A DNA stretch of 36,502 bases from positions 1 through 36,502 of IMG/VR virus record IMGVR_UViG_3300049432_000207; one strand, given 5' to 3'. The position numbers and the translations under genes were made by a program. Under the pieces are notes generated by a model, which saw only the letters and a program-made list of their open reading frames with translations, made no database searches and had not been told where the DNA came from. This document shows, in pieces, positions 1 to 36,502 of this stretch (the stretch's first letter is position 1; every line of letters starts with the position of its first letter). This stretch comes from a virus.

Positions 1-147
1 TCAGGCCCTCCAGCAAATCCGGTAGCGGTTGGAATGAATGACGTGCCAGCGGTCCTCCTTGTAAATCAGCAGCCTCCCGGAACCAGTGACGGCGACCGTA
101 GCCGGCGGCAGAATGCGGTTTTCCTCCGTGTCGAACACTTCGAACAT
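1..147 (-). CDS. Small hypothetical protein, 48 aa
   Basis: I do not recognise this protein. It is short and beta-rich, with a hydrophobic core (PATVAVTGSGRLLIYKEDRW) that looks like a small strand-turn-strand fold. The start at 147 is chosen over a longer frame because a strong AAGGAGG Shine-Dalgarno site lies just upstream on the minus strand. The stop codon falls on the first bases of the window, so the gene is complete. It is divergent from the small membrane protein at 255. Function unknown. Confidence 0.65.
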   Translation of the reverse strand: MFEVFDTEENRILPPATVAVTGSGRLLIYKEDRWHVIHSNRYRICWRA

Positions 148-254
148 GCTTCCTCCTTGTGAACTGACTTCAGATGTCAGGGCGCAAGGAAGGGTGGTTT
201 GGAGAGGGGCTTGACACGGGGTGTAATGTACGCGGCCCTTGGGAGGGGTCATTT

Positions 255-380
255 ATGGATCTTCAGCAGCTGACCACCTATGGCCCTTGGGTAGCCGCCT
301 TCGCGGGTGTCGTTACTGTCGTGAAATTGCTGATTTCAAACAGATACAGGTTGAAAATTGACTTGGGGCCTAAGGACTGA
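255..380 (+). CDS. Single-pass small membrane protein, 41 aa
   Basis: A 41-residue protein with one predicted membrane segment (WVAAFAGVVTVVKLLI, about residues 12-27) and a short basic/polar tail. The ATG at 255 is preferred over the upstream one at 174 because it follows a purine-rich GGGAGGGG site and because the upstream extension is not protein-like. It could be a phage-encoded envelope peptide, but nothing shows its role. Confidence 0.5.
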   Translation: MDLQQLTTYGPWVAAFAGVVTVVKLLISNRYRLKIDLGPKD

Positions 381-416
381 GGCGAACATACGGCGAATGT
401 GGTACCCTCTCGCCCC

Positions 417-707
417 ATGCCGGTTCGGGTCTGCACTGTGAGCTTCAAGAGCGTCACGGGCATCTCTCATAGCGTGGAAGTCGAGGCGGAAACCCTCTAC
501 GAAGCGGCCGGTCTGGGCCTGGCGAGGTTGAGGAAGGACGGTTGGATTGAAGGCCTAGGGCCTGGAACGAGGCTCGAGATTACTGTTCGCGAGCCGGCGA
601 CGCAACACACGCTGACCGTCCAGCAGGTTCAACGCTGGGTGAACAGCATCACCACCAGCCCCGCGGAGGTTTTGCGACGCTCGAGGGTCAAACAGTTACT
701 CGGTTGA
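417..707 (+). CDS. Conserved hypothetical protein, 96 aa
   Basis: The protein opens with PVRVCTVSFKSVTG and contains SVEVEAETLYEAAGLGLARL and a C-terminal TSPAEVLRRSRVKQLL. From memory this pattern matches a widespread family of about 95 residues of unknown function, found in many Acidobacteriota and related genomes; this was not searched. The start at 417 is preferred to 399 because the family begins MPVRV. It has an N-terminal alpha/beta part and a C-terminal helix. It converges with the coiled-coil gene at 709..876. It may be host-derived cargo. Confidence 0.7.
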   Translation: MPVRVCTVSFKSVTGISHSVEVEAETLYEAAGLGLARLRKDGWIEGLGPGTRLEITVREPATQHTLTVQQVQRWVNSITTSPAEVLRRSRVKQLLG

Positions 708-708
708 T

Positions 709-876
709 TCAGGCGTTACGGCGGACCGTCGTATCTAGCTTTTCAAGCTTCTCTTTCAATAATTTCACTTCAGCACGGAGGTCCGTGTTTTCCCGCGTAT
801 CAAGATTCGCGTGACCCCACAGTTGATTAACCTTCTCCTCAAGCTCGGTTAACCGTTCTTCGACAGTTTTTCCCAC
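709..876 (-). CDS. Short coiled-coil protein, 55 aa, GTG start
   Basis: Reading the minus strand from a GTG at 876 gives VGKTVEERLTELEEKVNQLW followed by a second heptad-rich stretch (TDLRAEVKLLKEKLEKL). Almost the whole protein is predicted coiled coil, so it is probably an oligomer. An AAGGAG site seven bases upstream supports the GTG start. The gene fills the gap between two plus-strand genes, with two bases between its stop and that of its convergent neighbour. Role unknown. Confidence 0.65.
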   Translation of the reverse strand: MGKTVEERLTELEEKVNQLWGHANLDTRENTDLRAEVKLLKEKLEKLDTTVRRNA

Positions 877-909
877 GTCGTTCTCCTTCAGCCCGCCATT
901 CTACAGCAA

Positions 910-1095
910 ATGAACAACCCTTTCTTCGTCTGGGCAGAACCCCTGCTCCTGGACGACCTCCAACTCCGCGATTACTACCTCGCCGGCCAGACCCCGCCTG
1001 ACCCGCACTTTGACCATGTCCTGGGGTTTTACTGGATGCTGTATGAGCTGGAATGTGAGGCGGGGCTGCTGGATGGCTACGAGATGGAGTGGTGA
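910..1095 (+). CDS. Acidic hypothetical protein, 61 aa
   Basis: A small acidic protein rich in aromatic residues (FYWMLYELECEAGLLDGYEMEW at the end, read in parts). It has no signal peptide or known motif. There is no clear Shine-Dalgarno site before the ATG. The stop codon abuts that of the minus-strand membrane protein at 1096. Biased, protein-like composition supports a real gene, but the evidence is modest. Confidence 0.5.
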   Translation: MNNPFFVWAEPLLLDDLQLRDYYLAGQTPPDPHFDHVLGFYWMLYELECEAGLLDGYEMEW

Positions 1096-1260
1096 CTAAC
1101 CCTGTGGTCCCACGCTCAGCGCCAGGCCGACGATAAGAATTAATGAACCAAGGAATATGACCAGGCCGAGGGCCGCCAGTGCTGCCTGAACCGGATGTTC
1201 TTCACGAACTGCTAGAGGCTTATAGAAATTGTAGCGCCTTCCTTTGTATTGATATTTCAT
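1096..1260 (-). CDS. Single-pass small membrane protein, 54 aa
   Basis: The minus-strand frame starting at 1260 encodes a basic, tyrosine-rich N-terminus (MKYQYKGRRYNFYKP) and then one long hydrophobic helix (LAALGLVIFLGSLILIVGLA, about residues 28-48). The positive-inside rule predicts a cytoplasmic N-terminus. No Shine-Dalgarno site is visible; the leader is AT-rich. It ends exactly where the 910..1095 gene ends. Function unknown. Confidence 0.6.
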   Translation of the reverse strand: MKYQYKGRRYNFYKPLAVREEHPVQAALAALGLVIFLGSLILIVGLALSVGPQG

Positions 1261-1320
1261 ATGTTATGATTTAAGTAAGCTTAATTGCTTCGGGAAACGA
1301 TGCCTGCGCAGGCTACCCCG

Positions 1321-1611
1321 TCAATGGGCATATAATGCCCGCAGTCGCTTCTGTTCTGTCTTGTAAGCGACACTTGCCGCCTTCCACAGCTTCTGACGAT
1401 ACCGGCGGAACGGCTTGGATTCTTTGACTGCCTTCTCCAACTGCTCTCGGTGACACCGCAGGTTTGCGGCATCGAACTGAATGCACTTGTAGTTGATACA
1501 GAACTGAAACCATTCCACCCCCACTGGATAATCATGAATGTTCAATTCTGTTTTCGCTGGTGATCCGCATTTTAAGCAGACCTCTGGGTAATCAGTTAGT
1601 TTGATTTCCAT
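1321..1611 (-). CDS. Cysteine-rich, probable zinc-binding protein, 96 aa
   Basis: Cysteines at 12, 15, 38, 43 and 53 form a CxxC pair followed by a spaced second pair (FCINYKC), the layout of a small zinc ribbon. The C-terminal half is strongly basic and helical (KPFRRYRQKLWKAASVAYKT), which fits nucleic-acid binding. The ATG at 1611 follows an A-rich leader without a Shine-Dalgarno site. It lies in a run of minus-strand small genes (1096..2291). The exact role is unknown. Confidence 0.65.
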   Translation of the reverse strand: MEIKLTDYPEVCLKCGSPAKTELNIHDYPVGVEWFQFCINYKCIQFDAANLRCHREQLEKAVKESKPFRRYRQKLWKAASVAYKTEQKRLRALYAH

Positions 1612-1622
1612 TTTAATTTTTT

Positions 1623-1638
1623 AATTGCTATGATTTAG
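1623..1638 (+). promoter_or_regulatory. AT-rich site resembling the 5900 promoter
   Basis: AATTGCTATGATTTAG here matches AATTGCTATACTGTAG at 5900..5915 in 13 of 16 positions. Both contain an extended -10 box, TGCTATGAT here. In this copy a plus-strand transcript would run antisense to the minus-strand genes at 1746..2291, so it may be a regulator-binding site and not a promoter. Confidence 0.3.
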
Positions 1639-1745
1639 TGGATAGTTGCTGGCTGTTGATTATCCCGTGAGGGTCTCTCACTTTGACAGGATTCGCACAT
1701 CCGCCATCCAACGTCGTATTCGCCTGCGTTTGGAGACCGATTATT

Positions 1746-1901
1746 TCAGCTACTGTGCGCATTTGTAGCACCAGCTAACTCTTTCTGAACCAGATAATCA
1801 ATCGCTCGACTCTTAGAAGGAAGGCCGTGGTCTGACAGTTTCCTGTCCTTCGCAATCTTCTGTAGCCCTGCCTTGGTCTCCCTCGCGATTGTTATTTTCA
1901 T
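1746..1901 (-). CDS. Ribbon-helix-helix-like small protein, 51 aa
   Basis: The minus-strand frame from 1901 reads MKITIARETKAGLQKIAKDR, then a polar turn and a second helix (SRAIDYLVQKELAGA). A short beta strand followed by two helices is the plan of ribbon-helix-helix DNA-binding proteins such as Arc. Length (51 aa) also fits. The upstream site is only a weak GAAAAG. If the assignment is right, it would be a regulator of the adjacent early genes. This is inferred from pattern only. Confidence 0.5.
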   Translation of the reverse strand: MKITIARETKAGLQKIAKDRKLSDHGLPSKSRAIDYLVQKELAGATNAHSS

Positions 1902-1912
1902 TACTATTCTTT

Positions 1913-1987
1913 TCATTCGTATACTGTTGTGTTAATAAATTCGCACCCTTCTATCTCCAGCCCTGTGTCCTCTGTGTAGAAAGTCAT
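1913..1987 (-). CDS. Possible 24-aa ORF
   Basis: A minus-strand ATG frame (MTFYTEDTGLEIEGCEF and seven more residues) lies between the stop of the 2010..2291 gene and the start of the ribbon-helix-helix-like gene, with 22 and 11 bases of spacing. Its position in a tight same-strand run is the only support. It may be a leader peptide or chance. Confidence 0.25.
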   Translation of the reverse strand: MTFYTEDTGLEIEGCEFINTTVYE

Positions 1988-2009
1988 GTCGCGAGGACAG
2001 CGGTGTGGC

Positions 2010-2291
2010 TTACTCCATGTCAGGATAGCCACCGCGACTAACAGGCAGATTGTAATAATTGTCAGGAATCGTGTCATAAGAGCGAGCCTTCACAGAATCC
2101 GCAGCGATAGCCTCTAAAGTATTCTTGGCCACTACACCGTGAATCCCATTTGAATTAACGAACTGATAGTTGAGATTGAACGAGTGAAACGCGAACCAGA
2201 CCACACCCACTACTGATACCCACTTAACCAGTTTCCAAGTTCGATGGCTGTGCAGAATGCGAAGCCAGAACGGAGCTTCAGTTAAGAACAT
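2010..2291 (-). CDS. Single-pass membrane protein, 93 aa
   Basis: One hydrophobic helix (LVKWVSVVGVVWFAFHSFNL, about residues 21-40) follows a basic N-terminal stretch, and a polar C-terminal domain of about 50 residues follows. Orientation by charge would place the C-terminal part outside the cytoplasm. An AAGGA site lies nine bases upstream of the ATG. It is the first gene of a minus-strand run diverging from the terminase. No family recognised. Confidence 0.6.
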   Translation of the reverse strand: MFLTEAPFWLRILHSHRTWKLVKWVSVVGVVWFAFHSFNLNYQFVNSNGIHGVVAKNTLEAIAADSVKARSYDTIPDNYYNLPVSRGGYPDME

Positions 2292-2352
2292 ATGTTTGTT
2301 TCCTTGTTTATTTTATCGCCGACCTTTTATACATAAATTGTACGCCCATACG

Positions 2353-2415
2353 CCCCTGCTGTACAGACCTATGAAATTGGCTAACCTAAGCCAACAGGGG
2401 TTGAAGTTATCCACA
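2353..2415. promoter_or_regulatory. Nested inverted repeats and DnaA box before terminase
   Basis: CCCCTG (2353..2358) pairs with CAGGGG (2395..2400) around an inner hairpin, TTGGCT (2377..2382) with AGCCAA (2389..2394). CTGTACAG at 2359..2366 is a perfect palindrome. A perfect DnaA box, TTATCCACA, follows at 2407..2415. The region separates divergent transcription units and touches the terminase small-subunit gene, a usual place for pac/cos sites. It could serve packaging, replication or regulation; the sequence alone does not decide. Confidence 0.5.
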
Positions 2416-2438
2416 ATGATTAATTGATTTTCGCTCGA

Positions 2439-2753
2439 ATGGCAAAAGGCGGACTAAGACCAAACGCTGGCCGGAAGAAGGCCAACCATACGATACAGGC
2501 CGAAGCCTTGAGAGCTTACTGGGTTGCTGAATACATCAAACGCAAGTCAGAGATAGTCAAGGCGACTTTAGATAAGGCCGTAACCGGTGATGTGCCGGCA
2601 ATCAGGGAAGCTAATGAACGTGCCATGGGCAAAGTGAAGGAGACGACCGAACTCGTAGGAAAGGACGGCAAAGATTTGTTCCCGGTGCCGATTTTAACCA
2701 ATATGAATGTTTCAACTCACGACCGCGACAAGGAGAATAAGCCAGCTCAATAA
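2439..2753 (+). CDS. Terminase small subunit (probable)
   Basis: The N-terminus MAKGGLRPNAGRKK is the typical opening of many phage small terminase subunits (GGxRPGAGRK), and the rest is helical and charged. Small subunits recognise the packaging site and load the large subunit. At 104 residues it is short but within range. The ATG at 2439 is preferred to 2424 because of that motif. No Shine-Dalgarno site is present. It overlaps the large-subunit gene by 47 bases in another frame. Confidence 0.8.
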   Translation: MAKGGLRPNAGRKKANHTIQAEALRAYWVAEYIKRKSEIVKATLDKAVTGDVPAIREANERAMGKVKETTELVGKDGKDLFPVPILTNMNVSTHDRDKENKPAQ

Positions 2754-3942
2754 ACGCATCCGCGCCATCCAGGGCGGAACATCCGCCAGCAAGACCGTTT
2801 CAATCCTTCTGCTTCTCATTCACGCCGCGCAGAGCGACACCTCACCCACCCTCACCAGCATCGTCTCGGAATCCATCCCACATCTCAAGCGCGGAGCAAA
2901 ACGCGACTTCGAGAACATCATGAAGGAGCATCGGTACTGGAAGGATGCCTGCTGGAATGCCACGGATTCGATTTACGTCTTTGAGACCGGCAGCCAGATT
3001 GAATTCTTCTCAACTGACAACGGCGACAAGCTCCGAGGCGCCAGGCGCGACAGATTATTCATAAACGAAGCGAACAATGTCCCATTTGAAGCATTCCAAC
3101 AACTTGAAGTCAGAACCAGAGAATACATATTCCTCGACTGGAACCCCACAACTGAGTTCTGGTTTTATACGGATGTTCTTGGCAAACGCGATGATGTCGA
3201 CCACATCATCATTACTTACCGCGATAATGAAGCCCTCGACCCCGCTATCATCCGGTCGCTCGAGCAGCGCAAAGGCAACAGGCAGTGGTGGCAGGTCTAC
3301 GGTGAAGGGCTCCTAGGTGAAGTCGAAACTCGCATCTATCGGGGCTGGAATGTCATTGATGAGATCCCTCATGAAGCCAGGCTGGAACGATATGGTATGG
3401 ATTTCGGTTATAGCAACGACCCGGCCGCTATCGTAGCTATTTACTATTACAACGGCGGTTACATCTGGGATGAAATTGCATATCAGAAGGGGCTACTTAA
3501 CAATCAGCTGGCCGCCATCATCCAGAATCAGCCTGTCAGTATAGTTATTGCCGACAGCGCCGAACCCAAGTCGATAGATGAAATGCGCTCCTACGGCATT
3601 ACCGTGCTGCCCGCCAACAAAGGCAAAGGGTCTGTGCTCCAGGGCATCCAGTGGGTCCAGCAACAGAGAATCTCCATCACCAAGCGCTCGATAAACCTCC
3701 TGAAAGAGTACCGCAACTACGTCTGGATTACCGATAAGGACGGCCGGATCATCAACGAACCAATCGACATTTACAACCACGGCATGGATGCAGGTCGCTA
3801 TGGAATGGAAAGCCTCAAACCCAAGGAAGACCCCGCATCACTTTACAAACAACCCGCCTGGGAGTCGGAGAACGCATTTTTCGATGCAGCTCCGCCCGCG
3901 GATACATCGTTCAAGATAACCTCTAAATTTAATAATAAATGA
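2707..3942 (+). CDS. Terminase large subunit
   Basis: The ATP-driven DNA packaging motor and nuclease. Walker A is GGTSASKT (residues 23-30); Walker B with the catalytic glutamate is LFINEA (117-122, E121); the coupling motif is LDWNPT (143-148). The C-terminal RNase H-like nuclease shows the three expected acidic positions: D232 in GMDFG, D283 in ADSAEP and D361 in HGMDAG. The 411-residue length is typical. It overlaps the small-subunit gene upstream and shares ATGA with the portal gene downstream, so the three are translationally coupled. Confidence 0.96.
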   Translation: MFQLTTATRRISQLNKRIRAIQGGTSASKTVSILLLLIHAAQSDTSPTLTSIVSESIPHLKRGAKRDFENIMKEHRYWKDACWNATDSIYVFETGSQIEFFSTDNGDKLRGARRDRLFINEANNVPFEAFQQLEVRTREYIFLDWNPTTEFWFYTDVLGKRDDVDHIIITYRDNEALDPAIIRSLEQRKGNRQWWQVYGEGLLGEVETRIYRGWNVIDEIPHEARLERYGMDFGYSNDPAAIVAIYYYNGGYIWDEIAYQKGLLNNQLAAIIQNQPVSIVIADSAEPKSIDEMRSYGITVLPANKGKGSVLQGIQWVQQQRISITKRSINLLKEYRNYVWITDKDGRIINEPIDIYNHGMDAGRYGMESLKPKEDPASLYKQPAWESENAFFDAAPPADTSFKITSKFNNK

Positions 3943-5894
3943 CACTCACCAAAGAAGAACAAGACAAGCTAGCCAAGCAGCTCCGACAGGAGTATCAGGC
4001 CGGCTTAGACTTCCGGCTAAGAAGAGAAAAGGCTTGGAAACAGGCAGAGGATCAGTATTTTAATCGTGTAACCAAGTCGCTGAAGCAGCGATACAACGTG
4101 CCAGTGCCAATCATCCCTGGCTTCGTCGAGACCCTGCTGTCCAAGATTGACGACCCGCCAGCGCTGAAGTTCGACCCTCGGGAGGAAGCAGATTACAAGG
4201 CCACGATGAAGGCCAATTCGTTCTACCAGGCTGAATCAACAGCCGAGGACCACGATTGGGACCTCATCGACCTGGACGCCAAGAAGCAGGCAATCCTGTA
4301 TGGTCGGGGTATCAAGAAGTTCTTTTCTGAATCGGAGCCTGAATACAAATCCAATTTGGAAGTTGTGGACGTCTATGATTTCTATTGTGATCCCATTGGC
4401 GGTGGCAACCTCGAGAAACACAGATTCGCCGGCCAAGACAATATCTTCCGCACCAAGCAGGAACTTAAAGCTGGTGCTGAATCAGGGCTATACGAGAAGA
4501 CCGCAGTTGAGAAGCTAATCAACGCTACGTCTGCTGACAGGCTGGTCGACAACGACAACGTTTACCGGTCCAAACAATCCCGCATGATGGCTTTGGGCAT
4601 GGACGGCATCACGTTTAACTTCGCCGGCCAAGACCTGTATAAGTTTATTGAAGCTGGCACGATGTGGAACGGCCAGCGTTATTACGTCCTATTTAATTAC
4701 GAAACAGGAGCAATCATTCGCTGTGCTCCCCTCAAAGAAGTCTTTAAAAGCAATCTCTGGCCTTGGGTTTCCTGGGCTACACATCGCGACATCTTCAACT
4801 TCTGGAGCAAGGCACCAGTCGACGACATCCTCCCTTTGGCCGAAATGGTCAAAACCTTGGTCAACCAGGAGCTCGACAACCGCCAGAAGAAGAACTGGGG
4901 CCAAAGGGCATATGACCCAGAAGTCTTCCCTGAACCCTCGCAGCTCGAATGGCGCCCTGATGGCCTCGTCCGCATGAAATCCGGCTCCTCGAGAGTCCAG
5001 CGCATCGACCAGGCGGTCTACAGCTTCGAGACCCCTGAGTTGAAAGGCACCATCGACATGGTCGCCTGGATTGACGGCATTATCGGCCAGAAATCCGGCG
5101 TCACCGCAGACACCCAAGGCTCGAGCAAAGAAGACAAGGTTGGCATTTACTACGGCAACATGCAGCAAGTTGCTGACCGCTTAGGCCTGTACAACAAGTC
5201 TTATCAGAAGGCTTGGGCTGCTATCGGTCGACGATACCTGTGGGGCCTCTTCGAACATCTGCGAAGTCCACAAGCGGTCCAAATCATTGGCGAGAAGGGC
5301 AATGAGTGGGACGAAATCGTCCGCATGGAGATCTCACCGTACTGGAACATCAAGGTGGAAGGCGGCAACGCCCAGATGGCCGCTGATGAGGTCAAGAAAC
5401 AGAAACGAGCCGAGGCTCTTTCTGCATTCACAATCCAAGAACTGGCTGTGGTATCCCCAAAATGGCTGGCCGAACAACGTCTGCGTAATGCCGAATTCCC
5501 TGAAGAAGAACTGAAGTCAGCGTTCGACATTCAGGGTGATGCCGACAAGGAGCTCATGAGCGAAGCATCAATGGCAATACAGGAAATCATCGCCGGCAAA
5601 CAGCCGAGGCCCAATCGTGGCGCGACACCGGCTTTCGTCCAAAAGATCCTCGATTACGCCACTGACAACACGGATAACGACGATGCGCTGTTCGCAGCTC
5701 TCATCGCTTACGCCCAGCTCCACAAGCCGATAATTGCCGAGAATATGGCTCGTAAGGCTTCGATGATGATGGCAACGAGTGGAGTACAGATGCCAGGTAT
5801 GACGCCCGCCCCAATGGCTCCTGCAGCTGCACCGAATACCTTTGGTGGCACTGCATCAGCCAGCCAACAAGTAAGCCCTAACATTGCAGCTTAG
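3939..5894 (+). CDS. Portal protein (head-to-tail connector)
   Basis: This 651-residue protein sits directly after the large terminase subunit, and its size matches podovirus portals, the dodecameric ring through which DNA is packaged. The N-terminus is helical and charged, the middle carries VVDVYDFYCDP and ELDNRQKKNWGQRAYDP, segments of a kind common in portals, and the C-terminus ends in a Met/Ala/Pro-rich low-complexity tail. The ATG overlaps the terminase stop (ATGA). The stop TAG is followed at once by an in-line TAA. Confidence 0.9.
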   Translation: MTLTKEEQDKLAKQLRQEYQAGLDFRLRREKAWKQAEDQYFNRVTKSLKQRYNVPVPIIPGFVETLLSKIDDPPALKFDPREEADYKATMKANSFYQAESTAEDHDWDLIDLDAKKQAILYGRGIKKFFSESEPEYKSNLEVVDVYDFYCDPIGGGNLEKHRFAGQDNIFRTKQELKAGAESGLYEKTAVEKLINATSADRLVDNDNVYRSKQSRMMALGMDGITFNFAGQDLYKFIEAGTMWNGQRYYVLFNYETGAIIRCAPLKEVFKSNLWPWVSWATHRDIFNFWSKAPVDDILPLAEMVKTLVNQELDNRQKKNWGQRAYDPEVFPEPSQLEWRPDGLVRMKSGSSRVQRIDQAVYSFETPELKGTIDMVAWIDGIIGQKSGVTADTQGSSKEDKVGIYYGNMQQVADRLGLYNKSYQKAWAAIGRRYLWGLFEHLRSPQAVQIIGEKGNEWDEIVRMEISPYWNIKVEGGNAQMAADEVKKQKRAEALSAFTIQELAVVSPKWLAEQRLRNAEFPEEELKSAFDIQGDADKELMSEASMAIQEIIAGKQPRPNRGATPAFVQKILDYATDNTDNDDALFAALIAYAQLHKPIIAENMARKASMMMATSGVQMPGMTPAPMAPAAAPNTFGGTASASQQVSPNIAA

Positions 5895-5911
5895 TAATTA
5901 ATTGCTATACT
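5884..5911 (+). promoter_or_regulatory. Promoter with extended -10, likely leaderless
   Basis: TTGCAG (5884..5889), a 16-base spacer and TATACT (5906..5911) preceded by TG at 5903..5904 form an extended -10 promoter. Only seven bases separate the -10 box from the ATG at 5919, so the mRNA should start at or very near the start codon. It overlaps the end of the portal gene. Confidence 0.55.
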
Positions 5912-5918
5912 GTAGGTA

Positions 5919-6269
5919 ATGAATACTGATTTAGAAAGATTAAAAGAACTGGTTATGGGCGAAGGCTTCGATGCCGAATCCCGCGACGAGGTTCTGAAGA
6001 TAGAAGCCGCGTTACAAGAAGCAATCGCCGCCGGCAAACTGGCCGACCATCCCGCCATCAAGACTTACCTGGACTGGATATACAAAGAAATCCTCGAGTG
6101 CAAGGAAATGCTGTCGGAAGACCAAAGTTTAGACGAGAAGGCGCGTAGCCGACTGTTTGAACGAATCAAGCAGTGCAAACAGACCCTGAGAGCATTTGGG
6201 GGCAGACGTGAGGACATTGAGCTGTTAATTAAACAGAAATTAGCCCATGCTACCAGCCAGACTGCGTAA
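5919..6269 (+). CDS. Helical hypothetical protein, 116 aa
   Basis: An almost entirely helical, charged protein (KLADHPAIKTYLDWIYKEIL; SRLFERIKQCKQTLRAF). The position between portal and scaffold suggests a head-assembly or minor virion role, but no family is recognised. The start follows the -10 box at 5906..5911 by seven bases with no Shine-Dalgarno site. Its 3-prime end overlaps the next gene by 23 bases in another frame. Confidence 0.75.
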   Translation: MNTDLERLKELVMGEGFDAESRDEVLKIEAALQEAIAAGKLADHPAIKTYLDWIYKEILECKEMLSEDQSLDEKARSRLFERIKQCKQTLRAFGGRREDIELLIKQKLAHATSQTA

Positions 6270-6504
6270 TTGGCTTAACGGCCCCCTCCACATCCTCAAG
6301 ACCCGCCAGAACGTCGTCATCATCCAGCTCTACCCCAAACAGCGAGTGGTATCCGTCTCCTACAAAGGAGACATCAAGAAGGGCCACTTCGCAGACAATT
6401 CCATCAAGAGCATGCTTAAAGGCGGTATGGAGTTCCAAGAGAACGCCGAACAGGTCCTGGGAGCAGTAGGTAAATTACTTGAACAATTAACGAACAAACA
6501 ATAA
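6247..6504 (+). CDS. Hypothetical protein, 85 aa
   Basis: A small alpha/beta protein: an N-terminal basic helix, two or three beta strands (NVVIIQLYPKQRVVSVSYK) and a C-terminal amphipathic helix (AEQVLGAVGKLLEQL). It overlaps the gene before by 23 bases and the gene after by one base, so the three small genes between portal and scaffold form one translational unit. No Shine-Dalgarno site is seen. Role unknown. Confidence 0.7.
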   Translation: MLPARLRNWLNGPLHILKTRQNVVIIQLYPKQRVVSVSYKGDIKKGHFADNSIKSMLKGGMEFQENAEQVLGAVGKLLEQLTNKQ

Positions 6505-6740
6505 TGCCACGAGGTAAGAAGAATCCAACAATTGAAGACATTGAAAAGCAAGGTCAAGTCGGCACACTTGCTGAGGTTGCAATTTATCAACCAGGTGAAC
6601 CACTGTTGACCGACCACGTCGACATCTACGATGAAGCTAACCAGTTTGTCCGGACTTATTCCTTTGCTGACCACGGTGTAAACTTCGCTGACCTGGCCGA
6701 CCAATTCATCGCCGGCCATCCGAAGTGTCATAAACAATAG
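6504..6740 (+). CDS. Hypothetical protein, 78 aa
   Basis: A small protein with a basic N-terminus (MPRGKKNPTIEDIEKQG) and an acidic remainder. The start codon shares a base with the preceding stop (TAATG). It is the last gene before a hairpin cluster and terminator at 6764..6866, which closes the packaging operon. No family recognised. Confidence 0.7.
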   Translation: MPRGKKNPTIEDIEKQGQVGTLAEVAIYQPGEPLLTDHVDIYDEANQFVRTYSFADHGVNFADLADQFIAGHPKCHKQ

Positions 6741-6763
6741 TTCCTTCCCTCACTCACAACTAA

Positions 6764-6818
6764 AGACGCCAGATCACTTGAGCCTTAAACGTTTGGGCTG
6801 AAGGTCTGACTGGCGTCT
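6764..6818 (+). repeat. Long stem-loop, 55 nt
   Basis: AGACGCCAG (6764..6772) is perfectly complementary to CTGGCGTCT (6810..6818). Inside, ACTT/AGGT and AGCC/GGCT add two further short helices around a palindrome, AAACGTTT. It sits directly downstream of the packaging operon and ahead of a terminator. It may be a processing site or a second terminator-like element; there is no U-run after it. Confidence 0.6.
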
Positions 6819-6839
6819 CTCCTTCGGCCTCTACGTTTA

Positions 6840-6866
6840 GCGCTCATTCGAGCGCTTTTCTTGTTT
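6840..6866 (+). terminator. Rho-independent terminator
   Basis: GCGCTC, loop ATTC, GAGCGC, then TTTTCTTGTTT: a six-base-pair GC stem and U-rich tail. It separates the packaging operon from the scaffold/capsid operon. Confidence 0.8.
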
Positions 6867-6908
6867 AATCCGACAAACCAAAACGGATTCTTGGCCTGCA
6901 TTGGCCAA
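6867..6908. promoter_or_regulatory. Two inverted repeats before the scaffold gene
   Basis: AATCCG (6867..6872) pairs with CGGATT (6884..6889), and TTGGCC (6891..6896) with GGCCAA (6903..6908). TTGGCC is also directly repeated at 6901. They lie between the terminator and the scaffold start and may be operator or leader structures. Confidence 0.35.
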
Positions 6909-6933
6909 CCCAAAGAATTAACCGAAAGACAAC

Positions 6934-7806
6934 ATGTCTGACGAACCAACAATCACCCAGGTAGAGGGTGTTAAAACAACTCTGCCAGCAGAACAGATTG
7001 CGGACCTGGTGCCCAAAGCACCGGAGCCAACCCCTGAACCTGCCACGCCTGAAGAAGGCAAACAACCGGAAGCCAAGCCGGAGGAACCAACACCGGAGGT
7101 TAAACCACAGGACCAACCCGAGGTGAAGGAACCTGAAGCCCCACGCAAAGCCAAGCCCATTGCTAAACTGTTAGAGAAAGCCCACCAGGCCGAGACCGAA
7201 GCCACCACCGCGAAAGCGAAGGTCGCCGAGCTCGAGGCCAAGTTAGCCCAAGTCGCCGCCGCGCCCGCCTCACCGCAAGCCACGGCTGACATCAAAGCGT
7301 TAGCCGAGAAACACGGGGTCACACCCGAAATCCTGGCTGACATTGTGTCCCTGGCTCGCCAAGGATTTGAAGCCCCGAAGCTTCCCAAAGAAGTGTTCGA
7401 GGTTATCGAAGCCCGAAAGCAGGAACAGGAACAACAGGCCGAAGTTCAGGCCTTTGATACCCGACTCAAACGATTGGAAACCGTCTTCAAAGACGAACCA
7501 ATCGGTAAGAATCGAGACAAGTTACTGGAACTCGCTTACTCAACAGAAAAAGCACCAGACGGAGAGCCCTACTACCAAAAAGAGTTATCTGAACTCTACT
7601 TCGCATACATCAAGCCAGAGATTGAAGCCGGCAAGAAGTCCGCTGAACCATCGAGAGGTGGCACAGCTGCCTCAACCCCAGTTCTCGACTTCGCAGAAAT
7701 CGCAAACGACCCGGTCGCTATTGAACAGATGGACGACGCGACGTTTACGAAATTCAGCACATGGATGCAGGAGCACCAGAAAGGTTCACCACTGCGACGG
7801 GCTTAA
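6934..7806 (+). CDS. Scaffold (or scaffold-like) protein
   Basis: A 290-residue protein directly before the major capsid gene, where scaffolds are normally found. Residues 25-75 are a Pro/Glu-rich disordered tract (PEPTPEPATPEEGKQPE). Then comes a coiled coil (about 77-110, LLEKAHQAETEATTAKAKVA) and a helical C-terminal domain ending in basic SPLRRA, which fits capsid binding. Scaffolds guide procapsid assembly and then leave. ATTAAC lies shortly upstream of the ATG and there is no Shine-Dalgarno site. Confidence 0.8.
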   Translation: MSDEPTITQVEGVKTTLPAEQIADLVPKAPEPTPEPATPEEGKQPEAKPEEPTPEVKPQDQPEVKEPEAPRKAKPIAKLLEKAHQAETEATTAKAKVAELEAKLAQVAAAPASPQATADIKALAEKHGVTPEILADIVSLARQGFEAPKLPKEVFEVIEARKQEQEQQAEVQAFDTRLKRLETVFKDEPIGKNRDKLLELAYSTEKAPDGEPYYQKELSELYFAYIKPEIEAGKKSAEPSRGGTAASTPVLDFAEIANDPVAIEQMDDATFTKFSTWMQEHQKGSPLRRA

Positions 7807-7852
7807 ACGGTAGCGGTGACGTAACACCGCCCAACCAATTAACCCCACTCCC

Positions 7853-9055
7853 ATAGCAAACTCATTATCCGCGTCATTCCCAACAATCTGGGCGCGTGAG
7901 ATGCAGAAAAAGTTCTGGATAAAGAACGTTTTTCGCCCTCAAGCGAACTTCAGACTTGAGTCTGACCTCAAAGTCGGCGACACCGTCAAGCGAGTTTATC
8001 GCTCGGCCACTGTCCCGCAGGATTACACCAGGGGTACTGATGTCACCTTCCAAGATTTGACCGATACGGCCGAATCGTTGGTAGTCGACAAAACCCCGGT
8101 AATCCCGTTTTACATCGATGATCTCGACGAAATTCAATCGAATTTCAACGAACGTGCCCGCTACACCGAAGACACCAGCAACCAGATGAGCAACATCATC
8201 AACGGCTGGTACACCGCAGAAGTCGTCAATGCAACATCTGTAATCGATGCTGCTGATTTTGGTGGCACTGCTGCCCTTGGCGCAACCATCACCACTGCCA
8301 ACATCCAAAAGATGTTCGCTCTCGCTCAAAAGAAAGTATCCCGCCTCAACACTTGGGGCGAAGGGAACTTCTTCGCCAACCTTACCCCAGACGTTTACCA
8401 AGTCTTGCTGGAATATCTAGCGGGCAAAGAATCCGTCTTGGGTGACAAGACCGGTGAAAACGGCCACGTCGGCCGCTACATGGGTTTTGATCTGTATGTC
8501 TCCAACGGTGGCTACTGGACTGGCAAACTCGCCATCGCCACTCAGCCAACCGATGCTGACACTGTGGTCATCAACGGCGTGACCTTCACCTTCAAAACGA
8601 CCCTCGGCGCAACTGCCGGTAACGTTTTGATTGGTGCTTCTGCCGCTACTGCCAACACCAACCTCGCAGCCTTAGTTAACGCTCCAGGCACCACAACGGC
8701 CCAGGGTGTCGCTCTGACTGCTGCCAACCAAGCCAAGCTCTACGGCTGTGTCGCTACTGCCGCCGCTGCTGCAACGACCTTCACTTATCGTGGAGTCGGC
8801 GCACCAGTTGTCGCAGAAACGCTGACCGCCGCGGCTGACGTTTGGGACACAGGACTGAACATCTCTCATTTGATGTTCGGTGCCAAAGGTGCCGTCGATA
8901 TGGTCATCCAGAAGAACCCAACAGTCCAAATCGAAAAAGCCGAAGCACGATTGGGCTACAAGGTAATTCCGTACACATTGTTCGGCAAGAAAACTTTCGC
9001 CGATGGAGCAGTCAAGCTCGTGGACGTCAAAGTCAACACTGTTTCTTACACCTAA
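7853..9055 (+). CDS. Major capsid protein, apparent ATA start
   Basis: The N-terminus reads ANSLSASFPTIWAREMQKKF when begun at ATA 7853, which matches the usual opening of P22-like coat proteins (ANxL...P.IWAxE). An ATG at 7901 exists but would delete 16 residues of this conserved arm. From 7853 the protein has 400 residues. The HK97-like fold is suggested by VGDTVKRVYR, TPVIPFYIDD and the closing KLVDVKVNTVSY. Residues about 222-332 look like an inserted Ala/Thr-rich beta domain (DTVVINGVTFTFKTTLGA) of a kind common in phage structural proteins. The ATA lies nine bases after TTAAC and four after TAACCCCAC. Confidence 0.92.
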   Translation: MANSLSASFPTIWAREMQKKFWIKNVFRPQANFRLESDLKVGDTVKRVYRSATVPQDYTRGTDVTFQDLTDTAESLVVDKTPVIPFYIDDLDEIQSNFNERARYTEDTSNQMSNIINGWYTAEVVNATSVIDAADFGGTAALGATITTANIQKMFALAQKKVSRLNTWGEGNFFANLTPDVYQVLLEYLAGKESVLGDKTGENGHVGRYMGFDLYVSNGGYWTGKLAIATQPTDADTVVINGVTFTFKTTLGATAGNVLIGASAATANTNLAALVNAPGTTTAQGVALTAANQAKLYGCVATAAAAATTFTYRGVGAPVVAETLTAAADVWDTGLNISHLMFGAKGAVDMVIQKNPTVQIEKAEARLGYKVIPYTLFGKKTFADGAVKLVDVKVNTVSYT

Positions 9056-9069
9056 TTTCTTTAGGTCCT

Positions 9070-9095
9070 GGCGGTGGTGGTTAACCGCCCTTTAT
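9070..9095 (+). terminator. Weak terminator-like hairpin after the capsid gene
   Basis: GGCGGT (9070..9075) pairs with ACCGCC (9084..9089), followed by CTTTATAA. The stem is short and the U-run imperfect, so it may only reduce read-through. Confidence 0.35.
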
Positions 9096-9145
9096 AACTT
9101 AACGGTAAGCACTCTCATTTAGAGACTCCTACCCCAAGGACAATT

Positions 9146-9556
9146 ATGAAAATATTCAATAGGCTCGTAACCTTCTTTGAGCAACCCCTGCTCTTCGCCA
9201 ACAGCATTTACCCGATGGTCAATCCTCGGACTGCGACAGTCACGGCCAAAACCTCTGATTTCACAATCACCGCCATGGACCAGATTTACACCAACGCCGC
9301 CGCTGGCGGCACCGTGGTCTTCACCCTGCCCACAGTCGTCGGCAATGCCGGCCGGTCACTAAAATTCCATGTCCTGGCCGCCCAGATAGTGCGCCTGCTT
9401 CCGGTAACGGGCCAAGCCGTAAATCTTCACGGATCCGCCGTCGTCACCAAATACCTCAACATCGCCGCTGTCATCGGCAATTATGCTGACGTTTACTGTG
9501 ATGGCTATCAATGGATAGTCACCCAATGCGATGGCGTGGTCACCAAAGAAGCCTAA
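9146..9556 (+). CDS. Virion protein, possible capsid decoration
   Basis: A 136-residue beta-rich protein. Segments such as DQIYTNAAAGGTVVFTLPT, NAGRSLKFHV and DVYCDGYQWIVT recall small beta-prism modules common in phage fibres and head decorations. It follows the capsid gene directly. Unlike most neighbours it has a fair Shine-Dalgarno site (AAGGA, five bases before ATG). Exact location in the virion is inferred. Confidence 0.75.
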   Translation: MKIFNRLVTFFEQPLLFANSIYPMVNPRTATVTAKTSDFTITAMDQIYTNAAAGGTVVFTLPTVVGNAGRSLKFHVLAAQIVRLLPVTGQAVNLHGSAVVTKYLNIAAVIGNYADVYCDGYQWIVTQCDGVVTKEA

Positions 9557-9576
9557 TTCTTAACTTCACAACCTAA

Positions 9577-10029
9577 ATGAAACGACAACGACGAATAACG
9601 GCTCTCAACGCCGTCGTAGCAACTACAACTTCCAGCAAGCTCTGGGTTGGTGGAGCAAGACGAATCGGGCTTCAATTTCGAGCTGCAGCGATTACCTCCG
9701 GCAACGGTGCCTTCACTGTAAAGGGCTCGCTGGACCCGTACGACATTGCCACTGGAGCGACGAATGATGCTTTCGGCAATAAGACCGGCGGGGCAACCGT
9801 AGCCGTCGCCGCTCTGAACATGGTCGTTTCCAACGTCACCAATACCAATGCGCAGAATCGAACTCGCGTCACATCAACCACTCTCAGCGCTAATGGCGAT
9901 GCCATGGCTTGGCTGGAATTTGATGTCCTCGTTAACTGGCTAGAAATCACAGTCACCCGAACGACAGATGGGACGTATTCAGCCTTCATCGTCATCGAGG
10001 AAGACGCTGACGCCCAGGCGGGTAATTAA
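9577..10029 (+). CDS. Beta-rich virion protein, 150 aa
   Basis: A basic start (MKRQRRI) is followed by alternating hydrophobic and Ser/Thr residues typical of a beta sandwich (GRRIGLQFRAA-like pattern, AWLEFDVLVNWLEITVTRTT) and an acidic tail. The position among capsid and tail genes suggests a structural or decoration protein. The leader has TTAAC 12 bases before the ATG and no Shine-Dalgarno site. The next gene begins in the base after its stop. Confidence 0.75.
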   Translation: MKRQRRITALNAVVATTTSSKLWVGGARRIGLQFRAAAITSGNGAFTVKGSLDPYDIATGATNDAFGNKTGGATVAVAALNMVVSNVTNTNAQNRTRVTSTTLSANGDAMAWLEFDVLVNWLEITVTRTTDGTYSAFIVIEEDADAQAGN

Positions 10030-10239
10030 ATGGATGAACGACTACAACAAGCTGACACGCTCCAGGTCATCCATCGAGATGCTGCTGGCAACATCAAGCC
10101 AATATTCCAAGAAAACCAATTGTTTATGTTTCTAATTAATCATGGTCTGACCCCGAAGTTCCCGAAGATCCCGTATCTTCTAGGCCGATGGCAAGACTAT
10201 AAAGAAATCAAACTCCATGGGGATTACCAACGTAGGTAA
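10030..10239 (+). CDS. Hypothetical protein, 69 aa
   Basis: A small alpha/beta protein (QADTLQVIHRDAAGNIKPIF) beginning in the base after the preceding stop and overlapping the next gene by 23 bases in another frame. Phage baseplate or fibre genes often carry such short companions, sometimes chaperones, but no family is recognised. Confidence 0.65.
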   Translation: MDERLQQADTLQVIHRDAAGNIKPIFQENQLFMFLINHGLTPKFPKIPYLLGRWQDYKEIKLHGDYQRR

Positions 10240-10615
10240 AGCGATAGCCGCTAGACGGCTAATGAATACCGCGGATGCCGTGACCTGGGCCACCGGTCAG
10301 GGAACTGGTGTAGGAGCGTTTGCCGCCACAGACACCACCCTCGGCACCGAAGTCAAAGCTGACGGCACTGGCGCCTCTGGTGTGCACTGTATTCCAACTG
10401 CAAGCAACACGATAAGCAACGTCACCACCACCGTGACTAACGACACCATGCAAGTCGTCGGCACGGTTGCTGAAACAGCCACGATTGCCGTCACGGAATC
10501 GGGCCTGTTCAACGCGGACACCAACGGCTCACTGCTCTGTCGACAAACGTTCTCCGCCGTCAACGTCGTCAACGGCGATTCGATTCAGTTCACTTGGAAA
10601 ATTAAAGCAGCATAG
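10217..10615 (+). CDS. Virion/tail protein, 132 aa
   Basis: The pattern FAATDTTLGTE, NDTMQVVGTVAETATIAVTE and GDSIQFTWKIKAA matches a recurrent family of small phage tail-associated beta proteins (my recollection, not searched). A short basic N-terminal helix precedes the beta domain. It ends in a single TAG, and the same frame stays open into the next gene; see the following entry. Confidence 0.75.
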   Translation: MGITNVGKAIAARRLMNTADAVTWATGQGTGVGAFAATDTTLGTEVKADGTGASGVHCIPTASNTISNVTTTVTNDTMQVVGTVAETATIAVTESGLFNADTNGSLLCRQTFSAVNVVNGDSIQFTWKIKAA

Positions 10616-10627
10616 GAGAATAAATAT

Positions 10628-11206
10628 ATATCAAGACAATTTTGGACAGAGAACCTGGCCTGGGCTACAGCCGCTGGAACAGCAATCGCCAACTCCACAA
10701 CCGAAACCATTCTTTTCCCGAACGTCACTATTCCTGCCAACTACATGCAGGACGGACGTGTCCTTTTGCTGAAAGCAACTGGCGCGTACGGAACAACGGC
10801 CACTCCAACTCTTACTTTTACCATTCGATGGGGAGGTGTCTCTGGCACCGTCATCGCCAAGTCCGGCGCTTCAGTCACCACGTCTGGTACTGGTGGAGGA
10901 GCTTCCATGACCGCTCTCTGGACTTTCTGGGCTCTAATCCAGGTTCGCTCTAACGGCTCGGCAGGCACGCTGTTTTCGAACGGGGAACTCAACCTCTACA
11001 CTTCGACCGTAGGTACGGCCGGCACCGTCACTAACTATGGAATGCCAGTCGTTCTCGCTTCGGGCGCGACCGGAGGCACTACGCCTGTCGCAGTCACCGC
11101 TGACTTAACTGCTGACACTGCCCTCTCCCTTACCGCCACTTGGAGTGCTGCAAACGCCGCAAACTCAATTCGCGGGGATCAATACACGATAATCGCCCTC
11201 AACTAA
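10628..11206 (+). CDS. Beta-sandwich virion protein, apparent ATA start
   Basis: The first in-frame ATG is at 10745, but 39 codons upstream are plainly coding (FWTENLAWATAAGTAIANST, then VTIPANYMQDGRVL), with TIPANYM the usual interior of this fold. No ATG, GTG or TTG lies between 10616 and 10745. ATA at 10628 sits nine bases after GGAG (10615..10618), an ideal start position. From there the protein has 192 residues. The preceding gene lies in the same frame, separated by one TAG at 10613..10615, so stop read-through giving a fusion is an alternative. Confidence 0.8.
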   Translation: MSRQFWTENLAWATAAGTAIANSTTETILFPNVTIPANYMQDGRVLLLKATGAYGTTATPTLTFTIRWGGVSGTVIAKSGASVTTSGTGGGASMTALWTFWALIQVRSNGSAGTLFSNGELNLYTSTVGTAGTVTNYGMPVVLASGATGGTTPVAVTADLTADTALSLTATWSAANAANSIRGDQYTIIALN

Positions 11207-11207
11207 T

Positions 11208-11420
11208 ATGGCACTAACAAAACAACAAGAAGCATTTCTCGCTGAGCTTGCTGATAAAGGAATTGCCGAAGCCGCTGATGCTGCAGCTCGCAATGCTGTA
11301 ATCGAAGCTGAAGTAGCGATACAACCGCTAGTAGATGCCGAAGCCGCCAGACTCCGCGCTCTCAAAGACACTGAATATGCAGCTGAGCTCCAGGCGTATA
11401 AAGACTCTCTTAAGCCTTAA
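11208..11420 (+). CDS. Small helical protein, 70 aa
   Basis: An Ala/Glu-rich, fully helical protein (FLAELADKGIAEAADAAARN) that probably forms a coiled coil or helical bundle. It starts one base after the preceding stop and shares a base with the next start (TAATG). Position suggests a small structural or chaperone-like partner of the neighbouring virion proteins; nothing in the sequence proves it. Confidence 0.7.
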   Translation: MALTKQQEAFLAELADKGIAEAADAAARNAVIEAEVAIQPLVDAEAARLRALKDTEYAAELQAYKDSLKP

Positions 11421-12094
11421 TGGCGATTACTCGCATCACCAGTCAGGACGCCACGGGAACAGGCACTACAAGTGCTGTTGCGAGCTATCCGCAAGCGCCC
11501 ACTAAAGGCCACCTGTTAGTTGCCGTGTTTGCCGCTGATGCAACCGATGGCGTGGAGACCCTGCCCTCTGGATGGACTCAAGCCGTCGTCGGTGCCGCCC
11601 CTAATGCGACCGCCGCCAGTGCGTACATTCTGTATAAAGTCGCTGCTGGTGATGAAACAACCGTTACGGGCACGGCTTCGACATCTACCACATGCAATAT
11701 GTTTATCTTTGAATACAGCGGCTGGACGGCAACTCCTGCATTAGACAAAACCGCAAGTGCTGGCGTAACAAACGGTGTCACTCTCGCCAGCGGCTCGACG
11801 CCTACTACTACATTTGATGATGAATTAGTCATTGCCGCTATTTGCTGGCAGTCCGCCGCGGTCACTTCACCGAGTTTTACCGTAGGAAACACCCGTCAAC
11901 AGGTTGCTCAGGCAATGAGTGTTGACTCAATAGTTGGTGCTAGAGGAGCTTACTCGACAACCGCTAATTGGACGGGCAGCTCGAGCGCTGGTCTAGCCCT
12001 AGCCACTTTCAGAAGTTCAGGCGCACCGCTTCCCAATAATTACCAGGGGATTGATGCGGCTAATGGAATATCAGTAAGCGAAAAAATACGCTAA
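11420..12094 (+). CDS. Beta-rich virion/adhesin-like protein, 224 aa
   Basis: Thr/Ala/Ser-rich with repeated beta strands (TKGHLLVAVFAADATD, CNMFIFEYSGW, ELVIAAICW), a pattern common in phage surface proteins that bind glycans or decorate the capsid. No catalytic motif is visible. The gene is coupled on both sides by one-base TAATG overlaps. It could be a receptor-binding accessory or head fibre. Confidence 0.7.
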   Translation: MAITRITSQDATGTGTTSAVASYPQAPTKGHLLVAVFAADATDGVETLPSGWTQAVVGAAPNATAASAYILYKVAAGDETTVTGTASTSTTCNMFIFEYSGWTATPALDKTASAGVTNGVTLASGSTPTTTFDDELVIAAICWQSAAVTSPSFTVGNTRQQVAQAMSVDSIVGARGAYSTTANWTGSSSAGLALATFRSSGAPLPNNYQGIDAANGISVSEKIR

Positions 12095-13101
12095 TGGTTT
12101 TCGATACATTTTGGTTCGAGAAATACCAGCCGACATTTCTGTGGCTGTTGAATAGTCGATTTACCAAACGCTGGTTTCGCTGGGTTCTGCGAATCCGAAA
12201 GCACGATGCCGGGTATAACCGAGACATCGTCAGGCTACAACCGAATCACTACGTAGCGGTTTACAGCGATGATATGTTCATTGCTGACTTCCGAACTCAC
12301 GACAAATACGCGAAACGCCTGTATTATGCTTTTTATCCCGTTTGGTTAGCAATGCACGTTTGGGATTTGCTTGCTGATAAAGCGTTACCCGAGCTGTCGT
12401 TTGGGTTCGGCACTCTTGTTAAGTGGCCTGACGCTGCTCCTTCCGTTACGACCGTGGACGGCATGATAAGGCGCGCAGGGACCAACGAAGCCTTTAATAC
12501 CATTCACGACAGCACTGGTACCACGGCTTTCGGTTCCACCGCGACGACCGGCTTTGCTGCACTTTTTTCTGGCACAACTGCTTACAATGAACTCGATAGA
12601 AGTATCTTCTTATTTGATACCTCGCAATTGGGCGCTAATTCACAAATCAACAACGCCATCATGTCTCTTTGGTGCACGTCCAGAGCTCAAAACTGGGTTC
12701 TGAATGATTGGACAATAGATATTTTTACTTCCACGCCCGCTTCGAACACTTCATTGGCAACTGGCGACTATCTCCAGGTGGGGACCGCCTCTCAGACCAC
12801 TGGTGCGTTATTGTACTCTTCCGTTGTCATCAATAAATATATTGAATGGGACCTCAGTTCCACAGGTAAAGGCAATATTTCTAAAACGGGAGTGACGAAA
12901 TTTGGCTGTCGAGAAGCCACCTATGACGCCCCTAACATTGCGCCAGCTTACGAGGCCTCTAAGACTATGGAATTCCGTGGAAACTACGCTGACCTTGCTG
13001 GCACAGTCAATGACCCCAAATTGACCGTTATTTATACCAGCAGTAACTTCATTACTAACAAATTGAGACCACGCGCCTTTGCCCCAGGTTTAGCTCGTTA
13101 A
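12094..13101 (+). CDS. Two-domain virion protein, 335 aa
   Basis: The first 110 residues are basic and aromatic (RFTKRWFRWVLRIRKHDAGY) and differ from the rest, so they may anchor the protein in the particle. The C-terminal part (about 120-320) reads as a beta sandwich with SIFLFDTSQLG and NNAIMSLWC, recalling carbohydrate-binding-like domains in secreted and phage proteins. A receptor-binding or decoration role is plausible. It overlaps the preceding stop by one base and has no Shine-Dalgarno site. Confidence 0.7.
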   Translation: MVFDTFWFEKYQPTFLWLLNSRFTKRWFRWVLRIRKHDAGYNRDIVRLQPNHYVAVYSDDMFIADFRTHDKYAKRLYYAFYPVWLAMHVWDLLADKALPELSFGFGTLVKWPDAAPSVTTVDGMIRRAGTNEAFNTIHDSTGTTAFGSTATTGFAALFSGTTAYNELDRSIFLFDTSQLGANSQINNAIMSLWCTSRAQNWVLNDWTIDIFTSTPASNTSLATGDYLQVGTASQTTGALLYSSVVINKYIEWDLSSTGKGNISKTGVTKFGCREATYDAPNIAPAYEASKTMEFRGNYADLAGTVNDPKLTVIYTSSNFITNKLRPRAFAPGLAR

Positions 13102-13116
13102 TTAATTTAAACCGAT

Positions 13117-13722
13117 GTGTCATTCCCTCAACTTCGTAGCCCTAAGCTTTACAACCCGCTCAGCGGTGCCCCTTCCGCTGGTGGCGGCACGACCTATCCC
13201 CAAGAGTGCACGGAGACCATCACTTACACCGATACCCTATCTCGGCTCACCACCAAGGTCCTGACTGAGGCCCTCACCCTGACTGATACCGTCGTAAAGC
13301 TGACCAGCCGGACTCTGACCGAAACGATTACCTACACTGATACGCTTTTAAAGACAGCGCTCAAGAATCTAACCGAGACCATTACCTACTCCGATACGCT
13401 GACTGCCGTGAAGGTCGCGGTCGTCCTCCTCACCGAAACAATCACCTATACAGATACGCTGATCCGCCGGGTTATCAAGTCGCTGACTGAAACTATCACT
13501 CTCACCGACACACTCAATCGCCTCATCAGTTACTTACTCTCAGAGACTCTAACCCTCACCGACACTGTCAACAAAGTAATCAGCCGAGCGCTGACTGAAA
13601 CCATCACTTTCACTGACACCGTAGCTGCGGTCCTCACCGCTGCCGGTGCAGCCGCCAAGAACTACTACACAGGAGGCATCTCCGCCGCCAAACGAGCATT
13701 AAGAGGAATTGGATTTAGATAA
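13117..13722 (+). CDS. Repeat protein with eight 18-aa TETIT-type repeats
   Basis: Residues about 32-177 contain eight tandem copies of an 18-residue unit with consensus TETITxTDTxxxxxxxxL, alternating a beta-prone Thr motif with a basic/hydrophobic helix-prone linker. Similar LTETLTLTD-like repeats occur in large surface proteins of many environmental microbes and phages. The tail (AAAKNYYTGGISAAKRALRG) is basic. The start is GTG at 13117, since the ATG at 13115 is out of frame. It is probably a stretched virion or fibre component. The gene ends directly against the next ATG. Confidence 0.7.
   Translation: MSFPQLRSPKLYNPLSGAPSAGGGTTYPQECTETITYTDTLSRLTTKVLTEALTLTDTVVKLTSRTLTETITYTDTLLKTALKNLTETITYSDTLTAVKVAVVLLTETITYTDTLIRRVIKSLTETITLTDTLNRLISYLLSETLTLTDTVNKVISRALTETITFTDTVAAVLTAAGAAAKNYYTGGISAAKRALRGIGFR
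13208..13650 (+). repeat. 54-nt tandem repeats within CDS
   Basis: The DNA counterpart of the eight 18-residue repeats. The third, fifth and sixth units keep the protein motif but differ at many third positions, so the array is old or diversified and not a fresh expansion. One unit (around TAVKVAVVLL) is two residues longer. Confidence 0.7.
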
Positions 13723-14556
13723 ATGCAACTGATTGAACAAGCAACCAATGACCCAATAAAACGCCGAGTCCTGCTGCATCTGGTGGATGCCACTGACGGC
13801 ATCACCCCGGAAACAGCTGAGGCCGGCACGAAGTGCAAGGTCTCCCTCAACTACGCGGCACCCGCTGACTCAGTCAACGGTTTGGTCGCCTTTGATACGG
13901 TTAACGCCCCAGGGGATTACTACCTCGAGCTCACCTCCCAGGAGATTCGCTTTCCCGGCATGCTGGTCGTGCGCTACAAGAGCGCGGCTACCGCTCATTT
14001 CGTCCAGGAAGCCCAGGTCGTGGCGTTCAATCCCGACACCTGGCGCGGTCCCCTCGTCGGAGGAGGCGGTCCTGATATCGACTACAAGCGGATCAAGAAG
14101 CTGGTCGACGAAGCCGTGGGCAAACTTCCAGCTCCCGTACCGGCCCCGGAGACTGATTTCCAACCTGTCCTCAAAGCAATAAAACTCGTCCTGGCAGCCG
14201 TTCACAGCATCGACATTCCAGAGAGCAAAGACGTCGATTTGACCCCGCTGATGACCGAATTGAAGACGCTAGAGGCCGCTGTAAGGGCCATCCGTATCCC
14301 TGAGACCGACCTGGCCCCCATCCTCGAGCAGCTCTCCCGCTTGGAAGAACTGAAAATTCCTGAAGTGACCAACGTCGCTGCCACCGCCAAGGACATGCTG
14401 ACCAAGATGCAGGGATTCTTCCTGGATGACGTGGAGGAAATCAAAACCAGTGTCGATGCCCTCAACAAGAAGTTCGACGACATGCCTTACGTGGTAATAG
14501 ACAAAACCATTAACAAACAACAAGATGACGGACTCGGAAATCCTGACACAATTTGA
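13723..14556 (+). CDS. Baseplate/fibre-adaptor-like protein, 277 aa
   Basis: The N-terminal 110 residues form a beta domain (KRRVLLHLVDATDGITPETA, GDYYLELTSQEIRFPGMLVV) of the kind found at the start of many tail and baseplate proteins. The remainder is helical with repeated IRIPETDLAPIL/IDIPESKDVDLTPL units, suggesting an elongated coiled-coil shaft. It probably connects a receptor-binding element to the tail. It overlaps the next gene by 32 bases in another frame. Confidence 0.7.
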   Translation: MQLIEQATNDPIKRRVLLHLVDATDGITPETAEAGTKCKVSLNYAAPADSVNGLVAFDTVNAPGDYYLELTSQEIRFPGMLVVRYKSAATAHFVQEAQVVAFNPDTWRGPLVGGGGPDIDYKRIKKLVDEAVGKLPAPVPAPETDFQPVLKAIKLVLAAVHSIDIPESKDVDLTPLMTELKTLEAAVRAIRIPETDLAPILEQLSRLEELKIPEVTNVAATAKDMLTKMQGFFLDDVEEIKTSVDALNKKFDDMPYVVIDKTINKQQDDGLGNPDTI

Positions 14557-15184
14557 ATCATTCCTCGATGGCGACACTCTCGACCAGACGCTCGAAATTC
14601 AGCTCGCCAACAACGCTAAAAACCGGCTCGAACGAGAGCTCAAGCTTTTAATACATCAAAAACCTCGAGAGACGAATACAACGACTCCCGGCCAGACATA
14701 CACCACGACCTACGCCCTGCCAACGGATTTTCGAGCGTGGGTTAATCTCTACCGCGGCACTCAGCTCCTCCGTCCCGTGCCTTTTCTGTATCGTGTGGCA
14801 CACCGCAGCTCGCCTAACCGCTATTTCACCGACCACAAGAGCCAGACATTCGCTCTGACCGGCACACAAGGAACAGCAGAGACGCTGACTGAAACTTACA
14901 TCTACAAAACAACGGATATCACGTCAACGTCGGTCACCGCTGGCACGACGACCCTGACCTGGCCCACAGAGTTTCATTCCATCCTCCCTTACGAGATGGC
15001 CAAGATGTTCGTCACGATTGACGGCGGCGATAAGGCCCGCGCCTGGGATGACCGCTGGGAAGCCCATTACGCGCAGCTTCGCAAAGCCCTGGTCGACTGG
15101 GATGCTGACCTGAAATTGCAAGAAATGGATGGCGCCACGCTCTTACCTGAAGCACAAGATTCAGAGAATTCAATTAATCTCTAA
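14525..15184 (+). CDS. Head-to-tail adaptor protein (probable)
   Basis: A 219-residue protein directly before the nozzle gene. The N-terminal helix pair (QFESFLDGDTLDQTLEIQLA) and the helical C-terminus (AHYAQLRKALVDWDADLKLQ) flank a central beta region, the plan of podovirus adaptors (P22 gp4/T7 gp11-like) that dock on the portal and hold the nozzle. Assignment rests on gene order, size and this plan. It overlaps genes on both sides. Confidence 0.65.
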   Translation: MTDSEILTQFESFLDGDTLDQTLEIQLANNAKNRLERELKLLIHQKPRETNTTTPGQTYTTTYALPTDFRAWVNLYRGTQLLRPVPFLYRVAHRSSPNRYFTDHKSQTFALTGTQGTAETLTETYIYKTTDITSTSVTAGTTTLTWPTEFHSILPYEMAKMFVTIDGGDKARAWDDRWEAHYAQLRKALVDWDADLKLQEMDGATLLPEAQDSENSINL

Positions 15185-17042
15185 ATATATTCAGACTTTT
15201 AAAGTAACTGACTTTCCCTGGGGCTTAATCGACACTGTCGAGGATCAAGCCATTCCCAATGGCGCAGCTTCACGTTCCAACAACTGGCTGACCGAAGGCG
15301 ACCACATCGAGCTAAGGCGTGGCCTCGACCTGATGGGAACTGAGAACCTCGGCACCGGCGGCATCCTCGGCCAGCACACGACATATAAGGCCAACGGCAC
15401 AGAGCTCGCCTACCGCAAGAACGGCCGCAAGCTCGAGTATTTCAATGAAACGACATCTGACTGGGCGGAAGTCGGCACCAACATCTTCCCCGCTGCTGCT
15501 ACCACCGACGAAGCCTCGTTTGCCAACTACGCTTCCCTAGCCGGCTCGCAGATGTTCGTCTGCAGCCCCAATGCTGGTCCGTTCAAGATAATGACCGCCA
15601 GTCCCGGCAGTTACACTGACCTGACCGATGCAGCCAAGAACTTCCAAGGCCGAATCAAAATCAAGCAAAACCGGATGTTCCTCTGGGGCCGAACGAAAGA
15701 TAAGACCGGCGTCTACGGCTCATATATCGACACTGCTACATACACCACCGTCACCGGGGAAGCCACGGCTTCGCTGTCTGGCACACTCGCTTTCAAAGCC
15801 GCAGGGACTGTCCGCACCTGTTTTGCCGTCGCCATCACCATCACCGCCTCGGGCGAGGTTTACACTGATGATTATAACGGCGTCCTCACCGGCTCGCTGG
15901 GGGGCACCGGCACCATCAACTACACGACCGGCGCCTATACCGTTTCCAATGCCGGCGTCGGCACCGCGGCCTACCAGTGGGAGAACTCCAACAACAACGG
16001 CATCACAGACTTTACAAAATCTGCCCCTCGAGTCGCAGCCCAAGGCTTTGTCTTCCGTCAGGACGACGGCGGCGGGGATCTGCAAGGCGTGGAATCCTAC
16101 GCTGATACTGAATTCTGTCTGCACAACCTCAAGACCTGGGCGCTGACCCTAACCTCGACCGACACCTCGGCCACCAATCTCATATACCGCGATAAAGTTG
16201 GCATCCCAAATCATCGAGCGGCCGTCGCCACCGGCGAAGGCATTTACTACATCGATGACTCCGACCAGGCTGACCCGCAGTTCCGGATCCTGACGCTGTC
16301 CCAAACCTCGGGGTTGGTCGTTCCTCAATCTGTCTCCAAGCGAAAGGCCAAGAATGGTGCCACCTGGGGCGTCAACCTTTCCGATTACCGGTTCGACACC
16401 GCAGTCAGCTACGAATGGGGCAAATACATCCTCTTTGCCTGCCGGCACAAGGACGCGACTGCCAACAACACCCTGATTACTTTCAATAAGGTGACCCAGG
16501 CGCTCGACAAATCTGACATCTCAGCCAACTGCTTCTCCACCTACAACGGCACTCTGCTCGTCGGCGACAGCATTTCCAACAACACTTACGTCGCCTTCTC
16601 TGGCTTCGATGATGACGACTCGCTGATTCCGAATTACTGGGAAGGAAACCTGTCCACGCTGGACGTAGAGGAGCTGAAGAAGTGCAAGAAGCTCGTGGTG
16701 CAAGGGCTAATCGCCTCTGAACAGACGCTGAATGTCTACGCTGCTGTGGATAACGGCGGCTATACGCTCATCGACACAATAACTGGAGATGGAACCTACG
16801 TCGACCGCGGCCAGGCCATCAACGTCGGCTCCCTCACTGTCGGCAGCCATGAACTCGGCGGCGGTGGCGATGGGATATCCGCTTACAACTACGAACACGC
16901 TTTACGCTTGACCCTCGACAAGTTTTACCAAATCAAACTGAAATTCGAAGCCGTCGGTATCGGCTACGTTTCAATAAACAAATACCGATTCTTCGACATC
17001 CGCCTCAAGGGCGCGAAGGTATTAGCTAAATATCGTAATTAA
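15129..17042 (+). CDS. Tail nozzle / tail tube protein
   Basis: A 637-residue, nearly all-beta protein after the adaptor gene. Its N-terminus (TDFPWGLIDTVEDQAIPNGA, then NNWLTEGDHIELRRGL) and repeating blades such as GIYYIDDSD and YILFACRHKD fit the beta-propeller nozzle proteins of podoviruses (P22 gp10/T7 gp12-like). The ATG at 15129 overlaps the previous gene by 56 bases. An in-frame ATT at 15189, just after the previous stop, would give MQTFKVTDFPWGL and is a possible alternative start given the non-AUG starts elsewhere here. Confidence 0.75.
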   Translation: MAPRSYLKHKIQRIQLISKYIQTFKVTDFPWGLIDTVEDQAIPNGAASRSNNWLTEGDHIELRRGLDLMGTENLGTGGILGQHTTYKANGTELAYRKNGRKLEYFNETTSDWAEVGTNIFPAAATTDEASFANYASLAGSQMFVCSPNAGPFKIMTASPGSYTDLTDAAKNFQGRIKIKQNRMFLWGRTKDKTGVYGSYIDTATYTTVTGEATASLSGTLAFKAAGTVRTCFAVAITITASGEVYTDDYNGVLTGSLGGTGTINYTTGAYTVSNAGVGTAAYQWENSNNNGITDFTKSAPRVAAQGFVFRQDDGGGDLQGVESYADTEFCLHNLKTWALTLTSTDTSATNLIYRDKVGIPNHRAAVATGEGIYYIDDSDQADPQFRILTLSQTSGLVVPQSVSKRKAKNGATWGVNLSDYRFDTAVSYEWGKYILFACRHKDATANNTLITFNKVTQALDKSDISANCFSTYNGTLLVGDSISNNTYVAFSGFDDDDSLIPNYWEGNLSTLDVEELKKCKKLVVQGLIASEQTLNVYAAVDNGGYTLIDTITGDGTYVDRGQAINVGSLTVGSHELGGGGDGISAYNYEHALRLTLDKFYQIKLKFEAVGIGYVSINKYRFFDIRLKGAKVLAKYRN

Positions 17043-17053
17043 CCCATGAATAA

Positions 17054-18367
17054 ATGACCACAATACCGAAGGCGCCAGCGCTGTTTGAAACTACGCTAGC
17101 CAACAAGATAACTTCCTCGGCCACCACCATGACTCTGGTGACCGGGAGTGATGATGCCGGAACCTCCCTCTCCGGGACGTTTGGTTTCGTAATCGACGAA
17201 GGCACCGCCTCAGAAGAATTCGTCCTGGGGTCAGTCTCCGGCACTGCTGTGACAAGCATGACCCGCGGCCTGGACCCTCAGAATCCCGCGACCGAAGTCA
17301 CAACCCTGAAGAAAGAACACCGGCGAGGAGCCACAGTCAAAATCACTGACTACCCTCTGCTGGGAGTAATGCGCCGAATTCTTAATGGAGACGACACCCT
17401 GCCGAATGTCATCAAATATGCTTCCGGCGTTACACCAACCGCCGCTGACGACCTCACTGATAAGGAATATGTCGACGGTGTGGCAGTAGCTGGCGCTCCA
17501 AATGCCTCAACAACTGTAAAAGGTATTGTCGAAGAAGCGACGCAAGCTGAAATCGATGCTGACACCGCAGCCGGAGGAACGTCTGCCAGACTTGCAGTCA
17601 ACCCTTCCACACTGGCGACCTCCAAATACGGCACTCAACTTCCTTCATCTAGCGAAAAGGCTGCCCTCGCCGGGACAGCGGGCACTCCCGGCAGCACTAA
17701 TCAGTTTGTCACTAAGCTCGCACAGGTAAGGAGTCGCGTCTCCACGGCCTTTGAAACAGCTGCCCGATTTACATCCACCCTGACGGGTGGCGGCGCGGCA
17801 ACCTTCACCACCGACGGCGTTGTTTTGAAAGCTTCAACCGCAGCCTCTGTTGGCTCAGCCGCTCTGACATTTAACGTAATTGCCACAAGTGCGACGAACG
17901 CGGGCGACCGACTACCGTTTAATAATAGCCCCTCCTTCAGCGCCACCTTCGCCACTGTCCAATCAACAACTTTAAAGGGCACGTTTTACACTGGTATCGG
18001 AGCCGTAACCGTCGCGTCTGCTGGGCTGACGATGACTGCAAGACATGCGGGCTTTAAAGTAATCGCCGATGCCACCAGCATCAGGCTCTATGCCACGCAA
18101 GCTGATGGTACAACCGAGAACTCATCGCTCCTGACGACAATTGCGCAAGCTAATACACTCGACGTTTACCTAAAGATAAACAGCACGACAAGCATCGATT
18201 ATTACTACTCCGTTGACGGGGCGGCCTGGTCGTCTGCTACCAACTTAACTACCAACATGCCAACCGGTGCCTCGACTACAGGTGTCCTACAGGTTGCACT
18301 GACCAATGACAATAACGCCGTAGCGAACACCGAAGTCGATGTTGTTGGTATGACTTACGAACGCTAA
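17054..18367 (+). CDS. Tail fibre protein, 437 aa
   Basis: The N-terminal domain (GTFGFVIDEGTASEEFVLGS, SMTRGLDPQ, HRRGATVKITDYP) is of a type common in metagenomic phages and probably attaches the fibre to the tail. A linker (residues about 145-230) resembles fibre neck regions with STTVKGIVEEAT, and the C-terminal 200 residues form a Thr/Ser/Ala-rich beta domain that likely binds the receptor. TTAAC lies ten bases before the ATG; there is no Shine-Dalgarno site. Confidence 0.8.
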   Translation: MTTIPKAPALFETTLANKITSSATTMTLVTGSDDAGTSLSGTFGFVIDEGTASEEFVLGSVSGTAVTSMTRGLDPQNPATEVTTLKKEHRRGATVKITDYPLLGVMRRILNGDDTLPNVIKYASGVTPTAADDLTDKEYVDGVAVAGAPNASTTVKGIVEEATQAEIDADTAAGGTSARLAVNPSTLATSKYGTQLPSSSEKAALAGTAGTPGSTNQFVTKLAQVRSRVSTAFETAARFTSTLTGGGAATFTTDGVVLKASTAASVGSAALTFNVIATSATNAGDRLPFNNSPSFSATFATVQSTTLKGTFYTGIGAVTVASAGLTMTARHAGFKVIADATSIRLYATQADGTTENSSLLTTIAQANTLDVYLKINSTTSIDYYYSVDGAAWSSATNLTTNMPTGASTTGVLQVALTNDNNAVANTEVDVVGMTYER

Positions 18368-18381
18368 TTAATTAAAACATT

Positions 18382-19560
18382 ATGGCCACATCATTTGACT
18401 TCATTAAATCATTAAATAGCGGCGGACTGACTATCAACTCTGTCCCGTCCAAACAATCGTTCGTCGGCCCAGTCGCTCCTAAACGAAATCCCGTAGTTTC
18501 TGGCATCTCCACTACTGCGCCAACGGTGAAACGTTACACGGCCCCGGCAACGTCTGCCCCAACCAGCAAGCCTGGTCCAGCACTGCCGCCGATACCGACA
18601 CCCCCGATGCCAACTCCGGCGAACAACGTCTCGGCCCCTGTGGCACCTGCAGAGCCTGAGCAGTACACAGACCCAGTGCAGGAGTACTACGACAGCCTGG
18701 ACCGCACAGCACCGACAGCAGACGACCAGGCGAAGATTCGAGAAGACGCTCGCAAAGCCATGCAAGCCTATATTGATTCCATTAACAGTTATTACGCTGG
18801 CCTAGTGGGACAGGAACAACAGGCAGGCGAAGGACGTCTCGGCCAGACCCGCGCCATCAACGCCAGATCCGGCCTAATGGGCTCCGACTTTGGCGAAGCC
18901 AACACCGCCGAAACCCGAAAGTATAACGAAGCAAATGTGAAGGCTTTGCAGGATGAGCAGAACGTTCGCATTCAGGAGGTCAACGGCAAAATTGACCAGC
19001 GAGCTCGAGACGAAATCGCCGCTCAAAAGGCTCAAGCCCTCGGCAACTCCGAGAAGTACATCACCCGTCTCTCCCAGAACCAGGAATCAGCTAGAAACGA
19101 CCTGAAGACCCTCGCCAAATCCGGCGCGGCCATGGACAAAACCAAACTTCAGGTGCTGCAGAAACAAACCGGTTACGACCCGCTGACATTTGAATCAATT
19201 TACAACGCCAATAAGCCAGTGCCGGAATACACCGCCCCCATGCAACTGAAAGACGGGACATTGGTGATTACTGATAAAGCCACCGGTGAAGTGAAGAACC
19301 TTGGTAAATATGATTTGCCAAATAACTTCGATTTCCTATTCGCGCCAGATGGCACCCCGATGGTGTTTGATAAAGACACTGGGATTACTCAAGTCGCCTC
19401 TGGCTTCCGTAAAGGCCAGTTTGCTAAACCACAATCAACATCTGAAAAGGACACCCGCACTGCTTCACAGAAAGAATACGAATACGCCAAGACCCAGGGT
19501 TACGACAAGTCATTTATGGATTATCAGAAAGAAGTAAAGGCCACTAGCCGTGAACTCTAA
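18382..19560 (+). CDS. Internal virion (ejection) protein, 392 aa
   Basis: A Pro/Ala/Thr-rich disordered N-terminus (about 1-95) leads to a long helical region (100-265, RKAMQAYIDSINSYYAGLVG; QNVRIQEVNGKIDQRARDEI) and a mixed C-terminus. Place between the fibre and a very large helical protein, together with this composition, suggests an internal protein ejected with the DNA. The leader is AT-rich without a Shine-Dalgarno site. Confidence 0.65.
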   Translation: MATSFDFIKSLNSGGLTINSVPSKQSFVGPVAPKRNPVVSGISTTAPTVKRYTAPATSAPTSKPGPALPPIPTPPMPTPANNVSAPVAPAEPEQYTDPVQEYYDSLDRTAPTADDQAKIREDARKAMQAYIDSINSYYAGLVGQEQQAGEGRLGQTRAINARSGLMGSDFGEANTAETRKYNEANVKALQDEQNVRIQEVNGKIDQRARDEIAAQKAQALGNSEKYITRLSQNQESARNDLKTLAKSGAAMDKTKLQVLQKQTGYDPLTFESIYNANKPVPEYTAPMQLKDGTLVITDKATGEVKNLGKYDLPNNFDFLFAPDGTPMVFDKDTGITQVASGFRKGQFAKPQSTSEKDTRTASQKEYEYAKTQGYDKSFMDYQKEVKATSREL

Positions 19561-19563
19561 TCT

Positions 19564-22500
19564 ATGGCGTTCAAGACAGTAGAACAAACTTTAGGTTTAA
19601 CCCCAGCCGAGAAAGCTCGTGCTACTGCTATCGCAACCGGGAAACCACCCCTAGCCATGAATCTCAACGCCGCCCTCAAGTCAGGCGGTCTTGCCATCTC
19701 CACCCCTTCCGCCCCGAACACCACGGCGACCCAAGTCATCAAACAAGTCCCAAATGCAGCGTTGAAAGTTGCCAAGAACATCGGGAATTTCGCCACGTCC
19801 GTGGCCCAGTCCATTCCACGCACCGCCCTCTCTGTCGCCATGGGAATCACGGGAGAGAAGGAGCGTGTCCCTACCGGTCCGGTGGAACGCAAACTCTTGG
19901 GCTCCGAACCGGTCAAGCCAATCGCCCAACGAGTTGCTGAAAACGAGCTCGCCACTAAGGACTTCCTCCCCAATGGATTAAAAGGAGCAGCTCTACCGAT
20001 AGCGTTCGCGGGTACCATCGCTGGTGCGGCACTCGATTTATTTCCCGGATCCGCGGCGGAAAAGAGCATCGCGTCGAAACTGGTGAAGAACCCGGACGAC
20101 ATCCAGATAATGAAGCAGTTCATCGATTACGCTCGCCTGGGCAAGAAAGCCGGTCCCATCAACCACGCCCTGGAACTCGACGCCGCTCGAATCGCTGAAC
20201 ATTATGGGATTACAAAAAACACCAAGACCACATCGGCCTTGGCAAACGAATTTGATAAACATTTAACAAACATCCACTCGGCAGTAGAACCGAAGTTCAA
20301 ACCCTCCCCTCTCTCTAGGACAACCAGTCCCAGTGAGTTTGATTCCGCAGCCACCATAGCGAATAGCCCAGTAGGCCCGCAAACAGCATTAGACCCAGCC
20401 ATTCAAGCCCGAGCAACAGCAATAGCCAACAAATCACAGCAGTTAAAAGGTATTTCATATGACGGGAGCATAGCAAAGCCTCCGACCGATGTACAGTCAG
20501 TTATCCACACCCCTCCCGCTCAACTTAAAGACATCAGCAACGTCAGCAAAGGAATGAAGGACGTCTACCGCAACTTCGAGACAGTTTACGGTAAAGAATT
20601 CTTTGCGATTAAGCAGAATCTACTGGATCCGTTTGACGCCGCCAAGGGCCGCTACGTGGACGAACAGAAAACGCTTCTCGATGACCTCAAGACTAACGTC
20701 GTGGAGAAACTCGGTATCACCAAACACTCCAAGGAATCCGCCGCGGTCCAGCAATTCGGAGAGAACAACCGAACGGCTCAGTCACTGGTGAAGGAATTCG
20801 GAAATGATAAGGCGCAGAAGATAGTTGAAGCTGATAAATGGTTCCGTGCCAAGTACGACCAACTACTCGAGGACGTCAATAAGGTCCGGTCCGAAATCTA
20901 TCCGAACAAACCGGAAAAGATAATCCCCAAGCGCAAAGATTACTACAGGCATTTCCAAGAGCTGTCAGACAGTTTACCCGGCCTGCAAAACATCTTCGAA
21001 TCACTCTCCGGAATCGATTCCAAGCTTTCCGGTATCTCACCTTTTACCAAACCAAAAACCAAGTTCGCCGGATTCATGCAACGCCGGCTAGGGCAGAAAA
21101 CCACCGAAGACGCTGTCGGCGGCTTTCTCAACTACGTCCCGTCCGCGACGTATGCCAAGCACATCGACCCGGAGATCCCAAAGTTTCGCAACCTGGCTAA
21201 GCAATTGGCCGATGACACCGTGGACACCAAGAACGTCAACAACTTCATTGATTATCTCCACAAGTTTTCCAATGACCTGGCCGGTAAGACCAATGACCTC
21301 GACCGTGTGGTAGCTGACTGGATTCCCGGCGGCAGAACGACGCTGAAGGCTCTAGACTGGGTCAACAAACGGGTCAAATCCAACACCATCCTGGGCAATG
21401 CCTCATCCTCAATAGCCCAGATTTTCAACGTGCCTCAGGGGCTCGCCTCCGCCAAGCAGTACTCCGCTCCCGGTGCTGCCCGCACCGTGGCAGACATTTT
21501 CAATAAGAACGCGCCGATAAAGGCCTCCAATTTCATCAAGGAGCGATACTTCAAATCGGCGTACAACGAATTCGATACGAAGTTTCTGGAACAGGCAAAG
21601 GGCTTCGCCGGCTGGATCACAGGTGTCCTCGACGAGGTTGGCACCAAATTTATCTGGAATTCTCATTATGAAAAAGCCCTCGCCAAGAAGGTCGCGGACC
21701 CGGTGAAGTACGCGGATGACATCACCCGCAAGCTTGTCGCCGGCCGCGGCATCGGTGAAGTCCCCCTGTTGCAGAAATCCAAACTGTTTCAGCTCGTAGC
21801 CCCATTCCAACTCGAGGTCGCTAACCTCTGGCATGTCCAGAAGGATTTTGTGAATGCCAAGGACTTCGGCGCCATCGCGACGCTGTTCGTGGCCAATTAC
21901 GTCATGAACAAGGGCGCGGAAAAGATCCGGGGCTCTGCCGTCACCCTCGACCCGATACAAGCCACCATCGACGCCATCCACGCCTACCAGGACGAGGACG
22001 ACCACAAGGTAGGGGCTGCTCGAGCCGCTGGCCGCCTGGCCGGTGAGGTGCTATCCAACGTCCCAGGCGGCCAAACCGCCGCCGCGCTCTACCCCGAATA
22101 CGGGATGAAGGTCGGAGATGAAAACGTCACCCGCAAAGAACTGTTTGGCCGGAAAGATCCGACCCGTTTTGGTGGTGGCCTTCTCGTCGCCAGCGCTCTT
22201 AAAGACCCGGCCAGCAAGCTCCTGCCGCCATTCGGCGGCGTCCAGGCCAAGAAGACGTATGAAGGATTGAAGGCCTATCAAGCCGGTGAGGTGACTGACA
22301 AGAGCGGCAAGAAGCAGTTCGACGTGCCGTCTGATTTGAAAACCGTCGCCCAAAGTGCTGTGTTCGGCAAATACTCAACCCCGGAAGCCAGGGCCAGCTT
22401 CGACCAGCAGAAATCCGAGTTCGATAAAGCATCTGCTAAAAGAGACAAGGAAGCGGAGAAAGCCAAGCAGGACTTCGCCCCCACATACAAGAACATCCGC

Positions 22501-22764
22501 GGCCTGGTCGAAGCAGGGAAAGAAGACGAGGCTAAGCAGGCTCTCGACTCGCTCTCCGACGAAGACTACGCCATTTACAAAAAAATGAAGACCGCCGAGA
22601 AGACCAAGAACACCAACGACACCAAAGAGCGAATCTATCCCACGTTCAAGAAGATCCGCGAGCTGGTGAAAGGCGGCAACGAGGCAGAAGCGAAACGAAT
22701 CCTCGACGGCCTAACCGACGATGAATATCACGCCTATAAGCTGCTCAAAGAGCAGTACCAATAA
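19564..22764 (+). CDS. Large internal virion protein, 1066 aa
   Basis: The largest gene in the window. The protein is mostly helical, with a central part (WVNKRVKSNTILGNASSSIA; FQLVAPFQLEVANLWHVQKD) that recalls large polyvalent or ejection proteins of phages. It ends in two copies of a helical unit of about 40 residues (971-1009 and 1024-1066) sharing PTYKNIRGLVEAGKEDEAK / PTFKKIRELVKGGNEAEAK. Such proteins line the channel for DNA entry in podoviruses. No lytic transglycosylase motif was recognised. Confidence 0.75.
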   Translation: MAFKTVEQTLGLTPAEKARATAIATGKPPLAMNLNAALKSGGLAISTPSAPNTTATQVIKQVPNAALKVAKNIGNFATSVAQSIPRTALSVAMGITGEKERVPTGPVERKLLGSEPVKPIAQRVAENELATKDFLPNGLKGAALPIAFAGTIAGAALDLFPGSAAEKSIASKLVKNPDDIQIMKQFIDYARLGKKAGPINHALELDAARIAEHYGITKNTKTTSALANEFDKHLTNIHSAVEPKFKPSPLSRTTSPSEFDSAATIANSPVGPQTALDPAIQARATAIANKSQQLKGISYDGSIAKPPTDVQSVIHTPPAQLKDISNVSKGMKDVYRNFETVYGKEFFAIKQNLLDPFDAAKGRYVDEQKTLLDDLKTNVVEKLGITKHSKESAAVQQFGENNRTAQSLVKEFGNDKAQKIVEADKWFRAKYDQLLEDVNKVRSEIYPNKPEKIIPKRKDYYRHFQELSDSLPGLQNIFESLSGIDSKLSGISPFTKPKTKFAGFMQRRLGQKTTEDAVGGFLNYVPSATYAKHIDPEIPKFRNLAKQLADDTVDTKNVNNFIDYLHKFSNDLAGKTNDLDRVVADWIPGGRTTLKALDWVNKRVKSNTILGNASSSIAQIFNVPQGLASAKQYSAPGAARTVADIFNKNAPIKASNFIKERYFKSAYNEFDTKFLEQAKGFAGWITGVLDEVGTKFIWNSHYEKALAKKVADPVKYADDITRKLVAGRGIGEVPLLQKSKLFQLVAPFQLEVANLWHVQKDFVNAKDFGAIATLFVANYVMNKGAEKIRGSAVTLDPIQATIDAIHAYQDEDDHKVGAARAAGRLAGEVLSNVPGGQTAAALYPEYGMKVGDENVTRKELFGRKDPTRFGGGLLVASALKDPASKLLPPFGGVQAKKTYEGLKAYQAGEVTDKSGKKQFDVPSDLKTVAQSAVFGKYSTPEARASFDQQKSEFDKASAKRDKEAEKAKQDFAPTYKNIRGLVEAGKEDEAKQALDSLSDEDYAIYKKMKTAEKTKNTNDTKERIYPTFKKIRELVKGGNEAEAKRILDGLTDDEYHAYKLLKEQYQ

Positions 22765-22780
22765 TTAACTTCCCCTCCCC

Positions 22781-23098
22781 ATGCCCCGCAAGACAGATTC
22801 CCCATCAATTAAGGAAGCCCTCACCAATCGCGACATTAGCGATATTCGGGCTGATATTTCCAGCCTGGCCACAACCGTGGCAAAAGGTTTCGAAGGTATT
22901 CACCTGCGTCAGGACACCACAAATGGCAAGGTCTTGAAAGCCGGGTCTGACATTATCGAAAACAAGTCACAAGTGGAACTCCAAATGGCGGCACTTAAGG
23001 CCCAGTTCGAATACAACCGCTTTATCTGGTACGTCACTACGATTTGCGTCTCGATAATCATCGCCCTCGCCAGCTACATTCTTCTTAACCAGCATTAA
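22781..23098 (+). CDS. XhlA-like membrane protein, possible holin
   Basis: A 105-residue protein with a helical, coiled-coil-prone N-terminal part (RADISSLATTVAKGFEGIHL) and one C-terminal membrane helix (WYVTTICVSIIIALASYILL, about residues 83-102). This plan matches haemolysin XhlA-type phage proteins that act with holins and lysins. It opens the lysis region. TTAAC lies 11 bases before the ATG in a C-rich leader. Confidence 0.65.
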   Translation: MPRKTDSPSIKEALTNRDISDIRADISSLATTVAKGFEGIHLRQDTTNGKVLKAGSDIIENKSQVELQMAALKAQFEYNRFIWYVTTICVSIIIALASYILLNQH

Positions 23099-23108
23099 CC
23101 CCACCCCT

Positions 23109-23855
23109 ACGAAGGTCTACCGCGTCCTAGTCCTACCCGACATTCATCTTCCATTCGAAGATATTCGGACGATGAAAGCCGTAGAAACATACATGGGAGA
23201 ACATCCCTGGGATGAGGTTGTGTATTTAGGGGATTTAATGGACTGGGATTTTATTTCCAAGCATAATATAGATAATCCCAGGTCGAAGGAGAAACGCCGT
23301 ATACACGACGAATACCTCTACGCCTCTGAATTCCTCGACCGTCATCAGCGACTCGCTCCTAAAGCCAAATTTACGCTTATAGAGGGCAACCACGACTACC
23401 GGATAGAAGCATATATCGACAAGCACCCCGAAGAAGAAGGCACCCTGGAAGTACAGACCGGCCTTCAGCTCATCAAACGAAAGATTAAATGGGTCAGGTA
23501 CTGGTCAAAGGGTGAACTTCATAAAATCGGCCACGCCATCTTTATTCACGGCCGCTATACCACCCAATACCACGCCAGAAAACACGTCGATGCGTACGGC
23601 ACAAATGTTTTCTACGGCCACACCCACGACGTTCAGTACATCTCCAAAGAACTCCTGGGCGACAACAAGACCATCGCCGGTCAGTCGCTCGGCTGTCTCT
23701 GCCGCTACGACCAATCGTACATGCAGGGCAAGCCCAACAAGTGGCAGCAGGCCTTCGGAGTATTCGAGTTCTTTCCCGACGGATTTTTTCAATACAACGT
23801 AATCAGGATATTTAAGCATCGGTTTCGCGCCGATGGGAAAACCTATGAAGGATAG
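23109..23855 (+). CDS. Calcineurin-like metallophosphoesterase, apparent ACG start
   Basis: The metal-binding motifs are D11-x-H13 (LVLPDIHLP), GD (D42, YLGDLMD), GNHD (N94, H95), H147 (FIHG) and GHTH (H171, H173). The first, essential DxH motif lies upstream of the first ATG (23172), so translation must begin earlier, and no ATG, GTG or TTG is available. ACG at 23109 gives KVYRVLVLPDIHLP at the normal family start and 248 residues. It lies nine bases after TTAAC and four after TAACCCCAC. Possible roles are nucleotide or nucleic-acid hydrolysis; its place in the lysis region is unusual. Confidence 0.9.
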   Translation, partial: TKVYRVLVLPDIHLPFEDIRTMKAVETYMGEHPWDEVVYLGDLMDWDFISKHNIDNPRSKEKRRIHDEYLYASEFLDRHQRLAPKAKFTLIEGNHDYRIEAYIDKHPEEEGTLEVQTGLQLIKRKIKWVRYWSKGELHKIGHAIFIHGRYTTQYHARKHVDAYGTNVFYGHTHDVQYISKELLGDNKTIAGQSLGCLCRYDQSYMQGKPNKWQQAFGVFEFFPDGFFQYNVIRIFKHRFRADGKTYEG

Positions 23856-24754
23856 TGCCAGAACTCGCAATCGAAAGCCTTTCTAAAGGCCTCCATAAAC
23901 AACCCCACGACCCTAGAGATTTACAGGCCGGTTTTGTCCTGGGCGCTCCGCAAATTGACTGGTCTCAGGAATTTCGCCTCCCCGAACCACCAGACGATGA
24001 CCAATTCAAAACGGAATCCTGTGTTGCTCACGCAACGAGCTACCTGCACTGGCAGCTTCGGCACCTCGACTGGTCCCGCCGTGACCTCTATAGCCAGATT
24101 TTTCTGCCTCAAGGCGGCGCTTATCTGCGGGACGGCCCTCGAATCGTCTGCACTGCAGGCCAGGCCGACAAGAACGAAGCACCGGACCCCAAGCCTTGGG
24201 AATACACCGAGCTCGCAATGCGGAGCCGTAACGGGATCACGCGCGAGGAGGAGGCAGATGGATTGGAGGCTGGGTATTACGTGGTCAACGCGAAGAATCC
24301 CGATTCAGTCGCACTTGCAATCCGAACCGGCGTCGGCTGTCTCATAGGCGTCCAAGGCGACAACGCCGGCTGGAAGGATCTGCTAAACCCCAAGCCACCG
24401 GTAAACGCCGACTGGGGGCATGCCCTGTACGCCTTCGGCTTCCACCTGCACAACGGCGTGAAGTGCATCATCTGCAAATCGTCCTGGTGCGGGACGGGGA
24501 TTAAAGAGCACCACATCAAGCAAAATTATTTTGATTCAGGGAACACCTTCGACGGCTGGACCCTGATTCCCAAAGAAAGGTTACCTATGGTTCGACGCTT
24601 TAAAGTCAATGACCACGGCACGCTAGGCGTCGCCCTGATTGTCGACGGTTCCTTCGACTTCACGGTTTATCGCGCCAAGAACGAGGAGCACTATCAGGCG
24701 CTGTTGAAGTTCTACGAGGTTCCCGATACCGCTCCCGTGATAACAGTTCCCTAA
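23855..24754 (+). CDS. Papain-like cysteine peptidase, GTG start
   Basis: C56 in TESCVAHATSYLH and H189 in WGHALYAFGF are the catalytic pair of a C1-type peptidase. The usual Asn of the NSWG motif is Ser (KSSWCG, residues 208-213), so activity may be altered. The C-terminal 60 residues form an added domain. GTG at 23855 overlaps the preceding TAG and follows AAGGA by two bases. Such peptidases occur in some phages of uncultured bacteria; here it neighbours holin-like genes and CHAP, so a lysis or entry role is plausible. Confidence 0.8.
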   Translation: MPELAIESLSKGLHKQPHDPRDLQAGFVLGAPQIDWSQEFRLPEPPDDDQFKTESCVAHATSYLHWQLRHLDWSRRDLYSQIFLPQGGAYLRDGPRIVCTAGQADKNEAPDPKPWEYTELAMRSRNGITREEEADGLEAGYYVVNAKNPDSVALAIRTGVGCLIGVQGDNAGWKDLLNPKPPVNADWGHALYAFGFHLHNGVKCIICKSSWCGTGIKEHHIKQNYFDSGNTFDGWTLIPKERLPMVRRFKVNDHGTLGVALIVDGSFDFTVYRAKNEEHYQALLKFYEVPDTAPVITVP

Positions 24755-24770
24755 ACGCCGCAGATCCTAG

Positions 24771-24798
24771 TTGCAAACGCGCCGGGCCTGTGTACACT
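24771..24798 (+). promoter_or_regulatory. Putative promoter for the 24806 structured RNA
   Basis: TTGCAA (24771..24776), a 16-base spacer and TACACT (24793..24798). The same -10 hexamer, TACACT, precedes the other structured RNA at 31126. Transcription would start a few bases before the first hairpin. Confidence 0.45.
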
Positions 24799-24805
24799 TG
24801 AGGTA

Positions 24806-24953
24806 GGCACTGACTAGCCTTGAGGAGCAAGAGCGAACTGGTCAGAGCCCATTCAAATCGTCCTGGCTAGACCTTCCCAGCTCTAGCCCTGAGTGGACGG
24901 CGGTTTCACGACCGCTAGTTCAAGGACCCAGTTGAAACGCACCGCTAGGTGCG
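24806..24953 (+). ncRNA. Candidate structured RNA / leader with five hairpins
   Basis: No reading frame fits this stretch, yet it folds into consecutive helices. GGC-CTGACTAG (24806..24817) pairs with CTGGTCAG-GCC (24838..24849), with an apical CTTG/CAAG hairpin exposing AGGAG. GGCTAG (24865..24870) pairs with CTAGCC (24883..24888), closed by GTCC/GGAC. GCGGT/ACCGC (24900..24915), TTCAA/TTGAA (24919..24936) and CGCACC/GGTGCG (24938..24953, loop GCTA) follow. It precedes a small membrane-protein gene and may be its leader or an independent RNA. The family is unknown. Confidence 0.5.
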
Positions 24954-25000
24954 GGGACGCTGGATTCCACGCCTCGTAAGGGGCACTTAGGGGTTAGTGT

Positions 25001-25150
25001 ATGGGATTCGGTCACGACCCGCTTGTATTGGTGTTCCAGGTAATCCTTCAGGTTGCCGGAGCGCTGACTCTTCTCCGCCTCCTCCTCGAAGAATTCGGTA
25101 CCTTCATCAAGTGGTTCCGCCGCTGGCGCGCTGACGTCTGGAGCGGCTGA
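25001..25150 (+). CDS. Small membrane protein, 49 aa, holin-like
   Basis: One hydrophobic helix (LVLVFQVILQVAGALTLLRL, about residues 8-27) is followed by an acidic turn and a basic, tryptophan-rich tail (IKWFRRWRADVWSG). Small size, one membrane span and charged tail resemble class III-type holins or antiholins. AGGGG about nine bases upstream supports the ATG. It lies between two structured RNA stretches in the lysis region. Confidence 0.65.
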   Translation: MGFGHDPLVLVFQVILQVAGALTLLRLLLEEFGTFIKWFRRWRADVWSG

Positions 25151-25207
25151 TGTTGATAACCGACTTGCAGGAATCGTTTTCCAGTTCCATACTTAATTCA
25201 TCAGATC

Positions 25208-25319
25208 TCTAGCTGCCAGCCTAACCGCTGGCAAATTATAGGTATATTGAGTTTGCCGCTCAATATACTATTTACTGCTACGAACCCTTAGGACTCTCAC
25301 CTTTGGGCTGGTAGCTAGA
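25208..25319 (+). ncRNA. Switch-like structured RNA upstream of CHAP gene
   Basis: TCTAGCTGCCAGCC (25208..25221) pairs with GGCTGGTAGCTAGA (25306..25319) over 14 base pairs with one G-U. The same 5-prime strand can instead form a local hairpin, TGCCAGC (25214..25220) with GCTGGCA (25227..25233). The two pairings exclude each other. Between them lies a perfect 9-bp hairpin, TATATTGAG (25243..25251) with CTCAATATA (25259..25267). Mutually exclusive helices ahead of a lysis gene are what an attenuator or riboswitch would show. Confidence 0.5.
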
Positions 25320-25401
25320 AACCTGATTCGTTCTCCTCCCCCCTAAGCCTTAACCCCACCGACGATACCCGGATGCCGTCTACGGGGCTAACGAGCCATC
25401 A

Positions 25402-25923
25402 ATTAAACGATTCGCCTATTGGCTGCCTCTGGGAATCCTCATCGGTCTTTTGCTGGGATTCCTGTTCTTCTACAGCATTGACGTAGCGGCCAACACTCCG
25501 AATAGTAATCAACCCCTCATTGACCCCGAGCACAATGCTTGGATAGAGCTATCAAACAATGTCGCATATAAACCGAACCCGCCCTCTGAATATATTCCGC
25601 CGCCACCCGTTCGACCTCGTACGGGTAACTACTGTTCTTGTGTCAATTACGTCAAAGCGCTTACTGGATTCAGCCAGAGCATCGGGTACGCCAGGAACTG
25701 GCCCATCAATTCAAGCACGCCGTTTGTTGGCGCGGTTGTCGTGACATCCGAAGGTCCGTATGGACATGTCGCTGTTATCACAGCAATTACAGAAGATGGC
25801 TTCCTCATCCTAGACGAAGCGAACTACTCTCCCTGCCGACACACCACCGGACGTCACCTCTCGGTTGATAGCCCTCTAATCCTCGGTTACTGGGTCAAAA
25901 TAATTAACCCCACACCACAATGA
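25402..25923 (+). CDS. Membrane-anchored CHAP-domain endolysin, start uncertain
   Basis: The C-terminal CHAP amidase/endopeptidase domain has C80 (CSCVNYVKALTG), H122 (YGHVAVI) and N141 (LDEANY), numbered from ATT 25402. A membrane or signal-anchor helix (YWLPLGILIGLLLGFLFFY) precedes it. A TTG at 25450 lies inside that helix and is unlikely as the start; the frame is open upstream to 25354 with no ATG, GTG or TTG. ATT at 25402 would give MKRFAYWLPLG, an ordinary signal-anchor start. TTAACCCCAC also lies upstream at 25350. The enzyme likely cleaves peptidoglycan for lysis. Confidence 0.8.
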   Translation: MKRFAYWLPLGILIGLLLGFLFFYSIDVAANTPNSNQPLIDPEHNAWIELSNNVAYKPNPPSEYIPPPPVRPRTGNYCSCVNYVKALTGFSQSIGYARNWPINSSTPFVGAVVVTSEGPYGHVAVITAITEDGFLILDEANYSPCRHTTGRHLSVDSPLILGYWVKIINPTPQ

Positions 25924-26162
25924 ACAATAGATGGTTCATGTCATCAACAGGCACAGGCGACCTGGCCTTGTTGATTAAAGGTCTTTTAGTTGCGCTCGTG
26001 CCTCTGACGGTTAATGCGTTCAGAACATTTGGCATTGACCTAGCTGAAAGCTTCTTGGTTGAATTCATCGAATCGGTCTTCGCCGCCATTGCGGCTGTGA
26101 TGATTGTCGTCGGATTGGTTCGCAAAGGAATCAATCGAATCCCTCCAACAGAGATTGAATGA
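25920..26162 (+). CDS. Two-pass membrane protein, probable holin
   Basis: 80 residues with two hydrophobic segments, LALLIKGLLVALVPLTVNAF (about 15-34) and VFAAIAAVMIVVGLV (about 53-67), and a basic C-terminus: the class II holin plan. It overlaps the CHAP stop by ATGA and the next gene by ATGA, so it is coupled to the endolysin, as holins often are. TTAACCCCAC lies upstream, with the ATG 11 bases after TTAAC. Confidence 0.75.
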   Translation: MNNRWFMSSTGTGDLALLIKGLLVALVPLTVNAFRTFGIDLAESFLVEFIESVFAAIAAVMIVVGLVRKGINRIPPTEIE

Positions 26163-26341
26163 CACTTCGGTGCGACAAGCACAAATGCAAGCTAGTGAAA
26201 CGAAGGCACGGTTCTGGCTATATCTGGAAGTGCCCGCATTCACACGCCCCAATCAAGCAGTTCTACAGCGACTCCAATCTGGAGTGCAAGAACTGCCACC
26301 GCCAACTCCCCAATAAATTTGCGCACGTAAATGGCTGCTAG
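26159..26341 (+). CDS. Zinc-ribbon-like protein, 60 aa
   Basis: Cysteines and histidines at C5, H8, C10, C25, C43, C46 and C60 make one or two small zinc-binding knuckles (RCDKHKC, ECKNCHRQ) in a very basic protein. Nucleic-acid or protein binding is likely. It is translationally coupled to the holin-like gene through ATGA and is the last gene of the virion/lysis block without Shine-Dalgarno sites. Confidence 0.65.
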   Translation: MTLRCDKHKCKLVKRRHGSGYIWKCPHSHAPIKQFYSDSNLECKNCHRQLPNKFAHVNGC

Positions 26342-26351
26342 GAGCCTGACT

Positions 26352-26416
26352 CAGACAAACCATTTGTCTGGAAGATAACTGCATGGGCAGGAACTGAATC
26401 GACCCAGTTCGTGCCC
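26352..26416 (+). repeat. Two strong hairpins at the block boundary
   Basis: CAGACAAA (26352..26359) pairs perfectly with TTTGTCTG (26363..26370). GGGCA-GAACTG (26385..26396) pairs with CAGTTC-TGCCC (26405..26416) over 11 base pairs with one G-G mismatch. Neither has a U-run, so they may protect or separate transcripts. They fall between the SD-less lysis genes and the SD-led accessory genes. Confidence 0.55.
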
Positions 26417-26462
26417 CTAAGTTAGTCCCCTAGTTCTTTATTCCCCATCAGGAGGAACCACT

Positions 26463-26528
26463 ATGCGTTGTTGGTTCTATGTGTCGGTCTTTCTCATCAT
26501 CGCCTTATACGTGGCGTTTTTCGCTTAG
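26463..26528 (+). CDS. 21-aa membrane peptide
   Basis: A tiny frame, MRCWFYVSVFLIIALYVAFF plus Ala, that is almost wholly one membrane helix. A strong AGGAGG site lies at the right distance before the ATG, which is the main reason to accept it. It opens the accessory block and is followed after nine bases by the next gene. It may be a toxin-like, regulatory or lysis-related peptide. Confidence 0.5.
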   Translation: MRCWFYVSVFLIIALYVAFFA

Positions 26529-26537
26529 GAGACCCCA

Positions 26538-26681
26538 ATGGAAAAGTTACCCGAAGTCGTCTGTCCTGTCTGCAACCTCGTTCAGGTCTGGCGCGGCCAG
26601 CACTACTGCATCCACAAGGGCTGCTGGTGGAGCAACTGGTTCCACAAGAACCTGATGGAAGTCGTAAAGCCGGCGTCATGA
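26538..26681 (+). CDS. Small zinc-finger protein, 47 aa
   Basis: CPVC near the N-terminus and a second pair, YCIHKGC, form a compact C-x2-C...C-x4-C zinc ribbon, followed by an aromatic helix (WWSNWFHKNLMEVV). It shares ATGA with the next zinc-finger gene, so the two are made together. It is too short for a full enzyme and is more likely a regulator or inhibitor of a host protein. Confidence 0.6.
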   Translation: MEKLPEVVCPVCNLVQVWRGQHYCIHKGCWWSNWFHKNLMEVVKPAS

Positions 26682-26857
26682 AGAACTGCGACCTCTGCAT
26701 GCGCCCAGGTGCCACCGAACTGGTCGGCCCTTGGGACCTACACATTCACTGCGTCCCAATCTTTCAGAGGAGGTATTTGTGCGTAAAGCCAACACCTCCT
26801 GTAAAGCAGGAGACCGCCGATTCTGCCTCTACTGCCGACGAGAAATTGTCTGGATAA
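26678..26857 (+). CDS. Small CxxC zinc-finger protein, 59 aa
   Basis: NCDLCMRPGATELVGPWDLH, then HCVPIF, gives a CxxC and an H-x-H-C arrangement typical of a treble-clef-like knuckle. A polar, probably disordered tail follows. It overlaps the previous gene by ATGA, and its 3-prime part overlaps the next gene (from 26779) by 79 bases in another frame. Confidence 0.55.
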   Translation: MKNCDLCMRPGATELVGPWDLHIHCVPIFQRRYLCVKPTPPVKQETADSASTADEKLSG

Positions 26858-27138
26858 CAGACTTTTTCTTCGACCCTGACTTCTCCCCCCACCCGCATCA
26901 CACCACCTGTCAACAACTGGTTCTCAAGCATCGGGAGGTTCCCCATGTTTCGACGAAACGTCCCGTTCGTGCTGTGGTGCATCCTAGCCGCCCTGTTGCT
27001 CCTGTGCACTCCGTTAGTTTCGGCCCCAGCGCAACGAAGCGACGAAATCTCGCTCGCCATCTCTCCGAAGGTATTGATTTGTCCTCTCGGCAAGACCGCT
27101 TGGGTCAAGACCCTCACTCGGATACCCCGACATCCTGA
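26779..27138 (+). CDS. Zinc-knuckle protein, GTG start, long overlap with next gene
   Basis: GTG at 26779 follows AGAGGAGG by five bases, an ideal site. The N-terminal 55 residues contain FCLYCRREIVW and HPHHTTC, a CxxC...HxxxC knuckle like that of HNH-related proteins, though no HNH catalytic set is evident. From about codon 56 on, the frame runs through the next gene and the protein is Ser/Pro/Arg-rich, so the C-terminal half may be unstructured or merely the shadow of that gene. No stop intervenes. Confidence 0.5.
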   Translation: MRKANTSCKAGDRRFCLYCRREIVWITDFFFDPDFSPHPHHTTCQQLVLKHREVPHVSTKRPVRAVVHPSRPVAPVHSVSFGPSATKRRNLARHLSEGIDLSSRQDRLGQDPHSDTPTS

Positions 27139-27334
27139 CAATCGCTACCGCTCCGTGTCCTGGGCATCTGTCACCGGCATGTCTGGCGCGTTCACCGCAC
27201 AGATGGAAGCTGAAGACGCTGCTGTCTTCGAGCGGTTAATCGAGGTCACCCCTGGTGATTATCTGTTCACCGCCTGCGTCTACCGCCCCCGAGCTATCCG
27301 CTTCTGCGTGAGCCAGGAAGTCGAGGTGCACTGA
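26945..27334 (+). CDS. Secreted or periplasmic protein with signal peptide, 129 aa
   Basis: A clear signal peptide (RRNVPFVLWCILAALLLLCT, cleavage near VSAPA) precedes a beta-rich domain of about 100 residues with three cysteines (LICPLGK, FTACVYRP, FCVSQ), perhaps an Ig-like fold. GGGAGG lies just before the ATG. It overlaps the preceding gene by 194 bases in another frame and the next by one base. An exported phage protein may act in superinfection exclusion, but this is inference. Confidence 0.6.
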   Translation: MFRRNVPFVLWCILAALLLLCTPLVSAPAQRSDEISLAISPKVLICPLGKTAWVKTLTRIPRHPDNRYRSVSWASVTGMSGAFTAQMEAEDAAVFERLIEVTPGDYLFTACVYRPRAIRFCVSQEVEVH

Positions 27335-27525
27335 TGACCAACGACGCCAATTTCGCCTGCCTGTGCTGTGGCGGCACTTACACCAAGGGCCACCACTACT
27401 GCATTGAGGAATGTCATGTCGACGGAACGGAGGTGTACCACTACGACTTCTGCCAGAAGTGCATTGAGCTTTTGCTCAATTCATTTCGTCGGCAGTTTCA
27501 GAAACGTCTGCACGTCGAAGAATAA
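27334..27525 (+). CDS. Cysteine-rich zinc-binding protein, 63 aa
   Basis: ACLCCGGTY, HHYCIEECH and FCQKCIELL give three cysteine pairs with intervening histidines, enough for two zinc sites. The C-terminal helix is basic (NSFRRQFQKRLHVEE). The start overlaps the preceding stop (TGATG) and has GAGGTG upstream. It is one of four small zinc proteins in this block. Confidence 0.65.
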   Translation: MTNDANFACLCCGGTYTKGHHYCIEECHVDGTEVYHYDFCQKCIELLLNSFRRQFQKRLHVEE

Positions 27526-27550
27526 CTCGGTCACACAACAGGAGAGAGAC

Positions 27551-27853
27551 GTGATAGTCAAAATCATTCCAAACGAGAAAGGGAATCCCCCAGGCAAGCT
27601 TGCCGAGGCGGAACTCCATTTCAATGCCGGCCCTCTTGAGGGTCTGAAGCTGATTGGATTCGCCGTCTGGGAACGCAAGACCGGCAACGGCAGAAACGTC
27701 ACGTTCCCTGCACGCCAGTACAGCGTCAACGGTGAACGCAGAAGCTTCGCGCTGCTGCGGCCCCTGGCTGACGTCGACGCCCAGAACCGAGTCCGCGACC
27801 TGGTCCTCCAGGCTTATGCCGAATACGAAGCAGAAGCCGCCAAAGCGTCCTGA
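27551..27853 (+). CDS. Hypothetical alpha/beta protein, 100 aa, GTG start
   Basis: Beta strands (ELHFNAGPLEGLKLIGFAVW) with ERKTGNGRNVTFPARQYSVN recall SpoVG-like small folds that sit around similar lengths; the resemblance is loose. AGGAG lies before the GTG. A C-terminal helix (RDLVLQAYAEYEAEAAKA) closes it. It is part of the SD-led accessory operon. Function not known. Confidence 0.65.
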   Translation: MIVKIIPNEKGNPPGKLAEAELHFNAGPLEGLKLIGFAVWERKTGNGRNVTFPARQYSVNGERRSFALLRPLADVDAQNRVRDLVLQAYAEYEAEAAKAS

Positions 27854-27863
27854 ACTCACCGTC

Positions 27864-27998
27864 GTGGTGAGAATTCAGCGCCTACCGACATCTCCGAAGT
27901 GGAGCGAACTGCGCATCGCTTCGGAGATTACTTCCAATCTCCAGTACGAGGGTTTCGATGCTGACATTCGTTTTGTTCCTGATTCTGGGAGGAGCTAA
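27864..27998 (+). CDS. Small hypothetical protein, 44 aa, GTG start
   Basis: A short frame (VRIQRLPTSPKWSELRIASE, then LQYEGFDADIRFVPDSGRS) fills the gap between two genes and overlaps the next start by TAATG. It reads as an alpha/beta hairpin. Two adjacent GTG codons (27864, 27867) could serve as start, and no good Shine-Dalgarno site is seen. Support comes from the tight fit. Confidence 0.45.
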   Translation: MVRIQRLPTSPKWSELRIASEITSNLQYEGFDADIRFVPDSGRS

Positions 27999-28720
27999 TG
28001 CAGGGATTGATGTTACACGCGGGCGCGAAATTCATTGGACGCCAGGACCTCTTGGCGCTTCCAACGCCCGACTCGACCGAAACACACAAACCGATAGCCC
28101 ACAGCCGGGTCATCGGCGGGATCATCGAAGCCCTGGCTTACCGGAAGCTGGAGATTGCACGCGAAGAATACGGCGTGACGCCCGACGGTATGTGCATGTT
28201 CGGCTTCATCGAGGTCAACGTCGAACGGGACGGCATCCGTCTCGGTATCGCCGTAAGGAACGCCAACAACAAGGCGTTCGCCCTCGGTCTCGTTGCCGGG
28301 TATCGCACGTTCATCTGCGACAATCGAGCGTTCCGCGGCGAGTTCTTCGCCGTCACACGGCGCCACTCGAAAGCCCTCGAGGCCGAACTGCAAGACGTTC
28401 TGGCCATCGGGGTCGACCGGGTACAGCGCCAGTTTGAGCCGATGCTCGCCCAGGTCGACGCCTGGAAGAACCATCAGCTGCCGGACATCCAAGCCAAGGA
28501 GTTGATTTACAACGCATTCGTGCGTGAAGAAATCGACGCCCCGAAGCACCTGATGCGCGACGTCGACCGTCTGTATTTCGAGCCCGAGTACGAGGAATTC
28601 AAGCCTCGCACCGTGTATTCGATGCAGAACGCGTTCACCAGCGCTTTTCAGAAACTGGACCCGATACCGATGTATCGAGCAACGTCCAGCGCCGGCGAAT
28701 ATTTCGCCGCTTTCAGCTAA
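27998..28720 (+). CDS. Phage/plasmid-type protein, perhaps DUF932-like, 240 aa
   Basis: Segments HSRVIGGIIEALAYRKLEIA, IRLGIAVRNANNKAFALGLV and YRTFICDNRAF resemble the DUF932 family of phage and plasmid proteins (recollection, not a search), whose function is poorly known. Length agrees. GGGAGG lies ten bases before the ATG. It is the last gene before a strong terminator, so it ends the accessory operon that starts at 26463. Confidence 0.65.
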   Translation: MQGLMLHAGAKFIGRQDLLALPTPDSTETHKPIAHSRVIGGIIEALAYRKLEIAREEYGVTPDGMCMFGFIEVNVERDGIRLGIAVRNANNKAFALGLVAGYRTFICDNRAFRGEFFAVTRRHSKALEAELQDVLAIGVDRVQRQFEPMLAQVDAWKNHQLPDIQAKELIYNAFVREEIDAPKHLMRDVDRLYFEPEYEEFKPRTVYSMQNAFTSAFQKLDPIPMYRATSSAGEYFAAFS

Positions 28721-28725
28721 CTCAA

Positions 28726-28766
28726 AGCCCCCAGCTTGCCTACCAGCAGCTCGGGGCTCTTTTTCT
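28726..28766 (+). terminator. Rho-independent terminator
   Basis: AGCCCC and AGCT on the 5-prime side pair with AGCT and GGGGCT on the other, giving a stem of about ten base pairs, followed by CTTTTTCT. It ends the 26463..28720 operon. Confidence 0.88.
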
Positions 28767-28817
28767 ATTTGAACGTAAGTACCTATCTGAGGAATAATCA
28801 GCAGCCTTGGAGGGTAA

Positions 28818-29171
28818 ATGACACCAGCGACAGCTCAGGATCTTTCGGCCTTATTTGGTAACGTCAAGGAACAGGTCAACAGTTATAACCAAGAACGCTC
28901 GCGCCTGGCGGACAGCTTGCGGGAAATTGTCACCAATGCGCAGCAGTTACTGGAGCAGTTGGGCGAACCGGTAGCCGGTGGTCGTCGCCGCGGACGTCCT
29001 GCTGGTGCTGGCACTCGTCGGCGCGGACCTGGCCGACCGAAGGGATCAGGCAAGAAGAAGGGCGGCAAGAGAGGCCGACGTAAGGGCGCGAAGATGTCAG
29101 CTGAAGCCCGCGCCAAGATTGCCGCCGCACAGAAAAAGCGTTGGGCCAAGGTTCGGGCTGAGGCTAAATAA
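28818..29171 (+). CDS. Histone-like / AT-hook-rich basic protein, 117 aa
   Basis: A helical N-terminus (QVNSYNQERSRLADSLREIV) leads to an Arg/Lys/Gly-rich middle with AT-hook-like cores (RRGRPAG, RRGPGRPKGSG) and a C-terminal motif, KMSAEARAKIAAAQKKRWAK, that is frequent in DNA-associated proteins of Acidobacteriota, Planctomycetes and relatives (recollection). It probably binds DNA. GGAGG lies before the ATG. It is a single-gene unit between a terminator and a promoter. Confidence 0.75.
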   Translation: MTPATAQDLSALFGNVKEQVNSYNQERSRLADSLREIVTNAQQLLEQLGEPVAGGRRRGRPAGAGTRRRGPGRPKGSGKKKGGKRGRRKGAKMSAEARAKIAAAQKKRWAKVRAEAK

Positions 29172-29243
29172 ATTTCGTTCCAGAACAGCGTACGGGTGTA
29201 AGCTGCGCCAATACAATCAGTTGCGGATGCATAAAATACCCGA

Positions 29244-29275
29244 TTGACTCCGGGGGGGGGGGGTACTGATATAAA
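29244..29275 (+). promoter_or_regulatory. Promoter with 12-G spacer tract, possible phase switch
   Basis: TTGACT (29244..29249) and an extended -10 box, TGATATAAA (29267..29275), are separated by 20 bases that include an unbroken run of 12 G (29252..29263). A 17-base spacer is optimal, so losing three G residues would restore it. The lipoprotein ATG lies about 32 bases downstream. The layout matches phase-variable promoters known in Neisseria (porA, opc). Confidence 0.6.
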
Positions 29276-29306
29276 AACAGTTTCCCCTCGCAAGAAAGGC
29301 GCCTCC

Positions 29307-29816
29307 ATGCGGCCTGCTTTTTCCGTTTTGTTCCTTCTCCCGGTCCTCACTGCTCTGGCCTGCAACCGGTTGGGTGACGGGACCAGTCCTACTCCTACTG
29401 CTCCACAATCCCCGACCTCGTACGTAATGCTTGCGGCCGGCTCGCTGACCTACGTCCGTGAACCCGGTTATGCCAACCCCTTAAACCCAACTGATAGCGC
29501 AGAAGCAATGGTAGCCTCCTGGCCGGGGCAGACGATAACCTATATCTGCGCCAACAGCCAAGGGCAGCTGAAGAATGTCACCTGGGACGAGGACGGTAAA
29601 AAGACGACTTGCAACGTGGACGTCCAGCTTCCCGTCGGTGTAGACATCGAGCTAAGCACACTCGATATCGTGAAGGCTGAGGCCGGCTACCCGCGGTCAG
29701 GGGTTCGCGGGAAGATGCAGTACTTATACGGCACGTTACTGACGAACATCGTAAATAACCCGGACCACTCCCAAGCCGCCAAGTTCCGCCTGAACACGGC
29801 TGGACAGCTTAACTAG
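29307..29816 (+). CDS. Lipoprotein, 169 aa
   Basis: MRPAFSVLFLLPVLTALAC is a lipoprotein signal with the lipid-accepting Cys at 19; a Thr/Pro/Ser linker and a beta-rich domain follow (TSYVMLAAGSLTYV, VDVQLPVGVDIELS). The ATG at 29307 is chosen over 29244 because the signal peptide starts there and AAAGG precedes it. It stands alone behind the poly-G promoter and before a terminator. A phage lipoprotein of this kind may alter receptors or exclude other phages; no family is recognised. Confidence 0.75.
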   Translation: MRPAFSVLFLLPVLTALACNRLGDGTSPTPTAPQSPTSYVMLAAGSLTYVREPGYANPLNPTDSAEAMVASWPGQTITYICANSQGQLKNVTWDEDGKKTTCNVDVQLPVGVDIELSTLDIVKAEAGYPRSGVRGKMQYLYGTLLTNIVNNPDHSQAAKFRLNTAGQLN

Positions 29817-29826
29817 CCTCAATACG

Positions 29827-29856
29827 AAAAGCCGCCCTCAGTCATGGGCGGCTTAC
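29827..29856. terminator. Bidirectional terminator
   Basis: GCCGCCC (29831..29837) pairs with GGGCGGC (29846..29852). On the minus strand the stem is followed by TTTTCG, and on the plus strand by TTACTCT. It lies between the plus-strand lipoprotein gene and the end of the minus-strand ssDNA-binding block, so it can serve both. Confidence 0.8.
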
Positions 29857-29907
29857 TCTGCATCAGGCTGCTGGCAACGGACAGGTTACCGTTTGGCCGA
29901 GCGTATG

Positions 29908-30099
29908 CTACGCGCCAGCTTCTGGACGCAGTTTACTTATCAATTTCACCAAGGCCTCCATCTCAGTCTCGCCCGATTCCATCACTGGCCAAGACGCCAC
30001 CGTAACTCGCGGCGTCCTGTCCTTGTCTGTGGACCAGACCATGCTGGTCATGCCGAGACCTTTGGCGATGTTAATTAATTCGTGTAAATCCGATTGCAT
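29908..30099 (-). CDS. Hypothetical protein, 63 aa
   Basis: A small alpha/beta protein (MQSDLHELINIAKGLGMTS, SGETEMEALVKLISKLRPEA). The ATG at 30099 overlaps the stop of the preceding minus-strand gene (TGATG), so it is coupled; the longer frame from 30144 is rejected for that reason. It ends the minus-strand block that starts with the probable ssDNA-binding gene. Role unknown. Confidence 0.65.
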   Translation of the reverse strand: MQSDLHELINIAKGLGMTSMVWSTDKDRTPRVTVASWPVMESGETEMEALVKLISKLRPEAGA

Positions 30100-30452
30100 C
30101 AAAGTAACTTTTCTTTGATTTGATTGATGGCACGCTCCATCCACCGGCGATAGAACAATTCGAAGTCAGACCCGTCTGATGGCTGATGTTGCTGGTGGTA
30201 GATGAACAGCACCGCACGTAATCTCTGACTTGGCGACTTTTCACCGTCTTCCAAATGGATGTCCGGTAATTCTGGAATGTTAATCTTGGTCTCTGGTGCG
30301 CCCAGGAAGAAGAACCAACCAACTTTCTCATGCAGGGCGAACAGTTCCGCCAGCTGCTCTGGCGTCAGATTCTCTTGCGTGTCGACCACAATCCGCGCAT
30401 GCCGGCTCATGGTCTTCACTTCCTGAATTGTGGCTGGGATGGCTGTTTTCAT
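30099..30452 (-). CDS. Hypothetical replication-block protein, 117 aa
   Basis: An alpha/beta protein with VDTQENLTPEQLAELFALHE, KVGWFFFLGAPE and a helical C-terminus (DFELFYRRWMERAINQIKEK). It starts directly after the stop of the probable ssDNA-binding gene and is coupled to the 63-residue gene after it. The genomic link suggests a role in DNA replication or recombination, but no motif proves it. A phage-conserved family is likely from its character. Confidence 0.65.
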   Translation of the reverse strand: MKTAIPATIQEVKTMSRHARIVVDTQENLTPEQLAELFALHEKVGWFFFLGAPETKINIPELPDIHLEDGEKSPSQRLRAVLFIYHQQHQPSDGSDFELFYRRWMERAINQIKEKLL

Positions 30453-30974
30453 TTACACCGGCATCTCCACCTGAATGTCAGGGACGTCATCCACTGGTTC
30501 TGGCTGTGAAGGCTCTGGTGCTGGCTGCTTTTCGTTTAGAGCCTTCTGCAACTCTCCAATCGGCTGTGTGCCCACCAGCAGCGCCTTCTCGGCAACCGTC
30601 AGCGGCGTGTTCTGCCTGGCTGCCACGACCGTGTATTCCACGTCTATCGTGCCCGCCTTGGTGGCGTTGATGGTGATGTCATACGGCATTGGCACTTCAT
30701 CGAACGCGTAATCCGCGTCTCGCTGCAGCGCCTCAATCTGTTTGTAAATGGTGTGCGCCATGAAGAACGGTTTAATCTTGGCGTCCTTGCGGTCCAGGAC
30801 GTAGCAAAGCCATTTGAACGTCGGCTTGCCCAGGTACTCGCCTGGATGCTCGAGGCATTCCGACATCAGCCGGACTTTGTTCGCACCCTCTTGGACCTTA
30901 AAATAATCACCCTTACCTAGCAACCCTTCCTTCTCGGCCTTCTCTCGATTGGCCGCAAAATTGACTTTCGTCAT
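30453..30974 (-). CDS. Probable ssDNA-binding protein, 173 aa
   Basis: The body contains KVRLMSECLEHPGEYLGKP, FKWLCYVLDRKDAKIKPFFM and PYDITINATKAGTIDVEYTV, which fit an OB-fold-like phage protein associated with replication; the C-terminus ends in a Pro/Glu/Asp-rich acidic tail, as ssDNA-binding proteins commonly do. AAGGAAA precedes the ATG. It heads a three-gene minus-strand unit, with a large hairpin in the mRNA leader. Identity is probable, not certain. Confidence 0.65.
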   Translation of the reverse strand: MTKVNFAANREKAEKEGLLGKGDYFKVQEGANKVRLMSECLEHPGEYLGKPTFKWLCYVLDRKDAKIKPFFMAHTIYKQIEALQRDADYAFDEVPMPYDITINATKAGTIDVEYTVVAARQNTPLTVAEKALLVGTQPIGELQKALNEKQPAPEPSQPEPVDDVPDIQVEMPV

Positions 30975-30980
30975 AAAACA

Positions 30981-31039
30981 TTTCCTTTAAACGGGCGGAC
31001 CAACCTCGACACGGGGCCGGCGTTGATCCGACCCGCCCG
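30981..31039 (-). promoter_or_regulatory. Leader hairpin abutting the ribosome site of 30974
   Basis: On the minus strand CGGGCGG (complement of 31033..31039) pairs with CCGCCCG (complement of 30992..30998), and CAAC with GTTG extend it. The stem ends a few bases before AAAGGAAA, the ribosome-binding site of the 30453..30974 gene. The protein it precedes is a probable ssDNA/RNA binder, so autogenous control through this hairpin is possible. Confidence 0.4.
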
Positions 31040-31089
31040 TGTTAATTACTCCTGAATTCTGACAAATGAAAATTTTCTTGTCGAATGAG

Positions 31090-31119
31090 TTATCCACATC
31101 CTGCGTGTTGTGATACACT
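31090..31119 (+). promoter_or_regulatory. DnaA box overlapping a putative promoter
   Basis: A perfect DnaA box, TTATCCACA (31090..31098), lies where the -35 region of a promoter with -10 TACACT (31114..31119) would be. TTATCC to TACACT spacing is 18 bases. Transcription would produce the structured RNA at 31126. Binding of DnaA here could couple this RNA to replication state. Confidence 0.4.
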
Positions 31120-31125
31120 TCCCCA

Positions 31126-31525
31126 CCCCCAATAGTGGGGGCCAAGCAAAGTGAGGTGTACCCGTGACTAAATTAGTCACATACCTCGTGCAAGGCCCCT
31201 TCGCCTAGGGTGCGCACGGGCGGGGTAAACCGTTTTGAGAGGTGTTCGGATAGTCCCGTGCATACCGGCTGTATCCGGTCTCCAGGTAGTGACGAGCAGG
31301 TCGGTTGCTATCGAGGACGGTCGGTGTGACACCCCTTCGGGGATCCACCCACTGTCAGACCCTTAGGCAAAACCTCTCCGGCGTAATTAGGTGATTCAGA
31401 TACAGATGTTTCATTTAATCAGTCGTCAGGGGCGGGAGAAACTGGCGTAAGGTTCCGAGACTTGGTTCGAACGAACCTAAAGGAACTTGCAACTACGCCA
31501 ACAATTCTCTCCGCCCTAATTTTCA
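31126..31525 (+). ncRNA. Candidate structured non-coding RNA, about 400 nt
   Basis: No gene fits this stretch. Helices seen: CCCCCA/TGGGGG (31126..31141); GAGGT/ACCTC enclosing GTGACT/AGTCAC (31153..31187); GCACGGG/CCCGTGC (31214..31220 with 31255..31261); ACCGG/CCGGT (31264..31279); TGACA/TGTCA around CCCC-TTC-GGGG (31327..31357); and long-range GAGAGGT/ACCTCTC (31237..31243 with 31372..31378). A final arm of about 87 nt closes with GGGCGG-GAGAA/TTCTC-CCGCCC (31430..31516) and is followed by TAATTTTC. It resembles large phage RNAs such as GOLLD or ROOL in scale only. Confidence 0.55.
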
Positions 31526-31538
31526 ACACTGCACTGCT

Positions 31539-32174
31539 ATGAAGCCAGACCGCTCCCCCAATAGTCCTCTCTCACCGAAATTAATGAACTATATCGGGGA
31601 GCTGTTTGACTCGACGTTGCGGCTGCCGAAGGATACTCTACTCCGTGTCTTTGCCGGCGACGACTGGTCATTCGTTATTCGTGTCCATGCGATTGTCGAA
31701 AGCCTCATCTCTCATTTACTTGCTTCATCATTGGATCAGCGACTGGCGCCCGTATTTCACAAACTGTCGTTGGGAGGTGGCGCCTACGGGAAGCTTTCAT
31801 TCGCGGCAGCCCTAGGTCTAGTGACTGCTGATGAGCGTCACTTTATAGGCCTACTCTCGTCGTTGCGCAATAATTTCGCCCATGATCCAAAATATTTGGG
31901 ATACACGCTGCAACAGCATTTCGACGAACTCGATAATACTAAGCAGAATGAATTTCTTAAGGCTTTGACTGGCGTTGTACCGCTTCAGTCGCGTGACAAA
32001 TGGTTGACCCTTGCTCGAGAAGACGTAGCCGAAGCTTTTAGAAAACAGGTGTACGTATTTTTGCTGGGACTCTTCACACTAGCCTATAAGGCCGAGCTTT
32101 CCCAGGTCTCTGTTAAAGTTGATGACGAACTCTCTCACTTAATGGACGGCCCTGCGGACGAATCACCCACCTAA
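31539..32174 (+). CDS. HEPN-like protein, 211 aa
   Basis: An all-helical protein with SSLRNNFAHDP (R110 to H115), the RxxxxH motif of HEPN ribonucleases, in a MltR/DUF4145-like context (FVIRVHAIVESLISHLLASS). HEPN proteins often cleave RNA in toxin-antitoxin or anti-phage systems, though some are inactive. The gene follows the structured RNA by about 14 bases and ends at a good terminator. The divergent gene at 33314..33976 is a second such protein. Confidence 0.7.
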   Translation: MKPDRSPNSPLSPKLMNYIGELFDSTLRLPKDTLLRVFAGDDWSFVIRVHAIVESLISHLLASSLDQRLAPVFHKLSLGGGAYGKLSFAAALGLVTADERHFIGLLSSLRNNFAHDPKYLGYTLQQHFDELDNTKQNEFLKALTGVVPLQSRDKWLTLAREDVAEAFRKQVYVFLLGLFTLAYKAELSQVSVKVDDELSHLMDGPADESPT

Positions 32175-32264
32175 GTCCAGTGGATTTGACGCAATAGTTT
32201 CCACTTGCTACGCTTTCTAAGTATTTGGCTATACAAATTCTGGCTTGATCCATCTTGCATTCTG

Positions 32265-32321
32265 AATCCCGTTATTGGGGGAGCCCTCCGCAAGATGGCC
32301 CCCGATATCGGGATTTTGTTT
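32265..32321 (+). terminator. Rho-independent terminator
   Basis: AATCCCG (32265..32271) pairs with CGGGATT (32309..32315), with GGGGG/CCCCC inside, followed by TTGTTT. It ends the HEPN-like gene and overlaps the end of the convergent RusA-like gene. Confidence 0.75.
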
Positions 32322-32871
32322 ACAGCGTTGGCGTGACGAGCGCGATTGTGGTCACTCGCATTACTAGGTGGACATCATTCTGACTCTCCGAAGCCATCGG
32401 CGGTGTCAACAATCTGTCCGTTGTGACCTTCACCTCGGTGATGAGTCTATCGTCCTCGAGTAAGCAATAGAACGGCTCCTGGTCAGTCGACGGAGTTGCC
32501 CCCGCTAGCTCCTCGACGGATTGAGGCATCCGCAAGGCGTCGAATAGTACTTTTATTCTGTTGTCGATATCTCCGCCGCCTTGAATGAGGTTGCCTGGCT
32601 CATCACGTCTGAGGAATATGACATCCAGCGAGCACACTAGACCAAGATATTCACTAATCAGGGGTACGAACCGGTACCCGAATCGATGCAGCGTAATGTG
32701 GTCCTTAAATGCGTGTCCGTTCGAAGTGTAGTTGCTGAGCCGGCGGTGGGTTCGCCAGAGCTCTCTCAGTTGAGGATGGAGCTGCTGACGAATCGCGTGC
32801 TTGTCAACAGCTCGCCTTTTGCCGGCTCCAGCTGACGGCAATGGCCCTTGATAAATCAGGCGAAATTCCAT
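32320..32871 (-). CDS. RusA-like protein, 183 aa
   Basis: GGGDIDNRIKVLFDAL (D101, D103, K107) followed by LLEDDRLITEVKV (D140, D141) matches the acidic/Lys core of RusA Holliday-junction resolvases, although the protein is longer than RusA. The N-terminus MEFRLIYQGPLPS is shared with a widespread family of this type (recollection). The start at 32871 is preferred to 32913 because a perfect TATAAT ends seven bases before it. Activity in DNA branch processing is plausible. Confidence 0.7.
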   Translation of the reverse strand: MEFRLIYQGPLPSAGAGKRRAVDKHAIRQQLHPQLRELWRTHRRLSNYTSNGHAFKDHITLHRFGYRFVPLISEYLGLVCSLDVIFLRRDEPGNLIQGGGDIDNRIKVLFDALRMPQSVEELAGATPSTDQEPFYCLLEDDRLITEVKVTTDRLLTPPMASESQNDVHLVMRVTTIALVTPTL

Positions 32872-32878
32872 GGAGAGG

Positions 32879-32884
32879 ATTATA
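32879..32884 (-). promoter_or_regulatory. -10 box giving a leaderless mRNA
   Basis: TATAAT on the minus strand with only seven bases between it and the ATG at 32871. There is no Shine-Dalgarno site. No convincing -35 box was found. Confidence 0.5.
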
Positions 32885-32913
32885 CAATTGCAGACAGCCG
32901 CATGCTGACGCAT

Positions 32914-33313
32914 AAGGGATACCCGGCCGGGCTACCCAAAACGCGCATTCGAGTGTGAGTGGACCGGAACACCTCGGTCTAGAGTGTCAGCAGCCGGTTT
33001 TCTACAATTCAATTCAAAACGTTTTCGGCGAGCCGGTTTCGTTTAATTACCGGTCATCGGTGTGCCGCTGAACTTGGACTTTGCCCCTTGCTGTCTGTTG
33101 CCTTCGGGCGCGTCTCGAAAGAGATGATTCCAAACGGACAGCATGGAGCCAAGTTCTTACCCCAAGCGGGCAGAGCACCTAGAGACATGTCGTGAGACAT
33201 CCTTGAGTTGTCCTTTGGATGGGACCTTACCTTACCCAGAATTGATACATAACCAAATCCCCACACCCCTGAAAGAAGGGGAAAGGCGGGGGTGTATCTG
33301 TTGAATTAAGAAT
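32914..33313. other. Gene-free stretch between two minus-strand genes
   Basis: I see no convincing gene. CCGGTTT occurs twice (near 32994 and 33035), ACACCCC and GGGGTGT form an inverted repeat near 33262..33296, and the remainder has no clear frame bias. A 70-codon minus-strand frame (33054..33266) is not protein-like. The inverted repeat may terminate the HEPN-like gene. Confidence 0.4.
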
Positions 33314-33976
33314 CTATGCGGGGTGAACGTTTATGAAGTGAATGACGCCATCAATCATCACTTGAACGGCGCCTGAAAGAACTTTGTCGTAATGACCATG
33401 CGCGGCATCGTTTCGGATTCCGAGCCAGGCTGTCACCTGTTTCTGTTCGCTGAGGGTATAGGCGCCGGTCTTGTGCAGCTCGGCGTTTAGTAGCTCCGCC
33501 TTTTTCGGCTCTCCCTTTGAGCCATTTACGTCAACCGTCCAGGCAGGAGCCAGCCGTCTAAGGTGTGTCTCGAGCGATGTACCTGCAATGACCGCAGCAG
33601 CATCTTTGTAACCTTCGGCTACAAGGTGAGCCGCCATTTCCAGAAAGTCGTCGAAAAGCTCGGCCGCTATTAGGGCGCGAGTCGTCTCGTACCACCCGCC
33701 TTGAATTGCCGCGCTTACGGCTTCCAGCACGCCGATGCGCCTCTGCAAGTCTTGTATGGTCCAACTCTCAGTACTGGCCTCAAACTCCTTCGTGTGGAAA
33801 TGGTCCTTACCGTAAAGGTCGTGTAGCAGAGACATTCCCATGTGATTGAACCTGGTCAAATCTTTCGCGTCATCGACGGTTCCAGGTTGACGACGGTCCT
33901 CAGAGATCCCGTATCCAGCACCTAGGACAGTCATCACCCGTTCGAATAGAAGTTCCTGCCGCGTCCGCTTTGCCAT
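33314..33976 (-). CDS. HEPN-like protein, 220 aa
   Basis: Helical throughout; the C-terminal part has LGIRNDAAHGHYDKVL (R188 to H193), an RxxxxH HEPN motif like those of DUF4145/abortive-infection families. The N-terminal half (RQELLFERVMTVLGAGYGIS, FHTKEFEASTESWT) could be a regulatory or partner-binding domain. The ATG follows an extended -10 box by ten bases. It stands alone, flanked by terminator-like hairpins. A defence or host-takeover role is inferred, not shown. Confidence 0.7.
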   Translation of the reverse strand: MAKRTRQELLFERVMTVLGAGYGISEDRRQPGTVDDAKDLTRFNHMGMSLLHDLYGKDHFHTKEFEASTESWTIQDLQRRIGVLEAVSAAIQGGWYETTRALIAAELFDDFLEMAAHLVAEGYKDAAAVIAGTSLETHLRRLAPAWTVDVNGSKGEPKKAELLNAELHKTGAYTLSEQKQVTAWLGIRNDAAHGHYDKVLSGAVQVMIDGVIHFINVHPA

Positions 33977-33986
33977 GGCCGCGCCG

Positions 33987-33995
33987 ATGATAACA
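33987..33995 (-). promoter_or_regulatory. Extended -10 promoter of the 33976 gene
   Basis: TGTTATCAT on the minus strand, TG-n-TATCAT, lies ten bases before the ATG at 33976, so the leader would be only a few bases long. No Shine-Dalgarno site is present. Confidence 0.45.
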
Positions 33996-34000
33996 AAAAC

Positions 34001-34071
34001 GCGGCCGTCTGAATACCGGCGCCGCTCCTATAACGATAAAAGGCAGCTCTTATGAATATAAGACTGCTGCC
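34001..34071 (-). terminator. Two minus-strand terminator-like hairpins
   Basis: GCGGC/GCCGC (34001..34025) is followed on the minus strand by GTTTTTG; GGCAGC-CTTAT/ATAAG-GCTGCC (34042..34071) is followed on the minus strand by TTTTATCG. Both would stop minus-strand transcription arriving from the right, insulating the HEPN-like gene. No clear minus-strand gene lies directly to the right. ATGAATATAAG at 34052 recurs at 34104. Confidence 0.5.
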
Positions 34072-34231
34072 AGTTACCCCACGATTGATTGCGTCCCCGC
34101 GCAATGAATATAAGTTGTCCCTCTCACCTCACCTGCCTCAGCTTATCGCCTCCGGCTGATTCCGCATATTGGACTTTCGCAGTACGCCCGCAACGGTTCC
34201 TGTTCAATCTTTGTTCCAGAGTGCCAACATG

Positions 34232-34240
34232 TGTGGATAA
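34232..34240 (-). promoter_or_regulatory. DnaA box
   Basis: TTATCCACA on the minus strand (TGTGGATAA on plus), an exact match to the consensus DnaA box, in the 430-base stretch between 33977 and 34412 that otherwise holds only hairpins and a short direct repeat. Confidence 0.5.
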
Positions 34241-34412
34241 CTGATTTGATTAAATAGTTTTGGCTTGGCACAATATTTATGACTGGTGTGTCTCCTTGGC
34301 TCGACTGTCCGCAAGGGCAAATACCGAGGAGTGCTAAAGGTCGAACCGGCCAAATTTTAAATACAAACGATTGAACAAACCCTCTTCCCGAACAACCCAA
34401 GCACTCCAGACC

Positions 34413-34697
34413 ATGAGACGTCGTCTTCAAAGCTACGAGCACCGACTTGAGGCCTTGGAAGAACACCTGCGCATACGCCTGTATCGCAACGGCCGCCTGG
34501 GCAAACTGTTTTACTACAAAAGCCTGAACGGGATTCCGCGGTTTAGAACACGCAACCGCCATGCACAACCTATCGTTCGCCTTGGACAAATCAGCGGCAG
34601 CAGTATACGAGGGAATCGCCCTGCTGAAAATCGAGGAGTGGTACCTGAGCCAAGGCCTGAAAGTTCACGCCCGGTACAACGAGGAAAACGGCCTTGA
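34413..34697 (+). CDS. Possible basic helical protein, 94 aa
   Basis: The first 50 residues are basic and helical (RRRLQSYEHRLEALEEHLRI, then KLFYYKSLNGIPRFR), which looks real, but the last 45 codons run through the nuclease gene at 34561 in another frame and are low in character. It might be a genuine overlapping gene or only the 5-prime half of a decayed one. No Shine-Dalgarno site. Confidence 0.35.
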   Translation: MRRRLQSYEHRLEALEEHLRIRLYRNGRLGKLFYYKSLNGIPRFRTRNRHAQPIVRLGQISGSSIRGNRPAENRGVVPEPRPESSRPVQRGKRP

Positions 34698-34983
34698 GGG
34701 CAAACGCGGCTTTGATCTGGTCGACGGCTACGGTAAGCGCTGGGAGGTGAAAGCGGACAGAATCTGGGGCCACACGGGCAACGTCTTTTTTGAACACATC
34801 GCAGTCCAGCACTCCCAAGCAGATTACTTTTTGATACTCGCTGGCTTCGCCTACATCCTGCCCCGGGAGACCGTCTTCAACCTCATAAAAGGTCAATACA
34901 GGGTCGTTCCTGGCGGAGACGACGGAAGAGACGGCACGCTGGTTCCACTCTCAGAATTAAGCAATTTAGGATTTGTAATATGA
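34561..34983 (+). CDS. PD-(D/E)XK nuclease-like protein, 140 aa
   Basis: RGFDLVDG...RWEVKADRI supplies D52 and E62-V-K64, the PD-(D/E)XK core, with E17 in the helix before it. HSQADYFLILAGFAYILPRE is the kind of strand-helix continuation seen in phage and restriction nucleases. Length fits a minimal nuclease. It overlaps the next gene by ATGA. Possible roles are Holliday-junction cleavage or degradation of foreign DNA. Confidence 0.65.
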   Translation: MHNLSFALDKSAAAVYEGIALLKIEEWYLSQGLKVHARYNEENGLEGKRGFDLVDGYGKRWEVKADRIWGHTGNVFFEHIAVQHSQADYFLILAGFAYILPRETVFNLIKGQYRVVPGGDDGRDGTLVPLSELSNLGFVI

Positions 34984-35150
34984 AGTACTTTTCCGGTTTC
35001 CTTGCGACGATGTTTTGTTTCGTTGTGTATTCGTTTGCTCGGTCTGTGCGCGACGTCGGCGGTTCCCGCTGGTGGTTCTTGCTTGAAATCGCCGCTTGGG
35101 TCACTGCTATCAACGTCGTTGCTTACGTTCAGTACTCGAAGGCCAAGTAA
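34980..35150 (+). CDS. Two-pass small membrane protein, 56 aa
   Basis: Two hydrophobic helices (FSGFLATMFCFVVYSFA and WWFLLEIAAWVTAINVVAY) are joined by a short polar loop with RSVRDVGGSR. It starts inside the stop of the nuclease gene (ATGA) and ends in a TAA that is also part of a TAACCCCAC element before the DUF1064 gene. Possibly an antiholin, exclusion or envelope protein; function unknown. Confidence 0.65.
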   Translation: MKYFSGFLATMFCFVVYSFARSVRDVGGSRWWFLLEIAAWVTAINVVAYVQYSKAK

Positions 35151-35160
35151 CCCCACCTCC

Positions 35161-35499
35161 CTGGTAGCTAAATATTTTAACAAAAAGACAGAATACGGCG
35201 GTATCCGCTACGACAGTAAGGCCGAGGCGACATACGCCCAACAGCTAGACCTGATGAGACACGCTCGCGGCAAAGACCGCGTAGACAGCTGGGAGAGACA
35301 GGTCCGCTTTCCGCTTATCGTGAACGGCATCAAGATTTGCGACTACATCTGTGACTTTTTGGTCCGGTATGCGGACGGCCGGAAGGAGCTCGTGGAAGTT
35401 AAGGGCTTTGTAACGCCGGAATTTCGGATCAAAGAGAAGCTTTTTAGAGCGACGTTTCTGCTAGATCATCCTGAAATTAATTACACGATACACAAATGA
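35161..35499 (+). CDS. DUF1064 nuclease, apparent CTG start
   Basis: Read from CTG 35161 the protein starts VAKYFNKKTEYGGIRYDSKA, the normal opening of the DUF1064 family of phage PD-(D/E)XK nucleases; E22, D65 and E79-V-K81 are the active-site residues. An in-frame TTG at 35002 would add 53 residues that are only the shadow of the membrane-protein gene, and there is no ATG or GTG near the family start. The CTG is nine bases after GTAAC and four after TAACCCCAC, as for two other non-AUG genes here. 112 residues; likely acts on branched or recombining DNA. Confidence 0.85.
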   Translation: MVAKYFNKKTEYGGIRYDSKAEATYAQQLDLMRHARGKDRVDSWERQVRFPLIVNGIKICDYICDFLVRYADGRKELVEVKGFVTPEFRIKEKLFRATFLLDHPEINYTIHK

Positions 35500-35717
35500 G
35501 CTACGGCAAGACGGAGCAACCATGCCTGAAGTATCGTCCTTGGCTTGGCCAAGAGCCTCTGTGTGGCAATTGCGCCTGGAATGACAGTGAGCACCCGAGA
35601 CGTCTTCAGCCAAGCCAGACAGTCCGCTTCAACGAAGACGGAACGGAAGAGATAACCAGCCCGTCGTCATCGACCGAAGCCCCAGATCCACGACATCAGC
35701 ATCCCGAACGCCATTAG
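35496..35717 (+). CDS. Small hypothetical protein with cysteine pairs, 73 aa
   Basis: The ATG overlaps the DUF1064 stop (ATGAG), which suggests coupling. Cysteines at PCLKY and LCGNCAW and a His may bind a metal; the C-terminal 35 residues are polar and low-complexity and overlap the minus-strand membrane gene at 35667. Only the first half is convincing. Confidence 0.45.
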   Translation: MSYGKTEQPCLKYRPWLGQEPLCGNCAWNDSEHPRRLQPSQTVRFNEDGTEEITSPSSSTEAPDPRHQHPERH

Positions 35718-35795
35718 CGCCCCCATGACGGCAACCACGAGGAGCATTGCCCACACCATGGAGAATCGACCGGGTTCGGGAATCTCGGTTGGCAT
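35667..35795 (-). CDS. Small membrane protein, 42 aa
   Basis: The minus-strand frame MPTEIPEPGRFSM followed by one hydrophobic helix (VWAMLLVVAVMGALMAFGML) and an aromatic tail. It starts 20 bases after the integrase stop on the same strand. GGAGG lies 12 bases upstream, rather far. It resembles the 54-residue membrane protein at 1096 in plan only. Confidence 0.55.
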   Translation of the reverse strand: MPTEIPEPGRFSMVWAMLLVVAVMGALMAFGMLMSWIWGFGR

Positions 35796-35815
35796 GGCCC
35801 TATTTTACGCCTCCA

Positions 35816-36502
35816 TCACGCCAACTTCGCCAGAGGCGACAGACGAGCGTGCTCCTGCTGAAAGTCCTCCACCCCCAGCCCTCTGATATACAGCTGCGTC
35901 GTGCTCACCGAGGAATGACCCAGGATGCGCGACAGCGTATAGATGGACCCACCATTCTTCATGAAGTGACAGGCGAACGTATGTCGCGTCAGGTGCGGGT
36001 GCACTCGCTTGGTGATTCCGAGTTTCAGGCAAAACTTGATGAGGTCGCGGTAGATATTTCGATACATTAACTTCGTCCCCTCGCGGGACGCGAACACATA
36101 TTTATGAGTAAGCCCCTGTTTGTCCTTGAATTGCCCATAACGGAACAGGATCTTGCGAAGCTCGGTGCTGAAGGGTACGCGCCGTTCTTTGTTGCCTTTC
36201 CCGTTAACGGTGAGGAGAAGGTTGTCCATGTCGAGATTAGCCACCGTCAGCTCTATAACCTCATTTATGCGACAGCCGGTATCAAGAAGAGTGTGCATCA
36301 GCGCATATACCCGCCATTCCGAGCTGGTGCGCGGCTTAAACGCAAGAAGTGATTTGATGTCCTGGTCGGAGAAGACCGTCACGGCTTTGATAGGCGCCTT
36401 GAGCTGTTTCAAAACAATCTGCTCGTGACCGTGCTCTTCTTTCAGCCAAGCTGAGAACGAGTTCATCGCCCGGATGTAGATGTTGATGCCGCACGGTGAC
36501 AT
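35816..36502 (-). CDS. Tyrosine recombinase (integrase), 5-prime end cut
   Basis: The catalytic set is present: R78 in TGCRINEVIEL, a Lys in GKGNKERR, H170-x-x-R173 in HPHLTRHTF, H196 in ILGHSS and the nucleophile Y205 in TTQLYIR. Residues 1-40 look like the end of the N-terminal core-binding domain (INIYIRAMNSFSAWL), so about 60-80 residues lie beyond the window edge and the apparent ATG there is probably internal. It would integrate and excise the phage genome. No attachment site was found next to it. Confidence 0.9.
   Translation of the reverse strand: MSPCGINIYIRAMNSFSAWLKEEHGHEQIVLKQLKAPIKAVTVFSDQDIKSLLAFKPRTSSEWRVYALMHTLLDTGCRINEVIELTVANLDMDNLLLTVNGKGNKERRVPFSTELRKILFRYGQFKDKQGLTHKYVFASREGTKLMYRNIYRDLIKFCLKLGITKRVHPHLTRHTFACHFMKNGGSIYTLSRILGHSSVSTTQLYIRGLGVEDFQQEHARLSPLAKLA

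Follow-up and report, generated by a model that had tools for sequence, protein, structure and literature searches.

The major capsid protein of the virus studied here appears to start at a near-cognate ATA codon at position 7853, a conclusion supported by the comparison with related phages, which begin the same protein in the homologous column, and by the reading frame itself, which offers no canonical start. The window that we analyzed, called W below, is the whole 36,502-base IMG/VR virus contig, and its relevant features are collected in Table 1.

Table 1. Features discussed in the text, with their positions in the window, strand and supporting evidence.
Feature	Position or sequence	Strand	Evidence
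Upstream gene, presumed scaffold	6934..7806	+	scaffold role by position only
Hairpin GCGGTG-ACGTAA-CACCGC, between upstream and capsid genes	7813..7830	+	RNA fold
TTAAC motif	7839..7843	+	positional enrichment before starts in W, A, B, D
Major capsid protein, 400 aa, HK97 fold	7853..9055	+	phrog_267 match, AlphaFold, Foldseek
ATA start codon of the major capsid protein	7853..7855	+	aligned with relatives' ATG/GTG/TTG and with the ATA of B
Peptide spanning the capsid N-terminus under the ATA start	ANSLSASFPTIWAR	+	predicted from sequence
First in-frame ATG (Met17), default annotated start	7901..7903	+	rejected as start
Structural-type protein (SRQFW family), ATA start after AGGAG SD	10628..11206	+	relatives' first column
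Structural-region protein, homologous start ATT 15189	15189..17042	+	ungapped N-terminal match, motif scan
Metallophosphoesterase, ACG start	23109..23855	+	phrog_221, E 2e-40
CHAP-domain lysin, probable ATT start	25402..25923	+	PF05257; frame reading

The start position of the capsid gene

The frame of the capsid gene is preceded by a TGA (7817-7819), is open from 7820 and ends at 9055. No ATG, GTG or TTG occurs in it between 7820 and 7900. A direct reading of the frame bears out the first-pass annotation, which had placed the ATA 16 codons upstream of the first ATG (7901), the distance being exactly that. The codons following the ATA are GCA AAC TCA TTA TCC GCG TCA TTC CCA ACA ATC TGG GCG CGT GAG, and re-reading them gives the same N-terminal sequence, ANSLSASFPTIWARE, as had been proposed. 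The identification of the product as the major capsid protein also holds, since a search against family profiles returned phrog_267 (major head protein) with an E value of 7e-25. The AlphaFold model, built from 21 aligned relatives, has a mean pLDDT of 82, with residues 1-7 poorly predicted (pLDDT below 50), and Foldseek matched it to the capsid of cyanophage A4 (E 4e-13) as well as to those of T7 and P22.

The gene located upstream gave no family match in profile searches. Its stop codon (7804-7806) lies ahead of the opening of the capsid frame at 7820; a single frameshift therefore cannot supply the capsid N-terminus, and a fusion of the two genes by this route is impossible. The hairpin found between them is perfect, with six pairs, and the RNA fold of 7800-7910 gave a z of -2.96 versus shuffles.

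Relatives of the capsid were collected in two scans of 5 and 37 loci, a few of which are duplicates of one virus. Four of these relatives are named here A (L002/L015), B (L003/L016, contig IMGVR_UViG_3300025311_000013), C (L018) and D (L017). The first codon falls in the same column as ATA 7853 in 29 of the 37 related loci, and it is ATG in 26 of them and GTG, TTG and ATA in one each. A starts at ATG, C at GTG, D at TTG and B at ATA; the capsid of L005/L042 has a GTG start and a slightly longer N-terminus. The alignment of coat proteins from related contigs, which had been suggested as a check, thus gives a fixed start position with a varying codon. An ATG at this place in a relative, which the first-pass annotation took as evidence against an ATA start, is indeed present in A, but D has TTG and B has ATA, and the ATA reading is left standing. 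In a tree of the capsid proteins, W and A (ATG) were weakly joined, and B (ATA) and D (TTG) strongly joined; this leaves three histories for the ATA in this small clade, namely an ancestral codon with two losses, two separate gains, or transfer by recombination.

The comparison with B is the most informative, its capsid protein being 80% identical to that of W. Nine of the codons 2-16 are identical between the two, six differ by a synonymous change and none by a non-synonymous one, which indicates that this stretch is translated and makes a base error very unlikely. As W is a metagenome contig, one could wonder whether an ATG was turned into ATA by sequencing or assembly. However, B, whose contig is distinct and comes from a different metagenome, has the same ATA and a protein of that limited identity, which makes a sequencing error very unlikely, and near-cognate starts are found in other genes of W too. 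We consequently give very little credit to an error. Hardly more probable or less is the use of Met17 only, with the 16 upstream codons left untranslated. ATG 7901 is the first canonical start and the one picked by gene callers, but the absence of any replacement in the upstream codons speaks against it, as does the conservation of the residues upstream of Met17 across the family. Neither a TTAA nor a Shine-Dalgarno (SD) sequence was found before 7901. In the capsid model, moreover, the N-terminal helix (residues 8-24) spans Met17, so that a start at this codon would be predicted to cut the helix.

A changed code, in which a host or phage tRNA reads AUA as methionine, would make AUA an efficient start. 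On the other hand, 27 of 51 internal ATA codons align with isoleucine versus 3 with methionine, and searches of W, A, B, C and D returned no tRNA genes, which makes recoding unlikely; ATT and ACG starts appear to be used as well. Altogether, we consider this explanation extremely improbable.

Sequence context of the start and probable host

No SD sequence was found before ATA 7853. The codon is preceded by a TTAAC contained within ATTAACCCCAC (7838-7848), the first T lying 14 nt before the ATA and the spacer being free of G. All four of W, A, B and D carry TTAAC ahead of their capsid start, and W and B the longer ATTAACCCCAC. Among k-mers lying no more than 30 nt from an ATG start, ATTAAC and AATTAA show strong over-representation in W, A and B; in B, ATTAAC precedes 9 genes versus 0.17 expected. 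When TTAAC occurs within 60 nt of an ATG start, it is placed 13-17 nt before it in 23 of 33 occurrences, while a TTAA falls in this window by chance at 1.7% of sites in the W genome. The commonest distance from the first T, 14 nt, is that of ATA 7853, of ACG 23109 and of the ATA of B, whose spacers are CCCACTCCC, CCCACCCCT and CCCACCCAT, respectively. A search for ATTAACCCCAC across all viral contigs gave 60 matches, mostly without a long ORF after them, from which the motif can be taken as clade-specific. We reject the reading of TTAAC as a promoter: the 27 aligned cases have no conserved upstream promoter element, the -35 element included, and the distance to the start codon is tight. Their spacers to the start codon are poor in G.

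The element itself raises the question of whether translation could begin within it, at the in-frame ATT 7838, five codons upstream of the ATA, to give MNPTPIANSL... In both phages with an ATA, W and B, an ATT is indeed present 15 nt upstream, which counts against the AUA start. ATT AAC CCC ACY is kept in frame directly before the ATA with no stop between, whereas the six codons located 6 to 11 before the ATA do not align, and an equivalent arrangement exists ahead of ACG 23109. However, contig A has an in-frame TAA directly before its ATG, and the relatives begin at (M)ANSL. Many genes that start at ATG also have an ATTAAC upstream that is not in their frame, which argues for an upstream signal and not a codon. 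We thus hold initiation at ATT 7838, itself still near-cognate, to be improbable, and ATA 7853 remains the preferred start.

SD sequences were counted at 3 of 28 gene starts in W and 2 of 20 in B, but the picture is mixed: strong ones precede some right-arm genes, namely those at 27551, 27998 and 28818 in W, as would not be expected if the host ignored SD altogether. The W genome displays two initiation contexts, SD in right-arm genes and TTAAC in many structural genes. The ORF listed from 27368 probably starts in fact at GTG 27551, where B has ATG.

We compared these figures with the SD-rich phages T7 and phi11 and with the Bacteroidota phages Fpv5 and B40-8. A TTAA at 13-17 nt is present in 24 of 57 genes of Flavobacterium phage Fpv5 and 13 of 46 of Bacteroides phage B40-8, and an SD in 0 of 57 and 4 of 46, respectively. 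In T7 and phi11, TTAA is found in 5 of 57 and 4 of 49 genes and SD in 55 of 57 and 28 of 49. The gene starts of W, A, B and D resemble those of Fpv5 and B40-8, not those of T7 or phi11. The large terminase of W (2707-3942) is closest to those of Flavobacterium phages (45%) and shares only some 26% identity with its counterpart in B, which suggests that the terminase module of W was replaced. Judging from these sequences, a Bacteroidota-type host is likely; a search for capsid relatives in the GTDB genome collection returned none, and no prophage was found. A tyrosine integrase gene (35816-36502) runs up to the right-hand contig end and suggests a temperate or integrated origin.

Other near-cognate starts in the genome

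The first-pass annotation had counted the capsid start as one of four clear near-cognate starts in this genome. Of the others, ATA 10628 and ACG 23109 have good support, ATT 25402 is plausible rather than clear, and homology adds ATT 15189 to the list.

The SRQFW protein differs from the capsid in that its ATA follows an SD. Among 36 relatives its first column holds ATG in 29, GTG in one and ATT in two, the four others being fused into longer proteins; the families counted for near-cognate starts were chosen because W has one, and such counts give no unbiased rate. The two ATT starts, in L077 and L082 (around 2001), both follow purine-rich sequences, and in L077 an in-frame stop lies directly before the ATT. 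The gene upstream of the SRQFW ORF shares its frame and terminates at TAG 10613-10615; its readthrough into a fusion is possible, as a lesser alternative to a start at ATA 10628.

ATT 15189 aligns without gap to the ATG starts of the B, A and C proteins, and a TTAA lies 15 nt upstream of it. The canonical ATG 15129, 60 nt upstream, would add 20 residues from inside the previous gene and, from this alignment, is probably not the start.

No ATG, GTG or TTG exists in the metallophosphoesterase frame from 23058 up to the first ATG at 23172, and the D-x-H residues of the enzyme (PDIH) are encoded upstream of that ATG. ACG 23109 has a TTAAC 14 nt upstream, within a copy of ATTAACCCCAC at 23094-23104. 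No relatives of this protein were found among viral contigs. ATT 25402 is followed by KRFAYWLPLGILIGLL, a signal-peptide-like N-terminus, and preceded by CTAAC 14 nt upstream, which makes it a plausible start of the lysin. This case is weaker because TTG 25450 exists as an alternative and no relatives of the lysin were found among viral contigs.

Proposed initiation and comparison with known systems

We propose that synthesis of the capsid protein very likely begins with fMet at AUA 7853 in an SD-independent context. The host ribosome, probably of the Bacteroidota type that uses SD little, would be positioned by AUUAAC about 14 nt upstream together with the G-poor spacer, and the initiator fMet-tRNA would then start at AUA, a C-A mismatch at the third codon position being tolerated. 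The product would be (M)ANSLSASFPTIWARE..., its methionine probably removed before the alanine. AUA probably initiates less than AUG would, which could possibly balance the coat protein against the upstream, putatively scaffolding, protein. From its role we infer that the coat protein is abundant, and a virion shell protein would be called for in bulk. The lack of SD at 7853 therefore counts against the proposal, as does the low output of AUA starts in S. aureus (see below), which was obtained with an extended SD present. A broader hypothesis, which we regard as possible rather than probable, is that in this clade, and perhaps in its host, AUUAAC mainly sets the start, and that AUA, AUU and ACG could be ordinary starts even for abundant structural proteins; in W, as many as five of some 37 genes would be concerned.

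A parallel can be drawn with Escherichia coli infC and pcnB, which start at AUU. IF3 selects against all three of the rare bacterial starts AUU, AUC and AUA, and for AUA this discrimination, which the first-pass annotation had invoked, is established for bacteria generally (PMC4611024). AUA is the start codon of infC and ccpN in S. aureus, and AUU that of cvfC1, all three with extended SD pairing; reporters with the AUA start of ccpN, or with that of citZ, which is strain-specific, reached about 10-30% of what AUG gave (PMC13009471). The W capsid shares with infC, ccpN, cvfC1 and pcnB an AUA or AUU start, which in those genes limits initiation and for some is conserved between species. Unlike the three S. 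aureus genes, it has TTAAC in place of an SD, and it is a coat protein, whereas the known cases are regulators or low-level proteins.

A second parallel comes from Bacteroidota, which naturally lack SD and prefer adenine at about positions -14 to -11, as in Flavobacterium johnsoniae (PMC6847099). W resembles this bacterium, Fpv5 and B40-8 in its TTAA or A-rich element, some 15 nt upstream of start codons, and to some extent in its low number of SDs. It differs from them by an element of the form TTAAC(C), a 53% GC genome and some right-arm SDs, and AUA, AUU or ACG starts are not reported for these SD-less systems in the papers found. The sequence family and fold of the W capsid are common to phrog_267 major head proteins and HK97-fold podovirus capsids, from which it differs by its ATA codon in place of ATG, GTG or TTG. 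The literature searched, with incomplete coverage, held no report of a phage major capsid protein with an AUA start. AUA starts are already known in bacteria, as in infC and ccpN (PMC13009471); what sets the present case apart is that the apparent near-cognate start, without an SD, belongs to a coat gene, is found again in a second phage and is accompanied by four further candidates in its genome.

If this proposal is true, near-cognate starts would extend beyond low-level regulators such as infC, and a coat protein needed in hundreds of copies per virion could start at AUA without SD. Such phages would be a natural system in which to test how SD-less initiation escapes discrimination by IF3. 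Gene callers restricted to ATG, GTG and TTG would also truncate or wrongly extend phage proteins: in W the coat protein would be left without its N-terminus and the phosphoesterase without its DxH residues, and the structural-region protein at 15189-17042 would gain 20 residues.
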